From assembly GCF_000331305.1 (NCBI RefSeq), contig NZ_KB217478.1, forward strand, positions 1,843,679 through 1,907,678: a stretch of 64,000 nt of DNA, in the 5' to 3' direction. The stretch is from Calothrix sp. PCC 7103. Lineage in GTDB: Bacteria > Cyanobacteriota > Cyanobacteriia > Cyanobacteriales > Nostocaceae. Below are positions 1-64,000 of this stretch, in pieces (position 1 is the stretch's first letter; every line of letters starts with the position of its first letter). The translations under genes were made by a program, and so were the position numbers. The notes beneath the pieces were generated by a model. It made no database searches and was not told where the DNA came from. It worked only from the letters and a program-made list of their open reading frames with translations.

Positions 1-515
1 CTAGATTTATCGCTTCTAAAGATAGTCTAATTAAGCTACCGAAAGGCTATTTTTTTCAAGCAGCAGAATACAATCCATTGTTAGGTAATATCAAAAGAGA
101 GTTTGCCGAATTAGATGATGCACTTATAGAGCTTGATATCTTTAAAAATTTAGTATTCGCGTTTAGTGATTCTTGTAAGCTTCATCCGGAAGCCGAAATA
201 GGAGTGCATCAGATTAGAATTACCTGTTCACAGCATAATTCAGGAAATCCGGCGCCAGAAGGTATTCATAGAGATGGGACTAATTTTATCGGTATCTTCT
301 CTGTTGACCGAGAGAATATTCAAGGTGGAGAAACCCATTTATATGTAAATAGAAAAGAGAATCCTGTTTTTAGTAAAGTATTAAATCCGGGAGAGCTATT
401 ATTGGTTAATGACCATGAATTTCTCCACTTTACAACTCCTATCAAGCCTATAGTTGAAGCGAAAGGAACCAGAGATGTTTTTGTATTGACTTCTCCAAGT
501 TTGCTTTCTGATTGA
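1..515 (+). CDS. 2OG-Fe(II) dioxygenase family protein (5' end outside window)
   Basis: The reading frame is open from base 3 to the stop at 513-515, and the residues before the first possible start (TTG at 78) already look like family sequence (FFQAAEYNPLLGNIKREF), so the gene begins upstream of the window. The family resembles PF10014, cupin-fold 2-oxoglutarate/Fe(II) oxygenases that include amino-acid hydroxylases such as isoleucine 4-hydroxylase. The iron-binding HxD is visible as EGIHRDG, followed by GGETHLY, and the distal His lies in NDHEFLHFTTP. The substrate cannot be told from the sequence; a free amino acid is an inference from the family. It lies upstream of, but is not obviously in an operon with, the BtaA-like cassette. 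Confidence 0.75.
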   Translation, partial: RFIASKDSLIKLPKGYFFQAAEYNPLLGNIKREFAELDDALIELDIFKNLVFAFSDSCKLHPEAEIGVHQIRITCSQHNSGNPAPEGIHRDGTNFIGIFSVDRENIQGGETHLYVNRKENPVFSKVLNPGELLLVNDHEFLHFTTPIKPIVEAKGTRDVFVLTSPSLLSD

Positions 516-586
516 TAGTTAACGACTTCTAAAGATAAGGCGCCTATTTTCACGCTTCTGTTCTGCCAAAAATTTGTATATTATTT

Positions 587-835
587 TTAAGTTCTACCAC
601 TACGCGCGCATCGTACTAATTTCCTAGATTCAAACATTAATAAACCCAAATTAGCAATACCCAACGTAAAAGCTATTGCCCCTATTACCCCATGTAATTC
701 TGGGGTTTTTCTCATTTGTTCATCCCAAGCAAGCCAAAGAACAGGAAAAGTGTGTATTGCTCCTGCTGCTATCAAGGCGATTGCAGCTAATAATTTTATA
801 TAGTGTATAATAAAGAACTTTGTATTACGTAACAA
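587..835 (-). CDS. small two-helix membrane protein, unknown
   Basis: This 82-residue protein starts with TTG at 835, preceded by a good ribosome-binding site (GGTGGAAAC, about 5 bases away). Residues about 13-35 and 48-70 are hydrophobic and would span the membrane, with a short charged loop (DEQMRKTPELHG) between them and a basic tail. No family was recognised. It reads away from the BtaA-like gene, with about 100 bp of shared upstream DNA. The well-placed ribosome-binding site and the two clean hydrophobic segments favour a real gene, but the TTG start and the lack of a known relative keep this tentative. Confidence 0.45.
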   Translation of the reverse strand: MLRNTKFFIIHYIKLLAAIALIAAGAIHTFPVLWLAWDEQMRKTPELHGVIGAIAFTLGIANLGLLMFESRKLVRCARSGRT

Positions 836-936
836 GTTTCCACCATATATGTATTAAATTAAATCATACTTACATGGGGGAATGATAGAAATCCGATTGA
901 TTTGCCATTAAAAACATAAATTTTTAAATTACTTAA

Positions 937-2037
937 ATGCCAAGTGAAATTAGTTACAAAGCAGATTTTTCTGAAATTCGCTATGCCCAGTGTTGGGAGG
1001 ATACTGATATACTGTTGGATGCTCTAGATATTCAGCCTGGTGACGTTTGCTTATCTATTGCTTCTGCTGGTGATAATACCCTAGCAATGTTAAGCCAAAG
1101 TCCAGCTAGAGTAATTGCAGTAGACATTAATCCTGCACAAATTGCCTGCTTAGAGTTACGAGTTGCAGCTTACCGAGAACTTAGTCATCCTGAATTACTG
1201 GTGTTAATTGGCTCACTGCCTGGAGACGGCGCCTATAGAATTAGTTTATATCATCGTTGTCGCCCTCAGCTATCTATAGTTACCCGTGAATTTTGGGATA
1301 AACATAGCAGAGCAATCGTGCAAGGTATTGGAGCAGCAGGTAAATTCGAGCGCTATTTAAGTTTGTTTCGCTCAATCTTACCTTTAATTCACAATCAGGA
1401 CATTATCACCGAAGCTACTAAAGAAAAAACAGAAATAGAACGTCATATATTTTACCAGCAACATTGGAATAATCGTCGTTGGCAGTTGTTCTTCAGAATC
1501 TTCTTTTCTCAGTTCATACTAGGTCGTCTAGGGCGCCACCCAAGTTTTTTTGAATACGCTCAAAAAAATGTGGCAGAGCATTTATTACAACGTACTGCTT
1601 ATGCAATGACGACAATAAACCCTTATGATAACCCTTACCTGCAATGGATTGCCACAGGGCAACACCTGACAGCATTACCATATGCTTTGCGTCCCGAAAA
1701 CTTTGAGATAATTCGCGCAAACCTCGACCGTTTAGAGTGGCAATGCACAGCAATTGAAGATTTACTAAAAAATCTAGATTGTGATTTTATCCATAAATAT
1801 AACTTAAGTAATATTTTTGAGTACATGTCTAATCAAAATTACGAGACTTTGCTCAGAAAGCTTATACGTGTAGGAAAAAGTAGCGCACGGTTAGCTTACT
1901 GGAATTTACTTGTAAAACGTTCTCGTCCCGAAGATATGAAGAATTTATTATATTCTCTCACTTCGGAGGCTACTAGGCTGTATCAACAAGATAAAGCTTT
2001 TTTTTACAGTGCCTTCATTTTGGAAGAGATTATTTGA
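937..2037 (+). CDS. BtaA-like S-adenosylmethionine 3-amino-3-carboxypropyl transferase (DUF3419)
   Basis: This 366-residue protein matches the DUF3419/BtaA family. BtaA moves the 3-amino-3-carboxypropyl group of S-adenosylmethionine onto diacylglycerol in betaine-lipid synthesis. The N-terminal YAQCWEDTDILLDAL (about 16-30), the glycine-poor SAM loop SIASAGDNTL (40-49) and AVDINPAQ (61-68) are the family signatures. Many relatives act on unknown acceptors, so diacylglycerol is not assured. No btaB-type N-methyltransferase follows, which argues against betaine lipid as the product. Instead a GNAT gene begins one base after this stop, indicating translational coupling, and an AMP ligase lies downstream. 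The two would be consistent with N-acylation of the transferred amino group (inference). Confidence 0.8.
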   Translation: MPSEISYKADFSEIRYAQCWEDTDILLDALDIQPGDVCLSIASAGDNTLAMLSQSPARVIAVDINPAQIACLELRVAAYRELSHPELLVLIGSLPGDGAYRISLYHRCRPQLSIVTREFWDKHSRAIVQGIGAAGKFERYLSLFRSILPLIHNQDIITEATKEKTEIERHIFYQQHWNNRRWQLFFRIFFSQFILGRLGRHPSFFEYAQKNVAEHLLQRTAYAMTTINPYDNPYLQWIATGQHLTALPYALRPENFEIIRANLDRLEWQCTAIEDLLKNLDCDFIHKYNLSNIFEYMSNQNYETLLRKLIRVGKSSARLAYWNLLVKRSRPEDMKNLLYSLTSEATRLYQQDKAFFYSAFILEEII

Positions 2038-2038
2038 A

Positions 2039-2974
2039 ATGCAAAAATTGATTTCTCATAACTTTGTGCAAACGAAAGATGTTACAGACGCTGATGCTCA
2101 TTGGCAACTCATAAACAACACCCAGGTAATAGGGCAATACTCTCTATGGTGGAAAAACACACCCTCACTCAATGGATGTAAACTTGGTTATATCGGACAC
2201 TACGAAGTACTTAATGAAAATGCGACAGAAGTATTAGCACATGCTTGTAAGCAACTTGCTTCCCTTGGTTGTAATTTAGCAGTTGCACCAATCGATGGCA
2301 ATACATGGAAGCGTTATAGATTATTAACAGAGCGAGGTGTACACCCAGCTTTTTTCTTAGAACCCAATAACCCAGAAAATTGGCGCCAACACTTTATAGA
2401 GCAAGATTTTGCACCACTGGCTAATTATAGTTCCAGTTTAAACACTGATTTAAAACAAATAGATTCTCGTTTGCAATTCGTTAAACAACGATGTGAACAA
2501 GCAAACATTCGCATTCGCACATTAAATTTACAAAATCAAGAGCAAGAGCTACATCATATTTATAATATTGCAATTCAGAGCTTTAGGAATAATTTTCTAT
2601 TTACACCAATTAACGAAGCTCAATTTATTGCCCAATATCAATCATTATTACCGTACATACAACCAGAATTAGTATTAATTGCAGAACATGAGCAAAATCC
2701 AGTGGGTTTTTTATTTGCTATCCCAGATTGGCTACAAAAACAGCGAGGAGAACCTGTAAATACCATCATTATTAAAACCGTTGCCATCTTACCAAAACGT
2801 ATATACGCTGGACTAGGCAATTTACTCGTAGCTCAATGTCAGCAAATAGCTCACCAACTCGGATATTCGCAAGCTATCCACGCTTTAATGCACGACGCAA
2901 ACCCTTCCCGTAATTTAAGCAGTCGCTATGCAACGACAATACGTCGTTATAGTCTTTTTAGCAAAAAACTTTAA
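2039..2974 (+). CDS. GNAT-family N-acyltransferase
   Basis: The chosen ATG at 2039 lies one base past the stop of the BtaA-like gene, with GGAAGAG about 10 bases upstream; a GTG at 2009 would add 10 residues and overlap that gene. The 311-residue protein is longer than a single GNAT domain. The C-terminal half carries the GNAT-like pattern: a strand (LVLIAEHEQNPVGFLFAIPD), then TIIIKTVAILPKRIYAGLGNLL as the acyl-CoA-binding strand and loop, and a final LGYSQAIHALMHDANPSR. The N-terminal half may be a degenerate second GNAT fold. The donor and acceptor are unknown. Tight coupling to the BtaA-like gene suggests that it acylates the amine made by that enzyme. Confidence 0.72.
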   Translation: MQKLISHNFVQTKDVTDADAHWQLINNTQVIGQYSLWWKNTPSLNGCKLGYIGHYEVLNENATEVLAHACKQLASLGCNLAVAPIDGNTWKRYRLLTERGVHPAFFLEPNNPENWRQHFIEQDFAPLANYSSSLNTDLKQIDSRLQFVKQRCEQANIRIRTLNLQNQEQELHHIYNIAIQSFRNNFLFTPINEAQFIAQYQSLLPYIQPELVLIAEHEQNPVGFLFAIPDWLQKQRGEPVNTIIIKTVAILPKRIYAGLGNLLVAQCQQIAHQLGYSQAIHALMHDANPSRNLSSRYATTIRRYSLFSKKL

Positions 2975-2983
2975 ATTAAAATG

Positions 2984-3357
2984 CTAAATTGTCATTCTGA
3001 GCGCAGCGAAGAATCTATAGTCTCAATATATACCCAAATCCTAAATTGTCATTCTGAGCGCAGCGAAGAATCTATAAGTCTCAATGTATACCCAAATCCT
3101 AAATTGTCATTCTGAGCGCAGCGAAGAATCTATAAGTCTCAATATATACTCAGATGCTTCACTACGTTCAGCATGACATTTGAGCGTGTAGCAAATACTC
3201 CCTTCACGCTCAAAGAATACCGAAAATGAACGAACCGCAAAGGACGCAAAGGACGCAAAGGAAGAGGGAGAATTTATAGGTAATCTTCTAACAGGAAGGG
3301 AGTAATATATACTCACAATATATATTTAGATGCTTCACTACGTTCAGCATGACATTT
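2984..3357. repeat. tandem and half copies of an imperfect palindromic repeat
   Basis: Three head-to-tail copies of a 57-58 bp unit start at 2984, 3041 and 3099. Each contains GTCATTCTGAGCGCAGCGAA followed by GAATCTATA and TCTCAATATATACCCAAAT, and they are nearly identical. After the third copy comes the opposite arm (GATGCTTCACTACGTTCAGC, about 3152-3180), repeated at 3328-3357. The two arms are diverged reverse complements of each other, so the array is a rearranged member of the palindromic family also found at 25364, 36546, 40352 and 43567. A hairpin (TTTGAGCGTG...CACGCTCAAA) spans 3179-3214. Short apparent reading frames here are by-products of the repeat. Confidence 0.85.
3237..3262. 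repeat. 9-bp short tandem repeat (GCAAAGGAC)
   Basis: Almost three copies of the nonamer GCAAAGGAC follow one another within the gap between the GNAT and AMP-ligase genes. Short tandemly repeated repetitive sequences of this kind are common in intergenic DNA of heterocyst-forming cyanobacteria. Confidence 0.7.
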
Positions 3358-3380
3358 AAAACATACTCTTAAATAAAAGA

Positions 3381-4955
3381 ATGAATATTATTACCATATT
3401 AAAACAATTTGCTACTACCCAGGCTGAATTACCAGCAATAATAGACACTTATAAAAAATGTCCTCGAACAACAACATTTGCAGATCTAGAAAAAGCATCT
3501 GCCATTACAGCGACTTTATTACAACAAAAAGGGTTACAACCTGGAGATGCAGTACTAGTATTTCATCCCATGTCGGCAGAACTTTATATTATTCTTGCTG
3601 CTTTATTCCGCTTGGGACTAATTGCCATGTTCCTTGACCCTGGTGTCGGTAAAAATCACATAAATGACTGCTGTAACTTATACACTCCAAAAGCACTAAT
3701 TGCCAATTCTAGAGCCTATTTACTATGCTTACAATCACAAGCTTTACAACGTATACCTTTAAAATTTGCCATTGGTTGCCCTATACCAGGTGCCATATCT
3801 TTGAATTATACCCAACAGGCGCCGTATGATATTTCTAGTAAAATTTTTACAGCTACAAAAGATAGCCCAGCTTTACTAACATTTACTAGTGGAAGTACAG
3901 GAAAACCCAAAGCAGCATTACGCACCCACGGATTTTTACTAGCTCAACACCAAGCTTTAGTTAATACCCTGCAACTTCAAGCGCAACAACTAGATTTAAC
4001 AACCTTACCAATTTTTGTCCTTGCCAATTTAGCATCTGGTTTAACTAGCTTAATTCCAAATGCAGATTTACGAAAACCAGGAGCAATAAATCCCGCTCCA
4101 GTCATAGCTCAGATTTTAACTCATCAACCTTCACGAACGGTTGCATCACCTGGTTTTTTATCAAGGTTGACCGCATATTGCTTACAACATAACTTAACTT
4201 TACCCAGCTTAGAGAAAATTTTTGTTGGTGGGGCGCCAGTAATGCCAAACTCATTAATAGAATTACACAAAATGGCGCCCAATAGTCAAATTACAACAGT
4301 ATATGGGTCCACAGAAGCAGAACCCATAGCTTACTCCCATCATCACCAAACAGAAGACATAGCAACCACATTAACAGGAGGAGGATTGCTAGTTGGAAAA
4401 CCCGTAGACAGCATTCAATTAAGAATTTTGCCTCAATGTTGGGGTAAACCTCTCAGTCCTTACACCCATGCTGAATTTACTGCTGCTTGCCAACCAATAG
4501 GAACCCCAGGAGAAATAGTCGTTAGTGGAAACCACGTTTTATCTAGTTATCTTAATGGTGATGGTAACGAAGAAACAAAATTTACAGTCGAAGGTACTTC
4601 TTGGCACCGAACGGGTGATACTGGATATATAGATAATCAAGGTCGCTTATGGTTACTAGGTCGTTGTATAGGCTGTATTGATGATGATTATGGGACTCTT
4701 TATCCTTTAGCTGTAGAAGGAATCATGCAAAATCATCCTGATATCCGTCATAGCGCAGTAATTGTCCATCAAGGTCAGCGAACTTTAGTAGTAGAGTTAA
4801 ATAAACCTAGTTACCAAATAGATTGGAAACCTGTGAGAGATTCTTTAGAAAATATGCACATTCAAAAAATTAAGGTGTGCAAAAAATTTCCCTTAGATAA
4901 ACGACACAATGCCAAAATTGATTATCCCGCACTGTTAAAACTTTCTTTAAGATGA
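3381..4955 (+). CDS. OleC-like AMP-dependent ligase (acyl-activating enzyme)
   Basis: This 524-residue adenylate-forming enzyme has all core motifs in order: TSGSTGKPK (169-177, P-loop-like A3), VYGSTEAEP (A5, about 314-322), WHRTGDTGYID (A7) and the C-terminal catalytic lysine in DKRHNAKIDYPAL (A10). The A10 block and overall layout resemble the OleC/beta-lactone synthetase and fatty-acyl-AMP ligase branch rather than peptide synthetase domains; there is no carrier or condensation domain. The likely substrate is a fatty or hydroxy acid (inference). It follows the BtaA-like and GNAT genes in the same direction but across about 400 bp of repeats, so co-transcription is possible but not shown. 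Together they suggest a small acyl-amino-acid pathway. Confidence 0.8.
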   Translation: MNIITILKQFATTQAELPAIIDTYKKCPRTTTFADLEKASAITATLLQQKGLQPGDAVLVFHPMSAELYIILAALFRLGLIAMFLDPGVGKNHINDCCNLYTPKALIANSRAYLLCLQSQALQRIPLKFAIGCPIPGAISLNYTQQAPYDISSKIFTATKDSPALLTFTSGSTGKPKAALRTHGFLLAQHQALVNTLQLQAQQLDLTTLPIFVLANLASGLTSLIPNADLRKPGAINPAPVIAQILTHQPSRTVASPGFLSRLTAYCLQHNLTLPSLEKIFVGGAPVMPNSLIELHKMAPNSQITTVYGSTEAEPIAYSHHHQTEDIATTLTGGGLLVGKPVDSIQLRILPQCWGKPLSPYTHAEFTAACQPIGTPGEIVVSGNHVLSSYLNGDGNEETKFTVEGTSWHRTGDTGYIDNQGRLWLLGRCIGCIDDDYGTLYPLAVEGIMQNHPDIRHSAVIVHQGQRTLVVELNKPSYQIDWKPVRDSLENMHIQKIKVCKKFPLDKRHNAKIDYPALLKLSLR

Positions 4956-4965
4956 CATAGTTTTT

Positions 4966-4998
4966 TTACCACAGAGACACAGAGTTCACAGAGAGAAG
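4966..4998. repeat. CACAGAG-type short repeat
   Basis: The stretch reads ACCACAGAGACACAGAG followed by TTCACAGAGAG. The same heptad-like sequence recurs at 16390, twice as an inverted pair at 33079-33154, and in the opposite orientation at 63526. It is a dispersed intergenic repeat of the CACAGAG class common in filamentous cyanobacteria. Confidence 0.7.
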
Positions 4999-5179
4999 AG
5001 TGCGGGGTCATTATGTTCTTGGTCAGGCTTCGACATAATTACTCGACCATCGAGTTGAAAAGTGTAAATAATTTTATTATACTTGTTTTACTATAGCGGC
5101 GTTTGATTGGTTCCGAGCTAAAATAATTTTAATTAATTTATGAAAAATAACCAAGCTAGTCTTAGTATAATTATAGCCT

Positions 5180-5785
5180 ATGACTTATACACCGCCTAAA
5201 CTTTTAACTTTCGAGCAATTTATAACTGAATATGCAGATAACCCCCAGTATGAACTAATTGATGGAGAGCTACGTGACATGGAACCGACGGGTCCTCATG
5301 AAGATGTCTCAGGAAATATTGCTGGTAGGATTTATACCGAAATTTATCGTTTAAATTTAAACTGGCTAATTCCGAGAACCTGTCTAATCAAACCACCATA
5401 CGCCGAAGCAACAGCACTACGTCCTGACGTAATTGTTTTAGATAGAGCAAAACTTAGTCAAGAACCCCTGTGGCAAAGAGAACCTATAATTTGTAATGGC
5501 GCCACAATTAAATTTGTTGCCGAAGTTGTTAGCACTAACTGGCAAGACGACTACGCTAGAAAAGTAGAAGAATATGCTTTTCTTGAAATTCCAGAGTATT
5601 GGATTGTAGATTTTCGCGGTCTAGGTGGTTTAGAATTCATTGGCAGTCCAAAACAACCTACTTTTACAGTCTGCCAGCTAGTTAATGGTAGATACCAAAA
5701 GCAACAATATCGCTTGAAAGATACAATTACCTCTAGCCTTTTTCCAAACTTGCAGCTTAAACTCGAAAACCTTATACCACAATAA
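5180..5785 (+). CDS. Uma2-family (DUF820) putative nuclease
   Basis: This 201-residue protein has the Uma2 pattern: FEQFITEYADNPQYELIDGEL at the N-terminus, the LRPDVIVLD acidic strand in the middle and FVAEVVSTNWQDDYARKVEEYAFLEIPEYWIVDF toward the end. These give the PD-(D/E)xK-like residues D, E and K. Uma2 proteins are greatly expanded in cyanobacteria, are predicted nucleases with restriction-endonuclease folds, and their roles are mostly unknown. It is flanked by repeat-bearing intergenic DNA on both sides and has no obvious operon partner. Confidence 0.85.
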   Translation: MTYTPPKLLTFEQFITEYADNPQYELIDGELRDMEPTGPHEDVSGNIAGRIYTEIYRLNLNWLIPRTCLIKPPYAEATALRPDVIVLDRAKLSQEPLWQREPIICNGATIKFVAEVVSTNWQDDYARKVEEYAFLEIPEYWIVDFRGLGGLEFIGSPKQPTFTVCQLVNGRYQKQQYRLKDTITSSLFPNLQLKLENLIPQ

Positions 5786-5823
5786 AAACAGAATCAAAAA
5801 ACTATTAAATAATTATGGCGTAA

Positions 5824-5931
5824 GTATCTCAACGTGTAAGAGGTCGTATTTTACCACCTTTACCAATTGACCTAGAAGTTGTTCAGCGCGAACAGGTATT
5901 TTGCCACTCAAGTGAAAAATCTAAGGTATAG
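5824..5931 (+). pseudogene. possible gene remnant (35 codons)
   Basis: The frame from 5824 to the TAG at 5929-5931 reads like real protein (RGRILPPLPIDLEVVQREQV) but is preceded at once by a TAA and has no start codon. It sits in the 350-bp gap between the Uma2 and M48 genes. The rest of that gap (to 6133) contains a degenerate half-copy of the palindromic repeat near 5990 (GATTCTTCGCTACGTGAC) and nothing else seen. It could also be chance. Confidence 0.25.
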
Positions 5932-6133
5932 CGTTGCCCAAAGTCGTCACGTCGTCCCAATCATTAATTTGTTGGATAACTCTTAGATTCTTCGCTACGT
6001 GACTAATGACAGGTAAATATACGTATATAAAGTAGATTTTTATACTTTTTGTGAAGTTTCCGAAATAGCAGTGACGAATCTTGAATATATGATTATCCAT
6101 GAATTGTAGGCGCCTCCTACTAGAGGAAGTAAT

Positions 6134-8128
6134 ATGTCATTGCAATCTGGGTTAGATGCCCTAAAAAGTGGAAATTATCAAGAAGCTATTGAACTGCTAG
6201 AAGATTTTTGTCGCGGTGAGAGTGCTGGAACCCCTGACTATGCGAAAGCGCAGATGGGTTTGGTTAAAGCTTATCAACGTGTTGGTCAAGTCGAACAAGC
6301 AATGACGCTGTGTCAGCAATTGATGCATAGCGAAAATTCGCAGGTTTCGGAGTGGGCTAAGCTTACTTACCAAAGTTTAAATTCATCACAAGCACAATCA
6401 CAACAAACTGGCGCCCATACAGCAGGACGTGCAGCTACTGCTGGTGTCAAACTCGCAATGGGTGGTGTGGGTGGTAGTTTGGCGTTAGCGTCGGGAGTTA
6501 CCATATCCTTGCTATTTGGAATGGTGTTTGTGTTGGGGTTGGTGGTAGTATTAATTTTGGGTAGTGATAATCCTACTCAAGGGTTAATATTTGCTGTTGC
6601 GATAACCCTGATATTTAATACTCTAACTTTCTTCTTGGCGCCGTTTTTGATGGACTTAACTCAATCGTGGCTTTATCAAACACGTTGGGTTGATTTTTCG
6701 GATATTGAAATTCGTAGTCCAGAAACAGCGCGCGTACTACGTCGAGTTTGCCAGCAGAAAAATCTCAAAATGCCACGTTTGGGAATTATTAGTGACAATA
6801 ACCCAACGGCATTTACTTACGGGTCATTACCTAACAGCGCGCGTTTGGTTGTGAGTGAAGGACTGTTTAAATACTTAGACGATGACGAAATTGCTACTGT
6901 TTACGCTCATGAATTAGGACATATTGTCCATTGGGACTTTGCTGTAATGACCGTTGCATCTACTTTGGTGCAAATTTGTTACTTGATTTACGTTACGTTC
7001 AGACAATTTGGACGTGGTGGTGGTGATAATAAAATCAAAGATGCTCTGCAAACAGCAGCTATCACCGCTTATGTATTTTATATAGTCGGCACATATATGG
7101 TGCTGTACTTATCGCGAACAAGAGAATATTTCGCTGACCACTTTGCCGCTGAAAGTACAGGTAATCCGAACGGACTTTCGCGTGCTTTGGTAAAAATCGC
7201 TTACGGCATTGTTGAAGAAGGTTCGCGTAGTAAAGAACCTAGTCGCTTAATTGAAGGTACTCGCGCGCTAGGTATCTATGATGCTAAAGCTGCTAGTTCA
7301 ACAGGAACTGCGTATCGCGTTGCTTCCGATAAGCAAAAAGTTGGGCGCGTTTTCTTGTGGGATATGTTTAACCCTTGGGGCGCCTGGATGGAATTAAATT
7401 CTACTCACCCATTGACAGGAAAACGAGTTCGTGCTTTAAGTACCTATGCTGAACAATTGGGTTTGGATATTGAATTCGACATGGGTCGAATTGTTGCCGA
7501 AGGTAAAAATCTTAGCAAGAGCAAGTTATATGGAAGCTTTGCTTTAGATGTTGTACTTTACGGCGCCGAAACTATTGGTTTTGTCGGTGGTATCATTGCT
7601 GGTATAGTTTTGGCTGCTGGCGCCAGTGGACATATTGGTTTTATATTTGGTTTACCTTTAATTGGGTTGGGTTTGGGAATACTTATTAAAGCGTTTATTA
7701 TGTACCCAGACTTTAGCCGAGCGACTGCAACCGATGTGTTAACTTTAATGTCAGACCCTTACGCGAGTCCGCTACGTGGTAAACCAGCTAAACTTGAAGG
7801 CGAATTAATTGGACGCGGTGACTCTGGATATAAGTTTGGCTCGGATATGATGCTACAAGACCGTAGTGGTTTATTATATCTACATTACGCATCACGTTTC
7901 GGTCCAATTGGTAATTTCTTGTTTGGGATGAAACGGGTTGAAAGCTTGATAGGTCGTGAAGTTGGAGCCACTGGTTGGTTCCGTCGTGGCGCCGCTTCGT
8001 ACATGGATTTGATAGAACTTAAAAGTGAAAGTGGCACTGTTGTTAACAGCTACCACCGCTTTTGGTCACTTTTATTTGGCAGCATGTTAACAATTGGCGG
8101 TATTGTTTGTGTTGTTTTAGTCAAATAA
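6134..8128 (+). CDS. M48-family zinc metalloprotease with N-terminal TPR region
   Basis: The 664-residue protein begins at ATG 6134 behind GAGGAAG. Residues 1-82 form TPR-like helices (LKSGNYQEAIELLEDF, MGLVKAYQRVGQVEQAM). Two strongly hydrophobic segments follow at about 119-143 and 150-172. The protease domain has the zinc site HELGH at 259-263, with the third ligand in EYFAD at 331-335. A further hydrophobic pair lies at about 470-505, and the C-terminus has an unassigned soluble part plus a last membrane helix. This is the HtpX/Ste24-like arrangement of a membrane-embedded quality-control peptidase, with an extra TPR front end seen in cyanobacterial members. The substrate is unknown. It ends 7 bp from the convergent mtnD. 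Confidence 0.87.
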   Translation: MSLQSGLDALKSGNYQEAIELLEDFCRGESAGTPDYAKAQMGLVKAYQRVGQVEQAMTLCQQLMHSENSQVSEWAKLTYQSLNSSQAQSQQTGAHTAGRAATAGVKLAMGGVGGSLALASGVTISLLFGMVFVLGLVVVLILGSDNPTQGLIFAVAITLIFNTLTFFLAPFLMDLTQSWLYQTRWVDFSDIEIRSPETARVLRRVCQQKNLKMPRLGIISDNNPTAFTYGSLPNSARLVVSEGLFKYLDDDEIATVYAHELGHIVHWDFAVMTVASTLVQICYLIYVTFRQFGRGGGDNKIKDALQTAAITAYVFYIVGTYMVLYLSRTREYFADHFAAESTGNPNGLSRALVKIAYGIVEEGSRSKEPSRLIEGTRALGIYDAKAASSTGTAYRVASDKQKVGRVFLWDMFNPWGAWMELNSTHPLTGKRVRALSTYAEQLGLDIEFDMGRIVAEGKNLSKSKLYGSFALDVVLYGAETIGFVGGIIAGIVLAAGASGHIGFIFGLPLIGLGLGILIKAFIMYPDFSRATATDVLTLMSDPYASPLRGKPAKLEGELIGRGDSGYKFGSDMMLQDRSGLLYLHYASRFGPIGNFLFGMKRVESLIGREVGATGWFRRGAASYMDLIELKSESGTVVNSYHRFWSLLFGSMLTIGGIVCVVLVK

Positions 8129-8135
8129 TCAAAGA

Positions 8136-8690
8136 TTAAACACTAGCTACCTGGCGCCCAACACGAATTTGAATATCTGTATATTCTGGAACCCAGCCAG
8201 CCGTGCCGCAGAAATAGCGCACGGCTTTTACACGTTTTGCAGGTGTCAAAATAAACCAGTGTTGTGTACCTGCTGGAACGTTAATATATTCTTGCGGTTG
8301 CACTGTTAGTTCTACTTGACTACCATCTGGACGGACAAATCCAAAAATTCCTTCACCCGCTACTATATAACGCACTTCATCATCAGCGTGGGCATGAATT
8401 TTATCAAATTTCGATAGCATTGTATCCAAGTTTGGGACTTCTGGATGTAAAACGATTAAGTCTCGCGATGTGTAACCTGCGCTTGAGAGTTCTTTGAAAT
8501 AATGGTCTAGATGACTTAGTACGGTTTCTTTTTGTGTGTCGTCTAGGCTGTCTTGAGCTAGTAATTCGTGTAATTGTGGGTTATCGCCAATTGACCAGTA
8601 GTTAAGGGTTATTCCTAAAGGCGCCAGTTCTTCGATGATTGACTGTAAGTCTGTAAGTTTGCTTCCGTTTTCCATTTGTAAAATCGCCAT
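8136..8690 (-). CDS. mtnD: acireductone dioxygenase
   Basis: MtnD oxidises acireductone to the 2-keto acid precursor of methionine in the methionine salvage pathway. The start is the ATG at 8690, since a near-perfect AAAGGAGG lies 6 bases before it; an in-frame start 24 codons upstream has no such support. The 184-residue product begins MAILQ, as the family does, and has the cupin metal ligands in HAHADDEVRYI and a later QHWF. The salvage genes mtnX and mtnB lie 8 kb away on the other strand, so the pathway is split. The gene upstream encodes a DUF938 methyltransferase, and a hairpin lies between them. Confidence 0.92.
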   Translation of the reverse strand: MAILQMENGSKLTDLQSIIEELAPLGITLNYWSIGDNPQLHELLAQDSLDDTQKETVLSHLDHYFKELSSAGYTSRDLIVLHPEVPNLDTMLSKFDKIHAHADDEVRYIVAGEGIFGFVRPDGSQVELTVQPQEYINVPAGTQHWFILTPAKRVKAVRYFCGTAGWVPEYTDIQIRVGRQVASV

Positions 8691-8738
8691 ATCAACCTCC
8701 TTTGATGTCACCTTTATTAAGGTAGCAAATATTTGTTT

Positions 8739-8760
8739 AACAGGCAGGGATGCCTGTTTC
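8739..8760 (-). terminator. hairpin between the DUF938 gene and mtnD
   Basis: On the minus strand the sequence AACAGGCA-TCCC-TGCCTGTT forms a perfect 8-bp stem with a four-base loop just after the stop of the upstream gene. The following bases are A-rich rather than a clean U-run, so it may be a weak terminator or an attenuating/processing hairpin. Confidence 0.45.
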
Positions 8761-8772
8761 ACAAGAGAGGGA

Positions 8773-9399
8773 TTAAAGATGTTGGAATATAAGTGAGAGA
8801 TTGTTTGCTGGCATTTGAAAGGTTTTTAGGAAGGATAGATTTTGTGCGCTAGCTGCTTGTATCACTTCTTCTAGGTCGCGTACACCCCATTCTGGATTTT
8901 GCATTTTTAACGATTCATCAAAGGCTTCGTTACTAGGTGCTGTATGTTTACCGTTTTGTTTGTAGGGACCATACATATATAAGACACCACCTGGAGATAA
9001 TATTCTATTGGCGCCTGCCATTAAACCCAAACATGCAGCCCACGACGATATATGAATCATGTTTATATTGACGATGGCTGTTATTGGTGAAAAGTTTTCT
9101 AGATGTGTCTCTACACTCCAAGTTGATAAAGAAGCATCTATATCAATAGGTTCATAGATATTATTGCTTTCTACTTCATGTAACCATGCTGCAATCGAAG
9201 CGCGTGCAACTGGGTTAGGGTCTGAAGGCAACCATTTATGTTTTAATAAATGCGGCGCCATGAATACCGCGTGTTCTCCTGTACCAGAAGCCACTTCTAA
9301 AATTGTGCCACTTGATGGTAGCACTTGCTGAAGTACTTCTAGAATCGCTTCACGGTTCCGTTGAGTGGCAGGAGCATATTGTTTTGCGCTGTTGGTCAT
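8773..9399 (-). CDS. DUF938 class I SAM-dependent methyltransferase
   Basis: This 208-residue protein has the SAM-binding motif ILEVASGTGEHAVFMA at about 34-49, the acidic strand LPSDPNP, and the DUF938 signatures VNINMIHISSW and LYMYGPYKQNGKHTAPSNEAFDESLK. The family is widespread in bacteria and eukaryotes and its substrate is not established. It sits upstream of mtnD on the same strand with an 82-bp gap holding a hairpin, so partial co-transcription is possible. A role tied to SAM turnover and methionine salvage is an inference from position only. Confidence 0.85.
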   Translation of the reverse strand: MTNSAKQYAPATQRNREAILEVLQQVLPSSGTILEVASGTGEHAVFMAPHLLKHKWLPSDPNPVARASIAAWLHEVESNNIYEPIDIDASLSTWSVETHLENFSPITAIVNINMIHISSWAACLGLMAGANRILSPGGVLYMYGPYKQNGKHTAPSNEAFDESLKMQNPEWGVRDLEEVIQAASAQNLSFLKTFQMPANNLSLIFQHL

Positions 9400-9764
9400 G
9401 TTTGTTTGGTTAGATTGTCTAAGCTAGGTATTGCATTCGTAATGCTTTAATTCTCCTTTACTAAACTAGCAAGCAATGTAAACATCAAACAAAGGAGATG
9501 TTACAGTATAGGCTAGCTTGATTATAAGCGTGCAAATTAATTTAAGTGCTTTACATAGTCTACATGTTTTGAGTTGAATTTTCGTAAGCTTCTTCACTTA
9601 AGTACAAGTATTATTACTTAACTAAGGTATTTTTTTAGTTTTAAAAGCACTTTTTTACAGAAAGAAAACATTTTTTAAAAAGCCGTAATTACTCTGGTTT
9701 CTAAAGCTATAACCATATTGCAGAATTAGGTTGTTGATAGCAAAATATACCTAGAGTGAAAAAT
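9400..9764. other. intergenic region upstream of two divergent genes
   Basis: About 365 bp of AT-rich DNA separates the DUF938 gene and the PEP-CTERM gene, and must hold both promoters. An imperfect inverted repeat (AACATC...GATGTT) lies near 9481-9503. No coding remnant or known motif was recognised. Confidence 0.5.
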
Positions 9765-10514
9765 ATGTTTATCAAAAAAGCTCTTACAATCGCTGCTTTA
9801 TCTGCTGTTGCATCTGTTAGCTACGCTGGTTCCGCACACGCTCTTGGATTTACCTACAATGCTGGTTCGTTCCGCACCCCAGGTGTAACTGACCAAGGAG
9901 CTTTTTCAAAGAATGTTAATCAACAAGGCTACACAACTCTTGATTTTAATGATGGCGCCTTACCTGGCAACGACAAAGTAAAATATTCGTTTTCAAATGG
10001 TTCCATGTCAACAACAGCATACTCAGGGCAAAGTGGTATTTATGCTGACCAATGGGCGCCTTCTGGTGTAAGCGGTGAAGTAAATAGCTCCAATTATTTA
10101 GCAGTATTCCAAGGGAATGATGCAATTATCGAAGCTAAGGACGGTAAGAAATTTAACTACTTTGGTTTAAATCTGGGAGCGCTAAGTGGTGGTAATACCT
10201 TGAGATTCTTTGATGGAGCTAACTTAGTTAAAGAACTAACCTATGAGTTAATGAGTACACTTGCCCCAACCGCAGCACAACAACACGGTGGTGAAAAGAA
10301 TGGTTTCTTCGAGTTTTTCTCAGAAGGTAATAACGACAACTTCGACAAAATTGTCTTATCACAAGTTGGAGGTGGCGGTTTTGAAACTGATAACCATACC
10401 TTCCGTGTTGGCACAGGTAAATATACAAGTGTTCCTGAGCCAGGTATAGTTCTAGGATTGGTTGGCGTCGGTGGTATGTTCTTACGAAAGCGCAAAAGTC
10501 AGAAAACTGCGTAA
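9765..10514 (+). CDS. PEP-CTERM sorting-domain exported protein
   Basis: The ATG at 9765 gives a typical signal peptide (MFIKKALTIAALSAVASVSYAGSAHA); a GTG at 9756 would add three residues. The mature part, about 200 residues, is rich in glycine, asparagine and serine and has no enzyme motif. The C-terminus is a PEP-CTERM signal: VPEPG, a hydrophobic stretch (IVLGLVGVGGMFL) and a basic RKRK tail. Such proteins are exported, recognised by an exosortase and often end up on the cell surface or in the extracellular matrix. It is a single-gene unit with its own terminator. Confidence 0.85.
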   Translation: MFIKKALTIAALSAVASVSYAGSAHALGFTYNAGSFRTPGVTDQGAFSKNVNQQGYTTLDFNDGALPGNDKVKYSFSNGSMSTTAYSGQSGIYADQWAPSGVSGEVNSSNYLAVFQGNDAIIEAKDGKKFNYFGLNLGALSGGNTLRFFDGANLVKELTYELMSTLAPTAAQQHGGEKNGFFEFFSEGNNDNFDKIVLSQVGGGGFETDNHTFRVGTGKYTSVPEPGIVLGLVGVGGMFLRKRKSQKTA

Positions 10515-10595
10515 TTGACCAAGAAAAGGCGGTCTGTGAAGACAATAAGCATCTACTTTAATTGTTATTTGTTAATTTAATGTCATTGGAAAGTT

Positions 10596-10625
10596 GGGGA
10601 TGGATTTATTATCCGTCCCCTTTTT
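10596..10625 (+). terminator. rho-independent terminator of the PEP-CTERM gene
   Basis: GGGGATGGAT-TTATT-ATCCGTCCCC forms a 10-bp stem with one G-U type mismatch, followed by TTTTT. It lies about 80 bp past the stop codon and just before the convergent radC end. Confidence 0.85.
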
Positions 10626-10628
10626 GGT

Positions 10629-11363
10629 TTATATATCTCCTTGTGGGTATTCATCCCATAAAGTTGTAATTTCGCGTAAGCTCTGAAAGTTACCGTTACC
10701 TAAAATCACATGGTCTAGTAGTGGTATGTTCAAAAGCAAGGCGCCTTTTAATAATTGACGAGTTAAATCAATATCTTCAGTACTCGGTTCGACGCTACCA
10801 GAAGGATGATTGTGTGCAACTATTAACCTAGTGGCGCCTTGACGTATGACTTCGCGGAAGATTTCTCTGGGTGGTGCAAGAGTTTCTGTTGCTGAACCGA
10901 TAGTTATGACTTGCTTTCCTAGCATTTTATTTTTTACGTCTAGTAAAATAACGGCAAATCTTTCTTGCGGATACCACATTAAGTCTTGACTTAACACCGC
11001 TGCTGCATCTGCCGGACTTTCTACTGGAATTCGTTGATCTGGACTTGCTTGGAACGCGCGCTTACCTAATTCAACAGCAGCTAGAATGGTTGTTGCCTTT
11101 GCTGGTCCTATTCCTTTTATATTCATCAATTCCGAAGGATTTACCTCACGTAGAGCTGCTAAAGGGTCACGTTCACACTTTGACAACTCAGATATTATAT
11201 GTTGTCCTAAACCTACCGCAGATAACTTTCCGGCACCTTGACCTGTAGCTAGTAAAATTGCAATTAACTCTGCTGTGGATAATAATTTGGAACCGTGTGC
11301 AAGCAAGCGCTCTCGCGGACGCTCGCATTCTGCCATGTCAATAACTCGAAGATTATAAGCCAT
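10629..11363 (-). CDS. radC: RadC-family JAB/MPN-domain protein
   Basis: The 244-residue protein has an N-terminal UPF0758 region, a helix-hairpin-helix ([20 protein letters not shown], about 84-103) and a C-terminal JAMM metal site [14 protein letters not shown] with the H-x-H-x10-D spacing. RadC proteins were once linked to DNA repair, but the E. coli assignment was withdrawn; the JAB domain suggests a metallo-hydrolase acting near DNA. It is transcribed alone. A 20-bp perfect palindrome with a GTAC-N4-GTAC core lies 28 bp upstream of the start and could be a LexA operator. Confidence 0.9.
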
Positions 11364-11390
11364 ATATTAGGTAGAAGCTTATTAAAACAC

Positions 11391-11410
11391 AAATGTACCT
11401 ATGTACATTT
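11391..11410 (-). promoter_or_regulatory. palindromic operator candidate (LexA-like) upstream of radC
   Basis: AAATGTACCTATGTACATTT is a perfect inverted repeat with core GTAC-N4-GTAC. Cyanobacterial LexA sites have been described with a similar core (RGTAC-N4-GTWC type); the flanking bases here differ from that consensus. Its position 28 bp before the radC start fits an operator. The regulator is inferred. Confidence 0.45.
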
Positions 11411-11547
11411 ATCGTCTTTTTTTTTTCAAAAATCTCAATTTGACAAAATCTTCAATTAGTTTAAATGTACGCTTCATTAAGTTATGTATCATAATATAAC
11501 TATTTAGTAAGCAGGGGGCATAGCCCCACCTACTGTCCACCCTACTC

Positions 11548-12486
11548 TTATGGGTGTATTTGTGTTGCTTTTAGCATGTGATAGGTTACTAGCAGTTGAG
11601 TTAAAGCTAAGGGATAACTTTGAATTATTTCGCCTGTAGTACCAGAAACCTTACCTAGTTCGGGATTTGATTCACGGTCGCACACGCTCTTTAAATGTGG
11701 CATATCTGAACAAATCATTTGTTCAAGTTTATTTACTTGTTCTAACGTTGCGTGTCCGTCAACTCCCAATACATCGACGGGTTTTCCCATATCTCGGTCT
11801 AGTTCTAATCGAATTGCTGAACTTAGATTGCCATTCCCAGAGGCTAATACTTGGGTAAAATCGGGATGAGGTATTGTTGGACGAAGCACCAAGCGTACAT
11901 TTAAATGTCCGTTAGCTTGGTCGATATCATCGTTAGGAGGGCAAAAACTAACTACAATATCTGACCATTGACGTTGCGGACGAATGTACTGTTCTGAATC
12001 TGGTTCTCGCTTTTCTAACTCTGCTAATACTTGCTCTTCGGTATAACCCCGCTTTTGGGTATCACGTTTAATTTTCCATTTTGCCCGCAGTCCTTCGGGA
12101 GGAGCTAGATATACTTTAACGTCGTAACAGTCTCGTGCTGCACGAGTCGAATATCCTAATAATCCTTCGACTATTACAAATTTACCTGGCTTTATATACT
12201 CCGGCGCCTCAAAGGTTCCTGTTTTGTGACTATAAATAGGTTTTAGAATTGCTTGCCCCATTCGTAACAGTGATAACTGCTGTTGCATAATATCTAAATA
12301 GTTACAATCTGGGTGAAGCGCTGTAATACCGATTTCCGCACGTTGTTTGCGGTCATACCTGTGATAATCATCAGTGCAAATCACCGTCACATTCTCCGGC
12401 CCTAGTACCTGAGCAATTCCTTTCGTTAAAGTTGTCTTACCTGCTGCACTATCACCAACAATACCAAGTATAATCGGACGGCTCAT
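11548..12486 (-). CDS. phosphoribulokinase/uridine-kinase-like P-loop kinase
   Basis: This 312-residue protein has a P-loop GDSAAGKTT (11-19) and phosphoribulokinase-like features: TDDYHRYDRKQR, ALHPDCNYLDIM, KPIYSHKTGTFEAPEYIKPGKFVIVEGLLGY. The Calvin-cycle PRK of cyanobacteria is slightly longer and begins differently, so this looks like the second, PRK-like paralog found in several cyanobacteria. Whether it phosphorylates ribulose 5-phosphate, a nucleoside or something else cannot be told. It stands alone, about 180 bp from radC. Confidence 0.8.
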   Translation of the reverse strand: MSRPIILGIVGDSAAGKTTLTKGIAQVLGPENVTVICTDDYHRYDRKQRAEIGITALHPDCNYLDIMQQQLSLLRMGQAILKPIYSHKTGTFEAPEYIKPGKFVIVEGLLGYSTRAARDCYDVKVYLAPPEGLRAKWKIKRDTQKRGYTEEQVLAELEKREPDSEQYIRPQRQWSDIVVSFCPPNDDIDQANGHLNVRLVLRPTIPHPDFTQVLASGNGNLSSAIRLELDRDMGKPVDVLGVDGHATLEQVNKLEQMICSDMPHLKSVCDRESNPELGKVSGTTGEIIQSYPLALTQLLVTYHMLKATQIHP

Positions 12487-12698
12487 CGTACTTCTCCCAA
12501 AAACGCAGAAAATGGAGCTGTAAATTGTATTTTATTTTACCAATTATCATTAAAATAATCATTGGAATAATTATGGAAACCTTGACATTCTGCCAATCGT
12601 TAATAGCTTAATAGCTCTACAACTACGAATTATCAAGTTTATTAGAGCTAGCGAGTGTATTTATTTATTATTATTTTGTTTCATAACGTTTTGTAACA

Positions 12699-12728
12699 TG
12701 TAGAGACTAAACATGTTTAGCCTCTACA
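12699..12728. repeat. 30-bp palindrome, possible terminator of the downstream small gene
   Basis: TGTAGAGACTAAACATGTTTAGCCTCTACA is an inverted repeat with one mismatch, about 27 bp beyond the stop of the small gene at 12756-13004 and in the orientation to end it. TGTAGAG-type stems recur in cyanobacterial intergenic DNA (a half copy lies at about 14971). Confidence 0.55.
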
Positions 12729-12755
12729 CGCGATTTTATTTATTTTTGGGAGGAT

Positions 12756-13004
12756 TTACCTATAGTTAGTATCTAAATAATTGAATGCATCTTGTGGAGT
12801 TTTGAAACTACCCACTATTTGCGGCGCCTGACTAAAAGCATGTTTTCCTGACCTACTGACTTTCAAGTAGTAACCAATAGTATCTTCTGTATTCCATATT
12901 TCATAGCTGTAATCACGATTGTTACCTTTTTTCACTAGGGGAGTAGTATTCTTTAATACAGGCGCTTTGAGCAAGTTTAATGCAGCTAAGAAATGTACAG
13001 CCAT
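12756..13004 (-). CDS. small conserved-looking hypothetical protein
   Basis: The 82-residue protein starts at an ATG preceded by AGGGA about seven bases away. It appears soluble, with several aromatic residues (SYEIWNTEDTIGYYLKVSRSGKHAF) and a C-terminal VGSFKTPQDAFNYLDTNYR helix. The pattern suggests a small beta-sheet domain. No family was recognised. It stands alone between a hairpin and about 250 bp of AT-rich DNA. Confidence 0.6.
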   Translation of the reverse strand: MAVHFLAALNLLKAPVLKNTTPLVKKGNNRDYSYEIWNTEDTIGYYLKVSRSGKHAFSQAPQIVGSFKTPQDAFNYLDTNYR

Positions 13005-13252
13005 TGTTTTTCCCTGATTATTTTACAACAAAGGATTTTACAATTTCAATGATATTTTGTTAAAGAATCAAAAGTATGAAGTAGATTTGTATTTTCAGTA
13101 AACTAATTTTGTTTTTTCAATATCAAAATATTGGAAAATTAGTTATATTCACTGATAAATATCTTAATTATGAAGAATTAACACAAACAGAATGTATAAA
13201 AAATAGATATATTAATGTATAAATACGCAAATATCGATTGGAAGTCCCTAAG

Positions 13253-13921
13253 ATGACAAAACAAACGCTTGGACTTGAAAATAACCTTCGTGATTACTTA
13301 CTCTCTGTGTCGGTACGAGAACCAGAAATATTGACGCAACTGCGACAGGAAACAGCGCAGCACCCAATGGCAATAATGCAAATTGCTCCGGAACAAGGAC
13401 AATTGATGAGTTTGCTTGTACAGTTAATAGGAGCGAAGAAGACTTTAGAAGTCGGTGTTTTTACTGGATATAGTGCTTTGGTAGTAGCGTTAGCTTTGCC
13501 AACCGATGGTAAGGTTGTAGCTTGCGATATTAGTGAAGAGTATACACAAATTGCACGGCGTTATTGGGAGAAAGCTGGAGTATCACATAAGATAGATTTG
13601 CATATTGCTCCGGCAGTTGAAACGCTCGATAAGTTAATTCAAACAGAACTCGAAACGTTTGATTTTGCTTTTATTGATGCAGATAAAAGTGCTTATGATG
13701 ATTATTATGAACGGTCTTTGCAACTCGTGCGTCCGGGTGGTTTAATTGCAATCGATAATGTATTATGGTTTGGAAGAGTTGCTGACCAAGGGATACAGGA
13801 TAATAGAACGAAGAAAATCCGCGCCTTGAATGCGAAGTTACATCAAGATGCGCGGGTTAATATTAGTTTGGTGCCTGTTGGTGATGGGTTGATGTTGGCT
13901 CATAAGAAGCACTCGTTGTAA
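13253..13921 (+). CDS. class I O-methyltransferase (COMT-like, PF01596)
   Basis: The 222-residue protein begins at ATG 13253 (GGAAG about 10 bases upstream; a TTG five codons earlier is less likely). It has the family's SAM motif LEVGVFTGYSALVVALAL, the acidic strand VACDISEEY, FDFAFIDADKSAYDDYYERSL with the metal-binding aspartates, and GGLIAIDNVLWFGRV. These are cation-dependent small-molecule methyltransferases like the plant caffeoyl-CoA enzymes; cyanobacterial members methylate catechol-type compounds in vitro. The natural substrate here is unknown. It converges on trhO with a 12-bp gap. Confidence 0.88.
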   Translation: MTKQTLGLENNLRDYLLSVSVREPEILTQLRQETAQHPMAIMQIAPEQGQLMSLLVQLIGAKKTLEVGVFTGYSALVVALALPTDGKVVACDISEEYTQIARRYWEKAGVSHKIDLHIAPAVETLDKLIQTELETFDFAFIDADKSAYDDYYERSLQLVRPGGLIAIDNVLWFGRVADQGIQDNRTKKIRALNAKLHQDARVNISLVPVGDGLMLAHKKHSL

Positions 13922-13933
13922 GCACTCAAATGC

Positions 13934-14806
13934 TTAATTACGACGACTTTGGCGCCTTTTTTCTTCCAAACCTGCACGTTTTTCGGGAGTTAATGTGTCA
14001 AAACAATGATGGCAACAAATTCCTTCTTCGTAGTGGGGGGAAAGTTTATCTTCGTCGTTAATGGGGTGTCCGCATCCTACACACATGTCATGGGTTCCTT
14101 GTTCTAACCCATGTTGCACTGCGATACGTTCGTCGAATACAAAACATTCTCCCGACCAAAGACTTTCTTGCTGTGGTACTTCTTCTAAATATTTCAAAAT
14201 ACCGCCTTGAAGATGGTACACTTGCTCAAATCCTTGAGACATCATATAAGAGGAAGCTTTTTCGCAGCGAATACCCCCTGTGCAGAACATTGCTACTTTT
14301 TTGTGTTTTTTGGGGTCGAGGTGATGACGTACATAGTCGGGAAACTCTCGGAACGAGTGAGTCTCTGGGTTAACGGCGCCTTTAAATGAGCCAATTTTTA
14401 CTTCATAATCGTTACGGGTATCTATAACAACTACATCGGGGTCAGATATAACAGCGTTCCAATCAGATGGTCTAACGTAGGTTCCAACTTGTTCCGTAGG
14501 GTTAACAAGTAAACCTAATGTGACAATTTCTTTCTTTAACTTTACCTTCATGCGTTCAAAGGGTGGTTCTGAAGCTGAAGATTCTTTATGTTCCAAGTCA
14601 GCTAGGCGAGAATCTGAACGTAGGTAAGATAATACTGCGTCAATAGAGTTGCGCTCACCCGCTATAGTACCGTTAATACCTTCAGGCGCCAGTAAAATAG
14701 TACCCTTAATTCCTTGAATAGTACAAAATGCCAGTAAAGGGTCTTGCATCTGGGCAAAATCTGGCAGTTTAGTAAATTTATAAAATGCAGCTACTACCAG
14801 AGTCAT
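13934..14806 (-). CDS. trhO: tRNA uridine(34) hydroxylase, rhodanese family
   Basis: TrhO (YceA) hydroxylates wobble uridine in tRNAs to 5-hydroxyuridine using oxygen. The 290-residue protein has the N-terminal acylphosphatase-like part ([23 protein letters not shown]), the rhodanese domain ([22 protein letters not shown]) and the active-site loop [11 protein letters not shown]. The C-terminus carries a cysteine-rich, zinc-binding-like segment (CVGCGHPIN...CCHHC), typical of the longer members. It is transcribed alone, next to tRNA-Ala on the other side of its promoter; that is suggestive but a coincidence cannot be excluded, since alanine tRNA(UGC) is itself a known target of this modification in some bacteria. 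Confidence 0.9.
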
Positions 14807-14869
14807 TTTTCCTATAACCTCTTTCTTTTAAGAACACTATCAGATACAATATAATTTATCAAAGTGAAA

Positions 14870-14942
14870 GGGGGTTTAGCTCAGTTGGTAGAGCGCCTGC
14901 TTTGCAAGCAGGATGTCAGCGGTTCGAGTCCGCTAACCTCCA
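14870..14942 (+). tRNA. tRNA-Ala (anticodon TGC)
   Basis: The 73-base sequence folds as a cloverleaf: acceptor GGGGGTT/AACCTCC, D-arm GCTCAGTTGGTAGAGC, anticodon stem CCTGC/GCAGG with loop TTTGCAA giving anticodon TGC, and T-arm AGCGGTTCGAGTCCGCT. The acceptor stem has the G3-U70 wobble pair that marks alanine tRNAs. The CCA end is not encoded. There is no rRNA operon next to it. Confidence 0.97.
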
Positions 14943-15032
14943 TATATATAGGTATATAAGGCACAATTAATGTAGAGACGCGATATGTAACGTGTCCACA
15001 CAATATATTTGTAGCAACTGGGGCAAACTGCT

Positions 15033-15899
15033 ATGGTAAATCCAGCGGATAAAGGTTTCATAGAACCATCACAACGCAAAAGTGCTTCTAAGTTAGAAGT
15101 ACTCAACTGCGTATCAGGAGAAAGGTTTAAGGTTGAAATTCTGGGTTACAAAACATTATCGGGAATAAACGACCCAGTAACAGCCCAAGCAATATATTAC
15201 GCAAACCAAGCTGGAATGCAGCTAAAACAAATTAAAATAACTCTCCAAGGTGGAGAAGCGCAAATCGAAGCAGGCGCCTTACAGTATTTATATGGCAACA
15301 TTCAAGTTGAGAATAGAGCGGGTGGAGTCGCTGGACTCGGAAAAGCAATGCTGAATAAGTTGCTTACCAACGAGTCTATATTTATTCCTCGCTATCGTGG
15401 TGATGGAGTTATATATCTCGAACCATCGTTTAGTCATTTCATGGTTTACTATCTCAACAACGAAGAACTTATCGCTGATAAAGGTTTATTTTACTGTGGT
15501 GAAGGCGCCCTTGAGATTGGTGCGTTTATGCAAAAGAATGTTTCCTCTGCATTATTAGGTGGTGAAGGTTTGTTCCAAACTCGTATTCGTGGTACAGGTA
15601 TATGCATCTTTGAATTACCAGTACCTGCTGACGAAGTACATTGTGTTCATTTAGAAAACGAAACGCTTCGAGTCGATGGTAATTTTGCTTTGATGCGAAG
15701 CGGTAGAATTGAGTTTACTGTCGAGAAATCAACAAAGAGTATTTTAGGGTCTTTAGCGAGTGGTGAAGGACTGTTACAAACTTTTCGAGGTACAGGTAGA
15801 GTTTGGTTGGCACCTACTCAAGGTGTTTATGAACAAATTCGTCTTGGTGGTATCGATAGTTTAACTCAGGCGCCGAAATCCTCGAATACGTACACTTAA
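15033..15899 (+). CDS. AIM24-family protein
   Basis: The 288-residue protein has the AIM24 (TIGR00266-like) pattern of two beta-rich halves: LKQIKITLQGGEAQIEAGALQYLYGNI, LTNESIFIPRYRGDGVIYLEP, then the repeated GGEGLFQTRIRGTGICIFELPVP and ASGEGLLQTFRGTGRVWLAP. The bacterial role is not defined; the yeast namesake is a mitochondrial inner-membrane organisation protein. It follows tRNA-Ala by 90 bp in the same direction. A TGTAGAGACGCGAT repeat lies between them, so it probably has its own promoter. Confidence 0.85.
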   Translation: MVNPADKGFIEPSQRKSASKLEVLNCVSGERFKVEILGYKTLSGINDPVTAQAIYYANQAGMQLKQIKITLQGGEAQIEAGALQYLYGNIQVENRAGGVAGLGKAMLNKLLTNESIFIPRYRGDGVIYLEPSFSHFMVYYLNNEELIADKGLFYCGEGALEIGAFMQKNVSSALLGGEGLFQTRIRGTGICIFELPVPADEVHCVHLENETLRVDGNFALMRSGRIEFTVEKSTKSILGSLASGEGLLQTFRGTGRVWLAPTQGVYEQIRLGGIDSLTQAPKSSNTYT

Positions 15900-16012
15900 T
15901 ATACACGTAGTTAAATTAAATTAGATGATACTTAGGTTGGATGTTATTAGTTTCTTTGTAGATGTAAAAGATAAAGGCATTTACTTTAAGAATAAATTAA
16001 TATAAATTAATT

Positions 16013-16282
16013 ATGTCTTTACCTAAAGAAACATCATTATTTATAGGTTCGGCGCCTTTAACAGCACCAGTAGCATTACGAACAGAACAAGCTACTCGCA
16101 ATTCAATTGATGACCCATTAATTGCTAAAGATTGGGAAACTGCTTCTTACGTAGGCATAATTATACTTGTATTTCTGATTTTGGGGGCAGTTGGATTATT
16201 TAGCCGCAGAATTGAATACGTTATTATTACGGCTTTGTTTTTTAGTTTATTATTTATTGGTTTTGTTATAGTCCCACGTTAA
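16013..16282 (+). CDS. small two-helix membrane protein, unknown
   Basis: The 89-residue protein has a polar N-terminal 40 residues (MSLPKETSLFIGSAPLTAPV) and two adjacent membrane helices at about 46-64 and 69-86 (VGIIILVFLILGAVGLF and YVIITALFFSLLFIGFVIV). The hairpin topology puts both ends on the same side. No family was recognised, and neighbours give no clue. The clear hydrophobic pattern and intact frame make it likely to be real. Confidence 0.6.
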   Translation: MSLPKETSLFIGSAPLTAPVALRTEQATRNSIDDPLIAKDWETASYVGIIILVFLILGAVGLFSRRIEYVIITALFFSLLFIGFVIVPR

Positions 16283-16389
16283 TCTCAAAACTAATCAGAA
16301 TCGTAGTTTAACATTCAAGTGATAAGAGATGCTACCCTGCGGGAAATCCTCCGGATTACACTGCGGTGACTCATGGCAGTATTTATTTT

Positions 16390-16421
16390 TACCACAGAGA
16401 CACAGAGTTCACAGAGATAAG
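16390..16421. repeat. CACAGAG-type short repeat
   Basis: ACCACAGAGACACAGAG then TTCACAGAGATAAG is nearly identical to the repeat at 4966. It lies in the 195-bp gap before mtnX. Confidence 0.7.
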
Positions 16422-16477
16422 AAAGGGATAAGCTTTTTTTGTCTATCCATAGGCAGCTAAGAATCAGTGGTTTTGAA

Positions 16478-17128
16478 ATGAAAAATATAGTTTTTTGTGA
16501 TTTTGATGGCACGATAACCGCAGAGGAAACTTTTGTTGCGGTACTAAAGGAGTTTGCACCTGAACTTGCGGCAGAGTTAATTCCCCAAATGTATGCTTTG
16601 AAAGTGACGTTACGTGATGGTGTGCGTCGCATATTAGAATCTATACCATCATCATGTTTACCCGAAATTATTGAGTACACTCGGCATAGACCAATGCGTG
16701 CGGGACTTCCTGAGTTATTAGATTTTCTCGAAGAGCGAGATGTAGCGTTTGTGGTGGTGTCGGGTGGGTTACGTTCGATGGTATACACAGTATTAGATTC
16801 TTTAGTGGAACGCGCACACGCTATTTATGCCATAGATATAGATACGAGTGGTTCGCATTTTCGCGTTGTATCACCATATGAAGGTGAAACTGATTTGGTC
16901 GATAAAGTCAAAGTTATGGATTTATATGACGCAACGAATACTAAAATAGCAATTGGTGATTCTGTTACCGATTTAAATATGGCTACTTCGGCACCTGTGG
17001 TTTTTGCTCGTGACCGTTTAGCTAAATATCTCGATGAACGAAACTTTGCTTATATTGCTTGGAATGATTTTTTTGATATTCGCGCCGCTTTAATAGAAAT
17101 TTGGGACAATGAAGCAACAATTACTTGA
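16478..17128 (+). CDS. mtnX: HAD phosphatase MtnX (methionine salvage)
   Basis: MtnX removes phosphate from 2-hydroxy-3-keto-5-methylthiopentenyl-1-phosphate, giving acireductone. The ATG at 16478 starts MKNIVFCDFDGTITAEE, placing the catalytic DxDGT near the N-terminus as in the family; a longer TTG-started form would add 13 unlikely residues. Later motifs are VVVSGGLRSMV and IAIGDSVTDLNMA (metal-binding aspartates). The 216-residue gene overlaps mtnB by 20 bp, so the two are translated together, and the order fits adjacent steps of the pathway. Confidence 0.88.
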   Translation: MKNIVFCDFDGTITAEETFVAVLKEFAPELAAELIPQMYALKVTLRDGVRRILESIPSSCLPEIIEYTRHRPMRAGLPELLDFLEERDVAFVVVSGGLRSMVYTVLDSLVERAHAIYAIDIDTSGSHFRVVSPYEGETDLVDKVKVMDLYDATNTKIAIGDSVTDLNMATSAPVVFARDRLAKYLDERNFAYIAWNDFFDIRAALIEIWDNEATIT

Positions 17129-17756
17129 TACAGTCAGTATTAATTATGACCCGCGTGTAGAACTTATCGGCACCGCCAGTTATTTCCATGCACAAGGCTG
17201 GATGTTAGGCACAGCAGGGAATTTATCAGCAAAAATGTCTGATGGTAGCTTTTGGATTACTGGAAGTGGTAAGTCTAAAGGAAAACTATCCCAAGAAGAT
17301 TTTGTTCGTGTTTATCCTGATGGAAGCACACAGGCGCCACTCGAAGAGTCTGTAAAACCATCGGCAGAAACTTCTATTCACTCTAGCATTTACGAACTGT
17401 TTCCCGATGCACAAGCTTGTTACCACGTTCACTCAGTCGATGCGAATTTAGTATCGAATTTTATTAAGGGTGATGAAATACCATTGCCACCTTTAGAAAT
17501 GATTAAGGGTTTGGGTATCTGGGAAGAAAATCCTAATTGCGTTATGCCTTTATTCGATAATCATCTAAAGGTTCCACAAATTGCTGATGATATAAAAACT
17601 CGCTTCTTGGCACAAAAAGCCCAAATACCTGCTTTGCTAATTCGCAACCACGGTGTTACAGTTTGGGCAAACTCTCTTGAAACCGCGCGTAACTATATTG
17701 AAATTACAGAGTTTGTATTTCGTTATATGGTTGCGGCAAAAAAAGCTGGAATTTAG
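17109..17756 (+). CDS. mtnB: methylthioribulose-1-phosphate dehydratase
   Basis: MtnB dehydrates 5-methylthioribulose 1-phosphate, the step before MtnX (or MtnW/MtnX). The 215-residue class II aldolase-fold protein has GWMLGTAGNLSAK, ITGSGKSKGKL, the zinc-binding CYHVHSVDANL and the later RNHGVTVWA. The start overlaps the end of mtnX, and an ABM-domain gene follows 25 bp downstream. The rest of the salvage pathway is not in the window except mtnD at 8136. Confidence 0.9.
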   Translation: MKQQLLDTVSINYDPRVELIGTASYFHAQGWMLGTAGNLSAKMSDGSFWITGSGKSKGKLSQEDFVRVYPDGSTQAPLEESVKPSAETSIHSSIYELFPDAQACYHVHSVDANLVSNFIKGDEIPLPPLEMIKGLGIWEENPNCVMPLFDNHLKVPQIADDIKTRFLAQKAQIPALLIRNHGVTVWANSLETARNYIEITEFVFRYMVAAKKAGI

Positions 17757-17781
17757 CTAGATATTCAACTAAGTACTAACT

Positions 17782-18072
17782 ATGACTCTTCGCGTTGTTG
17801 CCCGTGTTGTCACTTTACCTGGTAAGGAAAGCGAATTTAAAGCTTTGGCATTATCTCTTGTCGAAGCTACAAGACTTGAAACCGGGTGCATTAAATACGA
17901 GCTTCTGCAAAACTTAAATGACCCCACTGATTTTACGTTTGTAGAAGAATGGGTAAATGATGCTGCTTTGAATTTACACTTACAGGCGCCGCATTTTGTC
18001 GAAGCTGCTGGTCAACTTGATGGTTTGGTTGCTATGGCACCTGATATTCGTCGCTATGAGGTAATCTTTTAA
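17782..18072 (+). CDS. antibiotic biosynthesis monooxygenase (ABM/YgiN-like) domain protein
   Basis: The 96-residue protein is a single ABM ferredoxin-like domain: VVARVVTLPGKESEFKALALSLVEATRLETGCIKYELLQNLNDP, then FTFVEEWVNDAALNLHLQAPHFVE. YgiN-type proteins act on quinols or quinone-like compounds, often as dimers without cofactor. It follows mtnB by 25 bp and probably shares its transcript. A role in removing reactive acireductone side products is conceivable but is only an inference from position. Confidence 0.82.
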   Translation: MTLRVVARVVTLPGKESEFKALALSLVEATRLETGCIKYELLQNLNDPTDFTFVEEWVNDAALNLHLQAPHFVEAAGQLDGLVAMAPDIRRYEVIF

Positions 18073-18110
18073 GTATATTCACGGTATATTTTCTCGTTAA
18101 TTACTTATAA

Positions 18111-18144
18111 TTTGAGCAACCTTGTTGTAACAAGATTGCTCAAA
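18111..18144. terminator. long stem-loop after the mtnX-mtnB-ABM unit
   Basis: TTTGAGCAA-C-CTTGTT-GT-AACAAG-A-TTGCTCAAA forms a nearly perfect 16-bp stem with a two-base loop 39 bp past the stop. No U-run follows, so it may protect the transcript end or act as a factor-assisted or bidirectional terminator. The rest of the gap to 18345 shows nothing else. Confidence 0.55.
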
Positions 18145-18345
18145 GTGGTTCAGTATATAGTTTGGCTTTAGAAGGTTCGTGATATATTTCATTTTATAAA
18201 ATATAAATATTTAAATAAGCTTCAGTGAAAATACTAATTTATTGATTTTGTTCGTTACATCCTCCGAAAATATACGTGGTTTCTCTACTCGGTACCCCAA
18301 AATCAACCGATACGGTGATGCTAGGACGCGATATTTAATGAAATA

Positions 18346-20103
18346 ATGAGTTTGCTTGATTTACATGATAGTATATTTGTTTTTATGAGTTCTTCTGTTA
18401 GTCGTAATATTACTTATAGAGAGAAAAAACAGCATAAGTGGCAAAATACTATAGTTGGCGCCTTGAGTTTTGGCGTATTATCAACACTAGTAAGCGCAAC
18501 TCCAGGATTAGGCGCCGAACGTATAGCATTTTATTACCCTCCGTTTGGGGAGTTTACAATATCTACTGATGATATCGAGACTTATGCGGAGTCAGGTAGG
18601 GTGACAAGAGATTTTGCATTTTATCTAAATCGTGTACCTTCATCTCAACGCGCACAATTTCGGCAGTTGCTTAGAACTCATTTCAAATTAAATGCTACTT
18701 TAGTTTCACAGGTAAGTTACTCTGCCCTAGGTGAGAGTGTAGTGCGACGGTTATCTGAGTTGATAATGACGGAAAGTAGGCAAGGTAGCTTTTATGCGCT
18801 GCGTTCAGCGTTGATATTATCTGCGACTAACCCCAAGGGATTAAATATTGTTGAAGTAATTCGTCGCTATCCATCCAGTACAATTCGTCTTAACTTAACT
18901 GAAGGGCAGTCCATACTTACTAATTTTTCAGAGTTACTACGAAGAAGGGATAGGGTTGTCGGTGGTCTCAAAGAAGTTGCCACTGCGGAAGCGTTAAACC
19001 AAACTACAGATTTTTCACAACAGCCAGATTTACGAGTCAATGGTAGTTTTGGTTATAAAGTAGTATCTTTGGAGATGAACGATGTTGACCGAAGTCGCGC
19101 TTTTCCTGTTGATTTATATTTACCACAGAATAACAATAACCGTTCAGGTGGCGCCTCAACTTCGATTAAACCACCATTTCCATTAATTGTAATTTCCCAC
19201 GGTGTTGCTGAAGACCGGGAAACTTTTGCTTATGCAGCACAGCATCTTGCTTCGTATGGTTTTGCTGTTGCAGTTCTCGAACATCCAGGTAGTGACGCTA
19301 AAAAAATTCAGCAGTACTTTGCAGGTTTAGCAAGTCCACCCGAAGCACGCGAATTAATTAACCGTCCTTTAGATATTAAATTCTTACTCGACCAACTTCA
19401 ACGTCTGAATGAGTCGGGTTCAAATTTTGTTGGGCAACTCAATGTTCAAGAAGTTGGTGTAATTGGACACTCTTATGGAGGTTATACAGCTTTAACATTA
19501 GCAGGCGCTACAATAGATGTAAATTCTGTTAGTAAACAATGTAATCCTAACAACTCATTAAATTTATCAGTATTATTACAATGCCGAGCTAACGAATTAT
19601 TACAGCAAAATATCTCAATTCCATCATTCCAAGACACGCGCGTTAAGGCTGTAATGGCTTTAAATCCTTTTGGTAGCGTTGTATTGAATCAGAAAGGATT
19701 TAGTAAAATACAAGTCCCGATAATGTTAATGGGAGGTAGCCAAGATGTTATTACACCAGCAGTACCCGAACAGGTAATTCCTTTCACTTGGCTGACATCG
19801 CAAAATAAATACTTAGCATTAATTGAGAATGGAACTCATTTTTCAACTTCTGAAAAATTGAACGCTTCAAAACCTGTTCTACCAGTGCCTAGAGAATTAA
19901 TTGGTCCTAACCCTGCTATTGCTCAAATGTATGTTAAAGCATTCAGCGTGGCATTTTTTCAAACTCATCTTGTAAACCAACAGCAATATAGTCCATATTT
20001 GAGCTACGCTTATGCTCAGTATATTAGTAGGGCGCCTCTTAATATAGATTTAGTACGTTCATTAACAAGTGAGCAATTAGAAAAAATCTTCGTGAATAAT
20101 TAA
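18346..20103 (+). CDS. secreted DUF1400 alpha/beta hydrolase (paralog 1)
   Basis: The 585-residue protein has a basic N-terminus and a hydrophobic segment (about 33-52, TIVGALSFGVLSTLVSA) that looks like a signal peptide; an internal ATG at 18385 is an alternative start. The DUF1400 helical domain follows (YYPPFGEFTISTDDIETYAESG, about 63-190), then the alpha/beta hydrolase with ISHGVAEDRETF (oxyanion side), LEHPGSD, the nucleophile Ser376 in GHSYGGY, and a C-terminal NGTHFS that supplies the catalytic His. Cyanobacterial members are annotated as lipase/dienelactone-hydrolase-like; the substrate is unknown. A second copy lies at 36791. Confidence 0.85.
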   Translation: MSLLDLHDSIFVFMSSSVSRNITYREKKQHKWQNTIVGALSFGVLSTLVSATPGLGAERIAFYYPPFGEFTISTDDIETYAESGRVTRDFAFYLNRVPSSQRAQFRQLLRTHFKLNATLVSQVSYSALGESVVRRLSELIMTESRQGSFYALRSALILSATNPKGLNIVEVIRRYPSSTIRLNLTEGQSILTNFSELLRRRDRVVGGLKEVATAEALNQTTDFSQQPDLRVNGSFGYKVVSLEMNDVDRSRAFPVDLYLPQNNNNRSGGASTSIKPPFPLIVISHGVAEDRETFAYAAQHLASYGFAVAVLEHPGSDAKKIQQYFAGLASPPEARELINRPLDIKFLLDQLQRLNESGSNFVGQLNVQEVGVIGHSYGGYTALTLAGATIDVNSVSKQCNPNNSLNLSVLLQCRANELLQQNISIPSFQDTRVKAVMALNPFGSVVLNQKGFSKIQVPIMLMGGSQDVITPAVPEQVIPFTWLTSQNKYLALIENGTHFSTSEKLNASKPVLPVPRELIGPNPAIAQMYVKAFSVAFFQTHLVNQQQYSPYLSYAYAQYISRAPLNIDLVRSLTSEQLEKIFVNN

Positions 20104-20110
20104 CTCTCTA

Positions 20111-20153
20111 TATACTATCCGCAGCAAGCGTTAAACTCACGGCAGATAGTATA
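20111..20153. terminator. inverted repeat between convergent genes
   Basis: TATACTATC and GATAGTATA form 9-bp arms around a 25-base loop, 8 bp after the hydrolase stop. It sits between convergent genes and may serve both strands. No long U-run is present. Confidence 0.4.
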
Positions 20154-20224
20154 TCGCCATAAAGGCAAACTTCGTTAACGTCGGAATTGACGGATGCCGT
20201 AGTTATTAAATATTTGGAAGTTCC

Positions 20225-21811
20225 TTATTGTACTGTCCACCATGCTAGGGCATAGGGTTGTTTTGCTTCGTTGATTTGTTTTTTGTATTGAATACGAATT
20301 TTATATTTACCTGCGGTTGGAACTGGGCAAAATATATGTTCTACGCTATCTACTTCGCTAACTGATGAACATGCTATTGATGTCGAACCGTTGGGGGTGT
20401 CTTGGACTAAATATAAATCTAGATTGTTTAAACCTCGGTCGCGGAAGTTTTCTCCTTCGTCGTATGCTTGATTGTTATTTTTGTCTTCGAGTTCGACTAA
20501 TCTATCCCAACTCAAAGTTAAGGAAACGAAACTACCTGCTTTGAGTGATTTTTTAAGTTGATAATCTACATTAGTATTTGCTGTGATTGTATTGTAATCC
20601 CATCCTAAAGTGGGGGCTGGTTGGTTCGGTTGCCACTGTCCGGCGCCAAATTGTTGTAGTGCGCGCGATGCGTTCATATGTCCGGTGCCCATTTGAGCAT
20701 GAAGTGGTATTTTGGGGTCTCTATAAGCGTCGGAAGCTAGCCAGTCTAAGTTCTGCTTGTCGATAATTGTTCGCGTCATGCCTAAGCGTAAACCATTACC
20801 ATCGTCTTTTAGTTTTTCGGCGGAGTTTAGTAAAACTGCTTTCATAACTTCGTGGCGCCGCGAAGCTATACTCCAATTTGACTGTTTTTTTCGTATCTGT
20901 CTATCACCAAATTCTTGTAATAAAGCTACTGTTCCTGTTACGTGAGGCGCCGCAAAACTTGTTCCTGTAACTTTATTTATTTTGCCATCGGGGTTTAACA
21001 TGCGAATATTACTGCCAGGAGCAAGAATATTCACCGAACGACGAACTCCAATATTTATTTCTTTACCTGCTAACCGAGCTGTGGCGCCTTCATTCGCTGC
21101 TGCTAAGTTGGAAACGTCAACTTTTGTAAATATATCGCCACGACGCGAAGAAAAGGCGACGTTTACAGCATTGAAGTTATCGGTGGGAATGGGAATTCCA
21201 CCTTTACCTTGATTTCCAGCAATTACGTATAGCGTATTATGAACTCTACTCGACCAGTCAACGCACATCGTTAACAAAGCATTGCCGTCAAGAACAGGGT
21301 CGGGACGCGGGTCACGATTAAGTGGTTCACCAAAGCTAAAATTAATTGCACGCACATCACTACCATTTTGCGATGCAATATGTTGCGCTGATAAACATTC
21401 TTCGGGTTGACCTTGGCTTTTTGTCGAACCAACTGCCGAAGAATATAGTCGCGCGTTTGGCGCCACTCCAGGAAATGCTTTGTCATTACTTGCCATTACA
21501 CCTGCAACATTATGTGCGTGTGGGTCTACACCACTATTCGACTTGGCTGGTATAGTTCTCGCAAATACTGCAACAGGCGACAACGCACGATTACTAGAAA
21601 CTGATTTATCGACACCAAACTTTCCTGGACGCCCAATTTCTACTTGACCGATGGCGATTTTGCGCCCAGTTAAATTGTAAGGAGGTTTGTGTAGCTTCAG
21701 CGCATCAATTCCAAAACTATCTAGTGAACTGCTAAACTTAATAGCCAGAACGGGTGTACTCACTAAAGCTGCACTCAATCCCCAAAATATCCAGGTTTGT
21801 TTTTTCACCAT
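20225..21811 (-). CDS. exported S8 subtilisin-like peptidase with atypical Asp site
   Basis: The 528-residue protein has a signal peptide (MVKKQTWIFWGLSAALVSTPVLA). The subtilase fold shows the catalytic His in PHAHNVAGVMAS (His98), the oxyanion Asn in YVIAGNQG (Asn200) and the serine in GTSFAAPHV (Ser285). The usual first motif (xxDTG) is replaced by IAIGQVEIGRPG, so the triad Asp position appears to be Glu58. Residues after about 395 form a C-terminal beta-rich domain (VSLTLSWDRLVELEDKNNNQAYDEG) like the pre-peptidase or calcium-binding extensions. It acts outside the cytoplasm; the target is unknown. Confidence 0.85.
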   Translation of the reverse strand: MVKKQTWIFWGLSAALVSTPVLAIKFSSSLDSFGIDALKLHKPPYNLTGRKIAIGQVEIGRPGKFGVDKSVSSNRALSPVAVFARTIPAKSNSGVDPHAHNVAGVMASNDKAFPGVAPNARLYSSAVGSTKSQGQPEECLSAQHIASQNGSDVRAINFSFGEPLNRDPRPDPVLDGNALLTMCVDWSSRVHNTLYVIAGNQGKGGIPIPTDNFNAVNVAFSSRRGDIFTKVDVSNLAAANEGATARLAGKEINIGVRRSVNILAPGSNIRMLNPDGKINKVTGTSFAAPHVTGTVALLQEFGDRQIRKKQSNWSIASRRHEVMKAVLLNSAEKLKDDGNGLRLGMTRTIIDKQNLDWLASDAYRDPKIPLHAQMGTGHMNASRALQQFGAGQWQPNQPAPTLGWDYNTITANTNVDYQLKKSLKAGSFVSLTLSWDRLVELEDKNNNQAYDEGENFRDRGLNNLDLYLVQDTPNGSTSIACSSVSEVDSVEHIFCPVPTAGKYKIRIQYKKQINEAKQPYALAWWTVQ

Positions 21812-21938
21812 CGTCTTTATCTTTATAAAGGGTTAATAATTGTAAAGCATTAATGTAGGATGAAATTAGACAGGTGAGCCAAGGCTCATATTTTGTTACA
21901 ATCAATACAGAATTTCAAGCACCTATTAAGCGCTAGCC

Positions 21939-22646
21939 ATGACCCATACGCCATCCGACAAGCCCATTGTAATTGCTCCGTCTATATTATCAGCAGATTT
22001 TAGCCGTTTAGGAGAAGAAGTTCGTGCCGTAGATGAGGCAGGAGCTGATTGGATACATGTTGATGTAATGGACGGACGCTTTGTTCCGAATATAACCATT
22101 GGTCCGCTGATAGTTGAAGCAATTCGTCCAGTTACCAAAAAACCACTTGATGTCCACTTAATGATTGTGGAGCCAGAAAAATATGTGGCAGATTTTGCTA
22201 AAGCTGGCGCCGACCATATTACGGTACATTGTGAGCATAATGCATCTCCGCACCTGCACCGTACCCTTGGTTTGATTAAAGAGCATGGCAAAAAAGCTGG
22301 TGTAGTACTCAATCCTTCAACTCCGTTGGATTTAATTGAGTACGTGCTTGATATTGTCGATTTAGTATTAATTATGAGTGTTAACCCTGGTTTTGGGGGT
22401 CAAAGCTTTATTCCTGGGATGGTGCCTAAAATTCGTCAGTTACGTCAAATGTGTGACGAACGTGGTTTAGACCCTTGGATTGAAGTTGATGGTGGTTTAA
22501 AAGCGAATAATACTTGGCAGGTTTTGGAAGCAGGCGCCAACGCTATTGTAGCTGGTTCAGCGGTATATAATGCTCCTGACTATGCACAAGCTATCGAAGC
22601 TATCCGTAATAGCAAACGTCCCGCTCCAGAATTGGCGAAAGTCTAA
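21939..22646 (+). CDS. rpe: ribulose-phosphate 3-epimerase
   Basis: Rpe interconverts ribulose 5-phosphate and xylulose 5-phosphate in the Calvin cycle and pentose phosphate pathway. The 235-residue TIM barrel shows [34 protein letters not shown] (metal-binding HVDxMDG), [35 protein letters not shown] and [11 protein letters not shown]. These are all the conserved catalytic motifs. It is transcribed alone and ends in a terminator hairpin. Confidence 0.96.
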
Positions 22647-22697
22647 GTATCGCGCAAGCTTTTTAACTTTTGCAGAAAGTATATAGTAAGTTTGAAA

Positions 22698-22724
22698 TGG
22701 CAGCCTAATAGGCTGCTATTTTAT
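22698..22724 (+). terminator. rho-independent terminator of rpe
   Basis: GCAGCC-TAATA-GGCTGC is a 6-bp GC-rich stem with a five-base loop followed by TATTTTA, about 55 bp after the rpe stop. Confidence 0.7.
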
Positions 22725-22734
22725 GGCATCGTTT

Positions 22735-22754
22735 GCAACGGATGTAACGGATAA
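22735..22754. repeat. ACGGAT-type dispersed repeat
   Basis: GCAACGGATGTAACGGATAA matches the ends of the composite repeat at 36512-36665, where it appears in both orientations. It lies in the 350-bp gap between rpe and the HAD gene; no other element was recognised in that gap. Confidence 0.6.
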
Positions 22755-22997
22755 GTTATTTGTTATAAACAAATATATTTATTTTATTTATCCTTATTCA
22801 CAGGTTATTATATATCTACTAATGTTATTGCTGTGAACGAAATTCCCGACTTCTTTAAGAAGCTAGGAATGGAGTTTTAGTATAATGTTTATAAAAATCA
22901 ATTTATATAATCAATAATGATTTTTGGATTACTATTTTATGGAATAAAATTAATTTTAATTAATTATAGGTTTTGTAAAGTTTTAGGTACGATAAAA

Positions 22998-23774
22998 ATG
23001 ACTGCAACTCCAACTATTTTAGCGTCTGATTTTGACGGTGTTATTTGTGACGGCATGGTCGAGTACTTTGAGGTTGCTTGGCGAACTTATTGCCAAATAT
23101 GGGCGCCAACGAAACTTATAGCAACCGATGATTATGCATCAATGTTTTATAGTCTGCGACCAATAATAGAAACGGGTTGGGAAATGCCTGTTTTGATTAA
23201 AGCAATAGTGGAAGGTATATCTGAAGATAATATCTTAAAAGATTGGGCAAATATGACTAAAAAAATTTTAGCAGAATCTAATCTTCAGTCATCAGATGTT
23301 GCACATAAACTTGACTCATTACGCGACGATTGGATTAAGAATGATTTAGAAGATTGGATGAGTCTACATAGATTTTATCCGGGAGTTGCAGACAGAATAA
23401 GAAACATGATTGCAAGTGATATAAAAATATATATTGTCACAACCAAAGAAGGTAGATTTGCTCATCAGCTTTTACAAAAAGAAGGAATAGATTTACCACG
23501 CGAAGTTATATTTGGAAAAGAAGCCAAACGGCCCAAATACGAAATATTGAGAGAATTAAAAGCAAACACAGAAGGCGCCAATATTTGGTTTATCGAAGAC
23601 CGTCTCAAGACCTTACAATTAGTTAAAAAGCAAAGCGACTTAGATGATGTAACCTTATTTCTAGCTGACTGGGGCTATAATACTCCATCAGAACGTCTAG
23701 TTGCCCACAGCGACAGCCGTATGCATTTGTTATCATTAGCACAATACTCACAAGACTTTTCAGATTGGGTGTAG
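22998..23774 (+). CDS. HAD-superfamily hydrolase
   Basis: The ATG at 22998 gives a 258-residue protein starting MTATPTILASDFDGVICDG, with the nucleophile in DFDGV at about residues 12-16. Longer forms from 22917 would add a hydrophobic, AT-rich leader that does not fit the family. Other motifs are IYIVTTKEGRF (motif II Thr) and the motif III-IV region FGKEAKRPKYEIL and IWFIEDRLKTL. The insert between them is helical, as in the phosphoglycolate-phosphatase-like group. The substrate is unknown. It stands alone. Confidence 0.82.
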   Translation: MTATPTILASDFDGVICDGMVEYFEVAWRTYCQIWAPTKLIATDDYASMFYSLRPIIETGWEMPVLIKAIVEGISEDNILKDWANMTKKILAESNLQSSDVAHKLDSLRDDWIKNDLEDWMSLHRFYPGVADRIRNMIASDIKIYIVTTKEGRFAHQLLQKEGIDLPREVIFGKEAKRPKYEILRELKANTEGANIWFIEDRLKTLQLVKKQSDLDDVTLFLADWGYNTPSERLVAHSDSRMHLLSLAQYSQDFSDWV

Positions 23775-23812
23775 AAAAGTGTTGAGTGCTGAGTGCTGAG
23801 TAGAAGAGTTAA

Positions 23813-23917
23813 CACGAAGTACTTGCAGAAGCCAAGAATTTGCTTAAAAATGAAGAGAGTGCATTTGTACGTGAATACTTGGAGTCATTATCAGGTGTGA
23901 GCGCAATATGTTATTAA
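23813..23917 (+). pseudogene. possible gene remnant between AGTGCTGAGT repeats
   Basis: A 34-codon open frame reads EVLAEAKNLLKNEESAFVRE and ends at TAA 23915-23917, but begins right after a stop codon and has no start. It is bracketed by AGTGCTGAGTGCTGAG (about 23779) and its inverse CAGCACTCAGCAC (about 23990). The helical amphipathic composition suggests the tail of a former gene, but chance is possible. Confidence 0.3.
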
Positions 23918-24016
23918 AGACACATTTTTCGCTCATGCACTAATGGCAATTTATAATTTCTTTAACTTTAAAAACATCCTCTTAAACCCAGCACTCAGCA
24001 CTTTTTACTAATTTCT

Positions 24017-25216
24017 ATGCTTGACTTAACAAAACTCGCGGGTCAAATTCAAGGTTTGAGTCAGCACTTAACGCAAGAAGCTGTCGCAAGCCAAAAACGT
24101 TTAGAGTTAGCTTCTAAATATTTGGTTGATGCTTTCGCTCGTCAAGAAGAGTTTGTCGAGAAGCAAGATAAATGGAAAGACCGCATTATCTTTGCTAACG
24201 CAACTCCGATTGAACCGCTTGATACTCGCATTGATATTCCAGTTCCACCGAAGGTACACACAGTCATTGCTACTGACGGTTCGCAAATAGCACCGAATCA
24301 TCACGAAATCGCTTACTGTTATCTTCTTAATATTGGAAGGGTTGTTTTACATTACGGACAAAATAAACATCCACTTCTCGATAGTTTACCCGAAGTGTTT
24401 TACCGTCCCGAAGACTTGTATGCTTCACGTAAGTGGGGAATACGCACCGAGGAATGGATGAGTTACCGTCGTACTGCTTCGGAAGCGATGGTTTTGGCAG
24501 AGTTAGCTTGTGGAGTTGTAGGTGAGCAAACTCCCCTTTTAAACCCTCACGTTCCAACTTTGGCAATGGTTGATGGTTCACTTATTTATTGGTTTTTAGA
24601 ACAGTTACCTTTGGAAGCACGCGAACATATTTTGCCGCCAATATTAGAAGCATGGGGTCAAATGAAAGCTAGTCGCGCTCCTTTGATGGGTTATCTTAGC
24701 GCTTCGCGTAATGTTGAAGGGGTAAACTTTTTACGTTTACTTGCTTGTACTCATCCTGTGCCAGATTGCGCGAGTTTTTGTCCTAACCAAAACGATAAAG
24801 TTCCATGCAAAGTGTTCGACCCATTACGAGATAGCACTCTTTGGGCAACCCAACTTCAACCTGGACAGCGTGGACCTTTGTGGCGTAGTAATGCTCGAAT
24901 TCTTGAATTGTACCAAGACCAGCAAATTTATTTTTGTTATGTTCACGTTGGTACTGAGATTGCACGAATTGAAGTACCTAGATGGGTTGCTGAGGATACA
25001 CAGTTATTCGATGAGTCGCTAGGTTTGATGTTAGCTCAGGTGCAAAAAGGTTATGGTTATCCTGTCGCTATTGCGGAAGCGCACAACCAAGCTGTTGTTA
25101 AAGGTGGCGATAAAGCTCGCTTTTTCTCGGTTTTAGAACGCCAAATGATTAAAGCTGGGTTGAGAAATGTGGGAACTTCTTATAAAGAAGCGCGTAAGCG
25201 GGGAAGTATTGCATAA
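24017..25216 (+). CDS. nurA: NurA-domain nuclease
   Basis: NurA is a 5'-3' exonuclease that works with the HerA translocase in DNA end resection in archaea; bacteria, including cyanobacteria, carry relatives. The 399-residue protein shows an N-terminal helical segment, then the metal-binding VIATDGSQIAPNH (about 82-94), a second acidic strand LAMVDGSLIYWFLEQL and the C-terminal YPVAIAEAHNQAVV. These are the NurA active-site landmarks. No herA is seen in the window. It stands alone, and the 240 bp upstream hold repeats and a gene remnant. Confidence 0.82.
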   Translation: MLDLTKLAGQIQGLSQHLTQEAVASQKRLELASKYLVDAFARQEEFVEKQDKWKDRIIFANATPIEPLDTRIDIPVPPKVHTVIATDGSQIAPNHHEIAYCYLLNIGRVVLHYGQNKHPLLDSLPEVFYRPEDLYASRKWGIRTEEWMSYRRTASEAMVLAELACGVVGEQTPLLNPHVPTLAMVDGSLIYWFLEQLPLEAREHILPPILEAWGQMKASRAPLMGYLSASRNVEGVNFLRLLACTHPVPDCASFCPNQNDKVPCKVFDPLRDSTLWATQLQPGQRGPLWRSNARILELYQDQQIYFCYVHVGTEIARIEVPRWVAEDTQLFDESLGLMLAQVQKGYGYPVAIAEAHNQAVVKGGDKARFFSVLERQMIKAGLRNVGTSYKEARKRGSIA

Positions 25217-25363
25217 AATCCCCTCTTGACAAGCGCTACCGTGTACACACAAGTCTCTAAAAATGATAAATAGATGTTTGTACACCTTAGCTTGACAAGG
25301 GGGGCTAAGAATTCACTCTTGTTCCCCCCTTATTAAGGCAGGGCTAGGGGGGATTGTATAAGC
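25217..25363. other. repeat-bearing DNA downstream of nurA
   Basis: This stretch has CCCCTCTTGACAAGCG and CTTGACAAGGGGGGC, and between them GTGTACAC and TTTGTACACC. After that come CCCCCCTTATTAAGGCAGGG and AGGGGGGATT. These are recurrent intergenic words in filamentous cyanobacteria. Some could act as terminators for nurA, but no clean hairpin with U-run was found. Confidence 0.4.
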
Positions 25364-25480
25364 TATACTGCTAATGGGTAGAATATAAACTTTGTCATAC
25401 TGAACGAAACGTAGTGCAGTGAAGCATCTTAGAGATTATTCGCTACGCTCAGAATGACATTTCTTACCCGTGTTAAGTAT
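25364..25480 (+). mobile_element. MITE-like element, copy A
   Basis: The 117-bp element begins TATACTGCTAATGGGTAGAA and ends ACCCGTGTTAAGTATA. Its ends are imperfect inverted repeats (TATACT..AA..GGGTA and GTCAT.CTGA.CG in both arms). A second copy, in the opposite orientation and with an internal insert, lies at 40352-40514; outside the insert they agree almost base for base. It has no coding capacity. The inner arms are the GTCATNCTGA palindromic family seen at several other sites. A short palindromic element moved by another transposase fits best. Confidence 0.7.
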
Positions 25481-25626
25481 ATTTATAATTGATTTATAGA
25501 AATTTTCTGATAAATCGAATTATTCTCATTACAATACTTCCTTGTTTTTACGGTGGATTTAATATAATTTTTAGCTTAGGCTACTTAGAAACAATGTGAT
25601 TAAGCATCGATAGTTAATTAGACCAA

Positions 25627-27789
25627 ATGAGAATTCTGCTTGTTGATGATGATAAAATATTTTCCGAACTGCTTAAAGCTAATTTGGTTGAGCAGAATTA
25701 TGTTGTTGACGTTGCTTTTGATGGAATAGAAGGTTGGGATTATATCGAAGCTGCTAATTATGATTTGATTGTTTTGGATGTCGTGTTACCGAAACTTGAT
25801 GGCATTAGCTTTTGTCGCAAGTTGCGCGCGAAGGGTTCACAAGTTCCAGTGATGCTTTTAACGGCTAGGGGTATTAGCGATGATAAGATAGTTGGTCTTG
25901 ATGCAGGCGCCGATGATTATGCGGTAAAGTCGATATCACTACTAGAACTTGAAGCACGCATCCGCGCATTGCTGCGTCGTAAAGCTAACACAGCAACTCC
26001 TGTGTTGATGTGGGGAGATTTACAGCTAGACCCTAGTAAATGCGAGGTATTATACGGAGAAATTTTACTCAGTTTGACTGCAAAAGAATATGGCCTGCTG
26101 GAATTGTTCATGCAAAATAGCCAAAAAATCCATAGTCAAACAAGTATTCTAAGTAAATTATGGTCGTTGGAAGATGAACCACCTAGTTCAGAGACATTAA
26201 GGGCACTTATTAAACGCTTACGTCAAAAACTTAAATCGGTTGGCGCCTCAGATTTAATAGAAACTGTATATGGAATGGGGTATCGTCTCAACCCTGTTTT
26301 TCAAAAAGCACACAAGAGTAAAACAAACATTCCCATCGCAAACTCAAATAACACCTCAACAGCAGCATCCAGTCCAACACCACGTAATGATGTGTTACAC
26401 TGTCTGGTTCAATCTGCGACTCAATCAAATATATTAAATACACACGAAAATCAGAATCAATCTATAAATCAAAATATTAAACCTCCAAAACAACCTGAAG
26501 CCAAGATAATGGTGGTAGATGACGATAAACTAGTATCGCGTTTAGTGCGAACTTTGTTAGAACCTTGGGGATTACAAGTTACAATTCTTAACGACTCACA
26601 GCGACTTTGGGAAGAATTAGATGCTGTAACACCCGACTTACTAGTTCTTGATGTGCAAATGCCTGACACAAATGGCATCGAGTTATGTCAAATTATACGT
26701 AATAATCCCAAATGGGCATGGCTACCAATTTTATTTTTAACTGGACAACGTGATGCTGAAACAATTCAAAATGTGTTTGCAGCAGGTGGTGATGATTATG
26801 TAAGTAAACCTGTGGTGGCGCCAGAGTTAATTACTCGTATATTTAATCGTTTAGAACGTGCGCGTTTATTACGTGAGCAAGCAGAAACAGATACTTTAAC
26901 AGGTTTACCAAATCATCACCGTTCCAGTCAAGATATAGACAAGTTTATACATTTAGCTTCACAGTATCAACAGCCTTTTTGTTTAGCAGTAGTAACATTA
27001 GATAAATTATCTCAGATCAACCGTGATTATGGACATCGACTTGGCGACCAAATGCTGCGTAAGTTAGCTCATCTTTTACGTCAAGAACTGCGAAGTGAAG
27101 ATATTGTCTCACGTTGGAACGGCGCTGAATTTATTATTGGCATGTATGGTTTAAATCGTGGTGAAAGTATAGACTGGTTAGCAGAAGTGTTGGAATTATT
27201 GCGGCAAATTGAATTTTCTGTATCTGATATCGAAAATAATCAAAACGACAATCAGTATAAAATATCTAATACATTTAGTGCTGGTGTAGTTCAGTATCCC
27301 GAAGACGGTAAAAATATTCAATCTCTTTATAAACAAGCTGTATCGGTTCTAGAAGAAGCTAAAATATCTGGATGTCGTGTATTATCAGCTACGTGGCAAC
27401 CGCTGAAGACGCATCCACTTCCAGTTTTTGATGTAATATTATTACATCGTGACTCAGAGTTCGCGCATAAAATAATGGGCGCCCTCCAAATAAGAGGTTA
27501 TCATACTCATTGGATACAGGATGGGCAGCGTGCTATCTCAGTAATAGTAAATAATCCTAGTATATACGGTAAAATAATTTTATTAGAAGATAATTTACCC
27601 ATTGTAAATGGATTAGATTTGCTCAAAGAATTTAAACGCTGTAAAGTTCCACAACGTACAAAGCTATTGTGGCTAACAACTCAATCTAATCATGTAGAAA
27701 TTGCATTAAACTTAGGATGTTTAGATTATATTAATGTGCCTTGTAATGTTTCTGCTTTTATGTATAGGTTACGACAAATTTTGTTATGA
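25627..27789 (+). CDS. multidomain response regulator (REC-wHTH-REC-GGDEF-REC)
   Basis: The 720-residue protein has five domains. REC1 (1-118) keeps Asp51 and Lys101. An OmpR-type winged helix (about 128-222, LSLTAKEYGLLELF, ETVYGMGYRLN) follows. After a polar linker comes REC2 (about 293-410) with Asp342 and Lys394. The GGDEF-like domain (about 420-590) starts TDTLTGLPNHHR but has NGAEF in place of GGDEF at 498-502, so cyclase activity is doubtful. REC3 (about 600-720) has Glu654 at the phospho-acceptor position and no conserved lysine. It likely binds DNA and integrates several signals. It stands alone, without a histidine kinase beside it. Confidence 0.88.
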   Translation: MRILLVDDDKIFSELLKANLVEQNYVVDVAFDGIEGWDYIEAANYDLIVLDVVLPKLDGISFCRKLRAKGSQVPVMLLTARGISDDKIVGLDAGADDYAVKSISLLELEARIRALLRRKANTATPVLMWGDLQLDPSKCEVLYGEILLSLTAKEYGLLELFMQNSQKIHSQTSILSKLWSLEDEPPSSETLRALIKRLRQKLKSVGASDLIETVYGMGYRLNPVFQKAHKSKTNIPIANSNNTSTAASSPTPRNDVLHCLVQSATQSNILNTHENQNQSINQNIKPPKQPEAKIMVVDDDKLVSRLVRTLLEPWGLQVTILNDSQRLWEELDAVTPDLLVLDVQMPDTNGIELCQIIRNNPKWAWLPILFLTGQRDAETIQNVFAAGGDDYVSKPVVAPELITRIFNRLERARLLREQAETDTLTGLPNHHRSSQDIDKFIHLASQYQQPFCLAVVTLDKLSQINRDYGHRLGDQMLRKLAHLLRQELRSEDIVSRWNGAEFIIGMYGLNRGESIDWLAEVLELLRQIEFSVSDIENNQNDNQYKISNTFSAGVVQYPEDGKNIQSLYKQAVSVLEEAKISGCRVLSATWQPLKTHPLPVFDVILLHRDSEFAHKIMGALQIRGYHTHWIQDGQRAISVIVNNPSIYGKIILLEDNLPIVNGLDLLKEFKRCKVPQRTKLLWLTTQSNHVEIALNLGCLDYINVPCNVSAFMYRLRQILL

Positions 27790-27855
27790 TAAACCGGGTT
27801 TGTATGCAAAATTGTGATGTTTATTGCAAGATATAAACAAAGAAACCCGGTTTAT
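27789..27855. repeat. inverted repeat with AAACCGGGTTT arms
   Basis: ATAAACCGGGTTTGT at 27789 pairs with ACAAAGAAACCCGGTTTAT ending at 27855, right at the stop of the response regulator. A half copy (GAAACCGGGTTTCTGGG) lies just past the stop of the hydrolase at 38449. The pair could act as a terminator, but the arm recurs as a dispersed repeat. Confidence 0.55.
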
Positions 27856-27929
27856 AATTGATGTTACAAACTTTCAATTAAGCTCAGTGTTAAAATTAAA
27901 TATATTTATTTAATTTTGTGATATAAATT

Positions 27930-28979
27930 ATGGCAGAATTTGCAGTTCCAAGTGCTTTTATTTTAATTGGATTAATTGTTGGTTTGGCTCTCGAAAAATT
28001 TATTGATAGGCAAATTAAGTTAGTTAGCGTTGAAATTGAAGCAGAAGAACAACCTTTAACAGTCAAAATAATATTACTTCATTCGCTGAATAATCTAGCT
28101 TTCACTTGGTTTGTACTTGCTGGGTGTTTTGCTGCTCATCTTTCTTCATCATTAAAGTCTGATGCTTCACATGTGATTGAAACAATCTTAATAATTATTG
28201 CTTTATTATCGATTACTATATTTATTGCTAGACTTAGCAGCAGTTTTGTAACTTTATTTGGAAAAAAATCACAAGTTGTATCTGCTTCGCTTATATCTAA
28301 TTTAGTAAAATTTATTGTATATATTCTTGGACTATTAATAATTTTACAAACAGTGGGTGTTGAAATTACACCAATTCTCACGACTTTGGGAGTTGGAGGT
28401 TTAGCACTAGCTTTAGCAGTTCAAGATACTTTATCAAATTTATTTGCGGGATTATATTTAATTATTTCACAACAGCTTAGAACCGAAGATTATGTAAAAC
28501 TCGAAACTGGTCAACAAGGTCATGTAATAGACATTAATTGGCGTAGTACAACGATTAAAGATATTTATAATAATATAATAGTTATTCCTAACTCTAAGCT
28601 GTCATCGGTAATTTTTACGAATTATCATTTACCAGTTAAAGAACTTGTTTTAGCAATTGATATTGGGGTAAGTTATACAAGTAATTTGGAGCATGTGGAA
28701 AGGGTGACTTTGGCTGTTGCGACTGAAGTTATGCAAGAAATTGCACCGGAACTAGCTATAAATGAGCCATTCATTCGTTATCACACTTTAGGTGATTATA
28801 GTATTAATTTAACTGTGTTTATGCGGCTGAATGAATTTTTAGACATGCGTCTAGCAAAGCATATATTTATAAAAAAATTGCACGATAAATATCAAGCAGA
28901 AAAAATAGAGATTCCCAATCCATCAAGAGATATTTACATCAAACAAGGTTTAGATAAATTACAAACGATGAGTATTTAA
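27930..28979 (+). CDS. MscS-family mechanosensitive channel
   Basis: The 349-residue protein has membrane helices at about 5-22, 50-72, 85-105 and 125-145. The pore helix GVGGLALALAVQDTLSNLFAGLYLIIS (about 152-178) has the MscS Gly/Ala packing. The cytoplasmic beta domain follows (LRTEDYVKLETGQQGHVIDINWRSTTIKDIYNNIIVIPNSKL). MscS channels open under membrane tension and release solutes at hypoosmotic shock. The 3' end overlaps the convergent TspO-like gene by 21 bp. Confidence 0.9.
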   Translation: MAEFAVPSAFILIGLIVGLALEKFIDRQIKLVSVEIEAEEQPLTVKIILLHSLNNLAFTWFVLAGCFAAHLSSSLKSDASHVIETILIIIALLSITIFIARLSSSFVTLFGKKSQVVSASLISNLVKFIVYILGLLIILQTVGVEITPILTTLGVGGLALALAVQDTLSNLFAGLYLIISQQLRTEDYVKLETGQQGHVIDINWRSTTIKDIYNNIIVIPNSKLSSVIFTNYHLPVKELVLAIDIGVSYTSNLEHVERVTLAVATEVMQEIAPELAINEPFIRYHTLGDYSINLTVFMRLNEFLDMRLAKHIFIKKLHDKYQAEKIEIPNPSRDIYIKQGLDKLQTMSI

Positions 28980-29744
28980 CCGAGGCAGAACCAAAACAAT
29001 TAAAATTAAAAGTGCAACGGCGCCGGATATTGTTACAGTTAGTAAAGCCAAATTACTCGAATGCTTGATAGCAATCGCAATTAATGCCCAAATTGTTACT
29101 CCAGTATAAGCAATATCTTGATATTTTGTCGTCATGATAGATGCTAAACCAGTAGCAATCAATACCATAATAATAGTCCAAGTCGTTGGAGCCATTCCTC
29201 CACCATTCCAACCTGAAGCAACAAGCGCACTGGCTACATTGACAATTGTAGCAACACTTATCCAACCAAGGTAAATACTGATGGGAATACGCGCATACCA
29301 TTTATAACTACGAGTTGCAGGGTTTACTAATTTTAGCTGTAAAACGGCGCCGATAAGTGGTAGCAAAATCAAAAGCATTGCAACTACTGACAAGGTAAAC
29401 ATCCGTGACAAAAATAAATAGACCCATACACATTGAGCAATACTCGCAATGATTAAAAACAATCCGGCTTTGCGTAGATATGGGTTATTTCGCTGTGGAG
29501 GTAGAATTTGATAGATTCCAAACGCAAATAAACCTAGATAAATTACTCCCCAAATAGCAAAAGCATAATTTGCAGGAATAATTAAAACATCCTTAAAGAC
29601 AGTATTAGAAATTTCACCAATACTGAGTCCACCTAAAGGAAAAATATTTGACCAGACATTAACAACAAATGCAGTAATAATAGCGACAAGAGTTGCTAGA
29701 GGTAAAGCTAAACTTTGGTTAAAGTTAGAATTAGATTGTTGCAT
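28959..29744 (-). CDS. TspO/MBR-like tryptophan-rich membrane protein
   Basis: The 261-residue protein has about seven hydrophobic segments, with tryptophan-bearing motifs (IPANYAFAIWGVIYLGLFAFG; YARIPISIYLGWISVATIVN) like the long cyanobacterial proteins annotated as tryptophan-rich sensory or TspO/MBR-like. Classical TspO is shorter (about 160 residues, five helices) and binds tetrapyrroles; here the relationship is by motif only. It overlaps mscS tail to tail. The hemagglutinin gene lies upstream of it on the same strand, with 26 bp between the end of that gene and this start, so the two could be co-transcribed. Confidence 0.7.
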   Translation of the reverse strand: MQQSNSNFNQSLALPLATLVAIITAFVVNVWSNIFPLGGLSIGEISNTVFKDVLIIPANYAFAIWGVIYLGLFAFGIYQILPPQRNNPYLRKAGLFLIIASIAQCVWVYLFLSRMFTLSVVAMLLILLPLIGAVLQLKLVNPATRSYKWYARIPISIYLGWISVATIVNVASALVASGWNGGGMAPTTWTIIMVLIATGLASIMTTKYQDIAYTGVTIWALIAIAIKHSSNLALLTVTISGAVALLILIVLVLPRLNTHRL

Positions 29745-29770
29745 ACAATTTTAGGTACAAAAGTGATTGA

Positions 29771-32700
29771 TTATCTACAATTTGGCGGCGAATACGAATT
29801 ACGTTGAAGAGTAGGTGAAGCAGAAGCGATGACTAACTCGACTTCACCTTTATTATCTACCACCAATGCAGTAGCTTCAACTAAATCTAAATTATTATTT
29901 ACTTTAAAAGCCTGCCTCTTTTGAGGATAAGAGTTAAAATTATCGTCGGGGCGAAAATCTTGCCAAATAGTTTCACCCTGTAATGGCTGTATAGGTGATG
30001 TAGGAAAACCACCTCGTCCAGAAATAGTAAATCTATTTTCGTGTACAGTACTACAAGTATTAGTTATTTGAGTATTGTTATCTAAAAAACTAAGTGTAAA
30101 AGTATTTATTGCTGGGGTAATATCAGTTTGAGAAACATTTAAATTTACTATACCATTTACACCAAACTGCGAACTTGCTGTAATATCACTTTGTGGTGTA
30201 AGGTCAGAACGAAATTGCCCACCTAAAAGTCCTTGAGTATTAATTTGAATATTTCCACCACGACCATTAAATGCTTGGGCAATAATATCACTGTTTTCTA
30301 GCTGTACAACTACTTGTGCATCAATTGTAATATTTCCGCCATTGCCTTGATTTTTAGCTGTGGTTGTGATGGTGCTGTTTTTTTGCATTTGCAATAATTG
30401 AGTTTGAAGATTAATATCACCACCTTCTCCAGAGTTTGAAGTTGCTTGAATACTACCGTGGTCTAATTCTAAAGTATCTGTTGCAATGCGTAATTTTCCA
30501 GCATCTCCAGTACCGTCATGTTGTACGCTTATTCTGGCGCCATCATTAACAACTATTTTTTCTGCATTGATATTGACTTGACCTGTGTTGCCAGTTGGTA
30601 CAGGTGGTAAAAAATAAAATGCCCGTACTTCATCACTAAAAATGAGGGCGTTCGAGGAAATTTCTGATGGTATTGCATTATTACTTACCCCAGATAATTG
30701 CACAGTATTCGCATTTACTTTTAGGGTGCCTGCATTACCTGTAGCAGCTGTAATTGAACCAACTCTGGCGCCATCTTGAATTATTAACTGACGGGTATTA
30801 ATTAAGGCATCTCCTCCTTTACCTTTACCCGAAGAAGCAGTTACAATATTACTAGATGTTAAAAGATATTTACTTGTTCCAAGTACTTCAATTTTGTCAG
30901 CATCTATGGTTAAATTACCACCAAGACCTGTACCAGCAATTGTGTCAGGAACTCCGATACTCGAAACTCCTACTAATACAGCGGTTGATATAGCAGCACC
31001 ATCTTTGATAGTTAAATTTTGAGTTGATAACTTAACATCACCGCTACGTCCAGAACCTAAAGTCGCACTAAACATACCGCTATTAGTGTCAGGAGCTAAA
31101 GCACTCACTCCTACCATTTCCACTGATTTTGCATTAACTATAATATTACCACCATTCCCAGTTCCAGAACTAGGTACCGAAATTCCACCAAGCGGTTGGT
31201 TTGATGAGAATGAAAAAACATCGGCGCCATTAAATAACTGTAATTTATCGGTTAAGATATGGATATCTCCACCATTGCTAGTGCCAAAAGTAGAAGTCCC
31301 AATAGCGCTGGATACACCTTTTATTAAAGGGTTATCATCTGAAGCATAAATTGACTCGCTGACATTAACATATATGTTTGCACCTTTTCCGCTTCCATAA
31401 GCATAAGATTGAACTCCCGCTCCTTGTTGCACGTTTAATTGTTTCGTCGTAACACGAATATTACCACCATCACTGGCGCCAAAATTTACTGCATTAATGC
31501 CACTACTATAAATTGGAGTTAAAAGGTTAGTGCCATTACCAATAATACTTTCTGTTGCATTTACATTTATACTTCCAGAGGCACCAGTTGCTCTTGGACT
31601 TGCAAATGTACTGATAAAACCACCGTTCAGCAATGTAATATTTTTTGATAGGACAGTTATATCACCTCCATTTCCAAGATTTGTAATTGCACTATAAATA
31701 CCACTACTAAAAAACTTATTTGAATCTTCTTGACTTTGAATAGTAGAAAATCCACTTATATTGATTGTATCCGATTTTATGTTTACATTTCCTGCGTTTC
31801 CCTGACCTAGACTTGCCGTCTCAATTCTGCCCCCATCAGTTATATTAATTTGGGGTGTAATTATTGAAATATTACCACCCATTGCCAAAGCACCGGGAGC
31901 AACAGTACTACTAATTTGAGAATTTATTGGTTGAATATTATTCCTACCACCAATATTTAAAGATTGAGTCGCTTTAATATTTATATCTGCTCCAGGTTGA
32001 GTGCTTGGGGTTAAGCTAGAAATTTGAGAACTCGTACTTAAACTTATATTACTAGCTTGAACTTGAACGGCGCCATTTGGTTGTGAGTTACTTGATATAT
32101 TTGATATATTCGCACGGTTCACCAAATCAATATTTCCAAATTTCTCTACAAAGTCATACCCTAAACTCCAACCAGCGGTAACAGAATTAATACTAACACT
32201 TCCATTTTCAACGCTACCAATTTCTATTCTTCCTGATGGTACTGTAATTAACCCTCCATCTAAGCGAATATTTCCACCAACTAAAGCGAGAGTTTTCCCT
32301 GGTGCAACAGCTAAACCTTGGCTTGTTGTTGTATTCCCTGTATTATTAACTTGAATTGTTCCTTGACTATTCAAATTCAAACCAATAGGTACACTAATAG
32401 TTAAAAGTGGATTCGATATTTTATCAGTAGTAGAAAATTTCGTACCGTCTGCAAAATTAATGCTGTTAGAAGTTGTCGCTAGAAACGAACCATTCATTTC
32501 TAAGCGTGCATTGGCACCAAATGTGATTCCATTAGGATTCAGCAAAAATAAATTAGCATTACCTAAGACACCAAGCGTACCATTTATATTTGAAATATTG
32601 GCGCCTGTAACGCGAGTCAGTATGTTAGTAACATCATTCGGGTTTATAAAATAAACACCTTGCCCAGCATTCACATTAAATTCACTAAAGCTGTGGAAGA

Positions 32701-32884
32701 GGTTATTCCCTTTAATAGTGCCTCCATCTATAACAACACTTGGCAAGTTGTTGATATCAACGTTAGTATTTACCTGTGTGCGAATGGTATTATCGGGAAC
32801 TACCTGAGCCAAACAGTTCGGTGCCGTACTACAAGAAGCTAAAATAAAAGTGGCGATAATTGAGTCGATTGTAGTTCGCTTCAT
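29771..32884 (-). CDS. filamentous-hemagglutinin-type exoprotein (TpsA)
   Basis: The ATG at 32884 starts a signal peptide (MKRTTIDSIIATFILASCSTAP); a TTG 11 codons earlier is an alternative. The two-partner-secretion domain follows (VVPDNTIRTQV, GGTIKGNNLFHSFSEFNV, FLLNPNGITFG with NPNG). The remainder of the 1,037 residues is repeated beta-helix turns (GNAGNVNIKSDTINISG, GNGGNITIDAQVV). The C-terminus carries the segment seen in cyanobacterial members with paired motifs (NTCSTVHENRFTISGRGGFP). It would be secreted by a TpsB (Omp85) transporter, which is not in the window. The product likely sits on the cell surface. Confidence 0.9.
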   Translation of the reverse strand: MKRTTIDSIIATFILASCSTAPNCLAQVVPDNTIRTQVNTNVDINNLPSVVIDGGTIKGNNLFHSFSEFNVNAGQGVYFINPNDVTNILTRVTGANISNINGTLGVLGNANLFLLNPNGITFGANARLEMNGSFLATTSNSINFADGTKFSTTDKISNPLLTISVPIGLNLNSQGTIQVNNTGNTTTSQGLAVAPGKTLALVGGNIRLDGGLITVPSGRIEIGSVENGSVSINSVTAGWSLGYDFVEKFGNIDLVNRANISNISSNSQPNGAVQVQASNISLSTSSQISSLTPSTQPGADINIKATQSLNIGGRNNIQPINSQISSTVAPGALAMGGNISIITPQINITDGGRIETASLGQGNAGNVNIKSDTINISGFSTIQSQEDSNKFFSSGIYSAITNLGNGGDITVLSKNITLLNGGFISTFASPRATGASGSINVNATESIIGNGTNLLTPIYSSGINAVNFGASDGGNIRVTTKQLNVQQGAGVQSYAYGSGKGANIYVNVSESIYASDDNPLIKGVSSAIGTSTFGTSNGGDIHILTDKLQLFNGADVFSFSSNQPLGGISVPSSGTGNGGNIIVNAKSVEMVGVSALAPDTNSGMFSATLGSGRSGDVKLSTQNLTIKDGAAISTAVLVGVSSIGVPDTIAGTGLGGNLTIDADKIEVLGTSKYLLTSSNIVTASSGKGKGGDALINTRQLIIQDGARVGSITAATGNAGTLKVNANTVQLSGVSNNAIPSEISSNALIFSDEVRAFYFLPPVPTGNTGQVNINAEKIVVNDGARISVQHDGTGDAGKLRIATDTLELDHGSIQATSNSGEGGDINLQTQLLQMQKNSTITTTAKNQGNGGNITIDAQVVVQLENSDIIAQAFNGRGGNIQINTQGLLGGQFRSDLTPQSDITASSQFGVNGIVNLNVSQTDITPAINTFTLSFLDNNTQITNTCSTVHENRFTISGRGGFPTSPIQPLQGETIWQDFRPDDNFNSYPQKRQAFKVNNNLDLVEATALVVDNKGEVELVIASASPTLQRNSYSPPNCR

Positions 32885-33078
32885 CCTTGTTGCTGCCGTA
32901 TCAGGTATGCCAGTCAATAAGGTGGAATGTTAATGATGCTGACTGTCTAGTTTCCAATATTACCAGCATCGTGTTGAAGTTATGATAAGTTTTTTCAAGA
33001 AGTATGCTGGGCAGTGCCCACCTAGCCCGCGTCTTGGTGACTCATAAATTGTAGTTTTATAGTGGTAAAATCTTGCTT

Positions 33079-33154
33079 TTTCTCTGCGCTCTCCGTGTCT
33101 CTGTGGTGAAATAAATAATGTTTTTTACCACAGAGGCGCAGAGAACACAGAGGA
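33079..33154. repeat. inverted pair of CACAGAG-type repeats
   Basis: CTCTGCGCTCTCCGTGTCTCTGTGGT and, 25 bp later, ACCACAGAGGCGCAGAGAACACAGAGGAAA form an inverted pair of about 26-bp arms. The same words occur singly at 4966, 16390 and 63526. The gap 32885-33217 holds little else apart from AT-rich DNA that must carry the hemagglutinin promoter. Confidence 0.7.
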
Positions 33155-33217
33155 AATAGTAGTTTTTATTCCAATATTTTACCCACCTTGACAAAGCTAG
33201 CAGTGCCCACCCTACGT

Positions 33218-34615
33218 TTACAGACCCATTACTAACCGATAATGCGTTTCTAAAGAAGCTGCTGTTTTGGATTTGCGCGATTTTTGCCACTGGCTATGTT
33301 TTAATAATTCTTGCCGTAGGTTATCAACGTCAACTGTTGTAATATTTCCATTGGCAACTATTTGCTTTCCATTTACCCAAGCACTATCTACTACATTGAC
33401 TGGGCGTCCAAGTACTAGTAATCCAATTGGGTCTGTACGCGGTAATAATGATAGGCTAGTTAAATCGTAAAGTACCAAGTCAGCTTTTTTACCAACGTCA
33501 AGAGAACCATTATCCGATGCCATATTTAATCCAGTGGCGCCACCTAATGCAGCTATTTTGACAGATTGATGTGGTGTAATCCAGTGTTGATAATCAAAAT
33601 CAGTCACATTATGTACAATAGAACCAATTTTGATAGCTTCGAGTAAATCTTGCGAGTCGTTACTTGATGCACCATCACAACCAAAAGAAACATTTACACC
33701 AGCTTGACGATATTTAAGGATAGGGGCAATACCACTACCCAAACGCAGGTTACTAAGTGGGTTGTGAACCACAGTAGATTTAGTGTGGGCAAGAATTGCT
33801 ATATCTTTATCGGTAAGGTGGACGCAGTGTGCTAAAGAAGTACGGTAATCTAAATAGCCTATACGCTCAAGATGTTCAACCGCAGTACAACCGTATTTTT
33901 CTTTAGCAAGTTTTTCTTGTGCTTTGGTTTCGAGTAAATGTGAGTGTCGGCAAAGGTCGTATTTATCGCTAAGTTCAGCGCATCCTTTAAATAAAGCATC
34001 ACTACATAACTGAATACCTGTAGGCGCCACAGCAATATTAATACCTTTTTCAGGACAATGAAACTTTTTAACAGCTTCTTCAATAATATCGAGGGTTGCT
34101 TGGGTGGAACGAAAATAAGGTTCGTGGGTTTGCTTGGTATCTCCAGATGGTATTCCAGCAGCAAGTGACTCGTCTTGAATAAGGGGAGCAACAAAAGCGC
34201 GAATACCAACTTCTTTGTACGCACGGACTGCAGTAGCAATAGTTTCGAGTTCTTTGCCAGGAATTAAAACTAAATGGTCTACAACGGTAGTACCACCAGA
34301 AAGTAAAGTTTCAACGGCAGTACCCAAAGCACTTAAGTAAACTTTTTCAATATCAAGCGGTGCAAAGTCGTATAATTCAGCTAACCACAGTTCGAGAGGA
34401 AACATCGACATTATCCCACGCTGCCACATTTCGGAAGAATGAGTGTGGGCATTAACGAAACCTGGAAGTAAAAGCTTATTATGAGCGTTTATTGACGTAC
34501 CAACAGTATCAAGTGTTGAGGAAATACCAGCAATGCGACCATCCGTAACCAGGACTTTAGTACTGGAGTAATCATCTTGTGTGGCAATTAAAGCATTCTC
34601 AATAGTAAAGTTCAC
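33218..34615 (-). CDS. amidohydrolase (TRZ/ATZ-chlorohydrolase, cytosine-deaminase-like)
   Basis: The GTG at 34615, 8 bases after AAGG, begins NFTIENALIATQDD, as this family does; the open frame upstream is not family-like. The 465-residue metal-dependent hydrolase has LPGFVNAHTHSSEMWQRG (metal HxH), CRHSHLLET, LAHCVHLTDKDI, VVHNPLSNLRLGSGIAPI and GCDGASSNDSQD (metal Asp). These are features of the deaminase/chlorohydrolase group acting on guanine-, adenosine- or triazine-like rings. The exact substrate is unknown. It is divergent from an isochorismatase-like hydrolase and a cupin, which suggests a shared nitrogen-scavenging role. Confidence 0.85.
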   Translation of the reverse strand: MNFTIENALIATQDDYSSTKVLVTDGRIAGISSTLDTVGTSINAHNKLLLPGFVNAHTHSSEMWQRGIMSMFPLELWLAELYDFAPLDIEKVYLSALGTAVETLLSGGTTVVDHLVLIPGKELETIATAVRAYKEVGIRAFVAPLIQDESLAAGIPSGDTKQTHEPYFRSTQATLDIIEEAVKKFHCPEKGINIAVAPTGIQLCSDALFKGCAELSDKYDLCRHSHLLETKAQEKLAKEKYGCTAVEHLERIGYLDYRTSLAHCVHLTDKDIAILAHTKSTVVHNPLSNLRLGSGIAPILKYRQAGVNVSFGCDGASSNDSQDLLEAIKIGSIVHNVTDFDYQHWITPHQSVKIAALGGATGLNMASDNGSLDVGKKADLVLYDLTSLSLLPRTDPIGLLVLGRPVNVVDSAWVNGKQIVANGNITTVDVDNLRQELLKHSQWQKSRKSKTAASLETHYRLVMGL

Positions 34616-34721
34616 GATTTTAACCTTAATTAAGTAATTAGACTCAATAGTGAATTTTCGAGTTAAAAAGTAAGGTACGGGAAGTAGCGAACCAATTCCC
34701 CTTCCCAATATAAATCTCTTT

Positions 34722-35507
34722 ATGAACTTACCACTTCGGAAATTAGGGGTAGCGCCAAACGCTTGGTCTGTGAATCACGAGGTTGCTGATATCACTCGGA
34801 AAGAACTAACCCCACAACCAGTGATTTTAACAACTGCTACCAAGCAAGTGCGTATCGATTTAGCGAAAACAGCCATCCTCGTTATCGATATGCAAAACGA
34901 CTTTTGTCACCCAGATGGTTGGTTAGCGCATATTGGTGTAGATGTAACACCTGCACGGCAACCTATTGAACCTTTACAAAAGTTATTACCTATATTACGC
35001 CAAGTTAATATTCCTGTACTTTGGGTAAATTGGGGTAATCGTAAGGATTTGATGAATATAAGTGCTAACGTGCTACATGTATATAATCCTACAGGTGAAG
35101 GAGTAGGTTTAGGCGACCCATTACCAACAAACGGTGCCCATGTATTAATGGCAGGAAGTTGGGCAGCAGCAGTAGTAGATGAACTAGAACAGGTGCCATC
35201 TGATATTTGCGTCGATAAGTATAGAATGTCAGGGTTTTGGGATACGCCTTTAGATAGTATCCTTCGGAACCTAGGACGCACGACACTATTATTTACAGGA
35301 GTAAATGCTGACCAATGTGTCATGGCAACACTTCAAGATGCAAACTTTTTAGGATACGACTGCATATTGGTAGAAGACTGTACTGCCACAACATCACCTG
35401 AATATTGCTGGCAAGCAACTATATATAACGTCAAACAATGCTTTGGTTTTGTCACCGACTCCCAAGAAATTCAAAAAGCAGTAGTCACGCACCTTACGAG
35501 GAGTTAA
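34722..35507 (+). CDS. isochorismatase-family cysteine hydrolase
   Basis: The 261-residue protein has the full catalytic set: Asp in ILVIDMQNDFCHPDGW, Lys in CVDKYRMSGFWDTPLD and Cys in GVNADQCVMATLQDA. The family includes biuret and ureidoacrylate amidohydrolases as well as nicotinamidases and isochorismatases. The roughly 45-residue N-terminal extension (LGVAPNAWSVNHEVADITR) is a feature of the amidohydrolase-like branch. It would cleave a C-N bond of a small amide, in line with the divergent amidohydrolase. The cupin follows by 22 bp, so they likely form an operon. Confidence 0.87.
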   Translation: MNLPLRKLGVAPNAWSVNHEVADITRKELTPQPVILTTATKQVRIDLAKTAILVIDMQNDFCHPDGWLAHIGVDVTPARQPIEPLQKLLPILRQVNIPVLWVNWGNRKDLMNISANVLHVYNPTGEGVGLGDPLPTNGAHVLMAGSWAAAVVDELEQVPSDICVDKYRMSGFWDTPLDSILRNLGRTTLLFTGVNADQCVMATLQDANFLGYDCILVEDCTATTSPEYCWQATIYNVKQCFGFVTDSQEIQKAVVTHLTRS

Positions 35508-35529
35508 CAATTACATAGGAGATATTCAT

Positions 35530-35973
35530 ATGCACGTCAAAAGTTGTGTTATTCCTGTCGTTAAATCTCCCAAAGACTATCAAGTCTATCGCATAAGTCC
35601 CCATGACTCAAATCGATTAGCAATTGTTTTCGATACTGCTAGTGCCAACACCTCATTAACCTGTTGCGTAGAAATTTTTGATATTGGCGGAAAAACTCCA
35701 CCAAACCGTCATCAATGGGCAGTTGAAATGTTTTTCGTGCTTAAAGGTGAAGGAGTAGCTATCTGTGATGGTAAAAATGTTTCAATTAAAACAGGAGATA
35801 GTTTACTCGTACCACCTACAGGTACTCACATGATAAAAAATACAGGCGCCTCACGTTTATATACTTTAACAATCATGGTACCAAACGAAGATTTTTCTGA
35901 ACTTATTCGTAGCGGTACTCCTGTAGAGTTAGACGAAGAAGATATGTTAGTACTCAGTAGACTGGCGCCGTAA
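35530..35973 (+). CDS. single-domain cupin protein
   Basis: The 147-residue protein starts behind AGGAGAT about six bases from the ATG. It has the cupin motifs 1 and 2: PPNRHQWAVEMFFVLKGEGVAICDG and GDSLLVPPTGTHMIKNTG. Motif 1 has NRHQW...E, so one of the usual HxH histidines is replaced by Gln-Trp spacing, yet a His, Glu and distal His remain for metal binding. It may be an isomerase, a dioxygenase or a binding protein. It lies 22 bp after the isochorismatase-like gene and likely works on the same compound. Confidence 0.82.
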   Translation: MHVKSCVIPVVKSPKDYQVYRISPHDSNRLAIVFDTASANTSLTCCVEIFDIGGKTPPNRHQWAVEMFFVLKGEGVAICDGKNVSIKTGDSLLVPPTGTHMIKNTGASRLYTLTIMVPNEDFSELIRSGTPVELDEEDMLVLSRLAP

Positions 35974-35989
35974 TTTTAAAACCCATATA

Positions 35990-36013
35990 GCACAGGCATC
36001 CTGTCTGTGCTTT
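35990..36013 (+). terminator. terminator-like hairpin after the cupin gene
   Basis: GCACAG-GCATCCTGT-CTGTGC followed by TTT lies 17 bp past the cupin stop. The stem has 6 bp and the U-run is short. Confidence 0.5.
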
Positions 36014-36031
36014 GATATTTATTAAATAATC

Positions 36032-36285
36032 TTGACTCTCTCTGACCTAAAGGTACAGAGATTCACAAGAGATTTCAGCCTATTTTCTCTTGTATCCCAG
36101 TGTTCAGACCAAGCGTCTTGATTTTGGGTTCCTAGGCTCAACACGTTTGCTCAAAATTGAGCGTGCTGATGTCTCCTCAAGGTTTTTCAGGCGTCTACTT
36201 CCCCTCAGTCCACGGGTAGGTTTTAACGTCTTGTACTGACTTTTAAATCTTACTACAAAGCCGTCTTAAAAAGACGGGGTTTTAA
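36032..36285 (-). mobile_element. decayed IS200/IS605-type element: tnpB 3' relic and right end
   Basis: Read on the minus strand, the region has a frame with several internal stops whose surviving words (LPVD-GEVDA, NVLSLGTQNQDAW) recall the C-terminal tail of cyanobacterial TnpB proteins. It finishes with GAATCTCTGTACCTTTAGG and TCAGAGAGAGTCAAG. The last part is a hairpin (CTCTG-ACC-TAAAGGT-CAGAG type) like the subterminal right-end hairpin of the family, which is part of the guide (omega) RNA. A second stem (CCGTCTTTTTAAGACGG) lies at about 36262-36279. The gene itself is gone; only the right end remains. This is motif recall without a search. Confidence 0.55.
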
Positions 36286-36384
36286 ACCCAAATTTTCGAT
36301 AAAAAATAAAAAAGCCTCTACCAAACGATAAATAATACATTCGTTTGATTTTGGCTCTTTAGAATGAGGGAACTGATATTGTAG

Positions 36385-36507
36385 ATTCGTAAACTAAAAC
36401 TTATACATTTACAAAATTCTGTAGCCAGTTTTACATTATGGCAGGCAAATGTGCAACGGTTAGGTAAGTTACTATCTAAAACCGCAAAATCCTTAGCAGA
36501 AAAGTAA
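36385..36507 (+). pseudogene. possible gene remnant (40 codons)
   Basis: An open frame without a start codon reads FTLWQANVQRLGKLLSKTAK and ends AEK-stop at 36505-36507; a TAG precedes it. The amphipathic helical composition is protein-like. It lies between the IS605 relic and a palindromic repeat, a context of decay and insertion. Chance cannot be excluded. Confidence 0.3.
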
Positions 36508-36511
36508 CCCT

Positions 36512-36665
36512 GGCAACGGATACAACGGATATAACGGATAATTTTTCATTGTCATGCTGAACGTAGGGAAGCATCTTAGTATTCAGTAAATCATCAGATT
36601 ATTCGCTATGCTCATAATGACAATTTATACTTAAAAAATAATTTATCCGTTACATCCGTTGCAAA
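36512..36665. repeat. composite inverted repeat (ACGGAT outer arms, GTCATNCTGA inner arms)
   Basis: The outer arms are GCAACGGATACAACGGATAT... at 36513 and its inverse ...TTATCCGTTACATCCGTTGC ending at 36661-36662. Nested inside is a copy of the palindromic family: GTCATGCTGAACGTAGGGAA at about 36549 and TTCGCTATGCTCATAATGAC ending at about 36621. The outer arm also occurs alone at 22735. Nesting suggests that one element inserted into, or was assembled with, the other. Confidence 0.7.
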
Positions 36666-36790
36666 TTCTTCCAATCAAAACTAGTAAATCTAACCTAGAC
36701 ACAAACCCGACACTGATTATATAATTCCGGTGCTTTGCCAATTTCACCGTATTTTTGCGGTTATTACCACAATATAAGGTAACAATATTT

Positions 36791-38437
36791 ATGGCGCAAC
36801 ACCGGAAAATCATTGAGTTAGTTGTGTGTTTATTGGGTACATTTGCGACAAGATCGGTTTTAGGAATTGGCACTGCTCAAGCTGCTGATACTTTAGTGGT
36901 GAGATATGGGCCATTTACTGAGACTATTACGCTCTCGGAACTGCAACAAATAGCACAAACAGGTAAAATTCCTAGTGGCTATGATATTTATACTCATAGG
37001 TTATCGCTTGGGCAGCGTCAGCAACTTGTTACAGCACTGCGGACGAATGTGCCAATTAGCGTTGTGACGATGAATAATTTATTAAGTACACGTATTGGTT
37101 CGACTATTCTTAATGACTTGTCAAGTGTAATTCGGCGCCGAGATGATGCGCGGTTTCAAGCTGTTCGTGGTGCGTTGGTTTTAGGTTCAACGGCGCCTCA
37201 AGGTTTATCTGTATTATCATTTATAGCTAATTATCCTAGCAAACAGCTAGAAATAGATTTACCACAAGCTTTTAAAGTTGCAGGCAGTTTTAATACTGCG
37301 TTTTGGCAGACGCAACGGTTCATGGCAGCAATAGAACCTCGTTTGAGCAGTCGCAAAGTTCAATTAAAGTTACCGCTTGATGCTTCAAAACCTGGGTCAG
37401 CAGAAGTTAAAATTTTGAAGTTGAATTTGGATGATAGAAAACGGAGACGAAAAATACCTGTTGATTTATATTGGTCGAAAGACACTAATTCAAGTAAGCC
37501 TGTAATTATTTTTTCTCATGGACTGGGGTCTGTACGCACAGAATTAAAATATTTGGCGGAGCATTTAGCATCACATGGTTATCCAGTAGTTACATTAGAG
37601 CATCCCGGCAGTAACGAAGCAAATGTAAATTCGGCACTTGTTGGCAAGAACCGAATTATGAAGCCACAAGAATTTTTAGAACGTCCTCAAGATATTAGTT
37701 TTGTTTTAGACCAACTTGATACGAGTAACCGTAATGGGTCTTTTCCTTTGACTGGTAAACTCGCTACTAATAATGTAATTATTCTTGGTTACTCGTTTGG
37801 AGGAAGTACTGCACTGGCTGTTGGTGGCGCCGAGTATCAGCTAGAATTTCTTAAACAACGGTGTAAAGATAATCTTGCTGTTGTTAGTCTCGGTGAAGGT
37901 ATGCAGTGTATTGCTCAGGAATTACCAGAAAACAATTATTCTTTTCGTGACGCTAGAATCAAACGGGTTATTGCACTCAACCCCACTACATCCTTATTAT
38001 TTGGCGATACTGGTTTATCTAAAGTACAAGTTCCTACGCTTGTACTTGCTGCTTCCGCTGACAAAACAACACCTGCACTAACCGAACAAGTAATTAACTT
38101 CGACAAACTTCCAAATCCTAAATCTTTAGTTGGTATTGTAGGCGCCACTCACCTAAGTGTAAAAGACCCAAACGCAACTCTTGACCAAAGCGGCAAAATA
38201 GATACTCCCATCAGTGGGGGTGAAATCGTTGGCGCCCAAGCAGTTGATGTTCGCAATTATGTAAAGAGTATTGTACTAGCATCTGCGGCTCAACTTACAC
38301 CCGAAGCCAAAAAATATGAAGTGTTTCTAACTGCTGACTATGCTCAATTTGCTTCTACACAAGCATTTCCCATCCGTTTGATTACTCAAATTCCCCCTGA
38401 AGCAATGGCTATCGCTAAGGAATTACTTCAAAAGTAG
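36791..38437 (+). CDS. secreted DUF1400 alpha/beta hydrolase (paralog 2)
   Basis: The ATG at 36791 (AAGG about 11 bases upstream) begins a signal peptide (MAQHRKIIELVVCLLGTFAT, cleavage likely after AQA); a TTG 12 codons earlier would spoil it. The 548-residue protein has the DUF1400 domain (VRYGPFTETITLSELQQIAQTG) and the hydrolase motifs IFSHGLGSVRTEL, LEHPGSNEAN, the nucleophile elbow LGYSFGGSTAL and GATHLS near the C-terminus. It is clearly a relative of the gene at 18346: same order, same HPGS and R-P-x-D-I motifs. The substrate is unknown. Confidence 0.86.
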   Translation: MAQHRKIIELVVCLLGTFATRSVLGIGTAQAADTLVVRYGPFTETITLSELQQIAQTGKIPSGYDIYTHRLSLGQRQQLVTALRTNVPISVVTMNNLLSTRIGSTILNDLSSVIRRRDDARFQAVRGALVLGSTAPQGLSVLSFIANYPSKQLEIDLPQAFKVAGSFNTAFWQTQRFMAAIEPRLSSRKVQLKLPLDASKPGSAEVKILKLNLDDRKRRRKIPVDLYWSKDTNSSKPVIIFSHGLGSVRTELKYLAEHLASHGYPVVTLEHPGSNEANVNSALVGKNRIMKPQEFLERPQDISFVLDQLDTSNRNGSFPLTGKLATNNVIILGYSFGGSTALAVGGAEYQLEFLKQRCKDNLAVVSLGEGMQCIAQELPENNYSFRDARIKRVIALNPTTSLLFGDTGLSKVQVPTLVLAASADKTTPALTEQVINFDKLPNPKSLVGIVGATHLSVKDPNATLDQSGKIDTPISGGEIVGAQAVDVRNYVKSIVLASAAQLTPEAKKYEVFLTADYAQFASTQAFPIRLITQIPPEAMAIAKELLQK

Positions 38438-38585
38438 GACATGCAAGAAACCGGGTTTCTGGGTTTCTATACCGTTCAAAGTTTGACGATTTTGCAATAA
38501 AATGTTACATTACTTAATATCGGAGTAATTCCATCCTCTGATATCGGTTTTATAGTATCTCCCATCATGTTAAAAGTAGAATAAA

Positions 38586-38612
38586 CCCTCGGTGCGGTAG
38601 CCGAGGTTTTTT
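38586..38612 (+). terminator. rho-independent terminator
   Basis: CCTCGG-TGCGGTAG-CCGAGG followed by TTTTTT lies about 150 bp after the hydrolase stop and before the toxin gene. A half of the AAACCGGGTTT repeat lies between the stop and the hairpin. The 325-bp gap shows no coding remnant. Confidence 0.75.
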
Positions 38613-38762
38613 CGTATTTAATAACTACTCAACTTTGATATTTTTTAGTACACAAACTAATACAACGACTATTTTTACTGGGCTAGATATAACGCAAGTC
38701 ACCACACCCAGCGCTCATGTCGATGTAGAATAAACCTGCGGAAAGTACTTTTACAATGTGGG

Positions 38763-39134
38763 GTGTGTGGGGTGAGTGGGTTATCGGATGAGGAAATTTT
38801 TCGCTACTTAGGTAATATAATTGCAAATTTTGAACTATATAAATGTGAAGAATGCGCTGTTGCTGTAATGCGATGGTTACAAGGCAATAATATAGAGGGA
38901 CGAGTTATTAAACTTAAAACGGCTTATGGAGAAGATTACATACTTAGTACACGTTTAACAAACCAAGGTATAAATAGTTCGATTACACTTAATGGAATTC
39001 ATTACGAAGTAGAGGTTAGGGATAGAGTCTTTGATAATCTATCTACAGAAGGATTGACGTTTGAAGATTGGAAAAATGATTTTGATTGTCTGAATGGAGA
39101 ATTTATCATTGATTATCCTTCGGACTTTATCTAA
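38763..39134 (+). CDS. papain-fold toxin-like domain protein (orphan)
   Basis: The 123-residue product is a single domain. Its layout matches the papain-fold toxin domains seen at the C-termini of polymorphic toxins: LSDEEIFRYLGNIIANFE, the presumed nucleophile Cys in YKCEECAVAVMRWLQ (about 26-40), the strand EGRVIKLKT, and the His in LNGIHYEVEVRDRVFDNL. The start is uncertain (GTG at 38763 or 38772), and the frame is open upstream without recognisable delivery domain or signal peptide. A probable immunity gene follows by 35 bp. It may be an orphan toxin cassette, a remnant of a longer toxin, or domesticated. Confidence 0.65.
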   Translation: MCGVSGLSDEEIFRYLGNIIANFELYKCEECAVAVMRWLQGNNIEGRVIKLKTAYGEDYILSTRLTNQGINSSITLNGIHYEVEVRDRVFDNLSTEGLTFEDWKNDFDCLNGEFIIDYPSDFI

Positions 39135-39169
39135 ACAACAATATTAAATATATGTAAAGGCGTAAAAAT

Positions 39170-39520
39170 ATGAGTAAATTATTTGAAATTTTAGAAAAGA
39201 TAAAAACTAAGCCTGGAATGTATATTGGAAATCCTTCAGTTAGTGATTTATTCCATTTTTTAGTTGGCTTTAAAACAGCTTTAAGAGAATTGGGAATTCA
39301 AGCGACAGATGAAGAAATGGACTTTTACCGAGAGTTTCAGCCTTGGGTACAAAAAAAGTATCATGTCTCAACATCTAATTCTTGGGCAAAAATAATTATG
39401 CTCCATTGTGCCTCGGAGCAAGAAGGTTTAAATGTTTTCTATAAATTATTAGAAGAGTTTAAACACCGAGATAAAAGTTTAAATGGAAATAGTATCGATA
39501 ACATGACATCCATTGCATAA
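39170..39520 (+). CDS. probable immunity protein for the adjacent toxin
   Basis: The 116-residue, soluble protein starts LFEILEKIKTKPGMYIGNPS and continues with DLFHFLVGFKTALRELGIQ, DFYREFQPWVQKKYHV, NSWAKIIMLHCASEQEGLNVFYKLLEEF. This KPGMYIGxPS...WAKII pattern is familiar from small proteins encoded beside toxin domains and in multi-immunity loci in many bacteria. The 35-bp spacing after the toxin gene and same strand support an operon. The family's binding mode is not known to me. The assignment is therefore mainly by context and recalled pattern. Confidence 0.6.
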   Translation: MSKLFEILEKIKTKPGMYIGNPSVSDLFHFLVGFKTALRELGIQATDEEMDFYREFQPWVQKKYHVSTSNSWAKIIMLHCASEQEGLNVFYKLLEEFKHRDKSLNGNSIDNMTSIA

Positions 39521-39691
39521 AACCCAAAAGCTAGAGATTACTAGTAAGTCTACAAAAGCATAAAATTAAGATGTTTGTAAAAACCTCTGGTAGCCGAGAG
39601 AAAACCGATATACTTCCAAACAAGTTTCATGTACTCGGAACGTTCTAAGCGCATGTACTAATAATTTATGCTCTTATTAACTTTGATGTTG
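39521..39691. other. AT-rich noncoding DNA after the immunity gene
   Basis: This stretch opens a noncoding block of about 1.1 kb that runs to 40616. It carries no open frame or clear hairpin. The later parts of the block hold the duplicated hairpin unit, a gene remnant and a MITE. Confidence 0.4.
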
Positions 39692-39847
39692 AGAAAACTT
39701 TATTCAAATTGCTATTTATTTTAATTACTGGGGCTGTTTTTACTGGTGGTTATCATTTCTATCTTCGTTCATTACTGGGGTTTATTTGCTATATCCCCCA
39801 GTAAAACATTATTCTTTCCCCGCTCCATGCGGCGCCGAAAAATCTTT
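39692..39847 (+). repeat. 155-bp duplicated hairpin unit, copy 1
   Basis: Copy 1 contains ATTACTGGGGCTGTTTTTAC, then a hairpin TTACTGGGG-loop-CCCCAGTAA at 39772-39804 with a 15-base loop, then AACATTATTCTTTCCCCGCT and TGCGGCGCCGA. Copy 2 begins 263 bp later. Outside a short variable patch (about 39750-39765) they differ at few positions. The unit is noncoding. The conserved stem with changed loop bases suggests a structured element. Confidence 0.75.
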
Positions 39848-39954
39848 ATTACCCTTTAATCACAAACGTTTGACAAGTATCAACGTTATTAAACAACCAC
39901 ATACAGACACTTGTACTGATAATGAAAGTGCGTGCTGCTGTAATGTTTGTGTGG

Positions 39955-40110
39955 AGAGGAAGTTGATTCAAATCGCTATTTATTTTAATTACTGGGGCTA
40001 TTTTTACTGGTGGTTAAGATTTTTATTTTGTAAATTACTGGGGTTTATTTGTTATATCCCCCAGTAAAACATTATTCTTTCCCCGCTCCGTGCGGCGCCG
40101 AGAAACCTTT
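39955..40110 (+). repeat. 155-bp duplicated hairpin unit, copy 2
   Basis: Copy 2 has the same order of blocks: ATTACTGGGGCTATTTTTAC, hairpin TTACTGGGG...CCCCAGTAA at 40035-40067, AACATTATTCTTTCCCCGCT and TGCGGCGCCGAG. The DNA between the copies (39848-39954) is unique. An open frame that runs across part of both copies is not supported as a gene. Confidence 0.75.
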
Positions 40111-40111
40111 A

Positions 40112-40146
40112 AACTACTGGGGTTATTTGCGCGTATCCCCAGTAAT
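40112..40146 (+). repeat. third hairpin of the ACTGGGG/CCCCAGT type
   Basis: CTACTGGGG-TTATTTGCGCGTAT-CCCCAGTAA directly follows copy 2. It keeps the stem and part of the loop (TTATTTG) but not the rest of the duplicated unit, so the hairpin is the shared, probably older, core. Confidence 0.6.
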
Positions 40147-40184
40147 TACGAGCAGCGCCAATTATTCAGAACTTTTTGCTCGCA

Positions 40185-40316
40185 CTATATAATTGCACCC
40201 AGTAAGCTTAATATCTTGTGTACTGGAGCTTTATCTACATCTAACTGAATAACTTGAGCAAGTAGTTGCTTGGGAATATAGCGTGATGACTTGAGAAGAC
40301 GCTCACGGTTATTCCT
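40185..40316 (-). pseudogene. gene remnant, C-terminal 43 codons
   Basis: The minus-strand frame from 40316 to the TAG at 40185-40187 reads RERLLKSSRYIPKQLLAQVI and QLDVDKAPVHKILSLLGAII, a convincing protein sequence. It begins right after a TAA and has no start codon, so it is the tail of a lost gene. The MITE copy B starts 35 bp upstream in its own reading direction, and its insertion may have accompanied the loss. The family is not recognised. Confidence 0.4.
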
Positions 40317-40351
40317 TTATAAACAATTTACTTTGAAAAAGCCGAGATTTT

Positions 40352-40514
40352 ATACTTAACACGGGTAAGAAATGTCATTCTGAGCGTAGCGTAATGCGTA
40401 AACGCAGTTTTCCCGGAGGGTAGCATTTGCCGAAGGCTAGAATCTCTAAGATGCTTCACTGCACTACGTTTCGTTCAGCATGACAAAGTTTATATTCTAC
40501 CCATTAGCAGTATA
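40352..40514 (-). mobile_element. MITE-like element, copy B
   Basis: This 163-bp element is copy A (25364-25480) in reverse orientation with an internal insertion (about 40393-40440, including GTTTTCCCGGAGGGTAGCAT). The outer 70 bp on one side and about 40 bp on the other match copy A almost exactly, including TTATATTCTACCCATTAGCA. The insert carries the word TTTTCCC.GAGGGTAGCAT also present in the repeat at 43567. No transposase is encoded. Confidence 0.7.
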
Positions 40515-40616
40515 AATACGATTGCAAATTGGGTTGTAAATAGTAAAGATGAACCCATCAAAAACAAAGTTGAATTAGAATTAGCAGGTTAGTGGAGGTT
40601 TTAGCATCAACGAGAT

Positions 40617-42491
40617 TTAATTTTTATATATTGGTAATTGAACTGTGAATGTGGCGCCTTTGTTTTCACCTTCGCTCGCTGCTGTTACGTTTCCTCCATG
40701 CAATTCAACTATTTGCCGTACAATTGCTAATCCCAAACCTAATCCACCGAATGTGCGTGTAATACTGCTATCTGCTTGACGGAAACGTTCAAATACGTGA
40801 GGTAAAAATTCTGGGTTTATGCCTTTACCAGTATCTGTGACGGTGATTTGAGCATAATTAGATGTATTAGAATCACCATTATTTATCTCTGATAGTATAA
40901 TATTTACGTCTCCACCATTTGGCGTAAACTTAATCGCGTTTGTAAGTAAATTACATATAACCTGCTGTAATCGATTTATATCCCCCATCACTCTTGGTTG
41001 AGTTGTTTGTGCAAGTTGCAAATTAATTGATTTCGCATTCGCTGCAAGTTGAACCGTCTCAATTGCCGCTTGAATAACTGATTCTAAGTTTACTACTACT
41101 GCATTCAATGTAAATTTGCCCCGTAATATTCTTGAAACATCAAGTAAGTCGTCTATAAGTTGATTTAATAATATAGTGTTGCGTTCGATGGTTAAGAGCG
41201 CGCGTTCAGTTTTGGCTTCATCAAGTTTATGCGCGCGCAATAGTTTAGTCCAGCCTAAAATTGGGTTGAGTGGAGTTCGCAGCTCGTGGGAAAGTACAGC
41301 TAAAAATTCATCTTTGATACGGTTTGCTGACTCAGCTTCGTTACGAGCAGATTGTTCGCGTTCTAATAGTTCGTCTTTTTCTTGATTTGATCGTTGTAGC
41401 TGGATATTGAAAAGCTCTAATTTTTGAGTCAGTTGAGCTTTTGCTTGATATTCTGCTGCACGCACACGTTCGACAGCAAGCATTGTTTGCATCGTAGCTT
41501 GTTCCGTAATTGCAGAACCAATTAATAAGCTAACACTACACTGGACGAATAAACTTAGTTTGTGAACTTGTAAGATTTCTGAATCAAAGGGTATGAATGA
41601 GGCATTCGCATTGGGAAAATTTATAACATAAGCCACAATCGTAGCAAATACGCAGAAACTCGCAGTAAGTGTACCACCCAGAATTTTATAGCGAGTTGCT
41701 GCCCAAATAATTGGGATAAAGTTTAAAAATGAGTAGTTTTGAAATAATACGTTCGATGTGTCTACTTTATGTACCGTTAGTATCGCAATAAATATACACA
41801 ATATTAAAATAGTGCTTGGTTCCAACCAATTGGGGGTAATATTATCTACCTTGGAAAAGTTTAAATTAGTACTATCATCAGGCGCCGTTAATTGTATCGA
41901 AGATTGAGAAGATTGTTTTATTTTGGGTGAAATATAGCCATGTTTAACTAAAATTGGGGTAAATAGCAGTAAAAGTAAAGGTGCAACTGCCATTACTCCT
42001 ACAGCATTACCTAACCACCAACGCAAAATATTTCCAGGTAGATTTTGCCAAGACATTTTACCCACAGTTGAAAGCACCAAGCACCCAACCAACGCAGAAG
42101 CTGCACAACCCAGTATTGGTGCGCTGATAATAAAAGTCACTGCATCTCTTAATCGTTTAAAATTGAGGTTGTTGTGCCAATAATAACGAAACAGAAGTAG
42201 AGTTACTAAGGGTTCTATAACATCCGTCAAACTTGCGAGTCTATACCAACCGTCATTTCCCCACAAATGAGACATTGAAAACGAAGCTATCCACGTTAAG
42301 ATAACTCCTACCCAACCAAACCACAGACTCAGTGTTACCGCAACACCGGATGGTGGAAACCATAAAGATACTGCTGGACTAACTCGAAAAATTAGTGCAA
42401 GATAATGTGCTATTACAAGTGCTACCAACCCTAACACAATTGGTGCCCATCTAATTATCTTCATTCGACTACTCAAATTAAAATCAGCCAA
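40617..42491 (-). CDS. MASE1-domain sensor histidine kinase
   Basis: The 624-residue protein has an N-terminal MASE1 integral-membrane sensor (about 14-330, VSLWFPPSGVAVTLSLWFG, WRWWLGNAVG-type motif at about 157-167). A coiled coil follows (about 335-392), then the HisKA domain with phospho-accepting His402 in AVLSHELRTPLNPILGW. The ATPase has an N-box (NLLTNAIKFTPNGG), DTGKGI and GGLGLGLAIVRQIVELHGG. It is a hybrid-free kinase; no response regulator is adjacent. The ligand of MASE1 is unknown. The gene stands alone, with nblA divergent upstream. Confidence 0.9.
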   Translation of the reverse strand: MADFNLSSRMKIIRWAPIVLGLVALVIAHYLALIFRVSPAVSLWFPPSGVAVTLSLWFGWVGVILTWIASFSMSHLWGNDGWYRLASLTDVIEPLVTLLLFRYYWHNNLNFKRLRDAVTFIISAPILGCAASALVGCLVLSTVGKMSWQNLPGNILRWWLGNAVGVMAVAPLLLLLFTPILVKHGYISPKIKQSSQSSIQLTAPDDSTNLNFSKVDNITPNWLEPSTILILCIFIAILTVHKVDTSNVLFQNYSFLNFIPIIWAATRYKILGGTLTASFCVFATIVAYVINFPNANASFIPFDSEILQVHKLSLFVQCSVSLLIGSAITEQATMQTMLAVERVRAAEYQAKAQLTQKLELFNIQLQRSNQEKDELLEREQSARNEAESANRIKDEFLAVLSHELRTPLNPILGWTKLLRAHKLDEAKTERALLTIERNTILLNQLIDDLLDVSRILRGKFTLNAVVVNLESVIQAAIETVQLAANAKSINLQLAQTTQPRVMGDINRLQQVICNLLTNAIKFTPNGGDVNIILSEINNGDSNTSNYAQITVTDTGKGINPEFLPHVFERFRQADSSITRTFGGLGLGLAIVRQIVELHGGNVTAASEGENKGATFTVQLPIYKN

Positions 42492-42847
42492 TTTATGTCT
42501 ATATATAGAGGCAATAGTATAACTTTTTTATTATCCACGATATCAAATCTATTTTACATCTGTCTGATGACGTACAGATATTTGATGCATTTTAAATAAA
42601 ATTTTTTTTGGTCTTTATGAATACATTTTTTTATGAAGAGAATTTAATAAACGCGATAAATACTTTTGTATTACTTTTCACTCTTTAGATAAACGTGTGA
42701 GATATCTTAAGTGATACATATATCTGCAATATAAAAATTGAATTCAGTCCCAAGATAGTGTGTAATATTGGTGCCAGAATATAAATTAGTAATTAAGAAA
42801 TAACGAATCTACTATTCGATTTAATTTAACCCTTAAGGAGGTTAACT
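42492..42847. other. divergent promoter region of the MASE1 kinase gene and nblA
   Basis: The 355-bp region must hold both promoters. It is AT-rich, and AAGGAGGT lies 5 bases before the nblA start. I looked for an NtcA site (GTA-N8-TAC), which controls nblA in other cyanobacteria, and did not find one. Confidence 0.5.
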
Positions 42848-43024
42848 ATGGACACTACTATGTTTGAATTAAGTTTAGAGCAACAATTCCAAATGCGTTT
42901 AATGCAAGAATCGGCTCAAGAATTAAGCCGTGAGCAAATGTTAGATATACTTATGCAAACTTCACGTATGTTAATGGTCAAAGATAACATTATTCGGAAT
43001 TTAGTCAAAAATGGAACTTTGTAA
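42848..43024 (+). CDS. nblA: NblA-family phycobilisome degradation protein
   Basis: NblA marks phycobilisomes for breakdown by Clp protease under nutrient starvation. The 58-residue protein follows a perfect AAGGAGGT and reads FELSLEQQFQMRLMQESAQE then LSREQMLDILMQTSRMLMVK, which matches the two-helix NblA/Ycf18 pattern (FxLxxEQQFxLR, MSREQxxxxL). The length is normal for the family. A rho-independent terminator follows. It is a monocistronic unit. The short size is easily missed. A paralog elsewhere in the genome is likely, as filamentous species often have more than one. Confidence 0.85.
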   Translation: MDTTMFELSLEQQFQMRLMQESAQELSREQMLDILMQTSRMLMVKDNIIRNLVKNGTL

Positions 43025-43032
43025 GGTTAGAT

Positions 43033-43072
43033 GTGGAGAGTTAAGTCATATGCTACTACTCTCCACTTTTCT
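43033..43072 (+). terminator. rho-independent terminator of nblA
   Basis: GTGGAGAGT-loop of 16 bases-ACTCTCCAC followed by TTTTCTT, 8 bp past the nblA stop. The 9-bp stem is perfect. Confidence 0.85.
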
Positions 43073-43088
43073 TCAATAGTTTTATAAT

Positions 43089-43511
43089 TTATTTTTTGTC
43101 AGCACAACCCTCTAAAACCTTGTTGCCCAAAATAAAAGTTGCCGAATAAGCATATTCTATTTCAGACATTCCATCACTACAACCATTAGATTTTTTAATA
43201 ATTAGCGTGTTATCACCGCGAAGTTTATATACACGCACGCTATCAGGAGTGCGTCCGACTGGAGAAAGGGGTTCTAGATAAGCGAAAGTTTGCTTCTTAG
43301 CACTGGGTGTTGAAAATATTATAGCTTGCTTGCTTAAGTCAATATTCCAGAATGGTTCAGTACCTCGAATTTCAAACTCTACTGTTGGTGTTGAAATGTT
43401 TGGAGATACTGGTGTACTTTGAGCGGATGTTACATAATTTGTAATTAGTCCAATGGTCATAAGCAGTAAAAATACGTATGCTATAATTTTTTTCCAAATG
43501 ATTTTTATCAT
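43089..43511 (-). CDS. exported COG3650-like protein
   Basis: The 140-residue protein has an N-terminal hydrophobic signal (about 8-28, IIAYVFLLLMTIGLITNYVTS), then a single domain with FEIRGTEPFWNIDL, DSVRVYKLRGDNTLIIKKSNGCSDGMS and YAYSATFILGNKVLEGCA. The GTEPFWN and GCSDGMS motifs are those of COG3650-type predicted membrane or periplasmic proteins, with two conserved cysteines likely to form a disulphide. The function is unknown. It converges on nblA, sharing the terminator region. Confidence 0.72.
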   Translation of the reverse strand: MIKIIWKKIIAYVFLLLMTIGLITNYVTSAQSTPVSPNISTPTVEFEIRGTEPFWNIDLSKQAIIFSTPSAKKQTFAYLEPLSPVGRTPDSVRVYKLRGDNTLIIKKSNGCSDGMSEIEYAYSATFILGNKVLEGCADKK

Positions 43512-43566
43512 AATTAACTAATATTCATTATAAATTAAGTATTTAATATACCATATTAAGTGCTAA

Positions 43567-43672
43567 TTGTCATGCTGAACGTAGTGTAAAGCGGAGCTTT
43601 TCCCGCAGGGTAGCATCTAATTGTTTTTCGTACAAACAAGAAGGATTCTTCGCTCCGCTCAGAATGACAAAT
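43567..43672. repeat. palindromic repeat of the GTCATNCTGA family
   Basis: GTCATGCTGAACGTAGTGTA at 43569 and, about 80 bp later, TTCGCTCCGCTCAGAATGAC form the two arms. The centre includes TTTTCCCGCAGGGTAGCATC, shared with the insert of the MITE copy at 40352. No genes are inside. Confidence 0.7.
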
Positions 43673-43710
43673 TTAACTTAGTAATGATAGTTTTTGCATT
43701 GGGAATATTC

Positions 43711-43750
43711 ACAAAAGTAATTAACAAAAGTAATTAACAAAAGTAATTAC
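43711..43750. repeat. 13-bp tandem repeat (ACAAAAGTAATTA x3)
   Basis: Three almost exact copies of ACAAAAGTAATTA run up to the stop codon of the cruP-like gene. A variable-number repeat is likely. Confidence 0.7.
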
Positions 43751-43752
43751 TG

Positions 43753-45840
43753 TTAAATTACCTCTGGATTTTGGACGGTTGTTGTTGTGGCAGGGTGGGT
43801 AATTATTTGCTGCTTAGATGGTGGTTTACCCGTTTTAATTGCGTAGTTAATAGCTAGCAGCCTTAACCATATACCTGGATTACTTTCTAAGCTTTTTTGA
43901 TTTTTCGCGAGAAAGTTAGGATACCAATTGCCCAATAACGCACAAACTATTGCATGACGAGTAAAGTTGATATAATTACCTAACCATCGAAATAAATCTT
44001 TGGCGCCTGCTAATTCCCAAATCCACGGTAGTAAAGCGGGATTCTTTCTAGCTGCTTTGAGTGCTAGCAAGTTAAATGTCAACCAATCAAATCTATCTTT
44101 GATAAAGTTTTCGGCAACTTCTGGAGAAGAGTCTGCTAGTAAACCAAAAAAGGTATTTAACATTGAGTTGATGCGTTCAGGAGGTAAGAATTTTCCTGTT
44201 GGAACCATCATCCCCTTAGAAAACATCCAAGTTACTGCAATGTTACTTTGAAACGCACGTATTCTATTTAAATGTCGTGCGCTCAATAAATCATGCTTTA
44301 AAGCACAGTCCAGAAGTTTGGTAAGACGCTCTAAGTTGCGAACTAGTGAACCAAATCCTGTAAATACTAATGGAGATTGTAAAGAAGCAGCATCTCCAAT
44401 TGCGACTAATCTATCAAAGGCAACGGTGCGCGAGTTAGAATTTGTGCTGAAATGTCCAGGTATATAACCAAATGTTGGCTTTTTCCACTCTAATGAATCT
44501 ACGTCACAGCGCCGATACTCTGGCAATATTGTAAAAAAGTCTTCGTACATTTCCAATAATGAACCAGGATTAAGGGCGTTAACTTGATGGTAGTGAAATA
44601 AATAAATCGTTAATTCATCATTTTCAGCAGGGAATAGCTCCCAAATTAACTGCCGACCCCGCGATATATCACCATGACTATATAAAACGTCACCGTAATG
44701 TGAATCCCATACTCCTTTAGCAAATCCGCTGACGACTGCTCCTACTGTTGGACAAACGCTGTCAAATGCTCGACTGCCATTTAACTGCCAAGCTATTGGT
44801 GATGCTGTTCCCATTGCGTCTACTAATAATCTGGCGCCAATTTGTTTTTTGACGTTATTAGTCAAATTTTTAACTGTAACACTGACTTGATTATTATCTA
44901 TATCAGCACGAATAAACTCCGTCTCATCCCATATTTCACCTCCTGCTGCTTTTAATTTTTCTCCACACATTTGCAGCCATTCATCTGATTTTAAGGATAT
45001 ATTTAATACAGTAGGTGTATGTAATACAGGCGCCTTAAGTTTTTTGATATTATTGGCATCAAAGAATTTATTGAAACCGTCTTTATACTCGCGGGCAATA
45101 ATCGACTCAATTTCATTTGATGTCACCAAGCCTAAATTTATTAGACTCTGAATTTCATCTCGTGAAATATTCCATTCGCGGTTCATTCGCCCAAATGGTA
45201 ATCTTTCAATTAGTAATACTTTATACCCAAGCTGCGCCATAACTGCTGCGTGAATAACTCCAAGGGCGCCACCAATGTAAATAATGTCGTATTGGGTAGA
45301 AGTAGAATTTTTCCCATCTTGATGAGTAAAAATTACCTGTTGAGGTTGGGTGGGGTTTTTTACACCTTGGCGCCAGCGTTGTTCCCACCAATACGCGCGT
45401 TTTAGGTCATATTCACCGTTGGGCATTTTTTGGAAGTACTTGACGGTACTCGGGTAATGTGGCGCCAAGGCTTCAAATATAGTTTGCTTAGATAAATCAA
45501 TTTCTGGTGGTTCAAGGTATTGATTGGGGAAACGGTTACGAATTTCTATTGAAAGACGCTTGACAATTTGCGCTTCAGTAGGAAACTTACTATCTCCCCA
45601 GCGAAAAACTTTCAAGTAAGTAGTTCGCTGTACTGACCATACAAATATCGAAAGTTCCTGAAGTTTGTCCGGAATAGTCGCTTTTTGGGATGTAGAAGCT
45701 ACTCTCAATCGAATTCCGTCAGGAGTTCTTGATTTTGTACAAGTATCAGCATCTGGTCCAGGCGCAAAATCGTTTTGCAGCCAGTCTCGAACTGACGCTG
45801 TATCGGGGGTTGGGATTTCTAAATAAAGCAGTTGTTTCAT
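43753..45840 (-). CDS. cruP: CruP-type lycopene-cyclase-family FAD protein
   Basis: CruA and CruP are FAD-dependent proteins of the carotenoid lycopene-cyclase family; CruP is present in all oxygenic phototrophs, but its exact reaction is debated. The 695-residue protein has the dinucleotide-binding YDIIYIGGALGVIHAAVMAQLGYKVLLIE (about 183-211), the signature GRMNREWNISRDEIQSLINLG, FNKFFDANNIKKLKAPVLHTPTVLN and the second FAD motif IGDAASLQSPLVFTGFGSLVRNL. The first about 170 residues are an extra domain before the FAD site. The alternative is CruA proper. It is transcribed alone. Confidence 0.72.
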   Translation of the reverse strand: MKQLLYLEIPTPDTASVRDWLQNDFAPGPDADTCTKSRTPDGIRLRVASTSQKATIPDKLQELSIFVWSVQRTTYLKVFRWGDSKFPTEAQIVKRLSIEIRNRFPNQYLEPPEIDLSKQTIFEALAPHYPSTVKYFQKMPNGEYDLKRAYWWEQRWRQGVKNPTQPQQVIFTHQDGKNSTSTQYDIIYIGGALGVIHAAVMAQLGYKVLLIERLPFGRMNREWNISRDEIQSLINLGLVTSNEIESIIAREYKDGFNKFFDANNIKKLKAPVLHTPTVLNISLKSDEWLQMCGEKLKAAGGEIWDETEFIRADIDNNQVSVTVKNLTNNVKKQIGARLLVDAMGTASPIAWQLNGSRAFDSVCPTVGAVVSGFAKGVWDSHYGDVLYSHGDISRGRQLIWELFPAENDELTIYLFHYHQVNALNPGSLLEMYEDFFTILPEYRRCDVDSLEWKKPTFGYIPGHFSTNSNSRTVAFDRLVAIGDAASLQSPLVFTGFGSLVRNLERLTKLLDCALKHDLLSARHLNRIRAFQSNIAVTWMFSKGMMVPTGKFLPPERINSMLNTFFGLLADSSPEVAENFIKDRFDWLTFNLLALKAARKNPALLPWIWELAGAKDLFRWLGNYINFTRHAIVCALLGNWYPNFLAKNQKSLESNPGIWLRLLAINYAIKTGKPPSKQQIITHPATTTTVQNPEVI

Positions 45841-46000
45841 TTTTTTGGCAAATCTCTGAAAAATCTACTCATTAAGACAGATTTAACAAACCTGTAAAGT
45901 GCGGTAATATCCGCCCTATCAGCTAGATGAAAATTCAGTAAAGAAATTTTAAGAGTTTATCAAAAATTATCATCCATTAGTTCGCTCTTTACATCACGCC

Positions 46001-46231
46001 ATGAATTATCCCATCCCAAACAGTCCGGAACAAATTTTTGACCTACGTCAGGCGCCAGTAGATGAAGAATTGGTAGCAGCTGCCATAGCAGGTGTAATCA
46101 AAATCGTCCGTGCCCAAGGTCAATCTCTCGAAGAACTCACGGCACAAGTACTTGCCGATGACTTGGTTCTCGATAAGCAGCAACGTCGCTGGTTAAGTCA
46201 AGTAGTAGCCCAAGCATGGGAAAGTTTGTAA
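46001..46231 (+). CDS. small conserved-looking cyanobacterial protein
   Basis: The 76-residue, acidic, soluble protein reads MNYPIPNSPEQIFDLRQAPV then VDEELVAAAIAGVIKIVRAQ, ending with DKQQRRWLSQVVAQAWESL. It appears all-helical. I recall it as a widespread unnamed cyanobacterial protein but know no function. It stands alone between the cruP-like gene and hisC. Confidence 0.65.
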   Translation: MNYPIPNSPEQIFDLRQAPVDEELVAAAIAGVIKIVRAQGQSLEELTAQVLADDLVLDKQQRRWLSQVVAQAWESL

Positions 46232-46374
46232 CTGTTTGTCATCAACTTGAAATCAATGGATAGCTGAATAGCGATTAATAATGATTGTGGAATTATCTGA
46301 TGTTGATTGCCAATCACTGGATGCGCGGTGTGAGAGTCTAAAGTAGGTTTATATGAGATTGGCAATGATTCAGA

Positions 46375-47445
46375 TTAAGTTTGAGACAAACAATTGTAAA
46401 GGATATTACTCAGCGTATCAGTTAATGTCTGATTTTGTTCGTCTGTGCCTACAGTAATACGTAACTTATCATCAAGACCGGGTTGTTTGAAGTAACGTAC
46501 TAGTATACCGCGTTGCTTTAGTTCTAAGTAAAGTGCTTCGGCTTTTACATGAATAGGTTGTACGAAGAGAAAGTTTGCTTGCGATTCCCAAACCTTAAAA
46601 TTTAATTTTTGTAAGCTTAAGGCTAATTTAGTACGGTTCGATTTTACCTTTTGACAGCATTCATTTTTGTAAAATTGGTCGCGCATTGCCTTCTCACCTA
46701 CAGCGCAAGCGATAGCGTCGATATTATAGCTGTCTTTAACCTTAAACAAACCGGACAGTATTTTGGGATTAGCAATACCAAATCCTAATCGTAGTCCTGC
46801 TAGGGAATATCCTTTGGAGAGAGTTCGTAAGCTTATAACATTATCAAATTCGTTTAGAAGTGCCAAGGCAGATTCTTCTGCAAAGTCAACATATGCTTCA
46901 TCAATAGCCAAAACTCCTTCTAGACGCGAAGCCAAACAGCGTAAATCATCTATTGGTACCGCGTGTCCATCAGGACTATTCGGTGATGCAATTAATGTTA
47001 CGGCACCGTTTGCCGCAACTAATTCTTCTATAGGTAACTTAAAATCTTCACCATAACTCACTTCTGTGGCTTCTGTTGGCTGCATAGCTCCTAGAGTACG
47101 ATACAAAACATAAGTAGGCATTGGATACACAATTTTACGGGCACCATCGCTACAAGCTCGAATCAGCACGTTTAAAATTTCATCGCTACCATTGCCAACA
47201 ATTATCCAGTCACGCGGAACACCCAGTACATCACTAACAGCTTGCCGGAACTCGTTTGCATAAGGGTCAGGATAACGTCGTAAATATTCGCTATCTATAT
47301 TTTGCAAAACTGACATTGCTTGAGATGAAGGTGGATAAGGATTCTCATTCGTATTTAACTTAATAATTTTTGTACCAGGTGGCGCCTGTTCTCCAGGTAC
47401 ATAAGGCGCCATTGCATCAATATTAGAACGGAAATAAGAAGCCAT
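46375..47445 (-). CDS. hisC: histidinol-phosphate aminotransferase
   Basis: HisC is the PLP enzyme that converts imidazole-acetol phosphate to histidinol phosphate. The 356-residue protein has IIKLNTNENPYPPSSQAM, WIIVGNGSDEILNVLIRA, the AIDEAYVDFAEE aspartate that contacts PLP, and the Schiff-base lysine in RTLSKGYSLAGLRLGFG. The C-terminal FLFVQP and YLELKQRGILVRYF are typical. Cyanobacteria often have two hisC copies. This copy is not in a histidine operon, so a related amino donor is possible. Confidence 0.92.
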   Translation of the reverse strand: MASYFRSNIDAMAPYVPGEQAPPGTKIIKLNTNENPYPPSSQAMSVLQNIDSEYLRRYPDPYANEFRQAVSDVLGVPRDWIIVGNGSDEILNVLIRACSDGARKIVYPMPTYVLYRTLGAMQPTEATEVSYGEDFKLPIEELVAANGAVTLIASPNSPDGHAVPIDDLRCLASRLEGVLAIDEAYVDFAEESALALLNEFDNVISLRTLSKGYSLAGLRLGFGIANPKILSGLFKVKDSYNIDAIACAVGEKAMRDQFYKNECCQKVKSNRTKLALSLQKLNFKVWESQANFLFVQPIHVKAEALYLELKQRGILVRYFKQPGLDDKLRITVGTDEQNQTLTDTLSNILYNCLSQT

Positions 47446-47581
47446 GATTATTGTCGGGGCGGGTTAACTAATATCCTAAAACGAAGCGCTTTCTCCCGTA
47501 AACCCGCCCCCATCCAATATATACAACGGGCGGGGACGCCCATTCCACAAGAAAATTTAGATGCCCATTCCACAACAAAGT

Positions 47582-49198
47582 TTATATAATGTGAACAGCA
47601 CAAAAAGCAGGCGCCCCGACATTTAACATCAACCCATATTCCAACCCCTCAACAACAGCCTGATACGAAGCATCCAAAATATTTGCTGACACACCTACAG
47701 TAGTCCAGCGCTGTTGCCCATTACGTGACTCAACCAACGCGCGCGTCTTAGCATTTGTACCCGCATTTGGATTAAGAATTCTCACTTTATAATCAGAAAG
47801 TTCAAATTCACTAATACGAGGATAAAAATTTATTAGAGCTTTGCGTAATGCTGCATCCAAAGCTGCCACTGGCCCATTACCCTCTGCGGCTTGTAAAATA
47901 TCTTTACCTTCCACAGCAACTTTTACTGTCGCAAGGGCATTATTTATTTCTTTCCCCCGTGCTAAGTCACAATGTACTTGAAACCCTTTGACTTCAAAAA
48001 ACTGTTGCCTTGTACCTAATGCTTCACGCATCAGCAACTCAAAGCTCGCTTCTGCCCCTTCAAACTGATATCCTTCGCTTTCTAATACTTTTAGTCGCTC
48101 TAATATTTCTCGCGTCGCTGGGTTTTGTTTATTAAGTTCTATACCAAACGTCCGTGCTTTTGCTATCACATTGCTGACTCCTGCTTGTTCAGAAATTACA
48201 ATCCGGCGCCTATTTCCCACCTGTTCTGGCTGAATATGCTCGTATGTCAAAGGATTTCGTTCTACAGCAGAAACATGTATTCCACCTTTATGAGCAAAAG
48301 CCGAACGTCCTACAAATGCTGCATGTTCATCTGGTGCCAAATTCACAACTTCACTAACGAAACGACTCGTTTCTGCTAATCTGGCTATTTGGTTATCTTC
48401 TATACATTGATAACCAAGCTTAATTTGAAGGTTCGGTATTAAAGAACACAAGTTAGCATTACCGCAGCGCTCACCGTAGCCGTTGATAGTGCCTTGAACC
48501 ATTGTGGCGCCTGCCATGACCGCAGCAAGAGCATTGGCGACGGCGGTATCCGAATCGTTATGTGTATGAATTCCCAGTTTTACGGTGCCTAAATGGCTGG
48601 TAACTTCAGATACTATTTGGCTGATTTCGTGGGGCAAGGTGCCGCCGTTGGTGTCGCACAAAACTATCCATTCGGCGCCTGCGTAAACTGCTGTAGTTAA
48701 AGTTTGTAGCGCATATTCAGGATTATTTTTATAGCCATCGAACCAATGTTCGGCATCGTAAATAACGCAACGCCCTTGCCCTCGAAGATACTCAATACTA
48801 TCGCGAATCATTGCGAGATTTTCTGATAAAGTAGTTTTTATGCCTTCAATAACATGTAAATCCCAAGATTTGCCGAAAATTGTCACCCAATGAGTGCCAG
48901 CAGCAAGGATTGCTTGTAACATTGGTTCTGTTGCAGCGGTTGTGTTAGGGCGCCGAGTTGAGCAAAAAGCTGTAACTTGTGCGTTCTTTAACGGTTCCGA
49001 TTGTAATTGCCAAAAAAATTGCACATCCTTCGGATTCGCACCCGGCCAACCTCCTTCAATAAATGGAACACCAAGCTCATCCAACGCGCGGGCAATTCGT
49101 AATTTGTCTTCAATCGACACCGATAAACCCTCACGTTGAGTGCCATCTCGAAGCGTGGTGTCGTAAAGCCAGATTTGAGGTGAAGAATTTTTGGTCAT
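47582..49198 (-). CDS. cimA: (R)-citramalate synthase
   Basis: CimA condenses pyruvate and acetyl-CoA to citramalate, the first step of the threonine-independent isoleucine pathway. The start at 49198 (ATG) gives 538 residues; a form from 49216 adds six residues. The isopropylmalate-synthase-like TIM barrel has IWLYDTTLRDGTQREGLSVS (metal Asp), FIEGGWPGANPKD (CimA-type rather than LeuA substrate loop) and LGIHTHNDSDTAVANAL. The C-terminal LeuA-dimer regulatory domain (QVHCDLARG...YKVRILNP) is complete. It lies between hisC and the divergent ferredoxin gene. Confidence 0.9.
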   Translation of the reverse strand: MTKNSSPQIWLYDTTLRDGTQREGLSVSIEDKLRIARALDELGVPFIEGGWPGANPKDVQFFWQLQSEPLKNAQVTAFCSTRRPNTTAATEPMLQAILAAGTHWVTIFGKSWDLHVIEGIKTTLSENLAMIRDSIEYLRGQGRCVIYDAEHWFDGYKNNPEYALQTLTTAVYAGAEWIVLCDTNGGTLPHEISQIVSEVTSHLGTVKLGIHTHNDSDTAVANALAAVMAGATMVQGTINGYGERCGNANLCSLIPNLQIKLGYQCIEDNQIARLAETSRFVSEVVNLAPDEHAAFVGRSAFAHKGGIHVSAVERNPLTYEHIQPEQVGNRRRIVISEQAGVSNVIAKARTFGIELNKQNPATREILERLKVLESEGYQFEGAEASFELLMREALGTRQQFFEVKGFQVHCDLARGKEINNALATVKVAVEGKDILQAAEGNGPVAALDAALRKALINFYPRISEFELSDYKVRILNPNAGTNAKTRALVESRNGQQRWTTVGVSANILDASYQAVVEGLEYGLMLNVGAPAFCAVHII

Positions 49199-49279
49199 AA
49201 CGTTCTTAAGAAGCAAGACAACTACCGAGGTGATGTGTAAATATACAACAGAAGCTATTGCACGTGAAGTGGAAATAAC

Positions 49280-49618
49280 ATGCCAAAGGTACTAGCTCAG
49301 GGTAAAGCAATTGAATGTAAAAGTGGAGCAAACTTAAGAAAAGTTTTGCTCGCCAATGATGTTGACCTGTACAATGGCGGTTCTAATCTAATTAATTGTC
49401 GTGGTATCGGCACTTGTGGCACTTGTGCTGTTGAAATAGAAGGCTCAGTCTCACCAAGCAATTGGCGTGACAACGCTCGTCGTTCTCTGCCTCCTCATTC
49501 TTCTGCCAGAAATTTACGTCTCGCTTGCCAAACAAAAGTTTTAGGTGACGTAACGGTAAAAAAATATGACGGCTTTTGGGGACATGGTTCTCAAATTGTC
49601 TGGACTTCCCTTTCATAA
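49280..49618 (+). CDS. plant-type [2Fe-2S] ferredoxin-like protein
   Basis: The 112-residue protein has the [2Fe-2S] cysteines in NCRGIGTCGTCAVEI (C-x5-C-x2-C) and a fourth in RLACQTKVLGDV. The rest is a beta-grasp fold with FWGHG at the C-terminus. The spacing differs slightly from photosynthetic PetF (C-x4-C-x2-C), so it is a divergent ferredoxin, perhaps for a dedicated oxidoreductase. It is divergent from cimA and followed by a small membrane-anchored protein. Confidence 0.82.
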   Translation: MPKVLAQGKAIECKSGANLRKVLLANDVDLYNGGSNLINCRGIGTCGTCAVEIEGSVSPSNWRDNARRSLPPHSSARNLRLACQTKVLGDVTVKKYDGFWGHGSQIVWTSLS

Positions 49619-49669
49619 GTGGAAGTAATAAGGTGTACACAAATAAATTTAATTAAGGGGAATATTTAT

Positions 49670-50005
49670 ATGGGTAGATGGACACCACTAGTTTTGATGG
49701 CAGGCGGTTTAGCGATATTGTTAGGTACTTTAATTGGTTCTTTGTATCCAATGGGTCCTCAAACTGCTCAGTCTCCTCAACAGGCTCCAAACCGAGCATC
49801 AAGCGTTTTGCCAGCTAACATCAATGTTAACAGTACAACAACTGGTTCAGGCAATCGCGGCGCCGTGGCTCAGAACAACAACGCAGCTCCAAGCAACAAT
49901 AATAATAGTTCAACCACAAACGAGACTAATATCGACCAAAACCAATCTACAACCTCAAGAGGTTCTAATTCCAATGGCAACACGCCAATTAAGGCTTTGT
50001 GGTAA
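49670..50005 (+). CDS. single-helix membrane protein with Asn/Ser-rich tail
   Basis: The ATG at 49670 follows AAGGGG about 10 bases upstream. The 111-residue protein starts MGRWTPLVLMAGGLAILLGT with a membrane helix (about 6-25) and then a low-complexity tail rich in Asn, Ser, Thr and Gln (about 30-105). The tail would lie outside the cytoplasm if the helix acts as a signal anchor. No enzyme motif is present. It sits 52 bp after the ferredoxin gene and ends in a strong terminator, so the two likely share a transcript. Confidence 0.65.
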   Translation: MGRWTPLVLMAGGLAILLGTLIGSLYPMGPQTAQSPQQAPNRASSVLPANINVNSTTTGSGNRGAVAQNNNAAPSNNNNSSTTNETNIDQNQSTTSRGSNSNGNTPIKALW

Positions 50006-50027
50006 GCAGGTAAACAATTATTAACAT

Positions 50028-50066
50028 AAAAGCACAACAGTAGTTATATTGTTGTGCTTTTGTTTT
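50028..50066 (+). terminator. rho-independent terminator
   Basis: AAAAGCACAACA-10-base loop-TGTTGTGCTTTT then TGTTTTG. The 12-bp stem is perfect and lies 23 bp past the stop of the Asn/Ser-rich protein. Confidence 0.9.
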
Positions 50067-50224
50067 GTTGCATTACGAGTTATGGGTAGTTACATCTGAT
50101 GGCGTAGAATTTGCGTTATGAGTGTAAGTGTTAGGTAGTTGTAAGTCCTGAAGAGGAGTTGTAACATAAAGACCCTTGGCAAATGACTAATTACTAACGG
50201 CTAATAACTAACGACTTGTGAGCA

Positions 50225-52195
50225 ATGGCTAGTGATATTTTAATTATTGGTGGTGGTATTATTGCTTTGGCAACCGCCATCGAGCTAAAGATACGGGGTT
50301 GCAATGTTACTGTAATCAGTCGCGATTTTAAAGCTGCTGCTACTACTGCTGCTGCTGGAATGTTGGCGCCTGATGCTGAGAAGATTTTACCAGGGGCAAT
50401 GCGTGATTTGTGTTTACGTTCACGTAGTCTTTACCCTGAATGGACAAGTAAACTCGAACAGCTTACAGGTATAAATACAGGATACTGGGCTTGTGGCATT
50501 TTAACACCAGTATATGACGTAAAAGTAAAAAATGAACAAGATAATCATTCTTATTGGTTAGAGAAACAAACAATTCACCAATACCAGCAGGGACTAGGCG
50601 AAGAAGTAATCGGTGGCTGGTGGTATCCTGAAGATGCACAAGTGGATAATCGTGCCCTAGGTCGAGCATTATTAACTGCGGCACAATCACTTGGTGTGGA
50701 AATAAAAGAAAATTGTCGCGTCAATGGTATTTTAATTTCTGCAGGTCAAATTACAGGTGTACAAACTAGTGCAGGTGTAATGAGTGCTGAACATTACATT
50801 TTGGCAACAGGAGCATGGACAAACGAATTGTTTCCTTTACCTGTAAGTCCCCGAAAAGGGCAAATGCTAAGTTTGCGTGTTCCAGATTTCCTTACGGAAT
50901 TACCCTTAAATAGAGTTTTATATGGTGAAGAAATATACATTGTCCCCAGGCACGATAGACGAATTATTATCGGCGCCACAAGTGAAGATGTTGGTTTTAC
51001 ACCTTACAATACTCCTAGCGGAATTCAAAGCTTACTGCAAAACGCGATTCGATTATTTCCACAGTTAAAAGATTACCCAATAGAAGAAATGTGGTGGGGA
51101 TATAGACCCGCAACTCCTGACGAGTTACCAATTTTGGGTGAAAGTCCTTATAGAAACTTAACCTTTGCCACAGGACATTACCGTAACGGCATTTTACTGA
51201 CACCAATTACTGCATTACTAATTGCTGACTCTATTACACAGCAAAATAGTGATGCTTTACTTCAACATTTCCATTACTCTCGCTTCCAAAAAAACGAAAA
51301 AACCTCTACACCTATGTTTACGCACTCCGCTAACTTCAGTAACGGCAATATAGTAAAAAGCAATATTGAAACGAGACTATCACTTCCCAATTCTTTAGTA
51401 GCACCCTCTGACTTACTTGAAATTGCCGGAAAATCCTTTACTTCTCGTTTAATGACAGGTACAGGTAAATACCACTCCATTGAGGAAATGCAAAAAAGTG
51501 TTGAAATGAGTGGTTGTCAAATTGTTACTGTTGCCGTGCGACGAGTTCAAACCAATGCTCCAGGACATGAGGGATTAGCAGAAGCACTTGATTGGGGTAA
51601 AATTTGGATGTTACCAAACACTGCTGGCTGTAAAACTGCTGAAGAAGCTGTTCGTGTAGCAAGATTAGGACGTGAAATGGCGAAGCTATTAGGACAAGAA
51701 GACAATAATTTCGTCAAGTTAGAAGTAATACCCGATGCTAAGTATTTACTCCCAGACCCAATCGGTACACTACAAGCAGCAGAACAGTTAGTTAAAGAAG
51801 GATTTGCCGTATTACCTTACATTAACGCCGACCCAATACTTGCCCAACGTTTAGAAGAAGTTGGTTGTGCTACTGTAATGCCATTAGCGGCGCCTATTGG
51901 TTCAGGGCAAGGAATACAAACAGCCGCCAACATCCAAATTATTATTGAAAACGCCAAAGTCCCCGTAGTCGTTGACGCTGGAATAGGCGCCCCATCTGAA
52001 GCCGCCAAAGCTATGGAAATGGGCGCCGACGCATTGCTAATTAACAGTGCTATTGCTCTAGCACAAAACGCTCCCCTCATGGCACAAGCCATGAACCTTG
52101 CTGCAACTGCTGGGCGCCTAGCATACCTAGCAGGCAGAATGCCAATTAAAGACTACGCTAGCGCCTCCTCTCCCCTAACAGGAACCATTAATTAA
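50225..52195 (+). CDS. thiO-thiG: bifunctional glycine oxidase ThiO / thiazole synthase ThiG
   Basis: ThiO oxidises glycine to the imine, and ThiG uses it with a sulphur carrier and deoxyxylulose phosphate to make the thiazole of thiamine. Residues about 1-370 are ThiO: FAD motif [26 protein letters not shown] and the C-terminal [11 protein letters not shown]. Residues about 393-656 are Thi[29 protein letters not shown], the Schiff-base lysine region [16 protein letters not shown] and [31 protein letters not shown]. The fused form is usual in cyanobacteria. No TPP riboswitch was seen upstream. Confidence 0.93.
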
Positions 52196-52205
52196 AAGTC
52201 AAAAG

Positions 52206-52260
52206 TGCTGAGTTCTAAGTGCTGAATAGGAACAGAACTCAGCAGTCCTAACTTTTTTTT
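52206..52260 (+). terminator. terminator-like inverted repeat after thiO-thiG
   Basis: TGCTGAGTTCT and AGAACTCAGCA form 11-bp arms around a 17-base loop, followed after 8 bases by TTTTTTTT. It starts 10 bp beyond the stop. The CTGAGT words also belong to a dispersed repeat (as at 23779). Confidence 0.65.
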
Positions 52261-52341
52261 AAACTTTTGTAAAGTAAGTTGAGAGTACTTATGCCTAGTT
52301 ATGTAACATAAAGCAAAAGAACTTAAATAAAGGAACAATTC

Positions 52342-52512
52342 ATGCCTTATACCACAGAAGAAGGCGGTCGTCTTAATAATTTTGCAAGAGAACCAAAAGT
52401 ATATACCGCAGAACCTCCAAATGATGGGCAAAAGCGTAACTACATTTTTCTGGGAGTTGCAGCATTTGTACTAGTTAGTGGTTTAATATTTGTGGCATTT
52501 TCGGTATCTTGA
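52342..52512 (+). CDS. psb34: photosystem II assembly protein Psb34
   Basis: Psb34 is a small single-helix protein, homologous to Synechocystis Ssl1498, that attaches to photosystem II assembly intermediates near CP47. The 56-residue frame follows AAAGGA and reads MPYTTEEGGRLNNFAREPKV, then YTAEPPNDGQKRNYIFLGVA and a C-terminal membrane helix. The N-terminal YTTEEGGRLNNFAxEPKVY block is the conserved mark. It is a single-gene unit flanked by terminators and is short enough to be missed. Confidence 0.85.
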   Translation: MPYTTEEGGRLNNFAREPKVYTAEPPNDGQKRNYIFLGVAAFVLVSGLIFVAFSVS

Positions 52513-52574
52513 CCTTTAGAAAATAATACGTTCTTAAATATTTCTTCAAATTTGCGTCAAATTTCAACATCTAA

Positions 52575-52650
52575 AACTTGAGGAAACCTCAAGTCAAAAA
52601 ACTTGCTATCATTTTCAGGTTCCCACTCGATAGTGTGAACCTGCTTTTTT
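52575..52650 (+). terminator. two hairpins, the second a rho-independent terminator, after psb34
   Basis: ACTTGAGG-AA-ACCTCAAGT lies at 52575-52594. The second stem, AGGTTC-CCACT-CGAT-AGTGT-GAACCT at 52617-52642, is followed by GCTTTTTT. The second fits a terminator well. The two together are an unusual tandem. Confidence 0.75.
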
Positions 52651-52840
52651 ATTTGTTAAAATTACATAAAGTAATGCGTATAATAAGATACTTATTTTGC
52701 TAATAACTTTAAAATCACTATTTGTCCTGAACAGCAGGGTTTAAACTAGAAAAACGAAGTCATTGCAAGAGCTATAGGTAGCAAAAAGCAAATATCTCAT
52801 CCAATTAAATGTAAACAGCAAGTAGGCATGTGACGCCACC

Positions 52841-55063
52841 ATGAGCGTGAATGAAGCTACACACCCAGAAAATTCAGCTTGGAACAAGCAAGTGTACCAC
52901 CGTCTCAAGCTTGCCCTAAGTCTTGGCTTGCGGAGACAAGTCTTTTTGGCGGTGTGTGATGATTTAAACCTCCGAAATCAGGTGGCAGCACGGTTGCATT
53001 CAACGCTGGCATATCCAGTTGGGCAGGTTTTATACCAGCAGACCAATTTAATGGAAGCCAGTACATCAGCGTATCCGCGACTGGTAACGTTACGGTTGAA
53101 TTTGAGTGACCCAAACCCTATTGCCCAAATTAACCAGTGGTTAATAAATTATCCACCACCAATTGTAGGTGGCACGAAAGATACTCCAGGTAGACCGCTA
53201 CCAATACCAGCATTTCAAATAGTTGGAGTTGAGCAGTTAACGCGACAACCTGTTGCAGCGCAGCGGTTGTTTTTACACTATTTGCGGTTAACTGAACAGC
53301 GTATCTCAACACAGGAATCAAATCGATTTTTAGAGTCGAGTTTACTATTGTGGGTGCCACGTCCGTGGTTATATGCTATACAACAATCGGCGCCACAGTT
53401 TTGGCGGTGTCGAACTGGTGTGTTTACTTTTGCTGGAGAACCAACACCTACAGCTAAAACTAAGGGTTCAGAAAGGTTTTCATCCCAGGAAGTAGATTTA
53501 GGCAATCTAGAAGAATCTATATTAAATGATGCTATTCTTCCTGGTGGAGTAGGTAGCGAAGATGCATCATTTGATTTTCAAACAACCGAACAACCCGTCA
53601 ATCGTAGCCACAAAAAGAAAGAACCAAAACCGCTAAAATCAGAACTGCTTGCGGTAGGATTACCTAGTGATGAACCTCCAAGTAGAGAAACAAGTAGAGA
53701 AACAAGTAGAGAAACAAGTAGCGAAATTTCCAACGCACCTGAAAAGTCTCCACTCGAACAATTTACACACATCACCAAGGAATTAGTCGAGCTTGTGCTT
53801 GCGACGTTGGATACTCGTGCAGAAGGTGAAACAACTTCACCCCAAGTAATTTTAGAGGAAATTGAAGAATTACATAGTAAAAAAGCAGCTCCTGAAAGTT
53901 TAGCACTTGGATATCAAAAGCTTGGTAATTTATATCGCTTGCGGATTGAGCAGGGACAGTCTAACTTAGAAAGTTTAATGGTGGCAATAATTGCTTACCA
54001 AGAGGCAATTACATATGATGAAGTATCGCCTCAAGTTCCTGATATATTGAACGACTTAGGGACTTTATATTGGATGTTGTACCGTACTCCTCCCAACTCA
54101 GAGGAGGGGCAGTCATATATTGAGCAAGCAATCGAGTTTTATCAACTATCATTAAAATTAGTATCACCGCAAACCAATCCTGAAACTTACGCGCGGGTAC
54201 AAAATAATTTAGGTACAGCATACGGTGACTTAGCGCGCTTTTCCAGTCCGGCAGAAAACTGGCAGTCAGCAGTGGCCGCATATTCCGAAGCACTGCGCTA
54301 TCGTACTCCAGACATGGAACCGCTTAAATTTGCTGCATGTCAAAATAACTTGGGCACTGCGTACTGGCACTTGGCACAGTACAACCTTCCTGTTGTGCAT
54401 TTAAAGAAAGCCATTACCGCGTATAATTTCGCGTTGGTGTATTACACCCCTAATCAAGAACCCTTAAAATATGGGATGATTCAAAACAATATTGGTACTG
54501 CTTATTGGAATCTTGCCCAGTACGAACAAGAGTGCGAACATCTACGCACTTGCATTGGCGCCTATAATGAAGCCTTAAAATTTAGAACACCAGCAAATCA
54601 ACCTGCTGCATGTTCTGCTACACAAAATAATCTTGGAACAGCTTATTGGCATTTAGCAAATCAAGTTAAAACACCAAAAGAAGAACGACACGAATATTTA
54701 GAAAAATGTATTGATTCTTATCAAGAAGCTTTAAAGAACGCGCATTCACTAAGCGGAATAACATTAAGCTTTGATGTTTTTGCCACGCATAACAACTTAG
54801 GGTTAGCGCACTATCAACTTGTTACCGATACTTATTATGATGGAAATAAAAATGAACGCTCGCAACATCTAGAAGCTGCGTTAGAGAACCATTTGCAAGC
54901 GCTTAACGGTATGAGCCAACAGCCTGAGACTTATCAAACTACGCTCTCATATATAATTAAAACTATACGCGAATTTCATAACGAGTTAGGTATTCAAGGA
55001 CAAAATCTAGCTTTATCTAAAGTTCCTGGTTCGCTGTTACCAGAGATTTTGCCTAAATTGTAA
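52841..55063 (+). CDS. TPR-repeat protein with an N-terminal ATPase-like region
   Basis: The 740-residue protein has three parts. Residues about 1-205 form a folded domain (LRRQVFLAVCDDLNLRNQVAARLH, FQIVGVEQLTRQPVAAQRLFLHYLRLTEQ, LLLWVPRPWLYAI) with the look of a STAND/AAA-like core but no clear Walker A. A polar linker of about 110 residues contains the tandem SRETSRETSRETS. The rest is about six TPR units (NNLGTAYWHLAQYNLP, NNIGTAYWNLAQYEQE). Such proteins are scaffolds for complexes. I recall the family as conserved in cyanobacteria, without a known role. It is single and converges on the XRE gene. Confidence 0.8.
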   Translation: MSVNEATHPENSAWNKQVYHRLKLALSLGLRRQVFLAVCDDLNLRNQVAARLHSTLAYPVGQVLYQQTNLMEASTSAYPRLVTLRLNLSDPNPIAQINQWLINYPPPIVGGTKDTPGRPLPIPAFQIVGVEQLTRQPVAAQRLFLHYLRLTEQRISTQESNRFLESSLLLWVPRPWLYAIQQSAPQFWRCRTGVFTFAGEPTPTAKTKGSERFSSQEVDLGNLEESILNDAILPGGVGSEDASFDFQTTEQPVNRSHKKKEPKPLKSELLAVGLPSDEPPSRETSRETSRETSSEISNAPEKSPLEQFTHITKELVELVLATLDTRAEGETTSPQVILEEIEELHSKKAAPESLALGYQKLGNLYRLRIEQGQSNLESLMVAIIAYQEAITYDEVSPQVPDILNDLGTLYWMLYRTPPNSEEGQSYIEQAIEFYQLSLKLVSPQTNPETYARVQNNLGTAYGDLARFSSPAENWQSAVAAYSEALRYRTPDMEPLKFAACQNNLGTAYWHLAQYNLPVVHLKKAITAYNFALVYYTPNQEPLKYGMIQNNIGTAYWNLAQYEQECEHLRTCIGAYNEALKFRTPANQPAACSATQNNLGTAYWHLANQVKTPKEERHEYLEKCIDSYQEALKNAHSLSGITLSFDVFATHNNLGLAHYQLVTDTYYDGNKNERSQHLEAALENHLQALNGMSQQPETYQTTLSYIIKTIREFHNELGIQGQNLALSKVPGSLLPEILPKL
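53681..53722 (+). repeat. 12-bp in-frame minisatellite in the TPR protein gene
   Basis: The unit AGTAGAGAAACA occurs about 3.5 times and encodes Ser-Arg-Glu-Thr repeats in the linker. It keeps the frame, so its copy number can change without breaking the gene. Confidence 0.8.
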
Positions 55064-55079
55064 ATTAAGAGCAGCACAA

Positions 55080-55472
55080 TCAGGCAGCAATTGAGTCTTC
55101 TTTCTCAGAGTCGCTTGTAGACGTTTCCGTTGCCTTCTTTTTGCCCGGTGTCCGCTTCTTACGCGCGTCACTGGATACGCACTGGTAGTCTACATCAAAA
55201 TCGCGCGGTTCAGTATTGCTAAATTCAACTAAATCATCAAGTTGAATCAACATTCGATAATTGCCACGGCTCTCACATATATAATTAATCGCACTTACTA
55301 TCTGTATCCAACGTTTTTCGTTAATTTGTGGCAAATACTCAGCTTGGCGCCACCTAGTAACATTACTAACGTCGATTTTCAATACACGCGCAAACTCGGT
55401 CGAGCCGATATCACGCTCGTCCATCAATCTCTTTAAATTCCAACGTACAGCGCCAACTGCTTTTTTAGCCAT
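55080..55472 (-). CDS. XRE-family (Cro/C1-type) DNA-binding protein
   Basis: The 130-residue protein has an N-terminal helix-turn-helix (AVRWNLKRLMDERDIGSTEFARVLKIDVSNVTRWRQAEYLPQIN, about 8-50) of the Cro/C1 type. A middle segment (ICESRGNYRMLIQLDDLVEF) follows, then a basic, Ser/Thr-rich disordered tail (ARKKRTPGKKK...). It is divergent from the 390-residue unknown gene, with a 203-bp shared region holding an inverted repeat that could be its operator. Autoregulation and control of that neighbour are inferences. Confidence 0.78.
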   Translation of the reverse strand: MAKKAVGAVRWNLKRLMDERDIGSTEFARVLKIDVSNVTRWRQAEYLPQINEKRWIQIVSAINYICESRGNYRMLIQLDDLVEFSNTEPRDFDVDYQCVSSDARKKRTPGKKKATETSTSDSEKEDSIAA

Positions 55473-55617
55473 TCAAAACCGCGCCTTCTAATACCAAACA
55501 CCTTCATGCTACGACATAATTTCAGCAAAGAATAAACGTCAATGCCAAAATTATTAACTTTTGTTACAAATAATTTTGCATGTGCATCTATTACACATAT
55601 AGTATATAGAGAAAAAT

Positions 55618-55647
55618 GTAGTTGGATACATATATGTAGCCAGCTAC
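55618..55647. promoter_or_regulatory. inverted-repeat operator candidate between XRE gene and unknown gene
   Basis: GTAGTTGG and CCAGCTAC form an inverted repeat with one mismatch and a 14-base spacer containing ATACATATATGTA. It lies about 28 bp upstream of the + strand start at 55676. The XRE protein is the obvious candidate to bind it. The evidence is only the symmetry and position. Confidence 0.35.
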
Positions 55648-55675
55648 TCACATATAATTCACCTGCCATTCTATC

Positions 55676-56848
55676 ATGATTACAACAACATACGCATCGG
55701 TGTCACTGTATAAAATTGATACATTAGACAATTCAGCATACGGAATACTTGAATTTGCACGCGCGCTCTTTGCTGATAAACAATACTTACCTAGAGCCGA
55801 TTTCAACAAAATGGTGGAATCATTTGGTTGGAGTAAGGAGATAGTTCGCAGCTACATCAAACTAGGAATGGCATTTATCGATGTAGAAATAAGCAAGCTG
55901 GTAACGATTGAGCCACGCACATTATTCAAAATTACATCAAGCAAAAGGTTTGCCAGCGTAGTCTTAGGCATCAAAAACGCGGTTGGTCATATTACACAAC
56001 AATTTGTTCAAAATCTCATTGATGGCTTAAAGGTACCACGGGCTTCTCTACCCGATAAACCAACAATTTGGCGTGGTGAAAAGGACACAAGTCGTACATG
56101 CGTCATTCCTCCCATCAAGGAAGATGACCAGTATACAGGTACGTCAATACAACGCGCGATGGATGATGAAAAAATCACAGCACAAAGATTTGTTCGAGAA
56201 GCGGCAGCGTTTCGGGAAGCTTTCAAATACGGCGCCTTCAAGTTGGTAGGTGAATTGCCACCACACCTCAAAGCGATATTAGGTTTAGAGTATGAGGCGC
56301 CAATGTCAAGTAATAATGATAGTGAAGCACAAGCAATAACATTAGTAGAAGAAACGGCGCCCGATGTTGAAGTAGTACAAACAGCATCGGATGTGCAAGC
56401 GGCGCCACACAACAACTTTATTGTTAACAAAGTTTGTCCGGAAAACAAAATTAAAAACGAACAACCATCAACTATTCCCCCAGCAGAATCATATAGCGCA
56501 GCAGAAATTGCGGCACTGCTATGTGACTGCAATACTTGGTCCGAAATCACAGCAATTACTTTAAACCTAGATAAGCATACACGCATGGAATCTTGGTTAA
56601 TGCTTAGTAAAGAAGAAAAAAACCGCATTCACGAAATAAAATCAATTGCTACCGAAGCAAAAAATCAAAATATCACCACTGATGAAGCCGCATCAATCAA
56701 AGTCGGTGACATAGTAGTTTGGGACAACTGCTATCCTCACCTCAGTAGTTGGCAGCCTTTCCAAGTGCAGCGAATCGAAATTAATGGCTTTGTCAAACTT
56801 GAAAACGTCATCAATCTAATACCAATTGAAGAATTGAAATTAGCATGA
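55676..56848 (+). CDS. unknown protein, divergent from the XRE regulator
   Basis: The 390-residue protein is not recognised. Residues about 1-115 look like a compact helical domain (LDNSAYGILEFARALFADKQYLPRADFNKMVES, GWSKEIVRSYIKLGMAF) that may include a helix-turn-helix, since TSSKRFASVVLG and FGWSKEIVRSYIKLG have its spacing. The middle (about 215-270) is acidic and disordered. The end (about 335-390, IKVGDIVVWDNCYPHLSSWQPFQVQRIEINGFVKLENV) resembles a small SH3-like barrel. A DNA-binding or plasmid/phage-type partitioning function would fit but is not shown. Four GGCGCC sites in its codons match the chromosomal pattern, so it is not recent foreign DNA. Confidence 0.65.
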   Translation: MITTTYASVSLYKIDTLDNSAYGILEFARALFADKQYLPRADFNKMVESFGWSKEIVRSYIKLGMAFIDVEISKLVTIEPRTLFKITSSKRFASVVLGIKNAVGHITQQFVQNLIDGLKVPRASLPDKPTIWRGEKDTSRTCVIPPIKEDDQYTGTSIQRAMDDEKITAQRFVREAAAFREAFKYGAFKLVGELPPHLKAILGLEYEAPMSSNNDSEAQAITLVEETAPDVEVVQTASDVQAAPHNNFIVNKVCPENKIKNEQPSTIPPAESYSAAEIAALLCDCNTWSEITAITLNLDKHTRMESWLMLSKEEKNRIHEIKSIATEAKNQNITTDEAASIKVGDIVVWDNCYPHLSSWQPFQVQRIEINGFVKLENVINLIPIEELKLA

Positions 56849-56950
56849 CCTGTCAATTTCATTAAAATAATATTAATATCTTCGCCCTTCTTTTCTTGCG
56901 GTAAAATAGATTACAAATTAGTTGTACATCAAGCTTACCAAACAATTTAC

Positions 56951-57922
56951 ATGCAAAATAAAACCAAAATCATTTTAGATACAGACCCAGGTGGCGATGA
57001 TATTTTTGCGTTGCTGTGGCTTTTAAGTTTGATGAAACAAGGTTTTGTGGAGTTGGTAGCTGTTACTACTGCTGAAGGAAATGTGAATGCGAAGACTACG
57101 TTTGCTTGTGCGAGTCAGGTGCTTAATTTTACTGGCTTTGTAGAAGTAGAGTTAGGTAAGGGAGTTATAGAACCTACTGATATTGAGGATGCGGCTTATA
57201 TTCACGGCGCCGATGGGATGGGAGGCTTATCAGAAAGTTTACCTGATGTCAAGCACGATTATGTAAGCGCACGCTATTCTGACGACATTATAATAGACAA
57301 GCTAAATACCCACCCTGGAGAAATCACTTTATTAGCTGTGGCGCCATTAACAAATCTTGCTGCTGCTGAAATCAAATCTCCTGGTATTTTGAAAAAGGCT
57401 AAAGAAATTATAGTAATGGGTGGCGCCTTTGGAGTACCAGGAAACGTCACCTCACTAGCAGAATTTAATATCGCTTTTAATGTTGACGCTGCACAACTCG
57501 TATTTAATAGTCGTAATGATACTGTTGTATTGTCGTTAGATGTGACTAACGAGTTAATTTTTACGAAAGAAATGGCAGAAGAAGTTTATTTGTCTAACTC
57601 ACAAAACCCTGTAGCGAAATTTATCGTGCAGTTATGTGAGTTTTTGACTTATACCTCATTAACTTACCGTCAAACAGAAGGTATAAAAGGCTTTCTAGTT
57701 CATGATGCTGCGACTGTTGCTTATTTGTTTTATCCAGAAACTCTTTTACTACAACGCGCGCAAGTTGATATAGAAACAGCAGGTAAATTTACTAAAGGTC
57801 AAACCATTATAGATAATCGACACGTAGCGAAAGCTTCGGTAAATGCTTGGGTAGCGTTACAGGTAGATGCTGTAAATTTATTGGCAAGTTTGGTAGAAGA
57901 TTTAAAAGTGCTGATATCTTAA
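56951..57922 (+). CDS. inosine/uridine-preferring nucleoside hydrolase
   Basis: The 323-residue protein begins KIILDTDPGGDDIFALLWLL, giving the family DxDxxxDD calcium site (DTDPGGDD, residues 10-17). It continues with TTAEGNVNAKTTFACASQVL, HGADGMGG, LLAVAPLTNLAAAE and the closing HDAATVAYLFYPETL. These enzymes cleave the N-glycosidic bond of nucleosides to ribose and base in purine or pyrimidine salvage. The base specificity cannot be set. It is single and converges on the dehydrogenase gene through a half copy of the palindromic repeat. Confidence 0.9.
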   Translation: MQNKTKIILDTDPGGDDIFALLWLLSLMKQGFVELVAVTTAEGNVNAKTTFACASQVLNFTGFVEVELGKGVIEPTDIEDAAYIHGADGMGGLSESLPDVKHDYVSARYSDDIIIDKLNTHPGEITLLAVAPLTNLAAAEIKSPGILKKAKEIIVMGGAFGVPGNVTSLAEFNIAFNVDAAQLVFNSRNDTVVLSLDVTNELIFTKEMAEEVYLSNSQNPVAKFIVQLCEFLTYTSLTYRQTEGIKGFLVHDAATVAYLFYPETLLLQRAQVDIETAGKFTKGQTIIDNRHVAKASVNAWVALQVDAVNLLASLVEDLKVLIS

Positions 57923-57950
57923 AGATGCTTCGTTCCTCAGCATGACATGA
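57921..57950. repeat. half copy of the GTCATNCTGA palindromic repeat
   Basis: AAAGATGCTTCGTTCCTCAGCATGACATGA is one arm of the family, shortened by a few bases, and overlaps the stop of the nucleoside hydrolase gene. Confidence 0.6.
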
Positions 57951-57952
57951 TG

Positions 57953-58825
57953 TTATTCAGCATCAGGGGATGAAGTCATTGCAGCAAAAAGTGAAGAGTA
58001 ATCAGCTTGAGCAAATGACATGCGAATTGCTGTATCAAGAATACTACGGACACCATCAATGCCATTGATATTCAAACCCGCATTTTTTGCTTCATCAATA
58101 AATAAATCTGTATCTTTCAGTAGATGTTTAGTAGGAAAACTAGGATTGTCATAATTATTATCAAGCATTCGCTGTAACTTGTTGTCAAAAGTTGGTGCGT
58201 ATAAAGCGCTTTCACGTAAAATTTGCATGAACACATTTACGTCTATATCTTGACGCTGTACAAATTTTAATGAGAGCGCAAAAGCTGCTGTCAGTGAACT
58301 AATTAGCTGGTTGAATGCTAGTTGTAAACCTGCCGCAGTTCCAACTTGTCCTACATATACAGGTTTTGGGCCAAAGTGTTTTAGTAATTCTAAATTACGC
58401 TGATACTGTTCGCGATAGGCACCAACCATTACAATTAGTTTACCCTGAGTCGCTTCGGTAGTGCTACCCAAAACAGGCGCCTCAATATATTCTCCTCCAG
58501 CAGCCACAACAGTATCGCGAATTTCTTTACTTTCGGTGGGGGTAATAGTCCCCATTTGAATCACAGTGCGTCCAGCCAACATTCTAAAAGAAGTATCCGA
58601 AAGTAAAACACTGTAAATAGCTGGAGCATTAGTTAACATCAGTATTACACAGTCTGCGGCACGAATCGCATGACGTGGATGTTCAGCAATTTCTGCACCA
58701 GCAGCTTTGAGTGGCGCCAATTTTTCTCTTGTACGGTTATAAGCAATTAAATCTACATTTGCTTCTAATAACCGTTGCGCCATCGGCAACCCCATTAGTC
58801 CTGTTCCCAGAAATGCCACCTTCAT
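57953..58825 (-). CDS. beta-hydroxyacid dehydrogenase (HIBADH/6PGDH-like)
   Basis: The ATG at 58825 follows GGGA six bases upstream; the four-residue longer TTG form is less likely. The 290-residue protein has the NAD(P) motif KVAFLGTGLMGLPMAQRLLEANV, then DCVILMLTNAPAI, the substrate-binding GGEYIEAPVLGSTTEATQGKLIVMVG and the catalytic lysine region AGLQLAFNQLISS. The expected Lys of GxxxKxxxN appears as Leu-Ala-Phe-Asn here (LQLAFNQL), so the lysine may be missing. That could mark a non-standard reductase such as a glyoxylate/succinic-semialdehyde type or a reductive imine enzyme. It is single. Confidence 0.82.
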   Translation of the reverse strand: MKVAFLGTGLMGLPMAQRLLEANVDLIAYNRTREKLAPLKAAGAEIAEHPRHAIRAADCVILMLTNAPAIYSVLLSDTSFRMLAGRTVIQMGTITPTESKEIRDTVVAAGGEYIEAPVLGSTTEATQGKLIVMVGAYREQYQRNLELLKHFGPKPVYVGQVGTAAGLQLAFNQLISSLTAAFALSLKFVQRQDIDVNVFMQILRESALYAPTFDNKLQRMLDNNYDNPSFPTKHLLKDTDLFIDEAKNAGLNINGIDGVRSILDTAIRMSFAQADYSSLFAAMTSSPDAE

Positions 58826-59035
58826 ACTGTATCCCAATACTTGTTCTTTATATTGTCTATCCTAAATGTTAATTATTTATGTTTGAAAGTACAATCGCTA
58901 CGAACAATAACTTCTTAATTAATAAATTATTTCAAAAGTTATGAATAAACATATTTGTAAAATTTAAATTGTTAATACCTGACATTTAATCCCCCAATTA
59001 CTAGGAGGAATTTTTCAGAAACCTATTTAATATAA
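58826..59035. other. AT-rich upstream DNA of the dehydrogenase gene
   Basis: About 200 bp with the promoter of the dehydrogenase gene. No open frame, hairpin or repeat was recognised here. The rest of the gap to 59303 holds a terminator hairpin, a tandem repeat and a tiny membrane gene. Confidence 0.4.
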
Positions 59036-59058
59036 AGGGTGGGCAAGAATGCCCACCC
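59036..59058 (-). terminator. terminator hairpin downstream of the 31-residue gene
   Basis: On the minus strand GGGTGGGC-ATTCTT-GCCCACCC followed by TTTATATT is a perfect 8-bp GC stem with a T-rich tail. It lies 40 bp past the stop of the small membrane gene. GTGGGC...GCCCAC stems recur in this kind of genome, so it may also be a repeat. Confidence 0.65.
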
Positions 59059-59096
59059 CACAAGATTACCCCACAAAATTACCCCACAAAATTTAA
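59056..59096. repeat. 13-bp tandem repeat (CCCCACAAAATTA x3)
   Basis: Three copies of CCCCACAA(A/G)ATTA lie between the terminator hairpin and the stop codon of the 31-residue gene. A related doublet of CCCATTCCACAA words is found near 47537-47575. Confidence 0.7.
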
Positions 59097-59097
59097 T

Positions 59098-59193
59098 TTA
59101 GCCACCTGCTGCAAATGTTACCATTATTATCACCGAGAGTAAGATACCTGGGGTAAGTAGTCCAACTAACATTAATAAATCGTGAGTACTCAT
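59098..59193 (-). CDS. 31-residue single-helix membrane protein
   Basis: Behind AAGG (eight bases from the ATG), the frame reads MSTHDLLMLVGLLTPGILLS then VIIMVTFAAGG and stops. Almost all of it is one membrane helix with a Thr-Pro break. Size and composition are those of the very small subunits of thylakoid complexes (PSI, PSII, cytochrome b6f, NDH-1 or oxidase subunits), but it matches none of the ones I can recall. A terminator hairpin follows. The clean start, stop and terminator support a real gene. Confidence 0.55.
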   Translation of the reverse strand: MSTHDLLMLVGLLTPGILLSVIIMVTFAAGG

Positions 59194-59303
59194 TGTTTTT
59201 ACCTTGTGATTATTATTTTTAGCCTATGAATAGACTCTAAACGTTAAAATGTCTAATCGGCTAGTTTTACAAAAAGATTAACAATGTTTTAATTTTTACT
59301 CTA

Positions 59304-60467
59304 TTAAAGCGAAGGATACGTCAAACCTTTGAGAGGTTGTGTGGGAGTAAATCCTTTACTTTGAACCAAAACACCAAAATCTCCTAGTCCCATTGGGTCA
59401 ATTAGTTGATGTAATGAGTCACGGCGCCGCAGCATGTCGGATACTGAAAGATTAGATTGACTCATGGTGGCAATTCTTTCTCCTAAACCTAATGCCATCA
59501 AAAACAAACCTTGCTGCGTAAATCCGACTTTAGCCAATCCGCAGGTTTCACCCCATCTTTCTAAAGCAGTAAAGTCTACATGTGTGGTGATATCTTGCTT
59601 TCCTATATTTATATATGGATTATCGTGGCGCCGATGTTGGTAATAGCATTGCAGTGTACCTTTATTTCTACGAGGATTGTAATAACGATGTGCTGGGTAG
59701 CCATAGTCTATAGTAAGTACATATCCACGCTGTAATTTATCGGCGACTTGCGTTAGCCAATCAAGTGCTGAATTGTTAATTTCACTACGGTATCCTGTAG
59801 GGTAATTACTGATATCAATTTCGATTAAATCAAAATACTGTCTTAGTTCTGGCGTTGAAGGTTCATCAATAATTTCTATAATAGTATCTTTATTGACTTC
59901 TTGTACTGAGTTAGAGACTCCAACATAAACCTCTTTTAATTGCCCCTCTTCTACTACAAACTGATGTACAGGCAAAGCGTCCACCAGTTCATTAGAAAAA
60001 AAACATCCAACTACTGAATTATTTTCTATCTCTCCTAAATCACACCAGTTTACAGAAAAAGCTTGCAATTTTTCCTGCTGTACTTGTTTTAATAGGGTTG
60101 ATTTTTCGACTATGGTATATTTCAAAACAGAAAATAAATCACTATGATGCGTCTGTAGGTAATTTAAAATATCAACAGCTAAATAACCTTGTCCGGCGCC
60201 CATTTCTACAAGCATAAACGGTGCTGGTTTTCCAAGAATTTCCCACATCTCGACAAATTGTATTGCCAACATTTCACCAAAGTCGGCGCCGAGGTGAACC
60301 GAGGTAAAAAAATCTCCATCCGCGCCTATATTCGCTGCTTTCTGAGTATAATAACCGTAATTAGGATGATATAATACTATATCCATATATTCGGCAAAAG
60401 TAATTCTCTGTTCAACTTTGGAAGTGATACAGGCAATAATTTCATTAATAAAAGTTATAGGTTCCAT
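59304..60467 (-). CDS. MidA/NDUFAF7-family SAM-dependent methyltransferase
   Basis: The 387-residue protein has the PF02636 pattern: ITFAEYMDIVLYHPNYGYYTQ (family N-terminal block), DFFTSVHLGADFGEMLA, the SAM loop LVEMGAGQGYLAVDILNYL, VVGCFFSNELVDALPVHQF, YVLTIDYGYPAHRYYNPRRNKGTLQCYYQHRRHDNP and NIGKQDITTHVDFTALE. NDUFAF7 methylates an arginine of the complex I subunit NDUFS2 during assembly in mitochondria. The homologue of that subunit, NdhH, is encoded 1.4 kb downstream in this window. Whether it methylates NdhH is not established in cyanobacteria. It is preceded by a divergent REC-PAS-PAS gene. Confidence 0.88.
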   Translation of the reverse strand: MEPITFINEIIACITSKVEQRITFAEYMDIVLYHPNYGYYTQKAANIGADGDFFTSVHLGADFGEMLAIQFVEMWEILGKPAPFMLVEMGAGQGYLAVDILNYLQTHHSDLFSVLKYTIVEKSTLLKQVQQEKLQAFSVNWCDLGEIENNSVVGCFFSNELVDALPVHQFVVEEGQLKEVYVGVSNSVQEVNKDTIIEIIDEPSTPELRQYFDLIEIDISNYPTGYRSEINNSALDWLTQVADKLQRGYVLTIDYGYPAHRYYNPRRNKGTLQCYYQHRRHDNPYINIGKQDITTHVDFTALERWGETCGLAKVGFTQQGLFLMALGLGERIATMSQSNLSVSDMLRRRDSLHQLIDPMGLGDFGVLVQSKGFTPTQPLKGLTYPSL

Positions 60468-60668
60468 TCAAATATGTAGGGGTTGTGAACTAAGCAGTAA
60501 GCAGTTTTAAGATGAAAATAATTTTGCAAATTGATTATATATACCATAAGTAAGTTGGCATACTAAAACTAAACTATATAAAGTTTTGTAAGAGTAAGTA
60601 AAGATTTTCGCTTTTACTTCACCTTAACCCCCTTAATACAGTTACATTTATTTGCACCGACTTAACTT

Positions 60669-61859
60669 ATGCGCCCAATACTACCAGGTGGCAAAATTCT
60701 GGTTGTTGATGATAATGCTGATATGCGTGATTACTTACAGCGCATTCTTTCTGTACATTGGAGCGTTGAAGTCGCAAATAATGGCGAACAAGCAGTAATG
60801 TCTATAATTAACAACCCGCCAGACCTTGTTGTTACAGATATGAATATGACGGGAAGTGATGGTTTAGCGTTGCTGCGGGAGATTCGTGCAAATCGAAATG
60901 CCATACCTGTATTAATGTTGACAGCACAAGGGGATGAAGAAACCGCTGTAAATGGTTTGTTTGAAGGCGCCGATGATTTTATCGTAGAACCATTTGGGGC
61001 ACGCGAACTAATAACGCGCGTTGTCACACAGCTTGAAGTTAACCGTCTGAGGCAATATAACCGACAAGCAATGTTAGCTTCTGAGGAGCGATATCGTAAG
61101 TTATATGACACTTTACAAAAAAAAGAGGAACAACTTGCCTATGCACAACGTGCTGCGGGCATAGGGTTGTGGAGCTACGATTTGAAGACAAATACAGGTT
61201 TTGTGACTTCAGAGTGGCGCCATTTAATGGGATATCCAGAAAATGATGAACCTTGGAGCTTTGCAAAGTTCCTTATGTGTATACATGGTGATGACCAAAA
61301 GCGAATTAAAGCGGCCCATTGGAAAGCCGTGAATAATGAATCAGGCTTGGATACGGAATTTCGTATCAACCACCCTGAAAAAGGGCTACAATGGATTCTT
61401 TCACGCGCTCAATATATTCCACCTACCGAAAGTAATGATGCGGCTCGTTTACTGGGTTACATTATGAACATTACTGAGCGTAAACAATTTGATGAAGCGC
61501 TACGTTTAAGCCAGGAACGTTATAACTGCTTAAAAATGGTAACTGCGGCAATTGTCTGGACTGCGGCGCCGGACGGTCGCATTATAGAGGATGTACCGAT
61601 GTGGGAAGCATTTACAGGTCAAACTCCTGACGAGTATAAAGGGTATGGCTGGTTGAATGCACTGCACCCAGATGACCGCGACCCAACTTTAAGTCTGTGG
61701 ATAGATGCCCTTGAAATAAAACACCCTATAGAAACCCTATTTAGACTTCGCTTGCGTGATGGCACATACCAAGAAATGTTAACAGTTGGGTTACCTGTTT
61801 TTGATTGCGATGGCAACATATGGGAATGGGTAGGAACCGTTACGGAAGTTAGGAGTTAG
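60669..61859 (+). CDS. REC-PAS-PAS response regulator without output kinase
   Basis: The 396-residue protein has a receiver domain (about 9-125, ILVVDDNADMRDYLQRIL, phospho-acceptor Asp in VVTDMNMTGSDG). The usual lysine is replaced by Glu (DDFIVEPFGARELI in place of a VKPF). A short coiled coil (about 130-158) leads to two PAS domains, each ending in a PAC-like motif (LLGYIMNITERKQFDEAL and WEWVGTVTEV). No kinase, cyclase or DNA-binding domain follows. It may be a truncated hybrid kinase or a signal-relay adaptor. It lies between the MidA-type gene and ndhH, on the other strand. Confidence 0.82.
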   Translation: MRPILPGGKILVVDDNADMRDYLQRILSVHWSVEVANNGEQAVMSIINNPPDLVVTDMNMTGSDGLALLREIRANRNAIPVLMLTAQGDEETAVNGLFEGADDFIVEPFGARELITRVVTQLEVNRLRQYNRQAMLASEERYRKLYDTLQKKEEQLAYAQRAAGIGLWSYDLKTNTGFVTSEWRHLMGYPENDEPWSFAKFLMCIHGDDQKRIKAAHWKAVNNESGLDTEFRINHPEKGLQWILSRAQYIPPTESNDAARLLGYIMNITERKQFDEALRLSQERYNCLKMVTAAIVWTAAPDGRIIEDVPMWEAFTGQTPDEYKGYGWLNALHPDDRDPTLSLWIDALEIKHPIETLFRLRLRDGTYQEMLTVGLPVFDCDGNIWEWVGTVTEVRS

Positions 61860-61899
61860 GAGTATGTCACTATCCTAATTCCTAGCTCTCCGCGTCAGT

Positions 61900-63084
61900 T
61901 TATCGGTCTACGGAACCCATGATGATGTCGATGCTACCTAGAATTACTACGATATCGGCGACTTTAACACCGCGTAGTAATTGAGGCAGAATTTGGAGAT
62001 TATTGTAGTCAGCTGGACGAATTTTAAAGCGCCAAGGGAATACATTATCATCACCAACCATATAAATCCCTAATTCACCCTTACCGCTTTCAACGCGCGC
62101 GTAAGCTTCACCTTTAGGAATTTTGAATGATGGAGAGACTTTTTTAGCAACAAACTGGTAATCAAAACCGTTCCACTCAGATTTTGCACCTTCCATCATT
62201 CTCTTGGCTTCCAGGTTTTCATATGGTCCACCTGGAAGTGCTTTTAATGCTTGGCGAAGAATTTTGACTGATTCGCGCATTTCCCGCATCCGCACTACAT
62301 AGCGTGCCATGCAGTCGCCACCAGTTTCCCAATGTACTTCCCAGTCAAAATCATCGTAACATTCGTAGTGGTCAACTTTACGTAAGTCCCATTTCACGCC
62401 ACTAGCACGCAACATTGGACCAGAAAGTCCCCAATTTATTGCTTCGTCACGGGTAATAGTACCAATACCTTCAATACGGCGCCTAAAAATTGGGTTATTA
62501 GTCACCAATTTTTCGTATTCGTCTATTTTAGGTACAATGTAATCGCAAAATTCCAAGCATTTGTCTACCCAACCATAGGGTAAGTCAGCAGCAACACCAC
62601 CAACGCGCCAGTAGTTATTATTAACCATCCGATAACCTGTAGCAGCTTCCCACAGGTCGTATATCAATTCGCGTTCACGGAACTGGTAGAAAAAGGGAGT
62701 TTGGGCGCCAACGTCCGCAAGAAATGGGCCGAACCATAGTAAATGGTTAGCGATGCGGTTTAATTCCAGCATTATCACGCGAATGTATGACGCGCGCTTG
62801 GGTACGGTTATACCAGCAATTTTTTCTGGTGCATTTACAGTAACAGCTTCGTTAAACATACCAGCTGCATAGTCCCAACGACTCACGTAAGGGACATACA
62901 TTATAGTACTGCGGTTTTCTGCGATTTTTTCCATTCCTCGGTGTAAGTAACCTATCACCGGTTCGCAGTCAATACAGTCCTCACCGTCGAGGGTAACAAT
63001 TAACCGCATAACCCCGTGCATAGAGGGGTGATGCGGGCCCATGTTCAGCACCATCGGTTCGGTTCTAGTTTCAATTCTTGCCAT
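61900..63084 (-). CDS. ndhH: NAD(P)H-quinone oxidoreductase subunit H
   Basis: NdhH is the 49-kDa-type subunit of the photosynthetic NDH-1 complex, which moves electrons from ferredoxin to plastoquinone in respiration and cyclic flow on the thylakoid membrane. The 394-residue protein begins [20 protein letters not shown], with the quinone-site His-x-x-x-His near the N-terminus. It continues with [33 protein letters not shown] and [21 protein letters not shown] and ends DIIMGSVDR as usual. It is a single gene, convergent with the REC-PAS-PAS gene and divergent from rsmH. Confidence 0.97.
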
Positions 63085-63606
63085 AAATTTTAGCGTTCTC
63101 CAGTTTGTAAAAATTTCAAATTGAACCGCGCACGATTGCTATAGTTATGCTATGGCGTCCCAACGTGTAGGCACTTAGGGAATAAGATAAGATGTTTAGT
63201 TTTGTTGCACATATTCAATTATATTGATATTGAGATTGAACCAACGAGCAGCGCCGGATTTTTTTAAGGAATATTGTCTACTTAGTCCAGCAATAAATCC
63301 CTAGGCTTAAAAATCGACCAGCAAAGACGCACAAACCAAATTTACCAATTTTACAGCTATACACTCTTGAAGTTAATATCTCAATCCCCAATCACAAGCA
63401 TAAGAAAATACTTACCTGTGAACTAGCAACATACAAGTCGCTTTTAATCAATATTATATTGTGACTTTATTTTTTTAAGTATAGATTCTTACCTAATTAC
63501 ACACAGAATACGTAGACAAAGTTTCACTCTCCTCTGTGCCCTCTGTGCCTCTGTGGTAAATATATAGATAATTAGCTATATTATTTTTTTCAATAATCTC
63601 CATTTA
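63085..63606. other. divergent upstream region of ndhH and rsmH, with repeats
   Basis: The 520-bp region holds both promoters. A CACAGAG-type repeat in reverse orientation (CCTCTGTGCCCTCTGTGCCT, CTGTGGTAAA) lies at about 63526-63560. The word TATGGCGTCCCAACGTGTAG near 63150 recalls other intergenic repeats. No coding remnant or known regulatory motif was recognised. Confidence 0.5.
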
Positions 63607-64000
63607 ATGAACCCCGACTCTTTAAAATCGCTTTCTCCTGAAGAACTGACATTTTCCCACATTCCTGTTTTACCTACCGAAGTAATCTCTGGTTTGGCAG
63701 TGCGGGCGGGTGGTCACTATTTAGATGCTACAGTTGGTGGTGGTGGTCATACTCGTTTGATATTAAATTCGGCGCCTGACGTTAGAGTCACAGCATTAGA
63801 CCAAGATGAAGATGCTTTAACTGCGGCACAAAAAGAACTAGCGGAGTTTGGGGACAGGGTAAAATTTATTCATACCAATTTTGCAACTTTTAAGTACCCA
63901 CCTCTTATTTATGATGGAATTTTGGCTGACTTAGGTGTAAGTTCGCATCATCTCGATACACCCGAACGCGGTTTTAGTTTCCGTAAAGAAGCTAATTTAG
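63607..64000 (+). CDS. rsmH: 16S rRNA (cytosine-1402-N4)-methyltransferase, 5' part
   Basis: RsmH (MraW) methylates N4 of C1402 in 16S rRNA. The first 131 codons are inside the window; the gene runs off the end. The N-terminus reads [20 protein letters not shown] then [19 protein letters not shown] (SAM-binding TVGxGGH), [18 protein letters not shown] and [20 protein letters not shown] with FSFRKEANL. These match the family order exactly. The ATG at 63607 is the only suitable start. Confidence 0.95.

Follow-up and report, generated by a model that had tools for sequence, protein, structure and literature searches.

The window analysed, a 64,000-nucleotide stretch of Calothrix sp. PCC 7103 (GCF_000331305.1, contig NZ_KB217478.1, positions 1,843,679 to 1,907,678), begins with the following features:

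1..515, + strand: 2OG-Fe dioxygenase gene (PF10014), 3′ portion; its start lies outside the window at L037:14811
937..2037, + strand: gene for a predicted BtaA-like (DUF3419) S-adenosylmethionine:3-amino-3-carboxypropyl transferase of a btaB-less clade (PF11899)
2039..2974, + strand: gene for a GNAT-type acyltransferase, probably with two tandem GNAT folds (PF00583)
2979..3149, no strand: three 58-bp tandem repeats in the GNAT-ligase gap, a local insertion outside the pathway
3381..4955, + strand: gene for an acyl-activating (AMP-forming) ligase of the PRK09274/OleC-like group (PF00501)

Open reading frames of 366, 311 and 524 aa were recovered at 937-2037, 2039-2974 and 3381-4955, all on the + strand, where the initial annotation had placed its three genes. 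As it had also claimed, the GNAT gene starts one base past the BtaA stop (stop 2035-2037, ATG 2039-2041), and the same one-base gap is present in L003, L004 and L005. The GNAT-ligase gap measures 406 bases in the window, versus 8 in Calothrix NIES-4105 (L005). Five more genes of the system lie 5.5-12 kb to the left of the window (L037:3189-9470), encoding a radical SAM/SPASM protein, membrane proteins c8 and c6, a prenyltransferase of the UbiA type and PEPS, an RPH/PigC-like phosphotransferase. All eight genes form a single run in NIES-4105. The dioxygenase (full ORF: PF10014, E 5.1e-68) is the final gene of a block which splits the system into two halves in the window genome, and which is present in L003, L004 and L037, absent in L005; it is probably foreign to the lipid system.

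BtaA belongs to the DUF3419 family (PF11899, E 3.8e-66, 224 bits for a Pfam cut-off of 28.2). In the BtaA tree, the window type forms its own clade (39 rows, support 96/92), and the five BtaAs having a btaB-like neighbour (L065, L066, L151, L152, L098) form a separate one (support 100/99). Fragments (L061, L062, L146), loci of ≤4.2 kb and L051, where no BtaA ORF was called, were left out of this tree; further trees omit L003, L004, L052, L042, L043, L143 and L144, which are near-copies, partial or off-target. Twenty-one positions, including W20, E21, D22, S43, G45, N47 and D63, are equally conserved in 22 BtaAs of the module and in the 5 btaB-adjacent ones. The whole genome was searched for btaB, using as query the gene that adjoins the DUF3419 gene on a Rhizobium plasmid, and no orthologue was found: the best of 26 matches was only 31% identical (E 6e-8), so these are generic methyltransferases. 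The initial annotation was right that BtaA has no btaB partner; none was found next to btaA or elsewhere in the genome. A second, unrelated DUF3419 group of the same genome also adjoins a GNAT-like gene. Sequence searches of the PDB with BtaA and GNAT gave no meaningful match.

GNAT matched PF00583 with an E value of 1.3e-5 (25.8 bits, cut-off 20.7). Its AlphaFold model is weak (pLDDT 62), with tandem GNATs among the top Foldseek matches at a query TM of about 0.3. Pfam gave PF00583 and PF13508 only; PF13444, which the excerpts of a review give as the aminolipid N-acyltransferase domain, was not detected. For the ligase, the AMP-binding domain PF00501 was found with an E value of 2.3e-44, and the adenylation residues together with K512 are at least 93% conserved across 20 members. 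Its NCBIfam scores were 378 bits against PRK09274 ‘fatty acid CoA ligase family’ (cut-off 478), and 223 and 212 bits against two OleC models (cut-offs 850 and 900). The ligase had been described as OleC-like: it is indeed an AMP-binding, acyl-activating ligase, but the OleC label is loose, and the lactone-type product proposed along with it was abandoned, as nothing points to one.

Superfamily membership of UbiA was tested on the L040 homologue (PF01040, 57.8 bits, cut-off 34.2) and is clear. The first Asp motif is kept in 37 of 37 sequences; where the second would stand, the residues are E/R/K-rich (conserved E195, R198, K199 and E206), so that ordinary prenyl-diphosphate chemistry is not certain. 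The third-best NCBIfam match was the GGGP-geranylgeranyltransferase model, far under its cut-off (27.8 bits vs 353). PEPS combines PPDK_N ATP-binding and PEP-utilizers His domains, with a conserved phospho-histidine, H810. These PPDK-type domains stand in the same order in rifamycin phosphotransferase, the PigC/RedH ligases and PEP synthase; the differences are that PEPS falls below all cut-offs (PigC/RedH 280-286 bits, rifamycin phosphotransferase 257 bits) and that no C-terminal PEP/pyruvate-binding domain is listed for it. A PEP synthase proper was rejected on its TIGR01418 score (207.5 bits vs 739.75) and on the absence of the pyruvate-binding domain. Protein c19, encoded in other loci, resembles the phytol kinase (VTE5)/dolichol kinase family by PF01148 matches below cut-off in two members (E 1.7e-4 and 0.0016), and reached 99.6% in hhalign with a ubiquitous protein of 235 aa from the same genome, which we take to be of the phytol-kinase type. 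It differs from that family by an additional second half (DUF92, E 0.038, in one member). Its AlphaFold model (pLDDT 44) was not used.

The UbiA of the system was found in 25 of the 388 genomes of the order, and the BtaA clade in 26, that is the same 25 plus one with a 133-codon relic; the co-occurrence, 25 versus 25 of 388, has a Fisher p of 1.7e-38 if relatedness is ignored. The positive genomes span 13 genera and 6 families, and BtaA appears broken in 2 of the 25 (fragments in G052, a split frame in G208). G353, of the same genus as the window genome, retains a BtaA relic and gave no match for UbiA, GNAT, c8, PEPS or the ligase; we consider it a natural loss of the system. PEPS and GNAT orthologues were each present in 27/27 positives and 0/32 others, the latter being hand-picked from genomes without the module BtaA, mostly of the window's family, plus G353 and G380. 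Of the core genes, the one most often missing is the ligase (present in 22/27 positives, absent from 5, and found in 2/32 others). In the DUF3419 searches, 26 of 52 genomes were excluded, their matches being short or belonging to other DUF3419 clades (27-38% identity along most of the sequence), and so were 3 of 20 in another search.

Contrary to the refuting outcome named in the initial annotation, a neighbourhood lacking conservation, the set is conserved. BtaA and GNAT adjoin in 12 loci, and only c19 stands between them in 9 more; GNAT and ligase adjoin in 17, and in G072 and G089 they remain linked at a distance from BtaA. A compact operon UbiA-PEPS-BtaA-c19-GNAT-ligase occurs in small-genome members of the phylum (five loci of family f47, L117-L121) and on an alphaproteobacterial plasmid of Roseinatronobacter (L096). 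Spread beyond the phylum was drawn from plasmids and one genome-contig scan (five loci); a plasmid search with the L096 UbiA returned its own plasmid as sole match. Roughly half of the positive order genomes have the genes dispersed, with BtaA in housekeeping surroundings, and in G406 UbiA and ligase are fused. What did not hold is a pathway of three genes, since UbiA and PEPS occur just as constantly as BtaA and GNAT do.

Sister loci retain UbiA, PEPS and GNAT, with BtaA replaced by CdsA/PssA/Psd-type or phosphonate genes. The order is PEPS-CdsA-type-PssA-type-GNAT-UbiA in L197 and PEPS-PssA-type-GNAT-Psd-UbiA in L199, while in L172/L202 PEP mutase/phosphonopyruvate decarboxylase stands beside UbiA-PEPS-GNAT. 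Among the regions examined, UbiA-PEPS without BtaA was also seen in G392 and G409 (with GNAT and ligase) and, alone, in G390. MMPL-family exporter genes lie close to L124, L125 and L127, and G397, G419, G406 and G409 have DAGK-type lipid kinases in the vicinity of the set. A scan for Pho boxes upstream of the genes yielded nothing above shuffled background, giving no support to a role in phosphate stress.

Several known systems were compared. The archaeal ether phospholipid pathway (DGGGP synthase, CarS, PssA/Psd-type steps), in the excerpts of PMC9385802, shares a UbiA superfamily member and, with the sister loci, CTP-transferase, CDP-alcohol transferase and PS decarboxylase families beside UbiA. 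It differs by the GGGP-geranylgeranyltransferase score and the second Asp motif given above, and as excerpted has no place for the GNAT, PEPS and ligase. OlsB/OlsA-type aminolipids (PMC11631085, excerpts) likewise contain an amino acid and need an acyltransferase and an acyl supply; here, PF13444 is missing from the GNAT, SAM would supply the head, and a prenyltransferase and a phosphotransferase are added. As far as the excerpted sources describe them, we rejected the ebo cluster, which has its own UbiA (PMC9235831; EboC model, 16 bits vs 250), the myxobacterial elb ether-lipid operon (PMC9131029; a different gene list) and the lipocone UbiA operons (PMC12419801; the described operons do not match). 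A full-text literature search found no pathway of this kind.

Could the neighbourhood be fortuitous, its genes hitch-hiking without functional link? Their scattering in about half of the positive order genomes would fit, but co-inheritance holds despite it (with relatedness ignored, as above) and the operon is retained across distant lineages, which makes chance extremely improbable. Ordinary betaine lipid (DGTS), methylated by an unlinked BtaB, is very improbable too. The BtaA homology is true, with the family's conserved residues and a SAM-derived homoserine ether to be expected, and the genome holds many generic methyltransferases. Against it, no btaB orthologue was found in the genome, the BtaAs adjoining btaB-like genes form a separate clade, and the need for UbiA and PEPS, which always accompany BtaA in the order sample, is left unexplained. 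On the missing btaB and the separate clade, betaine lipid was discarded, and the initial annotation stands in calling the pathway uncharacterised.

A soluble or semi-soluble meroterpenoid or secondary metabolite is less easily dismissed, although we regard it as rather unlikely. UbiA would prenylate a small, perhaps aromatic, acceptor, PEPS would be a PigC/RedH-like ATP-dependent condensing enzyme, BtaA would alkylate an alcohol or phenol, by analogy with nocardicin-type ethers, and GNAT and ligase would tailor the product. The sub-cut-off matches of PEPS to the PigC/RedH and rifamycin phosphotransferase models, the patchy distribution (25/388) and the AfsA-type and oxidative genes adjoining the closest Streptomyces plasmid homologues are consistent with it. 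The CdsA/PssA/Psd-type genes of phospholipid synthesis that share a run with UbiA-PEPS-GNAT in sister loci, the nearby MMPL genes and lipid kinases, and a conserved set devoid of PKS/NRPS, phenol or shikimate genes argue the other way. The scheme of the initial annotation, extended so that UbiA and PEPS make the acceptor, is an N-acyl-homoserine lipid: BtaA would form the ether, and GNAT would N-acylate its amino group with an acyl chain activated by the ligase. The BtaA-GNAT and GNAT-ligase pairs described above speak for it, as does the GNAT-like gene beside the unrelated DUF3419 group. However, GNAT lacks PF13444 and accompanies UbiA-PEPS in the BtaA-less loci L172/L202, L197 and L199; being common to all head types, it more likely acts on a common core. 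N-acylation of homoserine is thus doubtful, and this scheme possible at best.

We favour, at a probability of roughly 0.55, a reading in which a conserved gene system makes a polar membrane lipid and ends with the three genes seen in the window. UbiA, PEPS and GNAT would make the prenyl/acyl core of this lipid, and BtaA would add a phosphorus-free homoserine ether head. The set would probably build an undescribed membrane lipid joining a terpene-type chain, a fatty acid and a SAM-derived amino-acid head. In the order of steps and with the substrates that we infer, UbiA would transfer the prenyl chain, PEPS would pass ATP phosphate via its histidine domain onto an alcohol of the growing core, or activate it, and GNAT would add an acyl group that the ligase provides. 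BtaA would then attach 3-amino-3-carboxypropyl (homoserine) from SAM to a free hydroxyl through an ether bond, with release of methylthioadenosine; as BtaB is absent, the head would stay unmethylated. A third slot may be filled by c19, by a DAGK-type lipid kinase or, in the window genome, by radical SAM-c8-c6.

More tentatively, UbiA-PEPS-GNAT might be a modular core for an undescribed class of mixed prenyl/acyl lipids, outside the bacterial diacylglycerol and archaeal diether routes, carrying homoserine (BtaA), serine/ethanolamine (PssA/Psd type) or phosphonate (PEP mutase) heads. If so, it would be a third kind of bacterial polar-lipid assembly line. The exchange of BtaA for phospholipid-type or phosphonate genes offers a directly testable handle on this core. 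If the favoured reading is right, some cyanobacteria, their small-genome relatives in the phylum and at least one alphaproteobacterium make a polar lipid absent from the lipid inventories consulted, and BtaA, which serves as a betaine-lipid marker, would fail as one in these genomes.

The three genes of the initial annotation (BtaA-like, GNAT and ligase) were present at 937..4955 of the window, which corresponds to G000:C7:1843679-1907678 in a genome of 11.6 Mb; the named genomes closest to it, at 91-95% BtaA identity, are Calothrix sp. PCC 7716, Dulcicalothrix desertica PCC 7102 and Calothrix NIES-4105. No btaB orthologue was found in the window's genome. A 58-bp tandem repeat, present three times, lies between GNAT and ligase (window 2979-3149). 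The system is larger than these three genes, as five more were found in the stretch running left of the window (L037), Pfam being run for the first four on their homologues in another locus, L040:

L037:3189-4331, same strand as the window's genes, radical SAM/SPASM protein
L037:4270-5364, same strand as the window's genes, membrane protein c8
L037:5377-5808, same strand as the window's genes, membrane protein c6
L037:5809-6723, same strand as the window's genes, UbiA-type prenyltransferase (UbiA)
L037:6882-9470, same strand as the window's genes, RPH/PigC-like phosphotransferase (PEPS)

Between these five genes and btaA lies a block, L037:9490-15515, encoding an AMP-ligase-ACP-thioester reductase, a 319-aa protein, an HpcH/HpaI aldolase and a 2OG-Fe dioxygenase, which may be a separate small pathway. 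It is partly common to loci L003 and L004 and absent from the Calothrix NIES-4105 locus, where the eight genes are all co-oriented and a 91-aa ORF on the opposite strand is the sole interruption.

Co-inheritance was examined across the order, in a set of 388 genomes. BtaA was matched in 52, of which 26 fall in the window's clade; UbiA was matched in 25, all of them genomes with window-clade BtaA. The extra BtaA genome, G353, belongs to the window's own genus and has a 133-codon relic; no match to UbiA, GNAT, c8, ligase or PEPS was found in it. At the relic (L061:9896-10297), the first 131-133 btaA codons are followed by a Uma2-type gene, which in the window stands downstream of the ligase. Among the 25 BtaAs, that of G052 is in fragments only and that of G208 in two overlapping frames. 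A panel of 59 genomes set 27 positives (the 25 plus G395 and G397) against 32 others. PEPS and GNAT were each found in 27/27 positives and 0/32 others, Fisher tests of such co-occurrence ignoring kinship (the 25 genomes represent 13 genera and 6 families); the GNAT search also picked up a weak paralogue in G096 and, at contig edges, fragments in G034 and G176. The ligase (E 1e-40) was found in 22/27 and 2/32, c8 in 17/27 and 0/32, and c19, a relative of phytol/dolichol kinases, in 8/27 and 0/32 at at least 54% identity; other c19 matches, at about 33% identity, correspond to a protein present in most of the panel. No panel genome has c8 and c19 together, and G052 and G397 have neither.

In 386 genomes of the phylum, window-clade BtaA was found in 17 at E 1e-30 (20 matches minus 3 of another clade), all among the 22 genomes with UbiA at E 1e-15. 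The other five comprise G399, where a fragment of BtaA lies at the end of a contig, G646, whose locus is cut off by a contig edge, the pair G392 and G409, with UbiA-PEPS-GNAT-ligase and no BtaA in the stretch examined, and G390, where UbiA-PEPS adjoins an enoyl-CoA hydratase-type gene. UbiA-PEPS can therefore occur without BtaA, as the last three loci indicate. Apart from the relic, no window-clade BtaA without UbiA was seen in the order and phylum samples.

Counted by locus, close relatives included, the adjacent pairs were UbiA-PEPS (27), PEPS-BtaA and GNAT-ligase (17 each), BtaA-GNAT (12), and BtaA-c19 and c19-GNAT (9 each). On a Roseinatronobacter sp. S2 plasmid and in five loci of family f47, whose genomes of 1.8-2.3 Mb probably belong to non-photosynthetic organisms, the genes stand in the compact order UbiA-PEPS-BtaA-c19-GNAT-ligase, overlapping or separated by tiny gaps. 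G406 has a ligase with a fused UbiA domain (below the Pfam cut-off; E 8e-26 by profile). Two kinds of neighbour recur in deep-branching relatives that lack both c19 and c8. One is a DAGK-type lipid kinase, close to the set in G397, G419, G406 and G409 and fused to HMG-CoA reductase in G397; the other is MMPL-family transporter genes in the vicinity of L124, L125 and L127. In Phormidium tenue FACHB-886, UbiA-PEPS-BtaA is immediately preceded by a gene for a PhoX-type alkaline phosphatase (L006:4053-6284), which may point to phosphate stress; a scan for a Pho box upstream of the set found none.

Rifamycin phosphotransferase and PigC have ATP and phospho-histidine domains and are not known to carry a PEP/pyruvate-binding domain. 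PEPS resembles both, with ATP domain and phospho-histidine H810 kept and no PEP/pyruvate-binding domain detected, its matches to their models being below cut-off. Motif 1 of UbiA, D-x3-D-x3-D, resembles the N62/D66/D70 motif reported for DGGGP synthase (PMC9385802); the second Asp motif is absent. The c8 protein is an internal duplication (hhalign 99.7%) with a sub-threshold lycopene-cyclase-domain match (E 0.0084), and c19 is, judged by its sequence, a distant relative of CTP-dependent prenol kinases.

Sister sets, in which UbiA, PEPS and GNAT homologues stand with other genes, were found in three genomes. In G397 (L172/L202) they are accompanied by PEP mutase, Fe-ADH, a PlsC-type acyltransferase and a phosphonopyruvate decarboxylase that scores above its NCBIfam cut-off. 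In G399 (L197) and G426 (L199) the companions include a CDP-alcohol transferase, joined by a CdsA-type cytidylyltransferase in the former and by PS decarboxylase in the latter. The L199 GNAT has no Pfam match and was recognised solely by the module profile, at 79 bits. In trees, their UbiAs form their own clade (100/100) and their PEPS fall among those of deep BtaA-type lineages. We read these sets as a putative single lipid core with exchangeable heads.

Other DUF3419 and PEPS contexts were also met. A second, unrelated DUF3419 gene of the window's genome (L038:7012-10647, C7 ~3519011-3522646), of another clade than the window's BtaA in the tree, belongs to a conserved cassette, also seen in L068, L069, L070, L148, L149 and L153, which in addition encodes a fatty-acid desaturase, an iron enzyme of the haem-oxygenase-like kind and a GNAT-like protein; this is a further candidate DUF3419-GNAT pairing, likewise uncharacterised. 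In four cyanobacterial order genomes (L065, L066, L151, L152), a btaB-like methyltransferase directly follows the DUF3419 gene, and these are apparently canonical betaine-lipid genes. Rhizobium plasmid pMK-2 (L097:1817-8155) has a DUF3419 run with ketoacyl-ACP synthase III, NAD(P)-dependent oxidoreductase, MBL-fold protein and 'CoF synthetase'. Two Streptomyces plasmids (L182:10024-15401, L183:4669-10616) combine PEPS-like, AfsA-type hotdog and isoprenylcysteine-methyltransferase-type genes, the L183 run additionally having a nitroreductase and a P450.

A literature search, with subscription journals and preprints mostly outside its scope, gave no match for a lipid cluster of aminocarboxypropyl transferase, prenyltransferase, PEP synthase and acyl-CoA ligase. 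The name DUF3419 turned up in four papers. The accessible part of a SAM-chemistry review gives BtaA for betaine lipid only (PMC10491745), and by term counts cyanobacteria and GNAT are absent from the text of the FCB archaeal-lipid paper. The idea of an uncharacterised pathway was supported and its three-gene content had to be revised. Most likely (probability 0.55), the product would be a new polar lipid in which a prenyl/acyl core carries a homoserine-type head, the chemistry being proposed.
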